Below are positions 1 to 30,781 of a stretch of 30,781 nt of DNA, one piece after another. The DNA lies in the IMG/VR virus record IMGVR_UViG_3300027906_002743, positions 1-30,781 of that record, one strand, 5' to 3'. This DNA comes from a virus. The notes beneath the pieces were generated by a model, which saw nothing but the letters and a program-made list of their open reading frames with translations, did no database searches and had not been told where the DNA came from. The position numbers and the translations under genes are program-made. How positions within the stretch are numbered: position 1 is the first letter of the stretch; each line of letters opens with the position of its first letter.

Positions 1-546
1 TGTCTTAATATTATTCAACCTACTCATCACTTTGGATTGAGCACCTGAAGGTTTCATTGTAGATAAGAATCCAGCAGAGACACCTAACATAGCAGAGGAA
101 CCTTTCTTATACACAAGGTCTACTGCTACATTCAAATCATCAACTGGAATCACAATCTCTGGACCAGCCTCACCAATGAGTGCTTTAGTTGGTCTAGAAA
201 CTAAGGCACCAGCAGATAACTTCTCCTCTGGTTCTTTCGCTGGAAAGTTTGGATTTTCTTTAACAAATGAAACTGCTCTATCTAATTCTGACTGGTCTAC
301 TGGGTTCCGTCCTGTTGCCCTATCCTCTATAGAAGGAGCAAAGAACCTCTCTCTAATATCTGGAAGAATTGTTGGTGTTAAACCTGATGATTCTGCTGCA
401 GTAGATACACTCTCTATTACTTCTGACTTACTTCTAAGGTATTGAAAATAACCTAGTTCTGTTTCCTGAAAAGCATTAAAAGATCTCCCGAATGATTCGG
501 TCACTGCTACCAGCTTACTGGTGTCAATTTTAATCTCTTCTGCCAT
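1..546 (-). CDS. Tape-measure-like / large tail structural protein, N-terminal part (runs off window)
   Basis: Reading down from an ATG at 546, the frame stays open to base 1: 182 codons, so the C-terminus lies outside the window. The product starts MAEEIKIDTSKLVAV. Around residues 123-134 it has LIGEAGPEIVIPVDD, a GEAGPE-V-I-P motif common in tail tape-measure and other large phage tail proteins. It follows gp26 and a small gp51-like ORF, which is where a tape-measure gene (T4 gp29 position) would lie after its chaperones. The start overlaps the stop of the small ORF as TAATG, so translation is probably coupled. The motif and position are seen; the tape-measure role is inferred. It could be another large virion protein. 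Confidence 0.6.
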   Translation of the reverse strand, partial: MAEEIKIDTSKLVAVTESFGRSFNAFQETELGYFQYLRSKSEVIESVSTAAESSGLTPTILPDIRERFFAPSIEDRATGRNPVDQSELDRAVSFVKENPNFPAKEPEEKLSAGALVSRPTKALIGEAGPEIVIPVDDLNVAVDLVYKKGSSAMLGVSAGFLSTMKPSGAQSKVMSRLNNIKT

Positions 547-710
547 TAGCGATTACGTTGTTCGTCATGTATACGCTCTCTTTCTTTTTGGAGATGAGCA
601 GCGAGTAAGTTAACATAGACATCCCGTTCCCACGGGATCATATTTTCAATGTCAGTCAAGCTATATTTATGGTGTTGCACAAGAGAGAAATTTGTTTGAT
701 AGAACGTCAT
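546..710 (-). CDS. Small gp51-like tail assembly protein, possibly the frameshift extension of gp26
   Basis: A 54-residue ORF starting MTFYQTNFSLVQHH, with a WERDVYVNLLAAHLQKERE region in its second half. This resembles the short second domain of tail-assembly chaperone pairs (gpG-T, gpE-like). T4 gp51 occupies a comparable functional position but is much longer. The ATG at 710 has an AGGGG sequence three bases upstream, so independent initiation is possible. The frame is also open upstream to the slippery heptamer at the end of gp26 (737-743), in exactly the -1 frame, adding RVALFHEGL before the Met. It is followed by the tape-measure-like gene with a TAATG overlap. Existence is well supported by packing and codon pattern; function is inferred from position. 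Confidence 0.6.
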   Translation of the reverse strand: MTFYQTNFSLVQHHKYSLTDIENMIPWERDVYVNLLAAHLQKERERIHDEQRNR

Positions 711-730
711 TAGCCCCTCGTGAAACAGGG

Positions 731-1432
731 CTACCCGAAAAAATCAGCAAGACCCTCAATAGTGAACTCACTCTCGACTTGAGTTTTAGGATTCTTCACC
801 GAAAATGTATGGCGAAGTGAAGGCATGGTGTTGAAAAATTCCTGCACCTTACCAAACTGAGCATTGGTTAAACTCTCAACCCACTCTCGAGCTTCATCGA
901 AAGTAAACTCACCAGAATCCTCTTTGTCTACATATACTCTCTTAATACATTGAGCAACCAAATCATATGGATCTACATCTTCTTTAGCAAACGTTACTGC
1001 AGAAAAATAATTTAGGTTTGGATATTTCATCTCTAACGTAATGTCGCTACCAAGATCAATAATATTCTTATGACCTTTAGGATAGTCTATACCAACATCA
1101 TCTACTAGTATCTTAACAAGAACCTCAGTCTCATTATCATCGGGACAGGTAACTTTCAATTCAAGTTGCTCACTAATAGATCTAGCACGAATTTGAAGGA
1201 AGATGTACTCTATATCAAATAGAGCTAACTCATCAACATTTACATTCCTTGTATTAATACAGCTATCTAATACTCCTTTAATTGCATCATAGATCATTTC
1301 CTGATCATTCGTCTCTAATGCAATGATTAAGGCTTTTTGTTCTTTAACGAGGAACGGACGATATTTGATTTTTTTCTTTGTAGATGGCACCACCAACGTA
1401 TACGTCGGCGTAACGATTTCAGGTAAAGGCAT
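731..1432 (-). CDS. 26: gp26-like T4 baseplate hub / tail assembly protein
   Basis: 233 residues. The N-terminus contains PSTKKKIKYRPFLVKEQK (about residues 17-34), the hallmark of the T4 gp26 family (Pfam T4_baseplate). T4 gp26 is genetically a baseplate hub protein, but it is not clearly present in the finished baseplate, so an assembly-chaperone role is plausible. It lies between gp54 and the small gp51-like ORF, all on the minus strand. The last codons are GAT TTT TTC GGG TAG, giving a T_TTT_TTC slippery site two codons before the stop; a -1 shift would fuse it to the next ORF. Family assignment is firm; the chaperone role is inference. Confidence 0.85.
   Translation of the reverse strand: MPLPEIVTPTYTLVVPSTKKKIKYRPFLVKEQKALIIALETNDQEMIYDAIKGVLDSCINTRNVNVDELALFDIEYIFLQIRARSISEQLELKVTCPDDNETEVLVKILVDDVGIDYPKGHKNIIDLGSDITLEMKYPNLNYFSAVTFAKEDVDPYDLVAQCIKRVYVDKEDSGEFTFDEAREWVESLTNAQFGKVQEFFNTMPSLRHTFSVKNPKTQVESEFTIEGLADFFG
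737..743 (-). other. Candidate -1 ribosomal frameshift site (T_TTT_TTC)
   Basis: On the minus strand, bases 743 to 737 read TTTTTTC in the register T_TTT_TTC of the gp26 frame. The 0 frame stops at 733-731. In the -1 frame a TGA lies immediately upstream of the heptamer, and then no stop occurs until the end of the small ORF at 546. The overlap between the two frames is therefore almost exactly the slippery site. A shift would give a 295-residue fusion (1432 to 737, then 737 to 546). The heptamer and frames are seen directly; frameshifting itself is inferred by analogy with tail chaperone genes. Confidence 0.6.
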
Positions 1433-1449
1433 AATTTATCGAAAATAAT

Positions 1450-2268
1450 TTAAGCGAAGGATCGGTTTGCAGTCAAGTCATTTGCTCCCAACCCTAAATT
1501 TGGTTGTGCTGCAGGACGAGGATTAGTTGTAGGTGATGGCTCCTTATACTGATATAGATGACTATACTCGTAGAAGAATCCAACAGTAACCTTAACCAGT
1601 TGTGAAGGTCCAGCAGAGTATGGTATTGATGATACTGTATATGGATACGCTTTATATAGCACAAATTCAAAATCTTCTCTAAGGTCAGGTTCTAGAGTAA
1701 CTGAACTTCCACTTACCATACCTAAACCATGCTTTTCAAGTTTCCTTATTCTAATATCAGATGTATAATCATCATAATACCTTGAAGCAAAAACCTTTGC
1801 ATTACCATAACCATATGCTACATTCTCTGGATTTGCAGGAGCCTGACCTTTAGGAGATGGTACTCCAGTTTTAGTATATGCACCTGATGTACCTTGAACT
1901 GGTCCTGAAATATAATCTTGCCATGCTCTAAAAAACTTTAATGGTAGAGATCTAGCATCACAGAAGAAACTAACATCTAATTCATTATAGACTTTAGCAG
2001 AAGCCATCTTGCAAATCATACCCTTCTGAGACATCTTATGCTCATGTGAAGAATAAGTTACTCCTGGTATCTGAATCTCATTACACAATAGATCTAACGT
2101 TGCCAGTGCAGCATTCGCATCACCACCAAACTGTTGCATATTTGCACCAATATGTGTCTTAATTTGATCGGAGACTATGTTGAAGGAATATAGGTTAGAA
2201 GCAGATATACCATACTGGTTTCCTATAATCTTTTCTACAAAGGTATTGACTCCTACTGCAGCTGTCAT
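1450..2268 (-). CDS. 54: gp54-like baseplate tail tube initiator
   Basis: 272 residues (T4 gp54 is about 320). The layout matches T4 gp54: a central segment with FFCDARSLPLKFFRAWQDYI (about residues 100-119), like the T4 region around MQDWVNSVQDP, and a C-terminal beta stretch with KAYPYTVSSIPYS followed by KVTVGFFYEYSHLYQY. gp54 joins the gp48 cap on the baseplate and nucleates tail tube polymerisation. Its partners gp48 and gp53 are transcribed divergently from 2301. It heads the minus-strand gp54-gp26-small ORF-tape measure group, with a CATAAATA promoter at 2303-2296. Assignment is by remembered family pattern and gene neighbourhood. Confidence 0.7.
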   Translation of the reverse strand: MTAAVGVNTFVEKIIGNQYGISASNLYSFNIVSDQIKTHIGANMQQFGGDANAALATLDLLCNEIQIPGVTYSSHEHKMSQKGMICKMASAKVYNELDVSFFCDARSLPLKFFRAWQDYISGPVQGTSGAYTKTGVPSPKGQAPANPENVAYGYGNAKVFASRYYDDYTSDIRIRKLEKHGLGMVSGSSVTLEPDLREDFEFVLYKAYPYTVSSIPYSAGPSQLVKVTVGFFYEYSHLYQYKEPSPTTNPRPAAQPNLGLGANDLTANRSFA

Positions 2269-2273
2269 AAATA
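2266..2273 (+). promoter_or_regulatory. Late-type promoter CATAAATA for gp4-gp48-gp53
   Basis: Plus-strand CATAAATA, one mismatch from the T4/cyanophage late -10 consensus TATAAATA. Its first three bases are the complement of the gp54 start codon. It is the only late-type motif ahead of the single plus-strand operon. Expected start of transcription is near 2280, about 20 bases before the gp4 ATG. Confidence 0.5.
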
Positions 2274-2295
2274 CTACCTATGGTGTGACCATCTT

Positions 2296-2303
2296 TATTT
2301 ATG
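2296..2303 (-). promoter_or_regulatory. Late-type promoter CATAAATA for the gp54-gp26 operon
   Basis: Minus-strand CATAAATA (2303 to 2296), mirror image of the plus-strand site at 2266-2273. Its first three bases are the complement of the gp4 ATG. Expected transcription start is near 2290, giving a leader of about 20 bases before gp54. Confidence 0.45.
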
Positions 2304-2741
2304 CCTTCATACAAAGGGAAATATAAGGTAAGAAACTACCGCAAATATAAGGGAGACCCTACTCAGGTAATCTATAGGTCTCTGTGGGAACGAAAGTTCA
2401 TGGAATGGTGTGATAAGAATCCCACAATTCTTGAATGGAGTTCAGAAGAATATATTATCCCCTATAAGGATCCAGTCCTCCGAAAGTGGAGAAGATACTT
2501 CCCAGACTTCTATATGAAGGTCAGAGAAACAAATGGTAAGATCCAAAAATACCTTGTTGAGGTAAAACCTAAGAGGCAAGTCGAAGGTCCAAAACCTCAG
2601 CAAAAGAAAACAAAACAGTATATAACTGAGGTTGCTAATTATGCCACAAACACAGCCAAGTGGAAAGCAGCGGAGCAGTACTGCAGGGACAGGCTTTGGA
2701 AGTTCAAAATCATCACCGAAGTCGAACTCAGAATTCAGTAA
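2301..2741 (+). CDS. 4: gp4-like head completion protein (nuclease fold)
   Basis: 146 residues, close to T4 gp4 (150). The pattern YRSLWERKFMEWCD (about 25-38) followed by PDFYMKV (68-74) and YLVEVKPKRQ (84-93) is the TnsA/PD-(D/E)XK-like arrangement of the gp4 family: Glu in the ERKF helix, Asp in PDF and the E-V-K pair as metal and catalytic residues. gp4 completes filled heads before tail joining. It opens the only plus-strand operon; the following gene starts inside its last 100 bases. Confidence 0.8.
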   Translation: MPSYKGKYKVRNYRKYKGDPTQVIYRSLWERKFMEWCDKNPTILEWSSEEYIIPYKDPVLRKWRRYFPDFYMKVRETNGKIQKYLVEVKPKRQVEGPKPQQKKTKQYITEVANYATNTAKWKAAEQYCRDRLWKFKIITEVELRIQ

Positions 2742-3135
2742 GCTGATTAAGTCACTTAAAGGACAAAAAATAACCAAGACTAAACTCCGAGAGGAGATTC
2801 AAAACTCATTATATGATGGAGCCACCGATACCCCTCAAGTGGGTAAGTGGTACTACTTTGAATATGACCCTAAATTTAAAGATCGGATGAAACAATGGGA
2901 TCAATTCCCCTTCATTCTTGTACAAGAGATGAAAAAAGGCAATATACTAGGGGCTAATGTACATTATATGAACGTAAAGTCCCGATTAACTGCGATAAAT
3001 AAGAATAGATTTCCTACTTCTACTCTACATTACTATATCCCGAAAAGAGCAGATGCTATTTTCTTTGAAGTTGAAGAATTAGATGTACCAACAATGAGCC
3101 AAATGCCCGTTGAACAATTCCATAGAAATAAGTAA
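2641..3135 (+). CDS. Conserved T4-like phage protein of unknown function
   Basis: 164 residues from the ATG at 2641, which has GAGG nine bases upstream; a TTG at 2632 is an alternative. The first 40 residues are Ser/Gly/Lys rich and probably disordered. The folded part contains GKWYYFEYDPKFKDRM and FPFILVQEMKKGNILGANVH, a pattern (Y-F-x-YDPK ... FP ... GxNxHY) I associate with an uncharacterised protein seen beside virion genes in large myophages. It overlaps gp4 by about 100 bases and ends two bases before gp48, so a structural or assembly role is likely. No specific function can be assigned. Confidence 0.7.
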   Translation: MPQTQPSGKQRSSTAGTGFGSSKSSPKSNSEFSKLIKSLKGQKITKTKLREEIQNSLYDGATDTPQVGKWYYFEYDPKFKDRMKQWDQFPFILVQEMKKGNILGANVHYMNVKSRLTAINKNRFPTSTLHYYIPKRADAIFFEVEELDVPTMSQMPVEQFHRNK

Positions 3136-3137
3136 TT

Positions 3138-4577
3138 ATGGCAGGAGCAGAAACCAGCAGAAGAAGGCAGAATACCTTCCGTATGCAAAGAGAGCGAAAA
3201 GCAGCTGAGAAAATTGCTAAAGCTGAAGCGAAAGTAAAAGCTATCCAAGAAGAAAAGCTTCAAGCTCGGAATAACATTAACCAGATGACCTATCCTAGGA
3301 ATCTGGATCAAATTCCTTATGCTTCATTCATTAAGATTAGTAAGTACACATACCAGGAAGGGTTAGCAAAAGTTGCAGCTAATGAGAACAGTGCACTAGC
3401 TGCTCTTCAAAGAAGTGCAATTGCCAAGGGTATGGTTAAAACCGTAGGTTTTGTAGCAGAACACCTCTACCAGTCAGGTGGTGGAAGAGATTCTGATTGG
3501 GGTCAGCTACGTAATCAAGATACCATTAGCAGAAAAGGTGTATACTTAGGTGGGCGTAACGGACAAGCGAAATATACAAAAGATACCTCTAAAATGACAG
3601 AGGAACAGGCGGCGAGGTGGAATAGCCAAAACTTCATGGATGATAAGAAGGAGATAACTTTGCCTAGTGGTGAGAAAACAACCATGGCACAACTCTATAG
3701 AGAGAAAGATGCGATAAAACAAAATAGGAAGAAAGGATTACAATCAACATGTGTACAAATAGCATTACCAAACGAATTTAGTTACTCATATGGTGCTGAC
3801 TGGGGTAACACCTTTAGATTAGGTACGCTTGCACTAGCAGCAGAAAGTGCTGGTTCATTCATGACTGCAAATGTTATTGGTGGTCTTGCAGGTGCAGGAC
3901 TTGAGCGCACCATGAAGGAAATGAATAAGAGAGCTGGTAATATGGGGGGTGCATCTGGTTATGCAAAGAAAGCTGCTGGTGGAATGAGAGCAGTTAGTGG
4001 TGGTATTGGTGGAGTAACCGATAAACTTGATATGAAAGCAGTTGCTGGTATGGCTGGACTTGCTCCAAATGAAAATGCCATTCAAATGTTCAAGAAGATG
4101 GACTTCAGACAGTTCAGACTAGAATTTGAATTTGCTGCTAGAAATGCAACAGAAGGTGCTGATATAACAACTATAGTTGAGTGGTTCAAACGTGGTATTC
4201 ACCCAGATTCAAAGACAGGAAGAGGTTCTGCAGTTCTATTAACCTTCCCAGATGTATTTGTCTTAGAACCAATGTTCGTTCCAGCAGCTGCAGATGGATC
4301 ACATAAACCAAACAATACTCCAATCCAGCATCCTATGATGCCTAAGACGAAACTTTGTGCTTTGCAATCAATGGCAGTTAATACTGCACCATTAGGTCAG
4401 TTAAATACTGTATTTGATGGTAACTTCCCTGTTATTACATTAAGTCTTACCTTTAGTGAGACAACTGCTCTTACAAGAGTTGACTTTGAAGGTGCTAGAA
4501 CTAGGAAGAACAATGCAATGGATAAAGGATTTGTCAGATCCTCTTTGACTAAAAACTCACCTGTTATTGGATTCTAA
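3138..4577 (+). CDS. 48: gp48-like baseplate tail tube cap
   Basis: 479 residues, longer than T4 gp48 (about 364). The N-terminal 45 residues are highly charged (Arg/Lys/Glu/Ala) and probably helical. A Gly/Ala-rich stretch lies near 240-310. The C-terminal half has the gp48 tube-like pattern: FRQFRLEFEFAARN, EWFKRGIHP, LLTFPDVFVLEPMF and FPVITLSLTFSETTAL. gp48 caps the central hub and, with gp54, starts the tail tube. Its stop overlaps the gp53 start by one base (TAATG). Confidence 0.8.
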   Translation: MAGAETSRRRQNTFRMQRERKAAEKIAKAEAKVKAIQEEKLQARNNINQMTYPRNLDQIPYASFIKISKYTYQEGLAKVAANENSALAALQRSAIAKGMVKTVGFVAEHLYQSGGGRDSDWGQLRNQDTISRKGVYLGGRNGQAKYTKDTSKMTEEQAARWNSQNFMDDKKEITLPSGEKTTMAQLYREKDAIKQNRKKGLQSTCVQIALPNEFSYSYGADWGNTFRLGTLALAAESAGSFMTANVIGGLAGAGLERTMKEMNKRAGNMGGASGYAKKAAGGMRAVSGGIGGVTDKLDMKAVAGMAGLAPNENAIQMFKKMDFRQFRLEFEFAARNATEGADITTIVEWFKRGIHPDSKTGRGSAVLLTFPDVFVLEPMFVPAAADGSHKPNNTPIQHPMMPKTKLCALQSMAVNTAPLGQLNTVFDGNFPVITLSLTFSETTALTRVDFEGARTRKNNAMDKGFVRSSLTKNSPVIGF

Positions 4578-5191
4578 TGTTACAAGCTTTACCAGATCTA
4601 TACTATAACATAGGAAAATCGGCACTAGATCCTAAGATACTAGCAGCGAAAAATCTATGGCGTAGAGCAGATATTCTTTCTGAATACAAGAATTCAATCA
4701 CATGGTTTAATGAATACCTTATTAAAAACGGTGAACGACCAGAAGATATTGCACTTGATCTATATAAAAACCCATTCTATAACTGGACTCTCTTAGTCAT
4801 TAATGATATAGTAAATATTTACGAACAATGGCCAAGGTCAGTGAAACAGTTGCAAGAGTATGTAACTGACAAGTATCCTAACCCTGAAGATCACAAACAC
4901 TATGAAACAGTTGAAGTTAAATTTGGTACAAAAATAATTGTACCAGCAGGTAAAATAGTACCATCCAACTTCCAAGTTTCATACTGGAATGGAAGTGTTA
5001 CTGTTACTGCTAACCCAGTAGCATCCGTGACCTACTATCAGTACGAAGAGAAACTAAACTCAGCGAAAGAATCAATACAAGTAATTAGACCTTCTGTTAT
5101 AGAAGATTTTGTAGCTGCTTATGAATCTAGACTTTCAAGAGGTAGTAATCTCAGCTTGGGATTTGATGCCTCAGATCTTGACATGTCTTAA
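4577..5191 (+). CDS. 53: gp53-like baseplate wedge protein
   Basis: 204 residues (T4 gp53 is 196). The first 90 residues carry the family pattern: ITWFNEYLIKNGERPEDIA, then YKNPFYNWTLLVINDI and YEQWPRS. The middle contains an insertion (FGTKIIVPAGKIVPSNFQ) that looks like a small beta domain. gp53 is a wedge component needed for wedges to join around the hub. Its last 41 bases overlap the 3' end of the halogenase gene on the opposite strand. Confidence 0.8.
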   Translation: MLQALPDLYYNIGKSALDPKILAAKNLWRRADILSEYKNSITWFNEYLIKNGERPEDIALDLYKNPFYNWTLLVINDIVNIYEQWPRSVKQLQEYVTDKYPNPEDHKHYETVEVKFGTKIIVPAGKIVPSNFQVSYWNGSVTVTANPVASVTYYQYEEKLNSAKESIQVIRPSVIEDFVAAYESRLSRGSNLSLGFDASDLDMS

Positions 5192-6635
5192 ATGCAGTAG
5201 GTAGTTTCTCAACTGCCTCCTCCCATTGTTTATTGATGTTTAACATATTCACAGTAGTATGTCTAGGTCTATTAAGAGGACATATGTTCATACCTGATGC
5301 AACATAGTGTAGTCCTGCTACAAGATTTCTAAAATTACAGTCACTGTAGATCTCTCTACCGTAAGCAAATAATCCATTAAGATACGTACCGTTATTCAAT
5401 AGAGATTCCTCTAAATTATATTCCTTGTTGAAGACATCCTGCCAATATGGGGTGTCTTCTCTTTGTGTAAAGGCATAGTGTATTGCTACAAAATCTGCTG
5501 TCTGATCAAACTGACGACGAATATCTGAATTATAGTATTGCTTCATTATCTGAGATGGTTTTCCACGTCTCAGTGTCTTAACTAGATCTATAAGGTTCTC
5601 ATGTACCATCATAAGACCATTAGATTCTAATGGTTCAACAAATCCAGCAGATAATCCAATAGCAACGACATTACCTACCCAAGTATTTTCGTGCCTACCG
5701 ACACGCATATGAATCTTCTTGAAAGTACACTCATCAGTATCATACTTGTCACTCAAATGCTCAACTAGCTCTTGCTTTGCATCATCATCACTGGTATACT
5801 TTGAAGAATACACATATCCTGTTCCAACTCCACTCCATAGAGGAATATCCCAGACCCATCCATTATCAATGGCAGTACAGTGAGTATATGCATTAAGTTG
5901 CTTCTCTTTGTCTGTATATGGTACATGAGTAGCCCATGCACGATCATTTGGTAGTAAGTGATCAAATGGGACGAAGGGTTCACCACAAAACTCACCAAGC
6001 AGCAAGCTTCTGAATCCAGTACAGTCTATAAAGAGATCTCCTTCTACCTCCGAACCATCGTCTAATACAAGACTATGGAATGTCCTCTCGTCTGTAGTGA
6101 CGAAATTAACCACGTTGCCAGTTATATACTGTGCTTTCTGACAGTATTTCTTCTTTAAATATTGACCAAACTTTACAGCATCGAAATGGTATGCATAATC
6201 ACCATCTGGTGTTAAAGCAGTATTTGGATCTATTTTACCTCTCTCTGAAACCAGAGCGATGTGATTTATATCTTTTGCGTAATCATTGGGACTTTTATCA
6301 CCATACTTCAGTTGATGTGACCACCACACTTCAGGTAGCAGTGGATTTTTTCCAAAGGGGTAATGAAAACTCCCAGAATTTTTTTCCAGAAAATTGGTAA
6401 ACCGAATACTATGTTTGATAGTACCATCGGTCTCTATTAGAAATTCTTTCTCATCTTCTCTTATTCCTACTATATCTACCCAGTCTTGTATCTGTGCTAA
6501 TGTACTCTCTCCTACTCCAGTCATAGGAATATCTGGAGATTCTATGAGAGTAACCTCATAATCAGGAAGACATTGCAAAAAAGTAGTGGCGGTCATCCAT
6601 CCTGCGGAGCCGCCACCAACGATCACTACTTTCAT
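5151..6635 (-). CDS. Flavin-dependent halogenase (tryptophan halogenase family, VirX1-like)
   Basis: 494 residues. N-terminal FAD-binding motif VVIVGGGSAGW (3-13, GxGxxG type), flavin contact VGESTLAQ (41-48), a candidate catalytic lysine K74 in TIKHSIRF, and WVWDIP at 260-265, which fits the halogenase signature WxWxIP. DCTGFRS (204-210) and PLESNGL are further family landmarks. The enzyme would use FADH2, O2 and halide to make HOX and halogenate an aromatic substrate; a characterised cyanophage relative, VirX1, prefers iodide and has broad substrates (recalled). It follows gp32 with a TAATG overlap, so it is probably co-expressed with it. A free-FADH2 source is not encoded next to it. Family is firm; substrate is unknown. 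Confidence 0.88.
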   Translation of the reverse strand: MKVVIVGGGSAGWMTATTFLQCLPDYEVTLIESPDIPMTGVGESTLAQIQDWVDIVGIREDEKEFLIETDGTIKHSIRFTNFLEKNSGSFHYPFGKNPLLPEVWWSHQLKYGDKSPNDYAKDINHIALVSERGKIDPNTALTPDGDYAYHFDAVKFGQYLKKKYCQKAQYITGNVVNFVTTDERTFHSLVLDDGSEVEGDLFIDCTGFRSLLLGEFCGEPFVPFDHLLPNDRAWATHVPYTDKEKQLNAYTHCTAIDNGWVWDIPLWSGVGTGYVYSSKYTSDDDAKQELVEHLSDKYDTDECTFKKIHMRVGRHENTWVGNVVAIGLSAGFVEPLESNGLMMVHENLIDLVKTLRRGKPSQIMKQYYNSDIRRQFDQTADFVAIHYAFTQREDTPYWQDVFNKEYNLEESLLNNGTYLNGLFAYGREIYSDCNFRNLVAGLHYVASGMNICPLNRPRHTTVNMLNINKQWEEAVEKLPTAFKTCQDLRHQIPS

Positions 6636-7528
6636 TAACTTTCGTTAGCAAGTTTCGCGAAGTAGGACAATGTATCATCCTCACCCTTTGCATCAGTCTT
6701 TGGAGATCCAAAGTCAGGCTTTGCTGCAACAGCAGCGGGTGCAGAAGATCCTGCGTTTTCATCATCAAAGGACTCATCTGTTGGTTTGTTATAACCACCT
6801 TTGAGTGTTCTTTCAAGACGCTCACGAAGTTCATCATAAGATTTGAACTGGTCTTCAGCAGTGTAAGCAGCGAGACTATGCTCTTGCTTCCAAACTGATT
6901 CCAACTCTTTATCTGTGAACCCACCTAGAGTAGATGATTCATCAAATTCAGACTTGTCATAGTTCCAGAAACCAGCAACTTTCTGTATCTTGAGTTTGAA
7001 GTCAGCACCCTTCCATAAATCGAAAGGATTTACTGGTGTCTCATCCTCAAATGCAGGTTGCATTGATTCCATCACCTTATCAAAGATCTTCTTACCATAA
7101 CGGTATAGGAAGACTTTACCCTCATTCTCAGGGTTTGCACTATCCTTAACAACGTAGATGTTGCTGTAATAGTTCAACTTACGCTTCTGGTTACGTGCTT
7201 GGTTCCTTTCAGCAGAACCTTCACCACCAGAGTTCCAGAGTTCCCTGTTCAAGTCAGAAACAGGATCCTTTTTGCCTAAAGTCGTTAGACTGTTCTCAAT
7301 GTACCATCCACCTGGTCCTTGGAAGGCATGTGTCCAAACTTGTGCCCATGGAAGGTCTTCTCCATCGGGTGCTGGTAAAAATCTGATTACTGCGTAACCA
7401 TTACCTGCTTTGTCTACCTCTGGTTTCCATAGACGCTCATCTGGACCTTTAGCCTCAGATTTGTTAAGGTTTTCAGCCTTAGAGAGCAAGTCCTGGAAAG
7501 AGGACTTCTTTAAAGAAGCAAATGACAT
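6635..7528 (-). CDS. 32: gp32-like single-stranded DNA-binding protein
   Basis: 297 residues (T4 gp32 is 301). A basic N-terminus suited to cooperative binding (SFASLKKSSFQDLL), core RYGKKIFDKVMES and NPFDLWKGADFKLKI, and an acidic C-terminus (DESFDDENAG... GEDDTL) recruiting replication partners. The Zn-binding Cys/His cluster of T4 gp32 is missing: the region aligning to CPVC reads DPVS (88-91), and the protein has no cysteine. Start has a clear GGAG at -12 to -9. It has its own promoter and a leader of about 230 bases. Downstream halogenase overlaps by one base. Confidence 0.9.
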   Translation of the reverse strand: MSFASLKKSSFQDLLSKAENLNKSEAKGPDERLWKPEVDKAGNGYAVIRFLPAPDGEDLPWAQVWTHAFQGPGGWYIENSLTTLGKKDPVSDLNRELWNSGGEGSAERNQARNQKRKLNYYSNIYVVKDSANPENEGKVFLYRYGKKIFDKVMESMQPAFEDETPVNPFDLWKGADFKLKIQKVAGFWNYDKSEFDESSTLGGFTDKELESVWKQEHSLAAYTAEDQFKSYDELRERLERTLKGGYNKPTDESFDDENAGSSAPAAVAAKPDFGSPKTDAKGEDDTLSYFAKLANES

Positions 7529-7760
7529 ACGTATTCTCCGTATTTTTGTATTGTGGTATTGGGTGGGAGATTGGATTAATGATATACCAATAAGGAAGGG
7601 GCATTGCTACATTAGTAGATTTTTACCTCCCTGTATAAGACCCGACTGGTAGGTCGATTCTGTGCGAACACAGCGAGCACCACCTCTGTCTCATCACCTT
7701 AACTAGCCTTATGCCAGCAAGTTTATTCAGTCACTCCCGTATCGAGTAGCGAACCCGATA
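7529..7760 (-). promoter_or_regulatory. Structured 5' leader of gp32 mRNA
   Basis: No convincing gene in this 230-base stretch. From the likely start near 7760, the RNA begins with a 7-bp hairpin (7760-7740, loop TTCGCTA). Further hairpins: CTGTG-TTCG-CACAG (7673-7660) and GACC-GGTC around 7657-7640. The last 70 bases before the GGAG are A/C-rich and largely unpaired, apart from a possible TGGTAT/ATACCA pairing. T4 gp32 represses its own mRNA by binding an unstructured stretch next to a folded leader; the same architecture is inferred here. Confidence 0.45.
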
Positions 7761-7763
7761 TAC

Positions 7764-7794
7764 TATTTATAGCACACCCTGAAGGGGTTGTCAA
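7764..7794 (-). promoter_or_regulatory. Promoter for gp32-halogenase: TTGACA-17-TATAAATA
   Basis: Minus strand: TTGACA at 7794-7789, 17-base spacer, TATAAATA at 7771-7764. It satisfies both the host sigma70 consensus and the T4-type late -10 motif. The spacer contains a small inverted repeat (ACCC-CTTCA-GGGT). It lies between the tRNA and the gp32 leader. Confidence 0.7.
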
Positions 7795-7811
7795 GCTATA
7801 TACTATTTTAA

Positions 7812-7901
7812 CTGTAAGGGGTGGAGTCGAACCACCAAGTCCCGCCAGAGCAGAACAGCAGGGAAACAGCCTGCCACGTTTACCAGTTTCGTCACCTTAC
7901 A
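7812..7901 (-). tRNA. Class II tRNA-like gene with anticodon GTT (Asn-type identity, Leu-like body)
   Basis: Minus strand, 90 nt, full cloverleaf by eye: acceptor TGTAAGG/CCTTACA (7 bp, perfect); D arm ACG/CGT with an AAACTGGTAAA loop; anticodon arm GCAGG-CTGTTTC-CCTGC; variable arm GTTCTGC-TCTG-GCGGGAC (7 bp); T arm GGTGG-TTCGACT-CCACC; discriminator G; no encoded CCA. The loop places GTT (Asn) at 34-36. Asn tRNAs are normally class I, but here the variable region is 21 nt and the D arm is Leu-like. U1:A72, G73 and GUU are the usual bacterial Asn identity features. Bases 37-38 are TC where a purine at 37 is usual. It starts eight bases after the synthetase-like gene and is probably cotranscribed with it. 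Confidence 0.8.
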
Positions 7902-7909
7902 TTGAAGCC

Positions 7910-8707
7910 CTATTCAAGGGCTGATATCATACGAGTGATACCGATTCCTCCTCCAGATCTGGGGAAGAAATCAAACTCCAAGAACTTATCAAGTTCATTC
8001 TCGACTCTCTCCTCACCAAATTTTCTATAGAGTAGTGCTGCATACCCACCATCAGAGATAGTGTGGAATGTTTCTCTCATCTGTGCTTTATCAGTACTAC
8101 GTTCAGCAGAACCAATAGTTTCCATACCATTTAGAATCACATCAATCTTACGACTGGTGCCATCGGTATTTCTTGCCATGTTCCAGAATGGTGATGTCCA
8201 CTCAGGGAACTCAGTGATCATACCACGTCCTATAGCAGCTTCATGTCCGTGGTCAAGTTCCTTAACCTTATAGGTATCTGCCCATCCAGCATAAGATTTA
8301 ATACCATCTGTCTCTAACGGCAGACCTAGATGTTCGCAGAGTTCTATCTCCATCGCTTTAAGATCATAGACATCCCCCTTCATTTCAAACTCGAACATAG
8401 GGAAGATAGTCTCGTGTCTACCTGGGACAGGATTAGGTTCTGCCCTATACGACGTTGAGACACAAAAAAACCCTGACTCGTCAGGGTTGGAAAGTAATTC
8501 GTGTTCTAACCACATTTGACCTGTTTGTGGTAGTGGCCAAACATTACCACCGTAATTATATACTGCTACGGTCTCTGGATCTTCACACGCAGCAAGGATG
8601 CTTAAACGATTCTGAGTATGTACCTCAAGAAAACCTTTATCCAAAAAAAATGACCTCATCAGGTCAACTGCATGGGAATATTTTTTAGGATCAATAAGAC
8701 TTGTCAT
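7910..8707 (-). CDS. Class II aminoacyl-tRNA-synthetase-like catalytic core (Asn/Asp type), no anticodon-binding domain
   Basis: 265 residues. Motif 1-like helix MRSFFLDKGFLEV (17-29). Motif 2 SYRAEPNPVPGRH...FEFE (86-108) with Arg88 and Glu90. GMETIGSAER (194-203) matches the AsnRS/AspRS ExxGGxxR-type loop. Motif 3 is GGGIGITR (252-259) with Arg259. LPQTGQMWLEHELL (59-72) corresponds to the AsnRS LxxSGQ... segment. The N-terminal OB-fold anticodon domain of AsnRS/AspRS (about 100 residues or more) is absent. Alternatives are an AsnA-like asparagine synthetase or an EpmA/GluQRS-like modifying ligase. It has its own TATAAATA promoter and ends eight bases before a tRNA gene whose anticodon is GTT, suggesting a dedicated pair. 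Confidence 0.8.
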   Translation of the reverse strand: MTSLIDPKKYSHAVDLMRSFFLDKGFLEVHTQNRLSILAACEDPETVAVYNYGGNVWPLPQTGQMWLEHELLSNPDESGFFCVSTSYRAEPNPVPGRHETIFPMFEFEMKGDVYDLKAMEIELCEHLGLPLETDGIKSYAGWADTYKVKELDHGHEAAIGRGMITEFPEWTSPFWNMARNTDGTSRKIDVILNGMETIGSAERSTDKAQMRETFHTISDGGYAALLYRKFGEERVENELDKFLEFDFFPRSGGGIGITRMISALE

Positions 8708-8726
8708 TATGATTAATCAAACTGGA

Positions 8727-9380
8727 TTATTTATAACAAAAAAGAAAGTCATGCACAAGCTTTTCTGCCTTTTCAGGACCAAACTTGCCTTTTAGATAGC
8801 CTGCAACAGGATCTAACTCCGTCATATACTCATCAAAGCGTTTATATGCAGTCAAATCTTCGCCATCAGGGGTCTCCCACTCGATTAATTTCTTATATTC
8901 TTTTAGATATGTCTTAAACATAGGTAGGTGATCATCTACCTCATCCATGGTACACTTGGCAACATAGATGTTCTCAGAGAAATGATTACCCTTCTCAAAG
9001 AACCTATAGTCCTCCTTCGATACTGGTAGACCAGGTACTGACATCAAGTAATGTTCTACTGGATGCTGGAAGTCAAATACTATAATAACTTTTCCATGAA
9101 AGAATCCCATGAGATCCATGCCAAAGCAAGGAAGATTTCCTGCCCATCCATTTGCACCTGTTTTAGGATAAAGAACATTGTTGTAGATGTGGGATTTTTC
9201 ATCCCAGATGTCAACTTCTCGTGATTTAATAAAATAATCATGGGTGCTGACTTGTGCAGTGAGCTTTGTTCCACCTTTTCCCTCCCATTCACACCATAGT
9301 GGTTGTTTTTCAAAGTCAGGAAACTCTTCCCAGAGAGCATCCTTCCAGTTTTGCCAGAGATTTAATCCCACCATATCCAT
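8727..9380 (-). CDS. pebS: Phycoerythrobilin synthase (ferredoxin-dependent bilin reductase)
   Basis: 217 residues. It follows remembered phage PebS closely: IYNNVLYPKTGA (65-76), LPCFGMDLMGF (83-93), VIIVFDFQHP (98-107), YRFFEKGNHFSENI (125-138) and YMTELDPVAGYLKGKFG (185-201). Asp89 and Asp190 match the two catalytic aspartates of PebS. The enzyme reduces biliverdin IXalpha to 3Z-phycoerythrobilin in two ferredoxin-driven steps. A five-residue insertion (GWAGN) precedes LPCFG. The first ATG (9380) sits directly on an AGG; the ATG at 9374 has AGG at a better distance and may be the true start. Substrate and reductant would come from ho1 and petF near 29-30 kb. PcyA or PebA is less likely. 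Confidence 0.88.
   Translation of the reverse strand: MDMVGLNLWQNWKDALWEEFPDFEKQPLWCEWEGKGGTKLTAQVSTHDYFIKSREVDIWDEKSHIYNNVLYPKTGANGWAGNLPCFGMDLMGFFHGKVIIVFDFQHPVEHYLMSVPGLPVSKEDYRFFEKGNHFSENIYVAKCTMDEVDDHLPMFKTYLKEYKKLIEWETPDGEDLTAYKRFDEYMTELDPVAGYLKGKFGPEKAEKLVHDFLFCYK
8728..8758 (-). promoter_or_regulatory. Promoter for synthetase-like gene and tRNA
   Basis: Minus-strand TATAAATA at 8735-8728, with TTGTGC (weak -35) 17 bases upstream at 8758-8753. The -10 overlaps the stop codon of pebS. Expected start is about 15 bases before the ATG at 8707. Confidence 0.6.
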
Positions 9381-9925
9381 CCTGTTAAAATATACTTCTC
9401 ATGTGTTTGAGAGATCTCACCTTTATGTAGATGAGTGTAACCAGCAGGGAAAATAATAGTCTTACCCCTCTGTGCTATTGTCTTGTAGTTCTGATGATAA
9501 AACATTGTACCACCATTAGGAACATCATTCAAGTATGTGATGTAAACCATGGCTCTATCACACTGTTCTTTTTGAGCAGCATCTATATGCCATACCTTAA
9601 ACCCTTCACCTGGTCTGTAATACTGAATCACTGGTAGAAACTTCATATCGAATCTACCACCAAATTCCATGAACCTATACTTGGTGATATAGTCCTGTAC
9701 AAAGTTCCATAGTTCCTTGTAGTAACGTTCCCATAGTGAGAACGGAGCACCAATTCTATCTGCTTCATCTAAAATGAAGTCAGTACTTTGCTTAACCGCA
9801 GGATTCAATCCCTTTGCTGTTACACCAGGTTTAGTAATCCCTGCAGCATTAGCTTTCTTAAAGAGTTCTACATAGTCATCCGATATTCCAGGATCACTTA
9901 ACTGATACTCTTCAATGAAGTTCAT
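9362..9925 (-). CDS. 2OG-Fe(II) oxygenase, prolyl-4-hydroxylase type
   Basis: 187 residues with a double-stranded beta-helix pattern: HxD at 113-115 in VWHIDAAQ, NGGTMFYHQ (137-145), AGYTHLHKGE (161-170) supplying the distal His, and EKYILTGW (176-183) whose Lys would bind the 2-oxoglutarate carboxylate. The segment TGWIWWD closes the fold. The product hydroxylates an unknown protein or small molecule. Its 3' end overlaps the pebS start, and its start overlaps the next oxygenase as ATGA. Confidence 0.8.
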   Translation of the reverse strand: MNFIEEYQLSDPGISDDYVELFKKANAAGITKPGVTAKGLNPAVKQSTDFILDEADRIGAPFSLWERYYKELWNFVQDYITKYRFMEFGGRFDMKFLPVIQYYRPGEGFKVWHIDAAQKEQCDRAMVYITYLNDVPNGGTMFYHQNYKTIAQRGKTIIFPAGYTHLHKGEISQTHEKYILTGWIWWD

Positions 9926-10551
9926 TTCTCAGTAACTCTAATCTTAAGTTGACGAGTGTTATCTCCTATCTTACCATCGATGAAGTAGTTAAACGCAACC
10001 ATCATACGATCTTCTTTAGATTCATTGAAATCAGTCTGATGCATCAAGTGTGATGGAAATAGAATTAGGTCTCCCTCTTCGACTTCAAATCCCCAACGGT
10101 CTGCATTAAAAAGATTACCTTCAGTTGTTAATGGTTTAACTGTACCAGTCGTATAAGTTGGTGCAGTATGTGATGCACAGAAGATCAGACCACCACTCCT
10201 CTCAGGTACTTTAATATAAACACCACCACTGAAACATGAGTTACTATGATAGTGCTTAGGTGAATAGTTACCTGGCTTATGAAGGTTAACCCATGACTGG
10301 GTATGCCTGATTCTACAGTTAGCAAGCTTCAGTAGTTCAAAGCAGTACATATTCATATGATGGTCAATAATCTTCTTCAATTCAGCGAAGGGTTGACTCA
10401 TAAGGATATGTACATCCTTACTTGTATATCCTGTTTGATCAGGATATGGTTCATACTCAATTGTTTTTAAAAAGAATTCACTGATACTGCTAACATCTAC
10501 CTTAGTCTTATAGACTGGTGATGAAAACAGTGGAATAATTTCATTGCTCAT
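9922..10551 (-). CDS. 2OG-Fe(II) oxygenase superfamily protein (TIGR02466-like)
   Basis: 209 residues from the ATG at 10551 (MSNEIIPLFSSPVYK); an upstream ATG at 10620 would add a poorly fitting hydrophobic stretch. The family signature is present: HTQSWVNLHKPGNYSPKHYH with an H-x-H pair, then FSGGVYIKVPERSGGLIF, and near the end EGDLILFPSHLMHQT (distal His) and RMMVAFNYFIDG. It is arranged in tandem with the P4H-type gene downstream. Substrate unknown. Confidence 0.78.
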   Translation of the reverse strand: MSNEIIPLFSSPVYKTKVDVSSISEFFLKTIEYEPYPDQTGYTSKDVHILMSQPFAELKKIIDHHMNMYCFELLKLANCRIRHTQSWVNLHKPGNYSPKHYHSNSCFSGGVYIKVPERSGGLIFCASHTAPTYTTGTVKPLTTEGNLFNADRWGFEVEEGDLILFPSHLMHQTDFNESKEDRMMVAFNYFIDGKIGDNTRQLKIRVTEK

Positions 10552-10726
10552 AATCGTGAGGAATATAATCAGGACATAATAAGGCTCCAGCAAGACCTTT
10601 TGCAGTCTTGTTGTGGTCACATAATTTGTTCATCCAAATCCTTTCTTTAAGGGAAACTTCCCCATCAGTTGAGATCATGCGACAACAAATATCTACTATT
10701 TGATTTCTGTAATTGGTGCTTAACAT
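10541..10726 (-). CDS. Small conserved cyanophage protein
   Basis: 61 residues from the ATG at 10726 (MLSTNYRNQIVDICCR); an ATG at 10753 adds nine residues. It contains ICCRMISTDGEVSLKERIWMN and a second-half pattern CDHNKTAKGLAGALLCPD. I recall it as a conserved gene beside purN in cyanophages without known function. The paired Cys residues could bind metal. It overlaps purN by 62 bases and the oxygenase start by 11. Confidence 0.65.
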   Translation of the reverse strand: MLSTNYRNQIVDICCRMISTDGEVSLKERIWMNKLCDHNKTAKGLAGALLCPDYIPHDYEQ

Positions 10727-11240
10727 TTTCAATAGCGGTAGGTAAGATTGCATACTCTTGTAAGTGAATACGTCGAGTTAATGTATCGATAGTATCATCT
10801 GAGTGTATGGGAACTTCACCCTGTTCTATTATAGCACCTGAGTCAAGCTCTTCAGTGACATAATGAACAGTGGCACCAGTTACGGTATCTCCACTCTCAA
10901 ATGCTCTTTCGACTGCATGTAGTCCCTTATACTTAGGGAGCAACGACGGATGTACATTAATTATTCTATCAGGAAATGCCTGAATTAGTTCGTTTGTAAC
11001 GATTCGCATCCATCCTGCCATTACAATCAGTTCTACTCTCCATGCTTTAAACATAGTGATGATCTGATCTTCATCCTTACTTGCAATACGAACATGGGGT
11101 ATGCCGAGCTTCTCTGCTCTTCTCATAGCCCCACATTTCTTTGTGTTGTGAATCATAATCACAACTTCGTCATGGTTACAGGTACGCACAATATTCTCGA
11201 AGTTTGAACCACTTCCCGAACACATGACTCCTATTCTCAT
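10665..11240 (-). CDS. purN: Phosphoribosylglycinamide formyltransferase
   Basis: 191 residues, normal PurN length. MRIGVMCSGSGSNFENI at the N-terminus, VMAGWMRI (73-80), INVHPSLLPKYKGLHA (94-109) and DSGAIIEQGEVPI (133-145). Asn95, His97 and Asp133 are the catalytic triad. It transfers formyl from 10-formyl-THF to GAR in purine synthesis and complements phage purM at 24.5 kb. The upstream gene overlaps by four bases (ATGA). Confidence 0.93.
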   Translation of the reverse strand: MRIGVMCSGSGSNFENIVRTCNHDEVVIMIHNTKKCGAMRRAEKLGIPHVRIASKDEDQIITMFKAWRVELIVMAGWMRIVTNELIQAFPDRIINVHPSLLPKYKGLHAVERAFESGDTVTGATVHYVTEELDSGAIIEQGEVPIHSDDTIDTLTRRIHLQEYAILPTAIENVKHQLQKSNSRYLLSHDLN

Positions 11241-11485
11241 CGATTTAACACCAAAATCAATCTAGTAACCATGCCAATTATTATAGCATAATAAGTCCAC
11301 ATGATATACATGCCAATCTTATTATGTCTACTCCCTCTTACATATGGGTGGACAGCACCAGGTGCGCTGTCCCAACCCTCTTGCATGTACTCTTTTGGAT
11401 CAATTTTTCTCATAGTATCAGGGATAAAGGTATTCCATAAACTTGATGGAACATTTTTATAATGGTAAAATATACGCTTTCTCAT
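11237..11485 (-). CDS. Small membrane-anchored protein, unknown
   Basis: 82 residues. Soluble N-terminal two thirds (DPKEYMQEGWDSAPGAVHP) and one C-terminal membrane helix (about 58-80, MYIMWTYYAIIIGMVTRLIL). The ATG at 11410 (MRKIDPKEYM) is a possible later start. ATGA overlaps with both neighbours indicate one operon ahead of purN. Confidence 0.6.
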   Translation of the reverse strand: MRKRIFYHYKNVPSSLWNTFIPDTMRKIDPKEYMQEGWDSAPGAVHPYVRGSRHNKIGMYIMWTYYAIIIGMVTRLILVLNR

Positions 11486-11745
11486 AACGGTGGGTACTCA
11501 GATTCAATGTTGACTTCCTCAGCACTGTGAGGGTTAAACTGTTTTGCTAACCTCTCAACCTGGTGCTTATCAAGACCAGCAAGTGATATACAATTGTCTA
11601 AGCACTTATAGATGCACTCCCTATCACTGATAGGTTTCCTTTTACTGAAACCAGTAGCAGGATCGACATACTCATCCTCACTAGTACCTGCCTCTAGATG
11701 GGCTAGGTCTTGTTTCTCGGAAGGGTTTGTATAACTATGTGTCAT
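11482..11745 (-). CDS. Hypothetical protein
   Basis: 87 residues, acidic and hydrophilic. A short helical region CIYKCLDNCISLAGL (44-58) with three Cys, followed by DKHQVERLAKQF. No family recognised. ATGA overlaps on both sides. Confidence 0.6.
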   Translation of the reverse strand: MTHSYTNPSEKQDLAHLEAGTSEDEYVDPATGFSKRKPISDRECIYKCLDNCISLAGLDKHQVERLAKQFNPHSAEEVNIESEYPPL

Positions 11746-12125
11746 GGTCTATAAGGTGGCTCCTCTTCTAATACTGTATGCTTATACTTTTCAGTATCAA
11801 AATAAGAGATGTAATCCATTTTCCCTTCTCGTTCATCAAGCACCTCATTGATAAGGATTTTTAATTCCTTAACCATTTGGTGAGTATGAAGTCTCCTAGG
11901 AGTGACAACAGCGGGTCTATACTCTTCTTTACCCGTTGGTTTATAGTTCGGGTCAGCAGGTCCACTCATGCCCTGTGTGTCCATTTTAGACACAGCAGGA
12001 GCTGTCTTCCTTAGATACTTAGGATCCATATGAGAGACAGGTTCGTCATCTAACCAAGTCCTATGATCTTGCATAGGCGTATGCTGATTTTTCTGACACT
12101 TAAATTTCTTTTCAGTGTGGGTCAT
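11742..12125 (-). CDS. Hypothetical protein
   Basis: 127 residues, charged, probably partly disordered (DHRTWLDDEPVSHMDPKYLRK, many Pro/Lys). A C-terminal helix LHTHQMVKELKILINEVLDE (79-98) may mediate a protein contact. No known domain recognised. First of the three overlapping genes that lead into purN. Confidence 0.55.
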   Translation of the reverse strand: MTHTEKKFKCQKNQHTPMQDHRTWLDDEPVSHMDPKYLRKTAPAVSKMDTQGMSGPADPNYKPTGKEEYRPAVVTPRRLHTHQMVKELKILINEVLDEREGKMDYISYFDTEKYKHTVLEEEPPYRP

Positions 12126-12198
12126 AGTGTCTAACTATTGAATACCCTAATGCTAGGGCGATTAATCCAATGCAGATCAAGGTCAATAATAAATGCAT
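12112..12198 (-). CDS. 28-residue single-helix membrane peptide
   Basis: ATG at 12198, five bases after the DUF1825-like stop; product starts MHLLLTLICIGLIALALGYS, a single hydrophobic helix with a short polar tail. The stop lies 14 bases inside the next gene. No good Shine-Dalgarno, so it would rely on coupling. Size and hydrophobicity suggest a real small membrane protein, but chance cannot be excluded. Confidence 0.4.
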   Translation of the reverse strand: MHLLLTLICIGLIALALGYSIVRHYDPH

Positions 12199-12203
12199 TT
12201 CAG

Positions 12204-12527
12204 TTATGTAGGTAATTGGTCAATCATTGCCTGAACAGTTTTCTTGAGATTCTCATAAAACTGCGGTCCTATGTCAGCAGGTGGCATTCCTAACATACTA
12301 GCAGCATCTCTCACTTGATTCACTAACTGTTTAGCATCAGGATCATCTGACAGTGTTACTCGCATGAACATAGTCTGTTGTAAACTGATAAGTTCCATCA
12401 TCTTTTCAAGCTGTTCTCTCTTTTCATCAAGATTGAGCAGCAATCCCATTTTGTTTATTTCCAAGTAGAGATCTTGCATTCGATTGAGTTCATCTTGGAC
12501 AAGTTCTGAATTAAAAAATTTACTCAT
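12204..12527 (-). CDS. DUF1825-like protein
   Basis: 107 residues, all helical. MSKFFNSELVQDELNRMQDLY at the start and LQQTMFMRVTLSDDPDAK in the middle match the DUF1825 family, which I know only from cyanobacteria and their phages. Function unknown. Placed directly after gp59 with an ATGA overlap, so it is expressed with the replication/late-transcription group. Confidence 0.7.
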   Translation of the reverse strand: MSKFFNSELVQDELNRMQDLYLEINKMGLLLNLDEKREQLEKMMELISLQQTMFMRVTLSDDPDAKQLVNQVRDAASMLGMPPADIGPQFYENLKKTVQAMIDQLPT

Positions 12528-13108
12528 AGGTACTGTGATTGGACTATCTTTTTGTATTTACCCAGATCTACTGTAAGGAATGGGTCGTACTTCACTACCT
12601 TGTTACGTAGTGGATTCCAGACTATCTCGTCACTGATTGTTTTATCAAACTGTGGGATGAACTGGAAGAGTTTGTTGAATATGGTGAAGGTCTCGATGCT
12701 TATTCTACCACCAAGTAGAGCTTTGACAAGGGGTGGGTGGACACTTGTGTTAGTGAACAATGCCTCGAAGTCCTCATGGGTATCATAGAGGGTACTTACA
12801 TCCTCCTTAAAGCGATATGTGAGTGATTCTTTGCGTGTTAAGTACTCAGCATAGTTCTTGGCACCCTCCCTTACAAGTGTTGCGGGGTATACCTTGTCCT
12901 CTGCTATAAAATTTGCCACAAAAAATTCGCGTAGCTCTAAGCTCTTGAACTTCCTTGAGAGTTTGACAAAAAAGAACTTATCCTTACGTTGGTCAAAGGA
13001 TCTCTGGGATGCCTTGGCAGACCCCCCATATTGGAAATAATCGTAAGAGTTAGAGGTGAAGTGAAGTTTCAGAGCAAGATACATCTTGTAAACTTCAAAT
13101 CCTGTCAC
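12524..13108 (-). CDS. 59: gp59-like helicase loader
   Basis: 194 residues (T4 gp59 is 217). YKMYLALKLHF near the start, QRKDKFFFVKLSRKFKSLEL (41-60) and VNFI-type helices, then a C-terminal ISIETFTIFNKLFQFIPQFD and IVWNPLRN that parallel T4 gp59 FISFETFILLDSFL and LVWNNY. It would load the gp41 helicase onto gp32-coated forks. The start is GTG at 13108, overlapping the gp33 stop (GTGA). The same 33/59 adjacency occurs in T4. Confidence 0.82.
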   Translation of the reverse strand: MTGFEVYKMYLALKLHFTSNSYDYFQYGGSAKASQRSFDQRKDKFFFVKLSRKFKSLELREFFVANFIAEDKVYPATLVREGAKNYAEYLTRKESLTYRFKEDVSTLYDTHEDFEALFTNTSVHPPLVKALLGGRISIETFTIFNKLFQFIPQFDKTISDEIVWNPLRNKVVKYDPFLTVDLGKYKKIVQSQYL

Positions 13109-13362
13109 AACTTCAACATACCTCGTGAGGTTGCCTTCATGTAGTTTAAACGCTGTGCGTCATATTTTAACTTCTCTTTCAGTGGTTTAGATATTAACTT
13201 ACCGATTCCATCAAATTCTATGTTCTTATCTTCGCAGAACTGTACAACTGCCTCAATGTAGTTTAAAGTAGAATCCTTTACGATCTTCTCTATCTCTACC
13301 GAGAACTTGGCGGCAGTCATAAATTTGTCTTCAAAGACATCATCAATTTTACCACTCGCCAT
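13105..13362 (-). CDS. 33: gp33-like late transcription coactivator
   Basis: 85 residues from the ATG at 13362 (MASGKIDDVFED); T4 gp33 is 112. Central FSVEIEKIVKDSTLNYIEAV and FCEDKNIEFDGIGKLISKPL match the gp33 helices that bind the RNA polymerase beta flap, with the C-terminal tail RGMLKL contacting the sliding clamp. It connects late transcription to replication and implies gp55-type sigma use of the TATAAATA promoters. Overlaps the exonuclease by 14 bases. Confidence 0.8.
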   Translation of the reverse strand: MASGKIDDVFEDKFMTAAKFSVEIEKIVKDSTLNYIEAVVQFCEDKNIEFDGIGKLISKPLKEKLKYDAQRLNYMKATSRGMLKL

Positions 13363-14017
13363 AGTAACTCCTGTAGGCATCAATGTACTCCTTAAGTTTG
13401 CGAGCATACTTAAACTTGTCATAAATTTCAAATACCTGGGGTTCTCCCGTTTCACATGCTATTATCGTTACGAGTTTCTTGACCTGTAGACCAGTTAACT
13501 CTTGAAACATTATAGCATAAGCTGTCTCTTGTGCAAAGTAGTCGTGTATCCACTCTTCACGTTTGTACTTAGTTGAAGTTTTAAAATCAATTATTGCAAG
13601 TTCGCCATTATACTCAGCGATACAATCAACACGACCAGCTAGACGCAATAACTTAGAGAATAAGGGTGCTTCTAGTGCATGTATATTGTTAATACTATCT
13701 AGGTAGGGTTTAATCTGGTGGAATAACCCCATGGATAGTGGGTCATCCTTATACTTGCTAATATCTTGATTCAAAAGATATAGTTCAGCAAGCTTATGAC
13801 ACTTGTTACCTCTAGTAGTAGCACGTTTGCAGACTTTATTTGCTTCTTCTTCTCCAACCTTCTTACGCCATGCCATGATAGACGCTTTCTTAGAGTGTCC
13901 TATGACAGTAGTAACAGAAGGATAGACCGCATCATTTATGAGATACGTCCTACCCTTCTGAGTTGTAGTTGCTTTTAAGTCCTGAAACTCGTGTAATTGT
14001 AAATGTTTAAAGTCCAA
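13349..14017 (-). CDS. PD-(D/E)XK exonuclease (RecB/Cas4/MGME1-like)
   Basis: 222 residues. RGNKCHKLAELY (69-80) supplies the His/Glu helix, AGRVDCIAEYNGELAIIDFKTS (127-148) the catalytic Asp131, Asp144 and Lys146, and QETAYAIMF (163-171) the QxxxY motif. Likely degrades DNA ends in recombination or host-DNA recycling. The frame opens with TTG at 14017, inside the last codons of phoH; no ATG lies nearby before residue 48, so TTG is the likely start. Confidence 0.8.
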   Translation of the reverse strand: MDFKHLQLHEFQDLKATTTQKGRTYLINDAVYPSVTTVIGHSKKASIMAWRKKVGEEEANKVCKRATTRGNKCHKLAELYLLNQDISKYKDDPLSMGLFHQIKPYLDSINNIHALEAPLFSKLLRLAGRVDCIAEYNGELAIIDFKTSTKYKREEWIHDYFAQETAYAIMFQELTGLQVKKLVTIIACETGEPQVFEIYDKFKYARKLKEYIDAYRSYYGEW

Positions 14018-14753
14018 GGTTCATCTTGCTAATCAAATAAGATTTGACTAGACCTGATCTCACAATGTCATCAATGCCGAATTCGACACTCTCAAACTCA
14101 CCCATATCATCAATGATCTTTTTAAAATCCATGATACCAGTTTTCTCGTGAGCCTTAGTCAAGTCAGTTTGTGCAGCGTCACCTGCGAATATAACCTTAC
14201 TGTTAACTCCTAGACGTGTGATGATGGAGTCAAGTTCGTGGAAATTAAGGTTCTCTGATTCGTCAACAAGTACAACAGCATTATCTATTGTAGTACCACG
14301 GATGAATGATGTAGACCAGAATGAAATGGTATCCTGTGCCTTAAGGTTAGCATAAAGCATTTCAAAAGATGCATCATCAGGCATCTCGAACATATATCTA
14401 ACCATATTCTTATATGGAATCTGATATAAATTTGCTTTATCCTCATGGTCACCTGGTAGGAAACCAATTTCTCTAGTAGGAACTAAAGACCTTACAATAT
14501 ACAGTTTATCATAAGGTGTCTTTTCGTCAAGTATGTCCTTAAGAGCAAGATACATCGTAATAAATGACTTACCTGTACCAGCACATCCGTAAAGAAACAT
14601 ATTCTTGCTCTTTTCCCATGCAGCAAAAACTTTCTCTTGCGATGGCGTAAGAGGTTTAATGTCTAATAGATGGGTAGAGTGGATAGGTTTTTTTCTCATT
14701 TGTCTGGTCGATAATCCAACCATTGTCGGCTTCTTCTTGCTTTTTACAGGCAT
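14007..14753 (-). CDS. phoH: PhoH-like ATPase
   Basis: 248 residues. Walker A GCAGTGKS (56-63), VRSLVPTREIGFLPG (87-101), Walker B AVVLVDESEN (159-168) and a sensor region VIFAGDAAQTDLT. Common in cyanophages; in some hosts phoH is in the phosphate regulon, but the biochemical role is unsettled (RNA/DNA helicase or nucleolytic coupling has been proposed). The upstream gene ends immediately before the ATG. Confidence 0.9.
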   Translation of the reverse strand: MPVKSKKKPTMVGLSTRQMRKKPIHSTHLLDIKPLTPSQEKVFAAWEKSKNMFLYGCAGTGKSFITMYLALKDILDEKTPYDKLYIVRSLVPTREIGFLPGDHEDKANLYQIPYKNMVRYMFEMPDDASFEMLYANLKAQDTISFWSTSFIRGTTIDNAVVLVDESENLNFHELDSIITRLGVNSKVIFAGDAAQTDLTKAHEKTGIMDFKKIIDDMGEFESVEFGIDDIVRSGLVKSYLISKMNLGL

Positions 14754-14993
14754 TTAGATCTTGTCGAATTTAGCGTAAGGATGATGCTTCTTCACATTGT
14801 TCAAGCGATCCTTGAAACCTTGTGGAAGCTTGTTCTGATAATCACCTACCTCACTGACAGCAGCCATAGTGCCTACTTGCCAGTTCTTCTCCCATTCGGG
14901 ATTGGCTTCTTTCCATTCCTCATACTGAGCAACGGTCATGGTGAATTCTTTCTCCTCACCTGTATTGTAATTCTTTACTGCATACTGTGGCAT
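14754..14993 (-). CDS. Small conserved cyanophage protein
   Basis: 79 residues beginning MPQYAVKNYNTGEEKEF, the look of FmdB-type zinc ribbons (MPxYxF-x-C) but without any cysteine. The rest is hydrophilic (QYEEWKEANPEWEKNW). TAATG overlap with thyX, and TAA-ATG adjacency with phoH. Function unknown. Confidence 0.65.
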   Translation of the reverse strand: MPQYAVKNYNTGEEKEFTMTVAQYEEWKEANPEWEKNWQVGTMAAVSEVGDYQNKLPQGFKDRLNNVKKHHPYAKFDKI

Positions 14994-15634
14994 TATTTAA
15001 ACTCCCAATTCAAAGCGTTTGTACAGATGGGGAACTGTTGTTTGAAGATCTGTCTTACCTCATGTACTAAATCCATATGTTCTTTCTGAGTACCATGTGC
15101 AGACCTCAATTCTATATAGTGGATCCAAGACCGTACACTACCTGTCATATAGATTCGGGTAGGTGTTGCTAACGGGAGAACAAATCTCGCACATTCCTTC
15201 GCAATACCTGAAGCGAGGAGTTCATTGTAAAGATCCATCGCTTCAACGAAATGCTCTGCAATCTTTTCTTCAAGGTCTTGCTTCTTGTTCGGTGGTACGT
15301 CATCTATACTATTCTGCCTATTCTTGGTGTCCTGATGTCTTAAATCAAACATGGGAATCTCATCTGCTAACAGATTAGTGTCAGCATATCTCTGTGAGAA
15401 TTCTTGGAATGTAAAAGAACGGTGTCTTAGAATCTGAGCAGCGAGACCTCTAGTTGTCTCTATCTCTACTGTCATGTGAGCCTGCTCGAACACGGACCAA
15501 TGACCATGCTTTATGCAATAACCTAACAATCCTGCTACTGCTGGATTTGACTGGTTGTTTGGATTGCTCACTCTTGCTACGTACCCCATCGTCTCTTCTG
15601 CCTTTGGGGTCACTGTCACTAGCTTTACGTTCAT
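14993..15634 (-). CDS. thyX: Flavin-dependent thymidylate synthase
   Basis: 213 residues. ThyX signature RHRSFTFQEFSQRY (70-83, RHRxxSxxxxSxRY class with Thr at the third position), VEIETTRGLAAQILRHR before it and a C-terminal RSWIHYIELRSAHGTQKE substrate loop. Makes dTMP from dUMP using methylene-THF, NADPH and FAD. Confidence 0.93.
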   Translation of the reverse strand: MNVKLVTVTPKAEETMGYVARVSNPNNQSNPAVAGLLGYCIKHGHWSVFEQAHMTVEIETTRGLAAQILRHRSFTFQEFSQRYADTNLLADEIPMFDLRHQDTKNRQNSIDDVPPNKKQDLEEKIAEHFVEAMDLYNELLASGIAKECARFVLPLATPTRIYMTGSVRSWIHYIELRSAHGTQKEHMDLVHEVRQIFKQQFPICTNALNWEFK

Positions 15635-15755
15635 CTTTTTTTAATTTCTCACGTTTTTTAATAAACTTAGCATACATCACTTCCTGTTTGGTATACCAAT
15701 CAGGATGTTTCTTCGCTAATTTGATGATTTTCTTGGCTGCCTTCTTGTCCTTCAT
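15450..15755 (-). CDS. Small basic protein overlapping thyX
   Basis: 101 residues from the ATG at 15755 (MKDKKAAKKIIKLAKKHPDW). Very Lys/Arg-rich helical N-terminus (KQEVMYAKFIKKREKLKK), then a low-complexity Ser/Lys/Arg tail encoded across the thyX start (185-base overlap). The part ahead of thyX looks like a real conserved small gene; the long tail may be incidental. A TTG at 15779 is an alternative start. Could bind nucleic acid. Confidence 0.5.
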   Translation of the reverse strand: MKDKKAAKKIIKLAKKHPDWYTKQEVMYAKFIKKREKLKKDERKASDSDPKGRRDDGVRSKSEQSKQPVKSSSSRIVRLLHKAWSLVRVRAGSHDSRDRDN

Positions 15756-15975
15756 TTGTGTGTTGGTACATTTGTTCAAACAAGGTATCTGCTAATCCAT
15801 CCAAATCGTAATTCTCAGGGTTCTCATTAAAAAGGAAATCGTCTTGTTTCTTTGCCTTTACAGCAAAAAGATTATTGACTTCCTTTGAGATAAGCTCTGG
15901 TATCGAAATTTCCTGGAGAAACTGTGCCTCCTGTGAATCCGATGGCTTTGAGCCGTTTTGATCCGAGTTTGTCAT
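15700..15975 (-). CDS. Hypothetical acidic protein
   Basis: 91 residues, acidic with Gln/Ser-rich ends; middle ISIPELISKEVNNLFAVKAK and NYDLDGLADTLFEQMYQ helices. No family recognised. Overlaps the neighbours by 56 and 104 bases. Confidence 0.55.
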   Translation of the reverse strand: MTNSDQNGSKPSDSQEAQFLQEISIPELISKEVNNLFAVKAKKQDDFLFNENPENYDLDGLADTLFEQMYQHTNEGQEGSQENHQISEETS

Positions 15976-16192
15976 AATAGCAATCGAAAATGTCTACTTT
16001 ACTACCCATTACAACGTCGTAATGATCGTCATAATGTTCTTCACCCTTTTTCATATCTAAGTAATGAACTAGATGTGCTGTCGTAGGTAGTTTTTTATTC
16101 TGTGCGGTCTGCAAATCACATGCAACATGCAATACAGTAACACGATATTTATCTTTTGCTTCAGCGACAGCATCATTGCTGTCCCAGATCAT
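15872..16192 (-). CDS. Conserved cyanophage protein, unknown
   Basis: 106 residues; alpha/beta pattern with YRVTVLHVACDL (16-27), HYDVVMGSKVDIFDCYYDKL and KLGSKRLKAIGFTGG. No catalytic motif recognised. ATGA overlap with the upstream DUF6433-like gene. Confidence 0.6.
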   Translation of the reverse strand: MIWDSNDAVAEAKDKYRVTVLHVACDLQTAQNKKLPTTAHLVHYLDMKKGEEHYDDHYDVVMGSKVDIFDCYYDKLGSKRLKAIGFTGGTVSPGNFDTRAYLKGSQ

Positions 16193-16644
16193 CCCCTATT
16201 CCCCCATTCAATCTGTGGGAAAGCTTCAGATACAACCTGTTTAGTAACTCTATACTTGGATTGAATATCCTTGTTACAGGCAGAAACTAAAAGATCTGCT
16301 TCATCATGATGAAGACCTTCTAAAAGTTGAACAAACATTTGTTCACGCTTCATACCTTTGATAGAACTATCTCCACCCTTGAAGAACCTATACAGTCCAC
16401 GATACTCATGTGTTAAACGAGTATGCTCTGTCCCTGCGGGTGCATCATTAGGTGTAAATGGTACTTCACCAGGTGGTAGAAGAAATTCTAATGTTTCGTC
16501 AAAATTAATGATTAAGATTGCACGTAAAGCATCTTGATTGTACTCCTGAAGAAGTTCTACCTTCTCTGCCTTAGTTTTAGCAGAGGAGACCTTCTGGAGA
16601 ATCTCAGTTACTAGTGCATCATTTGGTAATTTTCTTGGTGCCAT
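16189..16644 (-). CDS. DUF6433-like T4-type phage protein
   Basis: 151 residues starting MAPRKLPNDALVTEILQKVS. AKTKAEKVELLQEYNQDALR and ILIINFDETLEFLLPPGEVP followed by YRGLYRFFKGGDSSIKGMKR fit a conserved protein of cyanophages and T4 relatives (DUF6433, from memory). LLVSACNKDI (116-125) precedes a short C-terminal region. Function unknown; probably binds nucleic acid or a polymerase, but that is a guess. Confidence 0.65.
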   Translation of the reverse strand: MAPRKLPNDALVTEILQKVSSAKTKAEKVELLQEYNQDALRAILIINFDETLEFLLPPGEVPFTPNDAPAGTEHTRLTHEYRGLYRFFKGGDSSIKGMKREQMFVQLLEGLHHDEADLLVSACNKDIQSKYRVTKQVVSEAFPQIEWGNRG

Positions 16645-16672
16645 TTCAATTCACTATTTGTTTAATATTATA

Positions 16673-16912
16673 TCACTCCTCGGCATCTTCGTCAAGGTAA
16701 TCGTCAATATCTGCAAATTTCACTGCAAGCAGTTCTTCTTGGATATATGCCCCATTACCATCTAAGAATTCGGGGTGAAGGTTGTTCATCTGTCGCTTGA
16801 GCGTATGGGTGTCTACAGTTGATTTGTAGATCCATCCGATTACTGCTCCTAACACTAGGGTAAAGAGCATTCCCGCTGCGGAGAAAAAAAGAATTACGTT
16901 AGTTTCCATCAT
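16673..16912 (-). CDS. Single-pass membrane protein, unknown
   Basis: 79 residues. One N-terminal membrane helix (about 5-29, VILFFSAAGMLFTLVLGAVI) and an acidic cytoplasmic tail ending DDYLDEDAEE. ATGATG start; the preceding small ORF stops inside it. Confidence 0.6.
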   Translation of the reverse strand: MMETNVILFFSAAGMLFTLVLGAVIGWIYKSTVDTHTLKRQMNNLHPEFLDGNGAYIQEELLAVKFADIDDYLDEDAEE

Positions 16913-17019
16913 GGTCCTTGCTTAATGTCTATTCTAACACGAATGAACCAGTTTATCAACGGGAACGTTCGATCAAACCAACTTGGTGTTGCTGGAACCC
17001 TCCTGCTTCTTGGAAGCAT
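16909..17019 (-). CDS. Possible 36-residue basic peptide
   Basis: ATG at 17019 with AGAGG just upstream and AAAGG at about -14; product MLPRSRRVPATPSWFDRTFP then a hydrophobic stretch. The stop TGA overlaps the next start (ATGA), the coupling pattern used throughout the window. It fills an otherwise empty 120-base gap. Too short for certainty. Confidence 0.35.
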   Translation of the reverse strand: MLPRSRRVPATPSWFDRTFPLINWFIRVRIDIKQGP

Positions 17020-17032
17020 AACCTCTATACCT

Positions 17033-17371
17033 TTATTTAGAACCTGTTCTCTTGCCCTTGGTTTGCTTGTAGTTTTCGGCATCATTTAGTATTTTGTTTA
17101 AGTAATCTCGAATCTTCCTTGCTTCAGATCTTGTCCAATTTGGATATGCCTCCCTCATTTCAGGATGACCTCCCTCTATTAAGAGGTCAAGGTCTTCTAA
17201 GGTGCATTTAATATTCTGAGCAGTTCCACTCTCGATAAAGTCTATTATATCACGTTTGGTTAGATTATTCTCGACCAAATAATCATACATCTTAAAGGTA
17301 TGCTTATGTGCGAACATTGCATCATCAACGACTTTTTCAACTATGTCAATCAGTACGTCTTCCTTTTCCAT
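17033..17371 (-). CDS. Conserved cyanophage protein, unknown
   Basis: 112 residues, mostly helical and charged. MYDYLVENNLTKRDIIDFIE and PNWTRSEARKIRDYLNKIL segments; basic C-terminus KQTKGKRTGSK. No domain recognised. TAATG overlap with the glutaredoxin gene. Confidence 0.6.
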   Translation of the reverse strand: MEKEDVLIDIVEKVVDDAMFAHKHTFKMYDYLVENNLTKRDIIDFIESGTAQNIKCTLEDLDLLIEGGHPEMREAYPNWTRSEARKIRDYLNKILNDAENYKQTKGKRTGSK

Positions 17372-17607
17372 TATACCATGTTGTTTTCCTTAAGGTACCT
17401 AACTGTTTCACTGCAACCACCGAGTTTTTGACCATTAAGAACGACCTGAGGAAAAGTAGAACCTTCCCCAAACTCGCCATAGAATCCCTTACGATCAAAT
17501 TGCTTCCCTAGCTTATATTCAACATAATTGAGTTTTGCTAACCTAAGCACTTCTGTAACTTGAGTGCAAAACGGGCACCCATCCTTAGAAAAAACTGTGA
17601 AATTCAT
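17371..17607 (-). CDS. Glutaredoxin
   Basis: 78 residues from the ATG at 17607. Active site C11-P-F-C14 in SKDGCPFCTQV, cis-proline segment TFPQVVLNG and C-terminal GGCSETVRYL, all standard for dithiol glutaredoxins. Could donate electrons to ribonucleotide reductase or repair oxidised thiols. Overlaps the transporter stop by four bases. Confidence 0.88.
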   Translation of the reverse strand: MNFTVFSKDGCPFCTQVTEVLRLAKLNYVEYKLGKQFDRKGFYGEFGEGSTFPQVVLNGQKLGGCSETVRYLKENNMV

Positions 17608-18632
17608 ACGACAAACGTTGTTAAAAATGCATATGCAATTAACCAAGCACAAAGACCACCTACAACCTTGTAATACTTACGAATAGGTGTACCAAAGTAC
17701 TGTTGTCCAATCATCAAACACTTATGTGCTGGAGATAGGAGATATCCAGAATATTCTGTTGCCAGAAACCAGACGAGATATTTATCACCAAAAATCAAGA
17801 CTAGCGCAGATGTCATACCAGCATACTTTCCAGATGACCCCATAATCCATGCTGCAATGGTTGCAACGATAGAAACAGGTATAATCATAGAAGGATCCGC
17901 TGACTTAAGATATGCCATTACTGGTTCCTTAATCTGCCCTACAACCCCTCCAAGAGCGAGTACAACAGTCGCAATAATAGCGAATTTACCATCTAAGTAC
18001 TTACCCCAATTCCAGTCTTTACAGAGGATACTGTAGTAACATGCCATTGCTGCAAACCAAGGGAAAAAGAAGATTGCACCACTTTTACCAGTTGCAAGTA
18101 AGAACCATAATGTACCAATAAAAGGTGCCCAACCACGTAATGCCCTAATTGGGTCAAAATCACGAATATTGCTCAAATCGGGAACTACCGATCTTGCGTC
18201 AACTTTGGAAAATATGTACCACCACGTATATGCCAAACATATGGTAAGTGGAACTATCGTATATTGAAGAAATCCCCAATATGTGATTCCAAGTGCTGCC
18301 ATCGGCAATGCGACGGTTTTCTCCAATGGAGACCACCAGTAATAGTGATGAGTACTCAAATAGTCAATAATACCAAAAGCACTCCTTTTCCTCTTATCTG
18401 GTGGTGCTATGGCATCCAATAAAGGTGCAGATAACGCTACTCTGCCTGGAATCGGCAAAACACCCCCAAATATGGAAGTGAGAATAATGAGTATTCTGTT
18501 ATCTCGAACATATCGCTTAATTAGCGAATATACGTCATCTAGGACGTGGTATTGACGAATAAAACCGCCTAAAATCATAATTCCAAAGATATACCCCATA
18601 TAAAGCTCTTTGGATAATATAGATTCGATCAT
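17604..18632 (-). CDS. Polytopic membrane transporter (DUF401-like)
   Basis: 342 residues with about ten hydrophobic segments. GGVLPIPGRVALSAPLLDAI (56-75) closely fits the P-x-P-G-x-x-x-SAP motif of the DUF401 family; WWSPLEKTVALPMAALG follows. A second half of similar size ends with GSSGKYAGMTSALVLIFGD. DUF401 belongs to the ion-transporter-like proteins; the substrate is unknown. ATGA overlaps with the glutaredoxin and with the following small membrane gene. Confidence 0.7.
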   Translation of the reverse strand: MIESILSKELYMGYIFGIMILGGFIRQYHVLDDVYSLIKRYVRDNRILIILTSIFGGVLPIPGRVALSAPLLDAIAPPDKRKRSAFGIIDYLSTHHYYWWSPLEKTVALPMAALGITYWGFLQYTIVPLTICLAYTWWYIFSKVDARSVVPDLSNIRDFDPIRALRGWAPFIGTLWFLLATGKSGAIFFFPWFAAMACYYSILCKDWNWGKYLDGKFAIIATVVLALGGVVGQIKEPVMAYLKSADPSMIIPVSIVATIAAWIMGSSGKYAGMTSALVLIFGDKYLVWFLATEYSGYLLSPAHKCLMIGQQYFGTPIRKYYKVVGGLCAWLIAYAFLTTFVV

Positions 18633-18913
18633 TTCTTAGTAATCCACCGAGGTAAGTAAAATATCAACCAGGCGAGTGTCCAGAAGGTTGCTAATACCAT
18701 TATATGTAAAACTCTATGAGAGTTGACTATTAATCCACAAGTTACAAATGATATCCATAACCAATCTAAGGTGCCATGCAGTCTCCACCACAACTTATCA
18801 CCTAACTTCTTCATCACCTTATCTCTAAGTCTAGCGAAGAATGGTGATACATGTCGCATCATCACGAATCCCTCATTGAGGAACATTAATGTAAATCCTA
18901 TCCAAAAAATCAT
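18629..18913 (-). CDS. Small membrane protein next to the transporter
   Basis: 94 residues with a hydrophobic N-terminus (MIFWIGFTLMFLNEGFVMM) and two further hydrophobic segments (49-64, 70-87). RRLHGTLDW lies between. ATGA overlap with the transporter suggests a partner subunit or DUF-type accessory. No family recognised. Confidence 0.6.
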   Translation of the reverse strand: MIFWIGFTLMFLNEGFVMMRHVSPFFARLRDKVMKKLGDKLWWRLHGTLDWLWISFVTCGLIVNSHRVLHIMVLATFWTLAWLIFYLPRWITKK

Positions 18914-18928
18914 AAAAAGGTATTTCGC

Positions 18929-18983
18929 AAAAAATTGCCTGAATTTTTTTCCCGACTTTTTTTGAAACTAAAAGTCGATTTTA
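18929..18983 (-). repeat. Intergenic hairpin element, copy 1
   Basis: On the minus strand, right after the stop of the 18981 gene: CGACTTTT-loop-AAAAGTCG hairpin, then GGGAAAAAAATTC and AATTTTTTG, with the A and T tracts able to pair. A second copy with the same order lies at 24485-24541. It occupies the space before the next gene (18913). Possible terminator, processing or regulatory site. Confidence 0.5.
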
Positions 18984-19220
18984 CCTGACGAAACGGTCTG
19001 TGTCAAGTTCTGCAGTATCTAGCTGATCTTTAAGTAGTTCTTTCTCAGGGATGATCCTTTTGTCATCAGATTCATACGGTGGGGCAATTAACTCAGCGTA
19101 TGATAAGATGTCAGGTGGTGCAGAACCACCTATTACGGCAGCTCCTGTTGCTGCGATCCCCACCGAAAGAGTAGTTGCTACCAAGATCGCTTCTGTGAGT
19201 TCCAGTAGTTCAACAATCAT
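18981..19220 (-). CDS. Small membrane protein, unknown
   Basis: 79 residues. Hydrophobic N-terminal half (about 5-32, ILVATTLSVGIAATGAAVIG) and an acidic, Pro/Asp/Lys-rich C-terminal tail. A terminator precedes it, so it may have its own promoter; none is obvious. Confidence 0.6.
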   Translation of the reverse strand: MIVELLELTEAILVATTLSVGIAATGAAVIGGSAPPDILSYAELIAPPYESDDKRIIPEKELLKDQLDTAELDTDRFVR

Positions 19221-19252
19221 CGTTCTTTTGAGAGATACTCATATTATACAGC

Positions 19253-19275
19253 AAAAAGAGGGTCATGTGACCCTT
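19253..19275 (-). terminator. Intrinsic terminator
   Basis: Minus strand: perfect stem AGGGTCA/TGACCCT with a CA loop, followed by CTTTTT. Placed directly after the 19286-19486 gene. Confidence 0.75.
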
Positions 19276-19285
19276 GTGTACCAGT

Positions 19286-19486
19286 TTACCAACTGTCCTC
19301 CTGTAATTTCTTTACCCACTCCTTACGTCCACAGTATCCATGAGCATCACCTGTCTCCATATTTGTATGCTCATTGATATGCATGATCTCAATCATAAGA
19401 AAGAAACCAAGACACATCATCGGTAACATAAACAATGGATGTCCAAATGTTTCACAAAATTCCTTATAGTAATCTTCAAATTTCAT
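19286..19486 (-). CDS. Small membrane protein, unknown
   Basis: 66 residues. Central membrane helix (about 17-33, PLFMLPMMCLGFFLMIEIM), then NEHTNMETGDAHGYCGRKEW. Flanked by terminators on both sides (19253-19275 and 19500-19526), so transcribed as a single gene or by read-through. Confidence 0.6.
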   Translation of the reverse strand: MKFEDYYKEFCETFGHPLFMLPMMCLGFFLMIEIMHINEHTNMETGDAHGYCGRKEWVKKLQEDSW

Positions 19487-19499
19487 GGCATTTCAGCAT

Positions 19500-19526
19500 T
19501 AAAAAAGGGAACCCGAAGGTTCCCTT
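19500..19526 (-). terminator. Strong intrinsic terminator after the outer-membrane protein gene
   Basis: Minus strand: AAGGGAACC-TTCG-GGTTCCCTT, a 9-bp perfect stem with TTCG tetraloop, followed by TTTTAA. It closes the monocistronic beta-barrel gene. Confidence 0.85.
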
Positions 19527-19548
19527 ATAATTATATCACTTTCTGTTA

Positions 19549-19932
19549 TCAGAATGTGAACTTAACTCCAGCTTTTGCTCCCCAGTTAACTAGAGAATCG
19601 CCAGTAGCATCTTCATCAGTAGCACCAGATAGTTCTCCGTATACGCTAGTAGCGTCAGAGATGCTGTAAGAAGCACCTGCCTTACCAGAGAAGTCTAGGT
19701 CTGAATCACCAGCAGCTTCAGTATGGTTGACCTGTGGTCCACCTTGTACGTAGTAAGCTACTTTGCCTTCGCCGCCTTCGTATCCAACGTGGATATCGGT
19801 AGCTGCAGAAGAATATGCTCCATCAGGATATGAGAGGTTGCTCTCAACGTTCACATAAGGACCAGCAAAAGCGGCACCAGCGAGAAGGAATGGAGATGCT
19901 GCTACTGCAGCGATTGTTGATTTGATTGACAT
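19549..19932 (-). CDS. Small outer-membrane beta-barrel-like protein with signal peptide
   Basis: 127 residues. Signal peptide 1-23 (MSIKSTIAAVAASPFLLAGA then AFA cleavage). The mature part has alternating strands rich in Gly, Ser, Tyr and Asp (KVAYYVQGGPQVNH, GKAGASYSISDATSVYGELS) and ends in GAKAGVKFTF; a C-terminal Phe is the usual BAM recognition feature. Small porin-like barrels of this kind are a cyanobacterial outer-membrane type. It has its own promoter (20051-20084), a structured leader and a strong terminator, so it is an independently controlled single gene. Roles such as altering permeability or receptor masking are guesses. Confidence 0.7.
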   Translation of the reverse strand: MSIKSTIAAVAASPFLLAGAAFAGPYVNVESNLSYPDGAYSSAATDIHVGYEGGEGKVAYYVQGGPQVNHTEAAGDSDLDFSGKAGASYSISDATSVYGELSGATDEDATGDSLVNWGAKAGVKFTF

Positions 19933-19957
19933 GATTGTTTTTTAAGTGTCTCGCAAG

Positions 19958-20049
19958 AAAAAATCCTGCGGATGATAGACCCCCCGACAGGGATCTTTTA
20001 TACATCTTCGCAGGGTACGATTCTTTCGGGCCTGACTTAGTTGTAATAT
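19958..20049 (-). ncRNA. Structured leader or small RNA upstream of the beta-barrel gene
   Basis: No ORF here. From the promoter at 20051-20084 the minus transcript folds into an outer stem CCTGCG/CGCAGG (20014-20009 with 19970-19965) extended by GATG/CATC, an inner stem AGATCCC/GGGGTCT with loop TGTCGG, and ends in ATTTTTTC (19964-19957). This has the form of an intrinsic terminator ahead of the gene: an attenuator, or the 3' end of a 90-nt RNA. The hairpin is seen; the role is inferred. Confidence 0.5.
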
Positions 20050-20050
20050 T

Positions 20051-20084
20051 TATTTATATTACCATGATCTATGTTAGGGGTCAA
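20051..20084 (-). promoter_or_regulatory. Promoter for the beta-barrel gene
   Basis: Minus strand: TTGACC (20084-20079), 17 bases, TAATAT (20061-20056), overlapping a late-type TATAAATA (20058-20051). Host sigma70 and phage late elements are thus combined, as at gp32 and psbA. Confidence 0.6.
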
Positions 20085-20088
20085 GCAC

Positions 20089-20754
20089 CTATGTGACAGT
20101 TTTGGACTCGTCACATACTGTAGCCCAATCAGCAGCAAACAGTGCTAATCCTTTCTCAGTTAAGATATGGTTGTACATTCCCCAGAAAACATCAGGTGGT
20201 ATAGTACAGATATTAGCACCGTATGCAAAGGCAGTGCTTACCTGTCTTACTCCTCTTATAGAGGCAGCTAGCACCTCAGTCTCAAATACATTCTGCTTTG
20301 CAAATACATTATGAATGTCCTTAACAAGGCACAGACCACCAAATGAGTTATCATCCACACGTCCTACGAATGGTGACACATACTTAGCACCTGCTTTAGC
20401 AGCAAGAATCGCTTGTGATGGTGAGAATATAAGAGTAACGTTAACCTTTACACCTGAAGACTTAAGTTGTTTACACACCCATAATCCTTCTGGAGTACAA
20501 GGAACTTTAATAGTTGCCCTATCCTCAAACTTATTAGCAAGTCGTCTGCCCTCCCAGAGCATCATCTCATCGTCACCAACAACTTCCATACTGATGTCTC
20601 TGACACCCATATCGATTAGTTCTTGGTACACATCTTCTGGATTCCTACCACTCTTTCTTATGAGTGTAGGGTTGGTTGTTACACCATCTATCAATCCAGT
20701 TTCAAATGCTGATCGTATAACTTCTACGTCAGCTGAATCTATAAACAGTTTCAT
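20089..20754 (-). CDS. talC: Transaldolase (TalC type)
   Basis: 221 residues, the compact phage/FSA-like type. TTNPTLIRKSG (26-36), Schiff-base Lys83 in ATIKVPCTPEG (80-90), NVTLIFSPSQAILAAKAGAK and YVSPFVGRVDD. Drives the non-oxidative pentose phosphate branch towards ribose for nucleotides. Immediately follows cp12 (TAA-C-ATG), as in other cyanophages where both redirect host carbon away from the Calvin cycle. Confidence 0.94.
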   Translation of the reverse strand: MKLFIDSADVEVIRSAFETGLIDGVTTNPTLIRKSGRNPEDVYQELIDMGVRDISMEVVGDDEMMLWEGRRLANKFEDRATIKVPCTPEGLWVCKQLKSSGVKVNVTLIFSPSQAILAAKAGAKYVSPFVGRVDDNSFGGLCLVKDIHNVFAKQNVFETEVLAASIRGVRQVSTAFAYGANICTIPPDVFWGMYNHILTEKGLALFAADWATVCDESKTVT

Positions 20755-20755
20755 G

Positions 20756-20983
20756 TTAGTCGTCGTATATTAAGCACTCAGGCTCATCAGGGTGTTGGTC
20801 ACAAAATAGTTCGATAGTATTAGGATCGTGATGATCACCTGCATCTATCTCTTCTTTATGGTGCTCTACGTACTCTTCAAGGTCATGTAATTCTTCCTTG
20901 AGGTGACGACGAGCAGCAGGGTTTAATTGTGGATCGTCAAGGAGTTCTTTATCCTTTTCGATATGGTGTTCAATGGTATCCAT
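20756..20983 (-). CDS. cp12: CP12, Calvin cycle inhibitor
   Basis: 75 residues, acidic and mostly disordered/helical. The C-terminal ELFCDQHPDEPECLIYDD keeps the CP12 end: Cys61 and Cys70 form the redox disulfide, with the YDD tail reaching into the GAPDH active site. The N-terminal Cys pair is absent, as in many short forms. CP12 tethers PRK and GAPDH and blocks the Calvin cycle. The neighbouring talC supports the identification. Confidence 0.85.
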   Translation of the reverse strand: MDTIEHHIEKDKELLDDPQLNPAARRHLKEELHDLEEYVEHHKEEIDAGDHHDPNTIELFCDQHPDEPECLIYDD

Positions 20984-21005
20984 ATAAGGGTTCCTCTCTA
21001 CCTAA

Positions 21006-21200
21006 TTATTTAGATTGTTCTACGTCATATTCTATCACAATCTTGCTACTTGAGCGATGTACAGAGTTCAATGTTTCGTACTGATGACATGTACCACCCA
21101 AATCTTTAGCAATCTTGTACAATTCCTCGATCAATTCTTCCTTAGAAGGTTTGATCATGCCCTTAATGAAGGGACTGTCACCCTCAGGTCTATAGATCAT
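21006..21200 (-). CDS. Small hypothetical protein
   Basis: 64 residues; helix SKEELIEELYKIAKDLGG (19-36) and a C-terminal strand KIVIEYDVEQSK. An ATG at 21158 (MIKPSKEEL) is an alternative start. ATGA overlap with pyrE. Confidence 0.55.
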   Translation of the reverse strand: MIYRPEGDSPFIKGMIKPSKEELIEELYKIAKDLGGTCHQYETLNSVHRSSSKIVIEYDVEQSK

Positions 21201-21715
21201 GTGAAGTCATCCAGAGTAAAGAGACTGACTAGTTCAAGGTCGGCATCGGTGAATGGATCTTCGCCATTCTCTCTCCTATCTACGATACATACTACCTTAT
21301 TGACCACGTAACCTGCATCACGTAGTACTTTCACTGCCTTAACTGCACTACCACCTGTAGTCACGACATCCTCAAGGAGTGTCACCACTGTTCCAGTAGG
21401 GAGCAGCGGTCCCTCAATCATTGCTTGAGTACCATATCCCTTAGGTTCCTTACGTACTATAAGAGCATCAAGGTTGGGTGATGTGATAGAGACTCCAGTT
21501 GCTAGTGGGTCACCACCTAAGGTCACACCTGCTACAGCATCACCCTCGCAATGAATCAGCATTGCAGGTGCTATAAGTTTAATGCCCTCATTACTGAGAG
21601 CAACAGGTTTACAATTAATGTAGTGCATACTTGTTGCACCACTTGAGAGAATTATGTCTCCGTATCGGTATTGTTCTCCGAGGAGTTCTCTAAGTCTATT
21701 GGTTCCAGTGGCCAT
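21197..21715 (-). CDS. pyrE: Orotate phosphoribosyltransferase
   Basis: 172 residues. PRPP-binding loop VTLLEDVVTTGGSA (111-124), GDIILSSGATSMHYINCKP (19-37) with the OPRT catalytic start, AGVTLGGDPLA and VRKEPKGYGT (87-96) substrate loop. Makes OMP from orotate. Somewhat short but complete in motifs. Confidence 0.9.
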   Translation of the reverse strand: MATGTNRLRELLGEQYRYGDIILSSGATSMHYINCKPVALSNEGIKLIAPAMLIHCEGDAVAGVTLGGDPLATGVSITSPNLDALIVRKEPKGYGTQAMIEGPLLPTGTVVTLLEDVVTTGGSAVKAVKVLRDAGYVVNKVVCIVDRRENGEDPFTDADLELVSLFTLDDFT

Positions 21716-21789
21716 TCTATAATAATTCTATGTGTACGTTCACCCTTCATGTTAAGGGTTCCTTGTTCATGACTCGTCCAGAGTCCCAT
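21652..21789 (-). CDS. Possible small protein between nuclease and pyrE
   Basis: 45 residues from the ATG at 21789 (MGLWTSHEQGTLNMKGERTH then RIIIEWPLEPIDL). A longer version could start at 21858. It overlaps the nuclease by 23 bases and pyrE by 64, and fills a gap otherwise empty of genes. No family recognised. Confidence 0.45.
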   Translation of the reverse strand: MGLWTSHEQGTLNMKGERTHRIIIEWPLEPIDLENSSENNTDTET

Positions 21790-22231
21790 ACCCTCTCCTA
21801 ATTTCACGGAGTTGCTCAAAGTCTTTCTGCTTAGTTCCTCCATCATACTCCCATGCATAACCTTCAGTGATCATTTGTTCGTTAAGCGACAAAACGCTGT
21901 CCCCGATATAAAGCCACCCAAGTAGGCGACCGTACTTCCCGACACCACCAACAAGTTCAGTCCTAATAGTAAGCTCGTCGTCACCAGCAATGGTGGTATC
22001 CAATTTCTCTTTGAGCCAGTTGGTTGCGTCGATTCCAAGTGCTTTCTCCTCTAAATTACGTGTACGTTTCTCAGGTGTGTCCACCCCAGCTATTCTAACA
22101 CGTTCTTTCTTATAAAGATCAAACCCTAAGTCAATTGTAACATCTATAGTGTCACCATCGAGTACCTTATCAATCTTCGTTACTCTGAAGTTGTAGCAGG
22201 ACTTCCTGCTCGGTGGTATCATCGCTCCCAT
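21767..22231 (-). CDS. Thermonuclease (staphylococcal-nuclease family)
   Basis: 154 residues. VLDGDTIDVTID (23-34), RVRIAGVDTPEKRTR (44-58) with the Arg and Glu catalytic pair, KYGRLLGWLYIG (99-110) and AWEYDGGTK near the C-terminus. Ca-dependent nuclease fold; could recycle host nucleic acid. Residue 4 (MIPPSRKS) is an alternative start, because a small membrane ORF overlaps the 5' end by 62 bases. Confidence 0.85.
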   Translation of the reverse strand: MGAMIPPSRKSCYNFRVTKIDKVLDGDTIDVTIDLGFDLYKKERVRIAGVDTPEKRTRNLEEKALGIDATNWLKEKLDTTIAGDDELTIRTELVGGVGKYGRLLGWLYIGDSVLSLNEQMITEGYAWEYDGGTKQKDFEQLREIRRGYGTLDES

Positions 22232-22337
22232 TTGGCCAAAGTGTATCGTACATCATTATGTAGTAGATGCAAACTCCTACACCTACTAATAATATGGCGA
22301 GCATAATGTTAATTGACCAGACTATATCACTGGACAT
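22170..22337 (-). CDS. Small membrane protein, unknown
   Basis: 55 residues, ATG at 22337, 10 bases inside the petE stop. MSSDIVWSINIMLAILLVGV begins a single membrane helix followed by a polar tail (YDTLWPNGSDDTTEQ). Fills the petE-nuclease gap but shares 62 bases with the nuclease gene. Confidence 0.5.
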   Translation of the reverse strand: MSSDIVWSINIMLAILLVGVGVCIYYIMMYDTLWPNGSDDTTEQEVLLQLQSNED

Positions 22338-22704
22338 GGACAACACCCTTCATACCAGCACCAGCGTGAGGTTCACACTGAAACTCATACTCACCTGCAT
22401 CGGTGAAGGTGACTGGGAACTGTTCTCCACTCATGAATGCTAAGTCTGGATGACTTAACTCTTCATGCTCTAAGAAGACTACGTTATGTGGTGGTAGGTC
22501 TCCATTAACAAAGGTGACTGTATCTCCTGCGGAGACCGTCACCTCGTTTGGTTCAAAGACTAAGTTACCTCCTGAACCCATCTGAATCTCAGCAGCGTAT
22601 GCTTGTGCTGCTAATGTCATTGATAGGAATAGTGATGTAATCATCACTGTTAATCTACTCATCCACCACATAATTTCATGCTTATGTTTAGTTAATGTAG
22701 TCAT
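22327..22704 (-). CDS. petE: Plastocyanin
   Basis: 125 residues with a signal peptide (1-38; cleavage after AQAYA-A). Cu ligands His73 (LPPHNVVF), Cys110, His113 and Met118 (CEPHAGAGMKG). Carries electrons from cytochrome b6f to PSI in the lumen. The native start may be M15 (MSRLTVMITS), as the ATG at 22704 gives an unusually long pre-peptide. Preceded by a 52-residue gene two codons upstream. Confidence 0.9.
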   Translation of the reverse strand: MTTLTKHKHEIMWWMSRLTVMITSLFLSMTLAAQAYAAEIQMGSGGNLVFEPNEVTVSAGDTVTFVNGDLPPHNVVFLEHEELSHPDLAFMSGEQFPVTFTDAGEYEFQCEPHAGAGMKGVVHVQ

Positions 22705-22708
22705 TATA

Positions 22709-22867
22709 TCACTCCTTCATACAAGAGTCAATAAAATGAGGATGCCCCTCTAATTCAGGAACATCCTCTTTGGATTGCTGTATTGCTTCGTATGCATCTG
22801 CTGCATACTCACAAATTTCGTGTCTAATTTTTAGGCTATCGTGATAACCGATGGTATAGTGGGACAT
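22709..22867 (-). CDS. Small conserved cyanophage protein
   Basis: 52 residues: MSHYTIGYHDSLKIRHEICE and YAADAYEAIQQSKEDVPELE, ending in PHFIDSCMKE. Starts at 22867, ends four bases before petE. I recognise this as a recurrent cyanophage hypothetical. Possible regulator or chaperone; not assigned. Confidence 0.65.
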   Translation of the reverse strand: MSHYTIGYHDSLKIRHEICEYAADAYEAIQQSKEDVPELEGHPHFIDSCMKE

Positions 22868-22894
22868 GATCTTTCAACTCCACGTTACATACGA

Positions 22895-22902
22895 TATTTA
22901 TA
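22895..22902 (-). promoter_or_regulatory. Late-type promoter TATAAATA upstream of petE group
   Basis: Minus-strand TATAAATA (22902-22895) preceded by GTGC, as at gp32. No -35 element. Transcription would start near 22888, 20 bases before the small 52-residue gene. Confidence 0.6.
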
Positions 22903-22951
22903 GCACAGACTGGGTATTTCTGCCTAGAAATGTGTGGACTTGACTACACAG

Positions 22952-23194
22952 TCAGGATACTGATACAACTGCTGTTACCTCTGGAAAAACTTCTTGTATC
23001 TTTCTCTCAATCCCCATCGTTAATGTCTGAGCACTCATAGCACATCCTGCACAAGCACCTAGCATTCTTACCATTACTATAGGACCATCTTTAAGATAAT
23101 CGATAGCAACAAATTCCAAATACCCTCCATCTGCTTCAATGTAAGGACGTAATTCATCTAATGTATCGTTAACATTCTTATCATTTAGGTCCAT
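22952..23194 (-). CDS. NifU-like Fe-S scaffold domain protein
   Basis: 80 residues from the ATG at 23194 with GAGGGTGG upstream; a GTG at 23200 is in frame. Typical NifU C-terminal domain: RPYIEADGGYLEFVAI and MLGACAGCAMSAQTLTMGIE with C48xxC51 carrying the cluster. It could supply Fe-S clusters to phage ferredoxin or NDH-type partners. NdhS-like gene overlaps it. Confidence 0.9.
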   Translation of the reverse strand: MDLNDKNVNDTLDELRPYIEADGGYLEFVAIDYLKDGPIVMVRMLGACAGCAMSAQTLTMGIERKIQEVFPEVTAVVSVS

Positions 23195-23366
23195 GTCCAC
23201 CCTCTTCTAGGTCTTCCATCTTGAAACTAACCATCTTCTCCCATGGAGAATAATTGTCAAATAATACTGCTACCTTATCATTGGTTAGTCGTTGAACAAA
23301 TCCAACATACCCTCTATAAATGGAGTGAGGATTAATAACTGTAACTGTAGTTCCTGGTAGAATCAT
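23181..23366 (-). CDS. NdhS-like NDH-1 subunit (SH3-like, DUF3252)
   Basis: 61 residues. MILPGTTVTVINPHSIYRGY then VGFVQRLTNDKVAVLFDNY and WEKMVSFKMEDLEE closely resemble cyanobacterial NdhS (Ssl0352), the SH3-like subunit of NDH-1 that helps dock ferredoxin. If real, the phage would carry a cyclic electron flow accessory next to a NifU-like gene. Similar SH3/KOW folds exist elsewhere, so a search is needed to confirm. Confidence 0.65.
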   Translation of the reverse strand: MILPGTTVTVINPHSIYRGYVGFVQRLTNDKVAVLFDNYSPWEKMVSFKMEDLEEGGHGPK

Positions 23367-23563
23367 TTACTTTCTTCAATTGCCTCCTTGATTACAGTCT
23401 TCAACTGTCTTAACTTCTTCTTACCTAGACCAGCACGTGTGTCTATCTTTACCTTCAACCAATACACAAAGGCAAGCACCAGTATGAACTGAATACCTTC
23501 ACCCCATGAGAGATTCCATGCTTCATTCAGATCAAGAGTTGCTGCTGCTAATAAGTTAATCAT
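23363..23563 (-). CDS. Small membrane protein, unknown
   Basis: 66 residues with one membrane helix (about 24-40, GIQFILVLAFVYWLKV) and a basic/acidic C-terminal helix. ATGA overlap on both sides, so coexpressed with the NdhS-like gene. Confidence 0.55.
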   Translation of the reverse strand: MINLLAAATLDLNEAWNLSWGEGIQFILVLAFVYWLKVKIDTRAGLGKKKLRQLKTVIKEAIEESK

Positions 23564-23709
23564 AATAGTATTGCTCCAATAACAAATCCCTTAGCAAATG
23601 AGATGACAACTACTTGATAGTCTGTCCATCCAAATTTGTCTTGGCATTTTTTAATGACTGCCTTGTCCCACTCAACAACCTTGTCGAATGCACACTTAAT
23701 CTTTTCCAT
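23560..23709 (-). CDS. Small helix protein with hydrophobic end
   Basis: 49 residues: MEKIKCAFDKVVEWDKAVIK then KCQDKFGWTDYQ and a C-terminal hydrophobic stretch (VVVISFAKGFVIGAILL). ATGA overlap with the following gene and overlap with the preceding one. Unknown function, but the packing supports it. Confidence 0.6.
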   Translation of the reverse strand: MEKIKCAFDKVVEWDKAVIKKCQDKFGWTDYQVVVISFAKGFVIGAILL

Positions 23710-23935
23710 TTAATTTGTCCAGAAATTGTCTGCGTTGTTCCCAAGTGGTGCCACTAGTAGAACCCCTACATGGATTTATACATCTTTCATCGTCCACATC
23801 ATTACATAGTAGTCCTGCAAGATCATGTGGACATCCTGGTTTACCTGTTGCCCAATAAAGTTGACCAGCCAACCACCTAGCATCACAAGCTGGACACTGC
23901 TTAATTAAATTCTCTTCTGGGATATCCAAATACAT
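23696..23935 (-). CDS. Small zinc-ribbon-like protein
   Basis: 79 residues with CPACDARWLAGQ (14-25), a GCPHDLAGLLC segment and RCINPCRG: several Cys that could form one or two metal sites. The C-terminus is helical (WEQRRQFLDKLNGK). Overlaps the oxygenase start by 31 bases. Confidence 0.6.
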   Translation of the reverse strand: MYLDIPEENLIKQCPACDARWLAGQLYWATGKPGCPHDLAGLLCNDVDDERCINPCRGSTSGTTWEQRRQFLDKLNGKD

Positions 23936-24471
23936 TGACCGTCTCCTTTGTCCTCTGAGTATACTAGCATATTATCTTCATGTCTAGTATAAGTTCTCAA
24001 CGTTATATTACCTGCAACAATTAACCTATGACCTGTTGGTTGATCAACACCATGTACTCTCCATGGTGGCCATGCCATTATATCTCCACTCTTCTGTTCA
24101 CCTGGATATATCTTATTGTCATCATCATCTATAAAGTAAAGGCATTTCTCTGGTGATGCATCTATTATATGTGTAAAGGATATAATCTCAGCACCAGTGA
24201 AGTGTGCATGAGGTGGATGTGAATCAGTGTCACTACCATACTTCTGCATCCATATATTAAAATCAAATGTAGATCTCTTATACATCCCAAGATCCTCCAT
24301 CATATTCTGCATCACCTTCCCATAGAAAGGAAGTAATAGATCACTAAAATCTGTGGGAGAATGATATGAACTATAGAATCTCTTCTCATCAGTGTGATCT
24401 AGTTCAATCCTACTGAGCATCTCATCATGGAGATGCTTAGGGATCTCTCTATTATCATTCCAAATAAACAT
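23905..24471 (-). CDS. 2OG-Fe(II) oxygenase-like protein
   Basis: 188 residues. DSHPPHAHFTGAEIISFTH supplies an H-x-H-type metal pair, CLYFIDDDDNKIY the strand after it, and GDIMAWPPWRVHGVDQP the distal His with HRLIVAGNITLRTY. Same superfamily as the genes at 9922 and 27988. Substrate unknown. Confidence 0.7.
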   Translation of the reverse strand: MFIWNDNREIPKHLHDEMLSRIELDHTDEKRFYSSYHSPTDFSDLLLPFYGKVMQNMMEDLGMYKRSTFDFNIWMQKYGSDTDSHPPHAHFTGAEIISFTHIIDASPEKCLYFIDDDDNKIYPGEQKSGDIMAWPPWRVHGVDQPTGHRLIVAGNITLRTYTRHEDNMLVYSEDKGDGQCIWISQKRI

Positions 24472-24484
24472 AAAAACCTACACG

Positions 24485-24541
24485 AGAAAAAATCCCCCGA
24501 ATTTTTTTTCCGACTTTTCTGGGACCAGAAAGTGAAATCAC
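24485..24541 (-). repeat. Intergenic hairpin element, copy 2
   Basis: Minus strand, just after the purM stop: ACTTTCTGG/CCAGAAAAGT stem (one bulge) then CGGAAAAAAAATTCGGGGGA and TTTTTTC. The order (hairpin ending in AAAGTCGG, A-tract, GG core, T-tract) copies 18929-18983. Possible terminator or regulator. Confidence 0.5.
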
Positions 24542-24542
24542 C

Positions 24543-25463
24543 TCAGGATACAACCCTTCCTATTATTTGAGAGGGGTAGTCTATCAATACCATAGCATCA
24601 TCAGCCACCTCTTGAGGTACAACAACACAATATCCAATGCCCATATTAAATACTCTCTTCATTTCCTCCTCTGGTATCTCACCAGCAAGCATAATCTTAC
24701 TGAAGATAGGTGGTAGTGGGTATGAGTTCCAATCAATATGTGCTTTCAATCCTTCAGGTAGACACCTTGATACATTCTCAACCAGTCCACCACCTGTGAT
24801 GTGTGCCATACCTAAGACAGGTATCTCATCTAGCAAACGCTTAACAGTAGCTGCATAGATCCTAGTAGGTTCAAGCAACTCAGGTGTTTCCTTATAGTAT
24901 ATCTTATGTCTCCATAACATATCATTGATCAAACTATATCCATTACTATGCAATCCACTACTTGATATACCTATGATGGCATCACCTTCCTTGATAATAC
25001 TACCATCAACTAGATCAAACTCTTCTACTATACCTGTACAGAATCCTGCAATGTCATACCCATTAGAGAAGCGACCGTGTTCAGCAGTCTCTCCACCTAA
25101 GAGTTCACAATCTGCCATCCAACATCCTTTAATGATACCATCTACTATCTGTGCTGCTTTGTCATCTAACTTCTTAGTAGAAATATAATCCAAGAAGTAT
25201 AATGGTTTAGCACCACATGTAATGACATCATTGACACACATGGCAACAAGATCTATACCAATCTTTGTCCAGTCACCAGATACTTGTGCGATATTAATCT
25301 TAGTCCCAACACCATCAGTACCAGAAACTAATACAGGTTTCTCATACCCTTCAGGTATTCTATACAGACCATTGAACCCACCAATAGTAGGTACCTTTTG
25401 TTTAAGTTCCTCTACGAAAGCATTACCTGCTTCGATGTCTACACCTGAATCTTTATAGTTCAT
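24543..25463 (-). CDS. purM: Phosphoribosylformylglycinamidine cyclo-ligase
   Basis: 306 residues from the ATG at 25463 (MNYKDSGVDIEAGNAF); the upstream stop overlaps it as TAATG. Motifs: GTDGVGTKINIA, VAMCVNDVITCGAKPLYFLD, LLGGETAEHG (ATP site), SSGLHSNGYSLI and GMAHITGGG. Somewhat shorter than bacterial PurM (about 345). Closes the imidazole ring of AIR in purine synthesis. Confidence 0.93.
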   Translation of the reverse strand: MNYKDSGVDIEAGNAFVEELKQKVPTIGGFNGLYRIPEGYEKPVLVSGTDGVGTKINIAQVSGDWTKIGIDLVAMCVNDVITCGAKPLYFLDYISTKKLDDKAAQIVDGIIKGCWMADCELLGGETAEHGRFSNGYDIAGFCTGIVEEFDLVDGSIIKEGDAIIGISSSGLHSNGYSLINDMLWRHKIYYKETPELLEPTRIYAATVKRLLDEIPVLGMAHITGGGLVENVSRCLPEGLKAHIDWNSYPLPPIFSKIMLAGEIPEEEMKRVFNMGIGYCVVVPQEVADDAMVLIDYPSQIIGRVVS

Positions 25464-25657
25464 TACGCATGTATCTCGCAACTTGATTCTGGATCCCAAC
25501 AGTTAGGACACTCCAACTCTGTACCATAACTATGCAGCTTGTGAATTACCTTATCATATTTCTCTGCCAGCAATGGATCTTGTGCACTGATCATACTCCT
25601 ATAGTATTCACATGCATGAACGATACGTCTAACATCTCCTTCTCTAAACTGAATCAT
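25463..25657 (-). CDS. Small hypothetical protein with Cys motif
   Basis: 64 residues. MIQFREGDVRRIVHACEYYR and a C-terminal LECPNCWDPESSCEIHA with CxxC plus a third Cys and His, a possible zinc site. TAATG coupling to purM. Unknown function. Confidence 0.6.
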   Translation of the reverse strand: MIQFREGDVRRIVHACEYYRSMISAQDPLLAEKYDKVIHKLHSYGTELECPNCWDPESSCEIHA

Positions 25658-25942
25658 TTATCCCTCCCAGATCATGTCTGGCATTGCTGCTGGTTGCTGT
25701 CTACCTATAGTAAACATAAGAATAAAGTATCCAACAAACCATATGATATTAAACAACCATGCTTGTCTGTAGAGATACTTTCTGATGCCCATGGCACGAT
25801 TGATCATCTTACGATCAGCATCCCACTCTTCATTACTTACTCGTCTTAATATCTGCTCAATAATCACTGCAATAATTGTCGCTATCACTAATGGATAGAA
25901 TACAAAGTTTGCGAATGACATTATTGAAATTAAAAAAGCCAT
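25658..25942 (-). CDS. Small membrane protein, unknown
   Basis: 94 residues with two membrane segments (about 10-30 IVIATIIAVIIEQ-type and 62-77 LFNIIWFVGYFILMFTIG), separated by a polar loop NEEWDADRKMINR. MSFANFVFYPL (25921) is an alternative start. TAA-ATG adjacency with the next gene. Confidence 0.6.
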   Translation of the reverse strand: MAFLISIMSFANFVFYPLVIATIIAVIIEQILRRVSNEEWDADRKMINRAMGIRKYLYRQAWLFNIIWFVGYFILMFTIGRQQPAAMPDMIWEG

Positions 25943-26115
25943 TAGTCGAATCCTTTTTGTTTTTTCCAGTCAGCATACATGCTACCAAATACCATACCTT
26001 CATGGGATTTAATGTTAGCACCTTCCAACAGTTCCTTTTGTCTTTTGTTGAGTTGAACACCCATTGTAAGGTATTCTTTCTCCCAGTTTTGAATCTCTTC
26101 AGTTGTCATCTTCAT
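25942..26115 (-). CDS. Small hypothetical protein
   Basis: 57 residues from ATG at 26115 (MKMTTEEIQNWEKEYLTMGV), hydrophilic, with HEGMVFGSMYADWKKQKGFD at the end. A start at 26157 would overlap the membrane peptide before it. No family recognised. Confidence 0.5.
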   Translation of the reverse strand: MKMTTEEIQNWEKEYLTMGVQLNKRQKELLEGANIKSHEGMVFGSMYADWKKQKGFD

Positions 26116-26215
26116 CGTTGACTGGATGGTTGAGTATATAGAACCATACCACACCAAGTATTAGTATGGCAAACATTCTAAGTGAACTAGGAGATGTATC
26201 TATAGTACCCATCAT
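26099..26215 (-). CDS. 38-residue membrane peptide
   Basis: ATG ATG at 26215; product MMGTIDTSPSSLRMFAILIL then GVVWFYILNHPVNDEDDN, one membrane helix. ATGA overlap with the gene upstream, and its stop lies within the next gene. The consistent coupling makes it credible. Confidence 0.5.
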   Translation of the reverse strand: MMGTIDTSPSSLRMFAILILGVVWFYILNHPVNDEDDN

Positions 26216-26538
26216 CTCCCTGGTATGTAACGTTGATACTTCTGAACTTCTGGTAGCACATCATTCTTTACTCTCTCTACAATTTCATCAACGACACTAA
26301 CATCAATGTCCATGAACGGTGGAATGATACCAAGTATCCTCAACAATCCATCAACAAATAGTGCCAGACATACAAACCCCAGAATCATACTGATGATAGT
26401 TGCTTTGAAGTTATGGTCTGCCATAGATGCTTCATCTATAGCACGTGCTTCATCGAGAGCAGCTGCTATCATCTTATCAACCTCTGCTTTTGTATAGAAG
26501 TCTCCTAAGAATGGTATGTCATGTCTATCTGGGCTCAT
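26212..26538 (-). CDS. Membrane-anchored protein, unknown
   Basis: 108 residues. Helical N-terminal region KAEVDKMIAAALDEARAID, a membrane helix (about 48-70, ATIISMILGFVCLALFVDGL) and a C-terminal helix SVVDEIVERVKNDVLPEVQK. No family recognised. ATGA overlaps. Confidence 0.6.
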   Translation of the reverse strand: MSPDRHDIPFLGDFYTKAEVDKMIAAALDEARAIDEASMADHNFKATIISMILGFVCLALFVDGLLRILGIIPPFMDIDVSVVDEIVERVKNDVLPEVQKYQRYIPGR

Positions 26539-26702
26539 TTCATTAGCTTACTTTTGTTCCTTACTATTATTCTATCGTTCTCGTAATCGGCAACGAACTC
26601 TAGGACATCTTCGTTAGACCACATGAGTTCTTCATACAATGCATTAAGGCGATCCATGTCTTCCCACAGATCATTTACATGATGGGGTTCGTTTAAATCC
26701 AT
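26535..26702 (-). CDS. Small acidic protein, unknown
   Basis: 55 residues: MDLNEPHHVNDLWEDMDRLN then ALYEELMWSNEDVLEFVADY and a basic tail. Stop overlaps the next start (ATGA). Located between the psbA terminator and the membrane-protein run; first gene of that operon. Confidence 0.6.
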   Translation of the reverse strand: MDLNEPHHVNDLWEDMDRLNALYEELMWSNEDVLEFVADYENDRIIVRNKSKLMK

Positions 26703-26733
26703 GCGGAGTTTACTAGTATATATCTCAAAGCAT

Positions 26734-26764
26734 AAAAAATGAGAGGTTTTACCCTCTCATTTTA
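26734..26764 (-). terminator. Intrinsic terminator of psbA
   Basis: Minus strand: ATGAGAGG-GTAAAA-CCTCTCAT, 8-bp stem, followed by TTTTTTA. It lies just after the psbA stop (26784). Confidence 0.85.
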
Positions 26765-26783
26765 TCATGTTTTGCTAACGGTG

Positions 26784-27866
26784 TCAACCTACAGCAGGTG
26801 CAATAAGTGCAACTTCAGATGTCTCAGCAGCAGCGAGATCAAGTGGGAAGTTGTGAGCGTTACGCTCATGCATCACTTCCATACCTAAGTTCGCTCGGTT
26901 AAGAACGTCTGCCCAAGTAGGTACAACTCTACCAGAATTATCTAAGATAGATTGGTTGAAGTTAAACCCATTCAGGTTGAAGGCCATTGTGCATATACCC
27001 ATTGAGGTGAGCCAAATACAGACCACAGGGAAAGTAGCAAGAAAGAAATGAAGACTACGGCTATTATTGAACGAAGCGTACTGGAAGATGAGTCTACCGA
27101 AGTACCCGTGGGCAGCGACGATGTTGTAGGTCTCTTCTTCTTGTCCGAACTTGTATCCATAGTTTTGTGATTCATTATCAGTAGTCTCTCTAATAAGAGA
27201 AGATGTAACAAGAGAACCATGCATAGCAGCAAAGAGTGCTCCTCCAAACATACCTGCTACACCTGCCATGTGGAAGGGGTGCATTAATATGTTGTGCTCT
27301 GCTTGGAAGACAAACATGAAGTTGAATGTCCCTGATATACCTAGAGGCATACCATCAGAGAAGGATCCTTGACCGAAAGGATACACAAGGAAGACTGCGA
27401 AGGCAGCAGATACTGGTGCTGAATAAGCAACACAGATCCAAGGTCTCATACCTAAGCGGTATGATAACTCCCACTGTCTACCCATGTAGGCAGAGATTCC
27501 AATAAGGAAGTGGAAGATTACTAACTGATATGGACCTCCGTTATACAACCACTCATCTAGAGTAGCAGCTTCCCAAATGGGATAGAAGTGTAATCCAATA
27601 GCGTTAGAGGATGGAACGACAGCACCAGAGATGATGTTGTTACCAAACATTAAAGAACCTGCAACAGGTTCACGGATACCGTCAATATCGACGGGTGGAG
27701 CAGCAATGAAGGCTACGATGAAACAAGTAGTAGCAGCAAGTAAACATGGAATCATTAGGACTCCGAACCAACCAACATATATTCTGTTGTCAGTTGATGT
27801 TACCCACTCGCAAAACTCGTCCCATCCACCTAGCAATGATGCGTCTCTCTTTTGAAGAGTTGTCAT
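26784..27866 (-). CDS. psbA: Photosystem II D1 protein
   Basis: 360 residues, uninterrupted (no intron as seen in some phages). Five membrane helices; QB-site and donor-side regions intact, including [19 protein letters not shown], where CtpA would cut after LDLA. Position 130 (standard numbering) is Gln (YMGRQWELS), the D1:1-like state, not the high-light Glu. D1 replacement sustains host PSII during infection. It has its own promoter, leader and terminator, so is expressed separately. Confidence 0.98.
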
Positions 27867-27904
27867 TGAGTTAATAGGGCGTTTTTACTTGTATGATAAG
27901 ACAT
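27863..27904 (-). other. Possible 13-codon upstream ORF coupled to psbA
   Basis: ATG at 27904 after GGGG, reading [13 protein letters not shown], with a TGA that overlaps the psbA ATG (ATGA). psbA itself has no clear Shine-Dalgarno. It may deliver ribosomes to psbA. A frame this short arises readily by chance. Confidence 0.3.
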
Positions 27905-27955
27905 TATAACCCCATGGTCTTGGTTAGGGGGAAGTAAGGATCGGTTACCCGACCA
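27867..27955 (-). promoter_or_regulatory. psbA 5' leader
   Basis: About 85 bases with a 6-bp hairpin GGTCGG-GTAA-CCGATC (27954-27939) at the likely 5' end and a possible CCCC/GGGG pairing further in. No other gene apart from the tiny upstream ORF. Confidence 0.45.
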
Positions 27956-27961
27956 GATTTA

Positions 27962-27991
27962 TTTATAACACACTGTTAAGCACCTTGTCAA
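27962..27991 (-). promoter_or_regulatory. psbA promoter TTGACA-18-TATAAATA
   Basis: Minus strand: TTGACA at 27991-27986, 18 bases, TATAAA at 27967-27962 within a TATAAATA. The -35 overlaps the stop of the oxygenase gene and lies in the loop of an inverted repeat AAGCAC/GTGCTT (27978-27997), a possible operator. Confidence 0.7.
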
Positions 27992-28623
27992 GTGCTTGTG
28001 CCAGTTTTAAAATTGATATTCCAAGAGAGACTAATCCGTTTACTATCTGTACGATTAGTACTAACCCCATGCCTTAACCAACCAGGAAACATTATCAATA
28101 GACCCACCTTAGGTGGTATGTTAAACCTTTCATTCAATTGAACCCATGCAGGAGTACAACCTGCCTCAGACACTGGTGATTCAAAATAGATGCTGCCATC
28201 ATCACCACTAGTCTGGTAATAATATACTCCAGATATATCAGCAGTTGAATGGTGATGGCAATGAGCATAGGTTCCCTTACCAAACTCATTGATCCATGAC
28301 TTCCTCGAATACTTAAGGTTGTCTGGATCATACACGTCAGTCGCAGGGAATCCAGTGTACTGACAGTACCTCTCTACTGCACCGTTAAGTCCAGTGATAA
28401 AAGAAATACATGCCTTCTCCTTCAACCAATCACCATCAAATTCTCCAGGACATATGTTATGTCCTAGTTGTTCTGAAAACTTATGACTGCCTGGTGCATT
28501 CATTACAGTAGTACTTAACCCTAGAGATATCTCATCTTGGATTAGATCTATGTTAGAACGTGCTTCCAACTGCTCAATATAAATTGGCGTTGGAAACAAC
28601 GGTTGAATACTAAACTGTCCCAT
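27988..28623 (-). CDS. 2OG-Fe(II) oxygenase superfamily protein (TIGR02466-like)
   Basis: 211 residues. GKGTYAHCHHHSTADISGVY with an H-x-H pair, DDGSIYFESPV, GLLIMFPGWLRHGVSTNRT (distal His) and KRISLSWNINF. Third of this type here. It is followed by psbA and preceded by a small gene coupled to ho1 (TAATG). Confidence 0.78.
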   Translation of the reverse strand: MGQFSIQPLFPTPIYIEQLEARSNIDLIQDEISLGLSTTVMNAPGSHKFSEQLGHNICPGEFDGDWLKEKACISFITGLNGAVERYCQYTGFPATDVYDPDNLKYSRKSWINEFGKGTYAHCHHHSTADISGVYYYQTSGDDGSIYFESPVSEAGCTPAWVQLNERFNIPPKVGLLIMFPGWLRHGVSTNRTDSKRISLSWNINFKTGTST

Positions 28624-28784
28624 TAATAACTTGCATCATCATACTCTACATCTTCCAGAGGCATTATCTCATGGATAGATATATCTTTTATGTTTTCTAT
28701 CAAAAAATCTTCCAGTTCTTGTACGGTCAAGTTAACAGCGACAGTCTCATCTCCTTTGTAAACATGAAATGATAGTCCTGTCAT
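28623..28784 (-). CDS. Small hypothetical protein after ho1
   Basis: 53 residues from the ATG at 28784, four bases after the ho1 stop; MTGLSFHVYKGDETVAVNLT and VQELEDFLIENIKDISIHEI. An ATG at 28874 would overlap ho1 by 86 bases and seems less likely. TAATG overlap with the oxygenase gene. Confidence 0.6.
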   Translation of the reverse strand: MTGLSFHVYKGDETVAVNLTVQELEDFLIENIKDISIHEIMPLEDVEYDDASY

Positions 28785-28788
28785 CTTT

Positions 28789-29481
28789 CTATACCTTTGA
28801 TCGTCTAATAAATCCCAATAAGACTTTAATGAGTGACTTCCATCCATCACGCTTACCTCCTGAAATTTCATCAAACACCTGCATGTTTAAACTAAAAGCG
28901 TAGTTCGCTTCAGTTATTATAGCAGAAACCTGATCATTGTCAAGAGGTAACTCATCAAGAGCACTCCGATATTTCTCTTTAAATTCTTTGCCGTCCTCTA
29001 TCTTATCAAAGTCATAGAACTTGAGACCCTCACCATCCTGTAGGTTCATTGCCTTCTCTGCTATGCCCCTAAGAATCTGTCCACCTGATAGGTCACCCAT
29101 GTACCTAGTGTAAGCATGTCCTACTAGTAGGTGTGGAGCATCCTTTCCTACCTCACGTATGCGATTAACATACTGTTGACATGCCTTAGAGGGTGCTATG
29201 ATTGCTCTCCAGTTAGGACCCCAGTAGTACCTGACATCCTGCTTGAGTGATTCTAATCTACGTACCTCTGGAAAATCTAATGCCCTTATTCTATTGTCCT
29301 GTGTCTTAAGTATATCAAACTGCTCTTCCAAAGCAGCGTAAATAAAATAAAAATCTGAGATCAGTGTCTTGTAATTATCTTTAGACACTACACCCTTAAG
29401 GAATTGAGATACAAACTTAGTATTCTCCGCTGCACTATGGGATTTCTTTGTCCCTGTCTTAAGTTCCTTCGCTAGTCCCAT
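28789..29481 (-). CDS. ho1: Heme oxygenase
   Basis: 230 residues from the ATG at 29481 (MGLAKELKTGTKKSHSAAEN; proximal His15). QQYVNRIREVGKDAPHLLVG, HAYTRYMGDLSGGQILRGI and IITEANYAFSLNMQVFDEI match cyanobacterial/phage HO1. Opens heme to biliverdin with ferredoxin as electron donor. petF lies just upstream, with two short genes between; PebS (8727) would use its product. Confidence 0.95.
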   Translation of the reverse strand: MGLAKELKTGTKKSHSAAENTKFVSQFLKGVVSKDNYKTLISDFYFIYAALEEQFDILKTQDNRIRALDFPEVRRLESLKQDVRYYWGPNWRAIIAPSKACQQYVNRIREVGKDAPHLLVGHAYTRYMGDLSGGQILRGIAEKAMNLQDGEGLKFYDFDKIEDGKEFKEKYRSALDELPLDNDQVSAIITEANYAFSLNMQVFDEISGGKRDGWKSLIKVLLGFIRRSKV

Positions 29482-29578
29482 TCTTTTCTTCCAGTTGTTT
29501 TTTCCATGCAGAAATGAGGAGCTGCAACTCACGGATGCGCTCCTCATTAGACTTGATCTTCTCTTCCAAATAAATCAT
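29459..29578 (-). CDS. 39-residue coiled-coil-like peptide
   Basis: ATG at 29578 directly after the upstream stop; MIYLEEKIKSNEERIRELQL then a short polar tail. Overlaps the ho1 start by 23 bases. The heptad pattern and location suggest a real small gene. Confidence 0.5.
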   Translation of the reverse strand: MIYLEEKIKSNEERIRELQLLISAWKKQLEEKNGTSEGT

Positions 29579-29779
29579 TTAATTAAAGTATTTGTTAAGC
29601 ACCTCTACTTGATCGTGCCAATGTGCTATCTTATCTAGCTCTTCTTGCATGGCAGCAGTGACATCAGGATGTTCACCAATACCTACAGGATTTTTAAGAT
29701 AGACTTCAACGTTAGCAACATGCATCTGAATCTCTCCTTGTGCATGAGCTAGTAGTGCCTTTAACAGTTGTGCTCTCAT
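29579..29779 (-). CDS. Small conserved cyanophage protein
   Basis: 66 residues: [20 protein letters not shown] (1-20), then [20 protein letters not shown] and [20 protein letters not shown], helical. Follows petF with an ATGA overlap. Unknown function. Confidence 0.6.
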
Positions 29780-30069
29780 AGTATATTCTCCTCTTGTTCT
29801 GTGAGTAGGGTTACCTCATCACTCGTAGGATATGCAACACACGTAAGTACAAAACCCTCTTCCATTTGATCATCATCAAGGAAGGATTGTTCTTCTTGCT
29901 GAACGCTACCTGATTCTAATTTCATAGCACATGATGAACATGCACCTGCACGACAAGAAGATGGATGATCTTCACCCGCCTCTTCTAATGCGTCTAGAAT
30001 AGTGGTGTCCTCATCGCACTCAAAGGTTGCGACCTCTCCGTCAGGAGTCTTCAAAGTTATGGTTGCCAT
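29776..30069 (-). CDS. petF: Ferredoxin [2Fe-2S]
   Basis: 97 residues from the ATG at 30069 ([13 protein letters not shown]); an ATG at 30087 adds six residues. Cluster ligands Cys39, Cys44, Cys47 (CRAGACSSC) and Cys77 (VLTCVAYP), plant-type spacing. Supplies electrons to HO1 and PebS and probably to other reductases. First gene of the operon with ho1. Confidence 0.95.
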
Positions 30070-30090
30070 ATGATACAAGCAAGTCATTCA

Positions 30091-30141
30091 TATTTAGCAT
30101 ACTATTGAGAAAAAGTCAACTCTTATTGAGAATGATTTTCA
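30091..30141 (-). promoter_or_regulatory. petF promoter with Fur-box-like sites
   Basis: Minus strand: TTGACT (30119-30114), 17 bases, TAAATA (30096-30091). Two direct TTCTCAATA repeats (30111-30103 and 30132-30124), 21 bases apart, flank the -35. On the plus strand 30127-30141 reads TGAGAATGATTTTCA, close to a 7-1-7 Fur box. Operator function is inferred. Confidence 0.45.
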
Positions 30142-30148
30142 GTTGCGA

Positions 30149-30244
30149 TTATGTGTCAGTCATTACATACATTATGGAAAGCGATACCGATGTAACTAGT
30201 ATCACTGTCCCACACATTAATAAAGTTAAATTTAATATGCCCAT
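30149..30244 (-). CDS. 31-residue membrane peptide
   Basis: Starts with a TGATG overlap after the preceding peptide; MGILNLTLLMCGTVILVTSV then SLSIMYVMTDT, one membrane helix. Sits between the hli group and petF. Likely a small membrane protein, function unknown. Confidence 0.45.
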   Translation of the reverse strand: MGILNLTLLMCGTVILVTSVSLSIMYVMTDT

Positions 30245-30339
30245 CAAATTAATCCGAGGGATCCACATGTGATTCCAAGGGATACAAAGAACCCAAACTC
30301 TATCAAGTCTCTATAGGGATTGAATAGTATGTTGTTCAT
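30244..30339 (-). CDS. 31-residue membrane peptide
   Basis: ATG at 30339 overlaps the stop of the 64-residue gene (ATGA); MNNILFNPYRDLIEFGFFVS then LGITCGSLGLI. Stop and next start overlap as TGATG. Chain coupling argues for a real gene. Confidence 0.45.
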   Translation of the reverse strand: MNNILFNPYRDLIEFGFFVSLGITCGSLGLI

Positions 30340-30530
30340 GCTCCTGATGGTACTGGTACGGGTACAGGTTCCTGTGAGCGAATACCTTTGCCACCACCAA
30401 AATCATCGTCATCATTATTAAATGCACGTAGCAGTAATTCTAGTAGTACTACAACAGCCATGGGATAAAACACCCATAGGATTGCCAAGAATGGTGATGC
30501 TGAATCTGTAGCGGCAAGTTCGCCCATCAT
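30336..30530 (-). CDS. Small membrane protein with Asp and Val-Pro tracts
   Basis: 64 residues. Membrane helix about 14-34 (FLAILWVFYPMAVVVLLELL), then NNDDDDFGGGKG and a VPVPVPSGA tail encoded by near-repeated hexamers. RBS AACAGG precedes the ATG ATG. It heads the run of three small membrane proteins after the hli genes. Confidence 0.6.
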   Translation of the reverse strand: MMGELAATDSASPFLAILWVFYPMAVVVLLELLLRAFNNDDDDFGGGKGIRSQEPVPVPVPSGA

Positions 30531-30581
30531 TTTTACCTGTTTTAAGTTTTGTTACGAGTAACTATTTAGTTTTGTAAACAT

Positions 30582-30692
30582 TTAAGCAAAGTACTTGACG
30601 TATGCATAGGCTCCGATGAGTGCCCAGAAAGCCATCATTGCAAACCTACCGTTTGCTCTTGCCCAGATGTCAAAGTTGTTTGTGGTATCCAT
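30582..30692 (-). CDS. hli: High-light-inducible protein (HLIP)
   Basis: 36 residues from the ATG at 30692 (MDTTNNFDIWARANGRFAMM). ARANGRFAMMAFWALIGAYA is the chlorophyll-binding LHC-like helix motif (ExxNGRxAM class with Ala in place of Glu). Helps protect photosystems. TAATG overlap with the preceding hli. Confidence 0.8.
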   Translation of the reverse strand: MDTTNNFDIWARANGRFAMMAFWALIGAYAYVKYFA

Positions 30693-30781
30693 TAGAATAC
30701 TCCTGGAATGATTTGTCCTGTTGTTGCATAGGCACCTAGTGCTGCTATGATTCCGATCATTGCCCAACGTCCGTTGGCCAT
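30692..30781 (-). CDS. hli: High-light-inducible protein, C-terminal part (runs off window)
   Basis: 29 residues visible: MANGRWAMIGIIAALGAYAT then TGQIIPGVF, the canonical HLIP helix and the TGQIIPG(I/V)F end seen in cyanophage hli. The N-terminus lies beyond base 30781, so the leading Met here need not be the start. Confidence 0.8.
   Translation of the reverse strand: MANGRWAMIGIIAALGAYATTGQIIPGVF

Follow-up and report, generated by a model that had tools for sequence, protein, structure and literature searches.

A synthetase-like enzyme and an aberrant tRNA kept together in phages: a probable role in or near pyrimidine synthesis

Phages of two groups carry, side by side, a gene for a minimal class II synthetase-like enzyme and a gene for an aberrant asparagine-type tRNA, and we propose that this pair probably helps build the bases of DNA and RNA by an undescribed route, instead of serving protein synthesis. 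That the enzyme acts within pyrimidine synthesis or close to it has, in our estimate, a probability of about 0.65; the link of the enzyme to pyrimidine genes, in cells as well as in phages, is well supported by sequence comparison. The pair lies in IMG/VR virus record IMGVR_UViG_3300027906_002743, of which the whole analysed stretch of 30,781 nucleotides is called the window here. An earlier note on the window had considered two roles, the charging of the phage's own tRNA by a minimal synthetase, or an asparagine synthetase A (AsnA)-like or modifying ligase with the tRNA as its partner. Our analysis supports that interpretation in part, but neither of the two roles fits best; pyrimidine synthesis had not been considered there.

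Results

A synthetase core with an AsnRS-type pocket

7910-8707, minus strand: 265-aa class IIb synthetase core, PHROG 29758, with predicted Asn activation
8582-8587, minus strand: codons of Cys41-Glu42, at the class IIb flipping-loop position
8504-8506, minus strand: codon of Glu68, which aligns with the AsnRS Glu of the LYLE motif, where AspRS has K-Q
8384-8446, minus strand: motif 2, residues 88-108, RAEPNPVPGRHETIFPMFEFE
8099-8101, minus strand: codon of Arg203 (SAER), which aligns with the Asx side-chain Arg of AsnRS/AspRS, where LysRS/EpmA have Glu
7931-7954, minus strand: motif 3, residues 252-259, GGGIGITR

A Pfam search of the 265-aa protein returned tRNA-synt_2 (PF00152) at 3.6e-14 as the sole family. 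The full-length AlphaFold model (residues 1-265, pLDDT 91) superposes on the core of human AsnRS, residues 230-528, with Z 26 and 22% identity, and its structural matches are the catalytic cores of AsnRS, AspRS, LysRS, archaeal asparagine synthetase A and EpmA. Because the model covers the AsnRS/AspRS catalytic core only, the enzyme is without an anticodon-binding domain, and the Pfam match together with this whole-model alignment bears out the original description of a class II Asn/Asp-type core with motifs 2 and 3 and no anticodon domain. The enzyme stays below the cut-offs of both the AsnRS equivalog model NF003037 (16 bits, cut-off 414 bits) and the EpmA model NF006828 (19.5 bits, cut-off 264 bits).

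The binding pocket is uniform across the family. The AsnRS-type pattern Q(S/T)xQxxLE, which contains Glu68, and the Asx Arg203 are present in 137/137 full-length enzymes, as is the Cys followed by Glu or Asp of the flipping loop, while neither the AspRS pattern QSPQxxKQ nor the LysRS/EpmA pocket pattern occurs in any of the 137. The amide readers in AsnRS are Glu and Arg, whereas AspRS has Lys and Arg (PMC7387524). As the AsnRS-type pocket is kept by all 137 enzymes, asparagine would be the likeliest substrate, and we regard it as the likely one. An EpmA/LysRS identity was rejected on the same residues, the pocket position being Arg, not Glu, in all 137 enzymes, and on the EpmA model score far below its cut-off. 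GluQ-RS is a class I enzyme, and this rules it out as a relative.

One alternative holds that the enzyme makes asparagine with ammonia, as does the archaeal asparagine synthetase AS-AR, the pyrimidine linkage then reflecting shared aspartate metabolism and the tRNA being a substrate or a sensor. The AS-AR structures 3rex, 3reu and 3p8t indeed superpose well on the model (Z about 23.4) and have the same core-only architecture; however, a profile search with the enzyme places AsnRS/AspRS (3e-12) far above AS-AR (6e-3; 0.0064), Pfam gave no AsnA family, and the absence of CarAB and PyrB beside a kept pyrDEF in cells, described below, would be left unexplained, so that we find this alternative improbable. 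A plain AsnA identity was rejected on the return of PF00152 only. Of the AsnA-like or modifying ligase with a tRNA partner considered before, the association with the tRNA stands, but the AsnA-like part is weakened by the AsnRS-type Glu in 137/137 enzymes and by the Pfam result.

The enzyme and the tRNA form a conserved unit

7812-7901, minus strand: type II tRNA with anticodon GUU, called tRNA-Asn(GTT) by ARAGORN, with U1:A72, G73, U37 and a Leu-like D arm
7865-7867, minus strand: anticodon G34 U35 U36, with U37 at 7864; all complete phage tRNAs examined are GUU
7839-7856, minus strand: long variable arm of the tRNA, with a 7-bp stem and a 4-nt loop

In the window the tRNA begins 8 nt beyond the enzyme stop, and the ARAGORN call agrees with the tRNA first read there, one with a GTT anticodon, U1:A72 and discriminator G eight bases after the enzyme gene; that this tRNA is of type II and has U at position 37 goes beyond the first description.

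A scan of IMG/VR returned at least 589 relatives of the enzyme. In a first group of 86 sources, made up of the window, two named phages, 80 IMG/VR loci and the genome contigs L086, L087 and L095, the tRNA is present in 85, and the remaining contig ends inside the tRNA; the spacing is 6-12 nt after the stop codon except in L087 (172 nt). A second group of 80 loci, from a search seeded with a divergent member, has the tRNA just downstream in 76. Related phages thus keep the pair side by side and do not separate the two genes at random, at 161/166 loci across two phage groups and within one enzyme clade, in line with what the earlier note had expected of a true pair. The stems of the tRNA are 99.9% paired in the first set, where 20 of the 24 pairs have changed on both sides, and pairing is similar in the second set, which includes 11 ordinary tRNAs. 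The enzymes with a neighbouring tRNA group together in the tree as a single clade (support 100/98), nested in tRNA-less, mostly cellular diversity. The enzyme occurs without an adjacent tRNA in some jumbo phages and on contigs L332, L333 and L338. That enzyme and tRNA form a unit, conserved widely and far beyond chance, is strongly supported.

In the named isolates P-SSM2 and P-SSM7 the pair is annotated as a 'tRNA ligase' plus a tRNA-Asn, and a comparison from 2010 listed the 'tRNA ligase' in only 2/16 cyanophages (PMC3037559). We note that the P-SSM2 record puts tRNA-Asn (PSSM2_199) at 164094-164179, which corresponds to L002 7825-7910 (plus strand), and that the tRNA itself occupies L002 5814-5899, some 2 kb before that place; the annotated coordinates seem out of date.

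The tRNA keeps a predicted asparagine identity

GUU, U1:A72 and G73 are invariant among the complete phage tRNA copies of both groups. U37 is found in 85/85 tRNAs of the first group and 61/75 of the second (146/160 together), C33 in 16/85 of the first group and about 20/160 overall, and the variable arms differ greatly in length; 10 of the 75 tRNAs of the second group have a normal CTGTTAA loop with A37. Judged by these positions, the tRNA keeps its putative Asn charging identity and mostly relaxes the features of decoding. The invariance of GUU is odd beside a core that lacks the anticodon domain, and suggests either charging by the host AsnRS or retained decoding. Among known RNA families, a match to tRNA-Sec was rejected at 22.5 bits, below the gathering threshold of 47 bits.

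These observations bear most directly on the possibility that the core is a minimal AsnRS which charges the phage tRNA so that it reads AAC/AAU codons during infection. The invariant GUU, G73 and U1:A72, the AsnRS-like fold and pocket, and the tight linkage of enzyme and tRNA are what such a translation role would predict; however, U37 in 146/160 and C33 in about 20/160 tRNAs, the Leu-like type II body and the very different lengths of its variable arm argue against it, as do the cellular homologs that lie in pyr operons and are exclusive with PyrB and the occurrence of pyrE in the same cyanophage genomes, both described below. We therefore consider this reading rather unlikely. For the idea that the phage charges its own tRNA with a minimal synthetase, this means that the enzyme-tRNA unit holds up, but the role in translation is weakened by U37 and C33, by the tRNA-less homologs of the pyr operons and by the PyrB exclusion. 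The same tRNA features, charging identity kept and decoding features lost, would suit some other tRNA-linked use of the activated amino acid, in a peptide, a lipid or a tRNA modification, with the pyrimidine linkage being secondary; however, the recurrent neighbours are pyr genes and no recurring acyltransferase partner was seen, and we hold such a use to be very unlikely.

A separate case was observed in jumbo phage LR756508, where a type II tRNA with U1:A72, G73 and a CTTTGGA anticodon loop lies at L160 1501-1602 (plus strand), the synthetase-like gene being elsewhere in the phage.

Surroundings of the pair in the window

A promoter serving both genes had been placed at 8728-8758. No minus-strand site lies there, and the region holds 4 sites against 5.0 expected, so this proposal is not upheld. 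A ferredoxin-dependent bilin reductase-like gene (8727-9380, minus strand) stops 19 nt ahead of the synthetase-like gene, and the two may be transcribed together. A manA RNA (RF01745, 153 bits) lies at 7560-7760 (minus strand), between the tRNA and a gp32-like gene, and in L009 a manA RNA is likewise about 200 nt past the tRNA; genes of nucleotide synthesis are among those reported to lie downstream of manA RNAs (PMC2864571). Between the tRNA and the manA RNA there is a T4-type late-promoter-like sequence, CTATAAATA, at 7764-7772 (minus strand), one of 2 in the window against 0.59 expected. In L040, a match to the glutamine riboswitch (37.6 bits, cut-off 35) at 2891-2939 (plus strand) follows the tRNA by about 360 nt. 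The window also encodes a tryptophan halogenase-like flavoprotein at 5151-6635 (minus strand; PHROG 2928).

Pyrimidine genes accompany the enzyme in phages

21197-21715, minus strand: pyrE, orotate phosphoribosyltransferase (TIGR00336, 124 bits, cut-off 106.8)

Among the phages of the annotated collection, the named cyanophages with a pyrE of the window's type are P-SSM2, P-SSM5 and P-SSM7, the other matches being more distant or lying in fragments without annotation; the synthetase-like gene is found in the same three named cyanophages. The background for this co-occurrence is 514 records with gp23, of which about 463 bear cyanophage names, and two lineages (P-SSM2/5 and P-SSM7) underlie it, with the pyrE sites differing between P-SSM2 and P-SSM7. 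Among IMG/VR loci, pyrE lies within 5 kb of the enzyme gene in L065 and L049. A dihydroorotate dehydrogenase (DHODH)-like gene with the motif N(I/V)SCPN is directly upstream of the enzyme gene in L086 and L261-L265, and upstream of it in L284, L290 and L347. We also observed phage DHODH-like genes with no synthetase-like gene within the examined flanks, in L266, L267, L268, L269 and L270.

Cellular relatives lie in pyr operons in several lineages and mostly exclude PyrB

Relatives of the enzyme were found on 30 genome contigs. L086, L087 and L095 among them are phage-like and carry the tRNA, and in L087 a family B DNA polymerase adjoins the pair; the remaining contigs have no neighbouring tRNA of the phage type. 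In Bacteroidota, Myxococcota and Chlamydiae the neighbours of the cellular gene are dihydroorotate dehydrogenase together with orotate phosphoribosyltransferase/OMP decarboxylase, the chlamydial gene order being enzyme-pyrD-pyrE-pyrF, while pyr neighbours are absent at CPR, DPANN, alphaproteobacterial and Weeksellaceae loci.

PyrB gave no match in 20 of 26 carriers and matched in 14/14 control genomes. In a set of 150 genomes, all from one order, the enzyme gene is present in 7 and PyrB matches 127, distributed as 0/7 carriers versus 127/143 non-carriers (Fisher 8e-7, a value that ignores kinship, as the 7 may share descent). CarB was over the cut-off in 5/27 carriers, 3 of which also have PyrB over the cut-off, and PyrC in 2/27; many of the carrier genomes are incomplete MAGs, which limits these absence counts for PyrB, CarB and PyrC. 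The exceptions that have PyrB are G004, G021, G017 (partial) and G023, and the last of these, a Doudnabacteria MAG, combines PyrB with CarB and a PyrC-like gene. In Bacteroidota carriers, genes resembling dihydroorotase score under the cut-off, so that PyrC may persist there and the product of the enzyme could be N-carbamoyl-aspartate.

This last point enters an alternative in which the enzyme activates aspartate or carbamoyl-aspartate and replaces PyrB and/or PyrC at the expense of ATP, the tRNA being incidental or regulatory. It draws on the same pyr operons and PyrB exclusion, and on the PyrC-like gene kept by several Bacteroidota carriers; however, the amide-reading Glu is of the AsnRS type in 137/137 enzymes and not of the AspRS type, and CarB, the usual source of carbamoyl phosphate, is missing in most carriers. 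We judge it unlikely.

In most cellular carriers, covariance and pattern searches for a partner tRNA returned only ordinary tRNAs, mostly of the Leu type. Orphan genes for tRNA-like RNAs of type II, whose anticodon is GUC (Asp) and whose variable arms are very long, with U1:A72 and G73, were seen at L125 1501-1615 (plus strand) and L124 1501-1615 (minus strand) and in L206 and L151; they often stand in tandem arrays of 2-4, occur in 36/150 Bacteroidota genomes and are not tied to the synthetase-like gene. As the partner in G006, G008, G009 and G121 this tRNA was rejected (4/7 versus 32/143, p=0.06).

Discussion

The textbook account of de novo pyrimidine synthesis has a single route, via carbamoyl phosphate and carbamoyl-aspartate. 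PyrD needs dihydroorotate, and carriers with pyrDEF and without CarAB or PyrB must therefore have another source of it; bacteria in which one synthetase-like gene stands in place of CarAB and PyrB imply a route absent from the literature searched. That literature was open-access only, so our finding no paper that ties an AsnRS-like enzyme to pyrimidine synthesis is a weak absence.

We propose, tentatively and with somewhat less than even confidence, that an Asn-activating core was recruited to pyrimidine synthesis and makes dihydroorotate from asparagine. Asparagine holds all the ring atoms of dihydroorotate but C2, and since asparagine plus CO2 minus water equals dihydroorotate, an enzyme that activates the alpha-carboxyl could close the ring. 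In such a scheme ATP would activate the alpha-carboxyl of Asn, giving an adenylate or an Asn-tRNA ester; CO2 would join the alpha-amine, giving an N-carboxyanhydride-like intermediate; and the side-chain amide nitrogen would attack C2 of this intermediate, the ring opening then yielding dihydroorotate. In cells the enzyme would take the place of CarAB and PyrB, probably also of PyrC, and feed dihydroorotate to PyrD, PyrE and PyrF. In phages the adjacent type II tRNA would be a dedicated Asn carrier, and may hold the activated asparagine. We infer the asparagine substrate, the dihydroorotate product, CO2 as the C2 source and, for the tRNA, both the charging and the role of carrier. The scheme would jointly account for the Asn pocket, the loss of CarAB and PyrB, and the single extra gene.

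Support for the asparagine-to-dihydroorotate scheme comes from the Asn pocket, the pyr operons, the PyrB exclusion, the co-carriage of pyrE and DHODH-like genes in phages, the tRNA identity and the tree. It is weakened by the carriers that keep PyrB, by the incompleteness of MAGs and by the lineages without pyr neighbours, and also by the cellular carriers without an adjacent tRNA, the invariant GUU, the normal loops in 10/75 tRNAs and the tRNA-less phage contigs. That the tRNA is an obligate carrier in this route we think doubtful. We are equally doubtful of the scheme in its fullest form, in which a single enzyme of synthetase origin would take asparagine, borne on a dedicated non-decoding tRNA in phages or kept as its adenylate in cells, add a carbonyl from CO2 and close the ring to dihydroorotate. 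Carbamoyl phosphate, dihydroorotase and aspartate carbamoyltransferase would all be circumvented, and marine phages would carry the enzyme to evade the host's control over nucleotide supply.

Irrespective of these details, a function in pyrimidine synthesis would make sense of the gene that the P-SSM2 and P-SSM7 annotations call simply 'tRNA ligase', and the pair offers a probably non-decoding set of an Asn-type tRNA and its enzyme. If the charged tRNA takes part in phages, this would add to the cases in which a tRNA feeds primary metabolism, such as haem synthesis, for which tRNA-Glu carries glutamate. The proposed likeness is that of a charged tRNA feeding a small-molecule pathway, but the amino acid, the enzyme class and the product are other ones, and the tRNA step in our system is a putative one.

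Compared with CarAB, PyrB and PyrC, the enzyme is proposed for the same place upstream of PyrD, but its fold is unrelated and its proposed substrate is Asn, whereas theirs are Asp and carbamoyl phosphate. With canonical tRNA-Asn the phage tRNA has in common the GUU anticodon, U1:A72 and G73; it differs in having a long variable arm in place of the short loop and a Leu-like D arm, and, unlike the elongator tRNA-Asn with U33 and a purine at 37, it mostly has U37 and sometimes C33. With AsnRS the enzyme shares the core fold (Z 26), motifs 2 and 3, the amide-reading Glu and the Asx Arg, but the phage-type enzyme is without the anticodon-binding domain and scores far under the AsnRS model cut-offs, and its family has a conserved Cys before the flipping-loop Glu, two extra residues there and, in cells, a pyr operon context. 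Lastly, archaeal AS-AR (3p8t/3reu/3rex) and the enzyme are both core-only relatives of AsnRS, and AS-AR is used in metabolism; our enzyme, however, is distant from it by sequence and is linked to pyrimidine genes and, in phages, also to a tRNA.

What the first reader, a model, noticed from the sequence alone, without database searches (positions are those of the whole stretch)
7812..7901. Class II tRNA body with an asparagine anticodon
All stems are perfect or nearly so. A 21-nt variable region with a 7-bp stem and a Leu-like D arm are combined with GTT, U1:A72 and G73. Class II bodies belong to Leu, Ser and bacterial Tyr; Asn tRNAs are class I. Bases 37-38 are TC, unusual for a functional anticodon loop. 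It may insert Asn at phage codons, misread, resist host anticodon nucleases, or be an adapted non-translational RNA.
Basis: seen in the sequence. Interest (0 to 1): 0.85.

Follow-up and report, generated by a model that had tools for sequence, protein, structure and literature searches.

The report
Phage tRNA with its own synthetase
A marine cyanophage carries a strange asparagine-type transfer RNA directly behind a gene that looks like its own private charging enzyme; the two travel together between phage genomes, which suggests a small, self-contained tRNA system that does not depend on the host's enzymes.

Summary
In detail: 7812-7901 (minus strand) is a class II tRNA with anticodon GUU, U1:A72, G73, U37 and C38. 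It is not a freak. Eight bases upstream, 7910-8707 encodes a 265-aa class II aminoacyl-tRNA synthetase core (Pfam D/K/N family) closest in fold to asparaginyl-tRNA synthetase, with no anticodon-binding domain. Relatives of the enzyme are followed by the same tRNA: 80 of 80 parseable tRNAs (55 distinct) have G73, U1:A72, GUUU at 34-37 and full stems. Starting from the tRNA instead, 104 of 117 loci have the enzyme just upstream; the other 13 are three non-tRNA chance matches and ten contigs cut just upstream. Stems covary strongly. Most likely the enzyme charges this tRNA, probably with asparagine, as a host-independent pair; charging, amino acid and use are inferred. U37 (and C33 in 16 of 80) is odd for a decoding tRNA. 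Tree and gene context link the enzyme family to bacterial pyrimidine operons, so a non-ribosomal role is open. My paper searches found no description of the pair.

The parts
7812..7901 (-). tRNA-Asn(GUU) with class II body; 90 nt without CCA
   Evidence: ARAGORN; cloverleaf parse 17/17 pairs
7863..7869 (-). Anticodon loop CTGTTTC: U33, G34 U35 U36, U37, C38
   Evidence: U37 in 80 of 80 parsed relatives
7837..7857 (-). 21-nt variable region (class II arm)
   Evidence: 14-29 nt in relatives
7910..8707 (-). 265-aa class II aminoacyl-tRNA synthetase core, AsnRS-like, no anticodon-binding domain
   Evidence: Pfam PF00152 53 bits (cut-off 25); AlphaFold2 pLDDT 92, best structural matches AsnRS
7906..7922 (-). 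Hairpin at the end of the synthetase ORF, stop codon TAG in it, 4 nt before the tRNA
   Evidence: 58 of 58 distinct 34-nt leaders fold, -7.1 to -12.1 kcal/mol
7560..7760 (-). manA RNA (RF01745), between the tRNA and the gp32-like SSB gene; neighbour, probably not part of the unit
   Evidence: Rfam 152.9 bits; not found in L002, L003 or 14 other loci searched
21197..21715 (-). PyrE-like (orotate phosphoribosyltransferase-like) gene; possible functional partner
   Evidence: tblastn hit; 51-53% identical to genes annotated orotate phosphoribosyltransferase in P-SSM2/P-SSM5/P-SSM7; Pfam PF00156 23 bits, below its cut-off 26.3

Best explanation
A phage-borne synthetase-tRNA pair. The gene at 7910-8707 makes a stripped-down, AsnRS-like class II synthetase; the tRNA that follows it, probably in the same transcript, is its substrate. 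Having no anticodon-binding domain, the enzyme most likely recognises the acceptor end (U1:A72, G73) and the Leu-like class II body, attaches asparagine, and so gives the phage a supply of Asn-tRNA that neither needs nor competes for the host's asparaginylation machinery. The GUU anticodon is kept for reading AAU/AAC. U37, which cannot carry the t6A made on A37 (recalled), most plausibly marks a tRNA altered to escape a host nuclease or modification. Shown: the tRNA, the adjacent enzyme with a synthetase fold, their linkage and conservation. Inferred: co-transcription, charging, asparagine, recognition mode, decoding, the reason for U37.
For: Enzyme to tRNA: all 80 parseable downstream regions (83 of 84 loci had more than 60 nt; 3 of these are cut inside the tRNA) hold the tRNA 7-12 nt after the stop; the four cut loci begin like it. 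tRNA to enzyme: 104 of 117. G73 and U1:A72 80/80 and 111/111 (overlapping set). Covariation. Fold: AsnRS Z 26.2, 242 of 265 residues, 22% identity; AspRS 24.7, archaeal asparagine synthetase A 23.8, LysRS 23.3. Profile best PDB hits are AsnRSs. At the pocket the family has L67-E68 as AsnRS has L-E, where AspRS has K-Q (alignments; role of that Lys recalled); L67, E68, R88, E90, R203, R259 are the same in 107 of 107 sequences. P-SSM2 is listed with a single tRNA (Table 1 of PMC3037559), and ARAGORN found only this one in the P-SSM2 stretch fetched.
Against: No charging data. U37 in 80 of 80 and C33 in 16 of 80 are poor for decoding. No sign of codon compensation: Asn codons are 4.5% and 5.3% in stretches of two pair-bearing phages and 7.2% in one without (different regions). 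Enzyme relatives at about 45-65% identity mostly lack the tRNA, so the family's older job needs no private tRNA, and many sit beside pyrimidine genes. AsnRS leads AspRS and asparagine synthetase A by only 1.5-2.4 Z. The NCBIfam asnS model scores 13.8 bits against a cut-off of 342.6.
Confidence: 0.5

Rival explanations
1. Same pair, but the aminoacyl-tRNA is used off the ribosome, as an activated amino acid in a phage metabolic step, perhaps connected with orotate and pyrimidine synthesis. The abnormal anticodon loop would keep it out of translation.
For: U37 80/80 and C33 16/80. Bacterial relatives of the enzyme lie next to pyrF, pyrE, pyrD. tRNA-bearing L089 and L094 have DHO-dehydrogenase-like neighbours (L094's is below the Pfam cut-off). 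All 6 isolate-phage records with the enzyme also hold a PyrE-like gene, and the window does.
Against: GUU is invariant although the enzyme cannot read it. PyrE-like genes also occur without the enzyme (7 of 13 phage records; 2 of 17 enzyme-negative records) and 5 of 13 enzyme-positive records lack PyrE (fragments included). The 595-kb phage with PyrE and PyrD-like genes has no enzyme match. No chemistry is known to me that links Asn-tRNA to orotate.
Confidence: 0.2
2. A defence-evasion tRNA: it replaces host tRNA-Asn destroyed by an anticodon nuclease, with U37/C38 and the class II body making it uncleavable; the enzyme is there because host AsnRS cannot charge it. Overlaps with the best explanation.
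For: Phage tRNAs with altered anticodon loops are predicted to resist host tRNases (PMC10264068, abstract and passages). U37 in 77/77 family tRNAs against purine 37 in 87 of 89 others.
Against: That paper's text has no hit for 'Asn' or 'position 37'. No nuclease aimed at tRNA-Asn in picocyanobacteria is known to me. P0001 has no PADLOC match. Simple avoidance would allow C37, which was never seen among the 80.
Confidence: 0.2
3. Host SerRS charges it (class II arm plus G73), so it inserts serine at Asn codons; the neighbouring gene is irrelevant.
For: Class II arm and G73 are met; that G73 turns a Leu tRNA into a Ser acceptor is recalled.
Against: Linkage to an AsnRS-like gene wherever testable; mistranslation at AAY would be costly.
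Confidence: 0.04
4. U37 extends the anticodon to GUUU, which reads AAAY as a four-base codon or works best after a codon ending in A.
For: 34-37 is GUUU in 80/80, so U37 is kept, not just any pyrimidine.
Against: Codons before AAY end in A no more often in pair-bearing phage DNA: 0.207 and 0.241 against 0.305 and 0.302 before other codons. No frameshift site was looked for.
Confidence: 0.03
5. The protein is an ammonia-dependent asparagine synthetase A and its neighbour an ordinary tRNA kept by chance.
For: Archaeal asparagine synthetase A is nearly as good a structural match (Z 23.8), also a single domain of about 290 aa.
Against: Conserved adjacency from both directions and conserved odd tRNA features.
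Confidence: 0.05

Closest known systems
Asparaginyl-tRNA synthetase, class IIb (PF00152; e.g. human 8h53, P. horikoshii 1x54)
   Same: Catalytic fold, motif 2 Arg/Glu and motif 3 Arg, L-E pocket pair
   Different: No N-terminal anticodon-binding domain; far below the asnS model cut-off; 22% identity; substrate tRNA is class II
Archaeal asparagine synthetase A (3reu/3rex)
   Same: Single-domain AsnRS/AspRS relative of similar size and fold (Z 23.8)
   Different: No private tRNA is known for it (recalled); activity not tested here
tRNA-Asn (class I)
   Same: GUU anticodon, G73, U1:A72 (E. coli features recalled)
   Different: Long variable arm, Leu-type D arm, U37 instead of A37
tRNA-Leu (class II)
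   Same: D-arm layout and long variable arm; best model hits in cell genomes are mostly tRNA-Leu
   Different: G73 instead of A73, GUU anticodon
PylRS/tRNA-Pyl type private pairs (recalled)
   Same: Linked synthetase and odd tRNA, anticodon-independent recognition expected
   Different: Sense-codon Asn anticodon, phage genomes, AsnRS-like enzyme
T4-GC 194 'tRNA ligase' of P-SSM2 and P-SSM7 (PMC3037559)
   Same: It is this enzyme family; the 2010 table lists it in two of 16 cyanophages (GC number)
   Different: No function, amino acid or tRNA link was given in the passages I read

Membership tests
tRNA-Asn, canonical class I | GUU anticodon | tested here: met
tRNA-Asn, canonical class I | G73 discriminator | tested here: met
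   80/80
tRNA-Asn, canonical class I | short variable loop | tested here: not met
   21 nt here, 14-29 in relatives
tRNA-Asn, canonical class I | A37 (t6A site) | tested here: not met
   U37 80/80; other tRNAs in the loci 87 of 89 purine
tRNA-Leu | A73 and Leu anticodon | tested here: not met
   G73, GUU
Class II synthetase, D/K/N catalytic domain (PF00152) | Pfam score over cut-off | tested here: met
   53 bits against 25
Class II synthetase, D/K/N catalytic domain (PF00152) | conserved active-site residues (R88, E90, R203, R259) | tested here: met
   107/107; equivalence to motifs 2 and 3 partly recalled
Asparaginyl-tRNA synthetase | asnS family score over cut-off | tested here: not met
   13.8 bits against 342.6
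Asparaginyl-tRNA synthetase | N-terminal anticodon-binding domain | tested here: not met
   the whole 265-aa model aligns to the catalytic part of AsnRS chains
Asparaginyl-tRNA synthetase | AsnRS-type pocket (L-E, not K-Q) | tested here: met
   alignments; invariance
Asparaginyl-tRNA synthetase | charges tRNA with Asn | not testable with these tools
   needs an assay
Archaeal asparagine synthetase A | same fold | tested here: inconclusive
   Z 23.8 against 26.2 for AsnRS
Private synthetase-tRNA pair | stable genetic linkage | tested here: met
Private synthetase-tRNA pair | mutual specificity in vivo | not testable with these tools
   needs an assay

The most novel reading that the evidence does not exclude
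The pair makes a dedicated aminoacyl-tRNA that is not for translation: the phage took an AsnRS-like enzyme that serves an unusual, CarAB/PyrB-independent pyrimidine route in bacteria and coupled it to a private class II tRNA whose loop (U37, sometimes C33) keeps it off the ribosome, giving a tRNA-dependent metabolic step.
Probability: 0.12. Interest if true: 0.95.

Novelty: new variant of a known kind. Interest (0 to 1): 0.8.

Why it matters
Phages are thought to borrow the host's charging enzymes. A widespread marine phage cassette with its own synthetase and a tRNA that breaks two near-universal rules (class I body for Asn, purine at 37) would show that phages can carry private branches of the genetic-code machinery. 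It also gives a natural small AsnRS-like/class II tRNA pair that may work as an orthogonal pair in engineering, and makes the old question of why phages keep tRNAs testable in a culturable system (P-SSM2, P-SSM7).

Tried and rejected
Class II Leu tRNA with a mutated anticodon, recent or decaying: rejected, because all 80 parsed relatives keep G73, U1:A72, GUUU and full stems with covariation. RNA ligase or tRNA repair (the public name 'tRNA ligase'): rejected, Pfam gives PF00152 and the fold is a class II synthetase. Standard tRNA hidden elsewhere in bacterial relatives: the R1 model found the GUU class II tRNA only in the four genomes whose contig carries the pair (L089, L090, L094, L159); elsewhere it hit tRNA-Leu, or tRNA-Met in one genome, among the best hits fetched (L096 not held, L087's 20-kb record had no hit). 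Codon compensation and A-before-AAY context: no support. Megaphage LR756511 with PyrE and PyrD-like genes: no enzyme match with A3. PADLOC: no match. Luque et al. on cyanobacterial synthetases: not held, so host AsnRS/GatCAB use was not settled. Rows dropped before counts: L005, L010, L052, L060 (contig ends) from the tRNA parse; L120 and L161 (stops) from alignments or tree. A result against tidy conservation: the tRNA of L159 has an imperfect acceptor end (T1xC72, C2xC71, A73; sequence, my reading), lies about 210 nt after the gene and was left out of A4.

Full report
What is there. The window is a fragment of a T4-like marine cyanophage: baseplate genes, psbA, a bilin-reductase gene, a gp32-like SSB gene; it is a 30,781-base virus record. 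Its only tRNA is tRNA-Asn(gtt) at 7812-7901 on the minus strand. The parse gives 17 of 17 stem pairs, loop CTGTTTC, a 21-nt variable region, T1:A72 and G73.

The partner. The ORF 7910-8707 ends 8 bases before the tRNA, on the same strand. It scores 53 bits (cut-off 25) with PF00152, class II tRNA synthetases D, K and N, and nothing else in Pfam at E 0.01. Public records of P-SSM2, P-SSM5 and P-SSM7 call it 'tRNA ligase' and have a tRNA-Asn right behind it. An AlphaFold2 model (pLDDT 92, pTM 0.90) matches asparaginyl-tRNA synthetase best: Z 26.2 over 242 residues, against 24.7 for AspRS, 23.8 for archaeal asparagine synthetase A and 23.3 for LysRS. The gaps are small. In alignments the pocket pair L67-E68 equals AsnRS (L-E) and not AspRS (K-Q); these two and R88, E90, R203 and R259 are the same in 107 of 107 sequences. 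There is no room for an anticodon-binding domain.

Linkage, both ways. With three phage records and the window this makes 84 loci, of which 83 had more than 60 nt downstream; 80 gave a complete tRNA 7-12 nt after the stop, and the other four contigs end inside it. There are 55 distinct sequences, and some loci are the same phage (L002 and L025 are both P-SSM7). From the tRNA: a pattern scan returned 117 readable loci; 104 have the enzyme upstream (103 within 40 nt, one at 93), three are chance matches that are not tRNAs, and ten contigs stop within 125 nt upstream. So in every locus where it could be tested the two stand together. The pattern forced GTTT, so only the first set counts for the anticodon.

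Conservation. In the 80: G73 80, T1:A72 80, GTTT at 34-37 80; loops CTGTTTA 35, TTGTTTC 18, CCGTTTA 16, CTGTTTC 11; variable region 14-29 nt. In the overlapping second set: G73 and T1:A72 111 of 111 parsed; 19 of these encode CCA and belong to enzymes about 66-68% identical to the window's (two partial ones 59-61%, one cut off). Sixteen tRNAs aligned show 98.9% paired cells and 18 of 23 pairs with double changes. Of 89 other tRNAs in the loci then in hand, 87 have a purine at 37; one exception is a misframed member of this family and the other a poor tRNA-Met call. U37, with C33 in 16 of 80, is therefore a real oddity.

A hairpin holding the stop codon stands just before the tRNA in the window, and 58 of 58 distinct leaders fold into such a hairpin. 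I infer that it seals the 3' end of the enzyme mRNA once RNase P frees the tRNA.

Origin. Enzyme relatives at 50-70% identity occur in bacterial and archaeal assemblies. In a quick tree of 98 rows the 20 tRNA-bearing rows fall in one group of 23 (SH-aLRT 91; two changes of state). Elsewhere the tRNA is missing from the contig and, in the genomes searched, from the best whole-genome hits. The simplest reading is that a stand-alone enzyme gained a tRNA partner once. L090 and L091 carry phage-type DNA polymerase and ribonucleotide reductase genes, so some 'bacterial' contigs are probably phage.

What the older enzyme does. Near it lie pyrF in L095, L110, L119 (Pasteurella atlantica) and, by blast, L122 and L123; PyrE-PyrF and PyrD in L131; PyrE, an amidohydrolase and a lyase in L124. 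By tblastn, 21 of 84 distant loci have a pyrimidine-gene hit within their flanks, some weak, no chance control made. Of 13 such cell genomes 2 have PyrB over the cut-off and 1 has CarB; both models ring in 14 of 14 control genomes. Several are incomplete or symbiont genomes, and 6 of 15 records searched have a normal AsnRS over the cut-off. In phages: all six isolate records with the enzyme (two species) have a PyrE-like gene, and 512 phage records hold psbA; but seven PyrE-bearing records have no enzyme match. In 30 larger records, 8 of 13 enzyme-positive and 2 of 17 enzyme-negative have PyrE; most are fragments and P-SSM7 counts twice. This is a lead, not a proof.

Mechanism. I commit to a private pair: the enzyme charges the tRNA, most likely with asparagine, reading the acceptor end and class II body; the product most likely serves phage translation at AAY codons. 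My estimates fall at each step: pair and substrate about 0.8, asparagine about 0.75 given charging, translation a little over half given both; the 0.5 I give the whole statement covers charging with asparagine for the phage's own supply, with translation as the likeliest use. The weak step is translation, because U37 and C33 are poor for decoding, and two pair-bearing phage stretches show neither more Asn codons nor more A before AAY than a pair-free one.

Literature. Searches for cyanophage or phage with asparaginyl-tRNA synthetase, P-SSM2 with tRNA-Asn or tRNA ligase, phage-encoded synthetases with cognate tRNA, and AsnRS with pyrimidine synthesis gave no description of the pair (listings; open-licence papers only). 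I read passages of PMC3037559, PMC7824862, PMC10264068 (abstract and passages), PMC2864571 and PMC9964418. The tRNA itself is annotated in public records, so its existence is not new; the pairing, the conserved odd loop and the enzyme's identity are, as far as I searched.

Noticed in passing
L095, L110, L119, L122, L123, L124, L131, L134, L140: Bacterial relatives of the mini-synthetase sit in pyrimidine operons (pyrF/pyrE/pyrD), and 11 of 13 such genomes lack PyrB over the cut-off and 12 of 13 lack CarB. It may be an unknown route to dihydroorotate, for example from aspartate or asparagine.
   Followed up: partly
window 7560-7760: A strong manA RNA (RF01745, 152.9 bits) stands between the tRNA and the gp32-like SSB gene; no manA was found in 16 relative or isolate loci searched.
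   Followed up: partly
window 7906-7922: Hairpin containing the synthetase stop codon directly before the tRNA; 58 of 58 distinct leaders fold, with changing stem sequences.
   Followed up: partly
L202, L211, L223, L227, L250, L272 and others (19 loci): A second clade of the pair with encoded CCA and mostly short variable arms, in contigs with DnaB/DNA-polymerase or clamp-loader genes.
   Followed up: partly
L085 about 2730-2920: A structured-looking leader (long interrupted inverted repeat) just upstream of the synthetase in the 735-kb phage LR756501; no Rfam hit.
   Followed up: no
window 5151-6635: Tryptophan-halogenase-like gene (PF04820, E 2.9e-108) in the phage.
   Followed up: no
window 2301-2741: TnsA-like endonuclease N-terminal domain (PF08722) near baseplate genes.
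   Followed up: no
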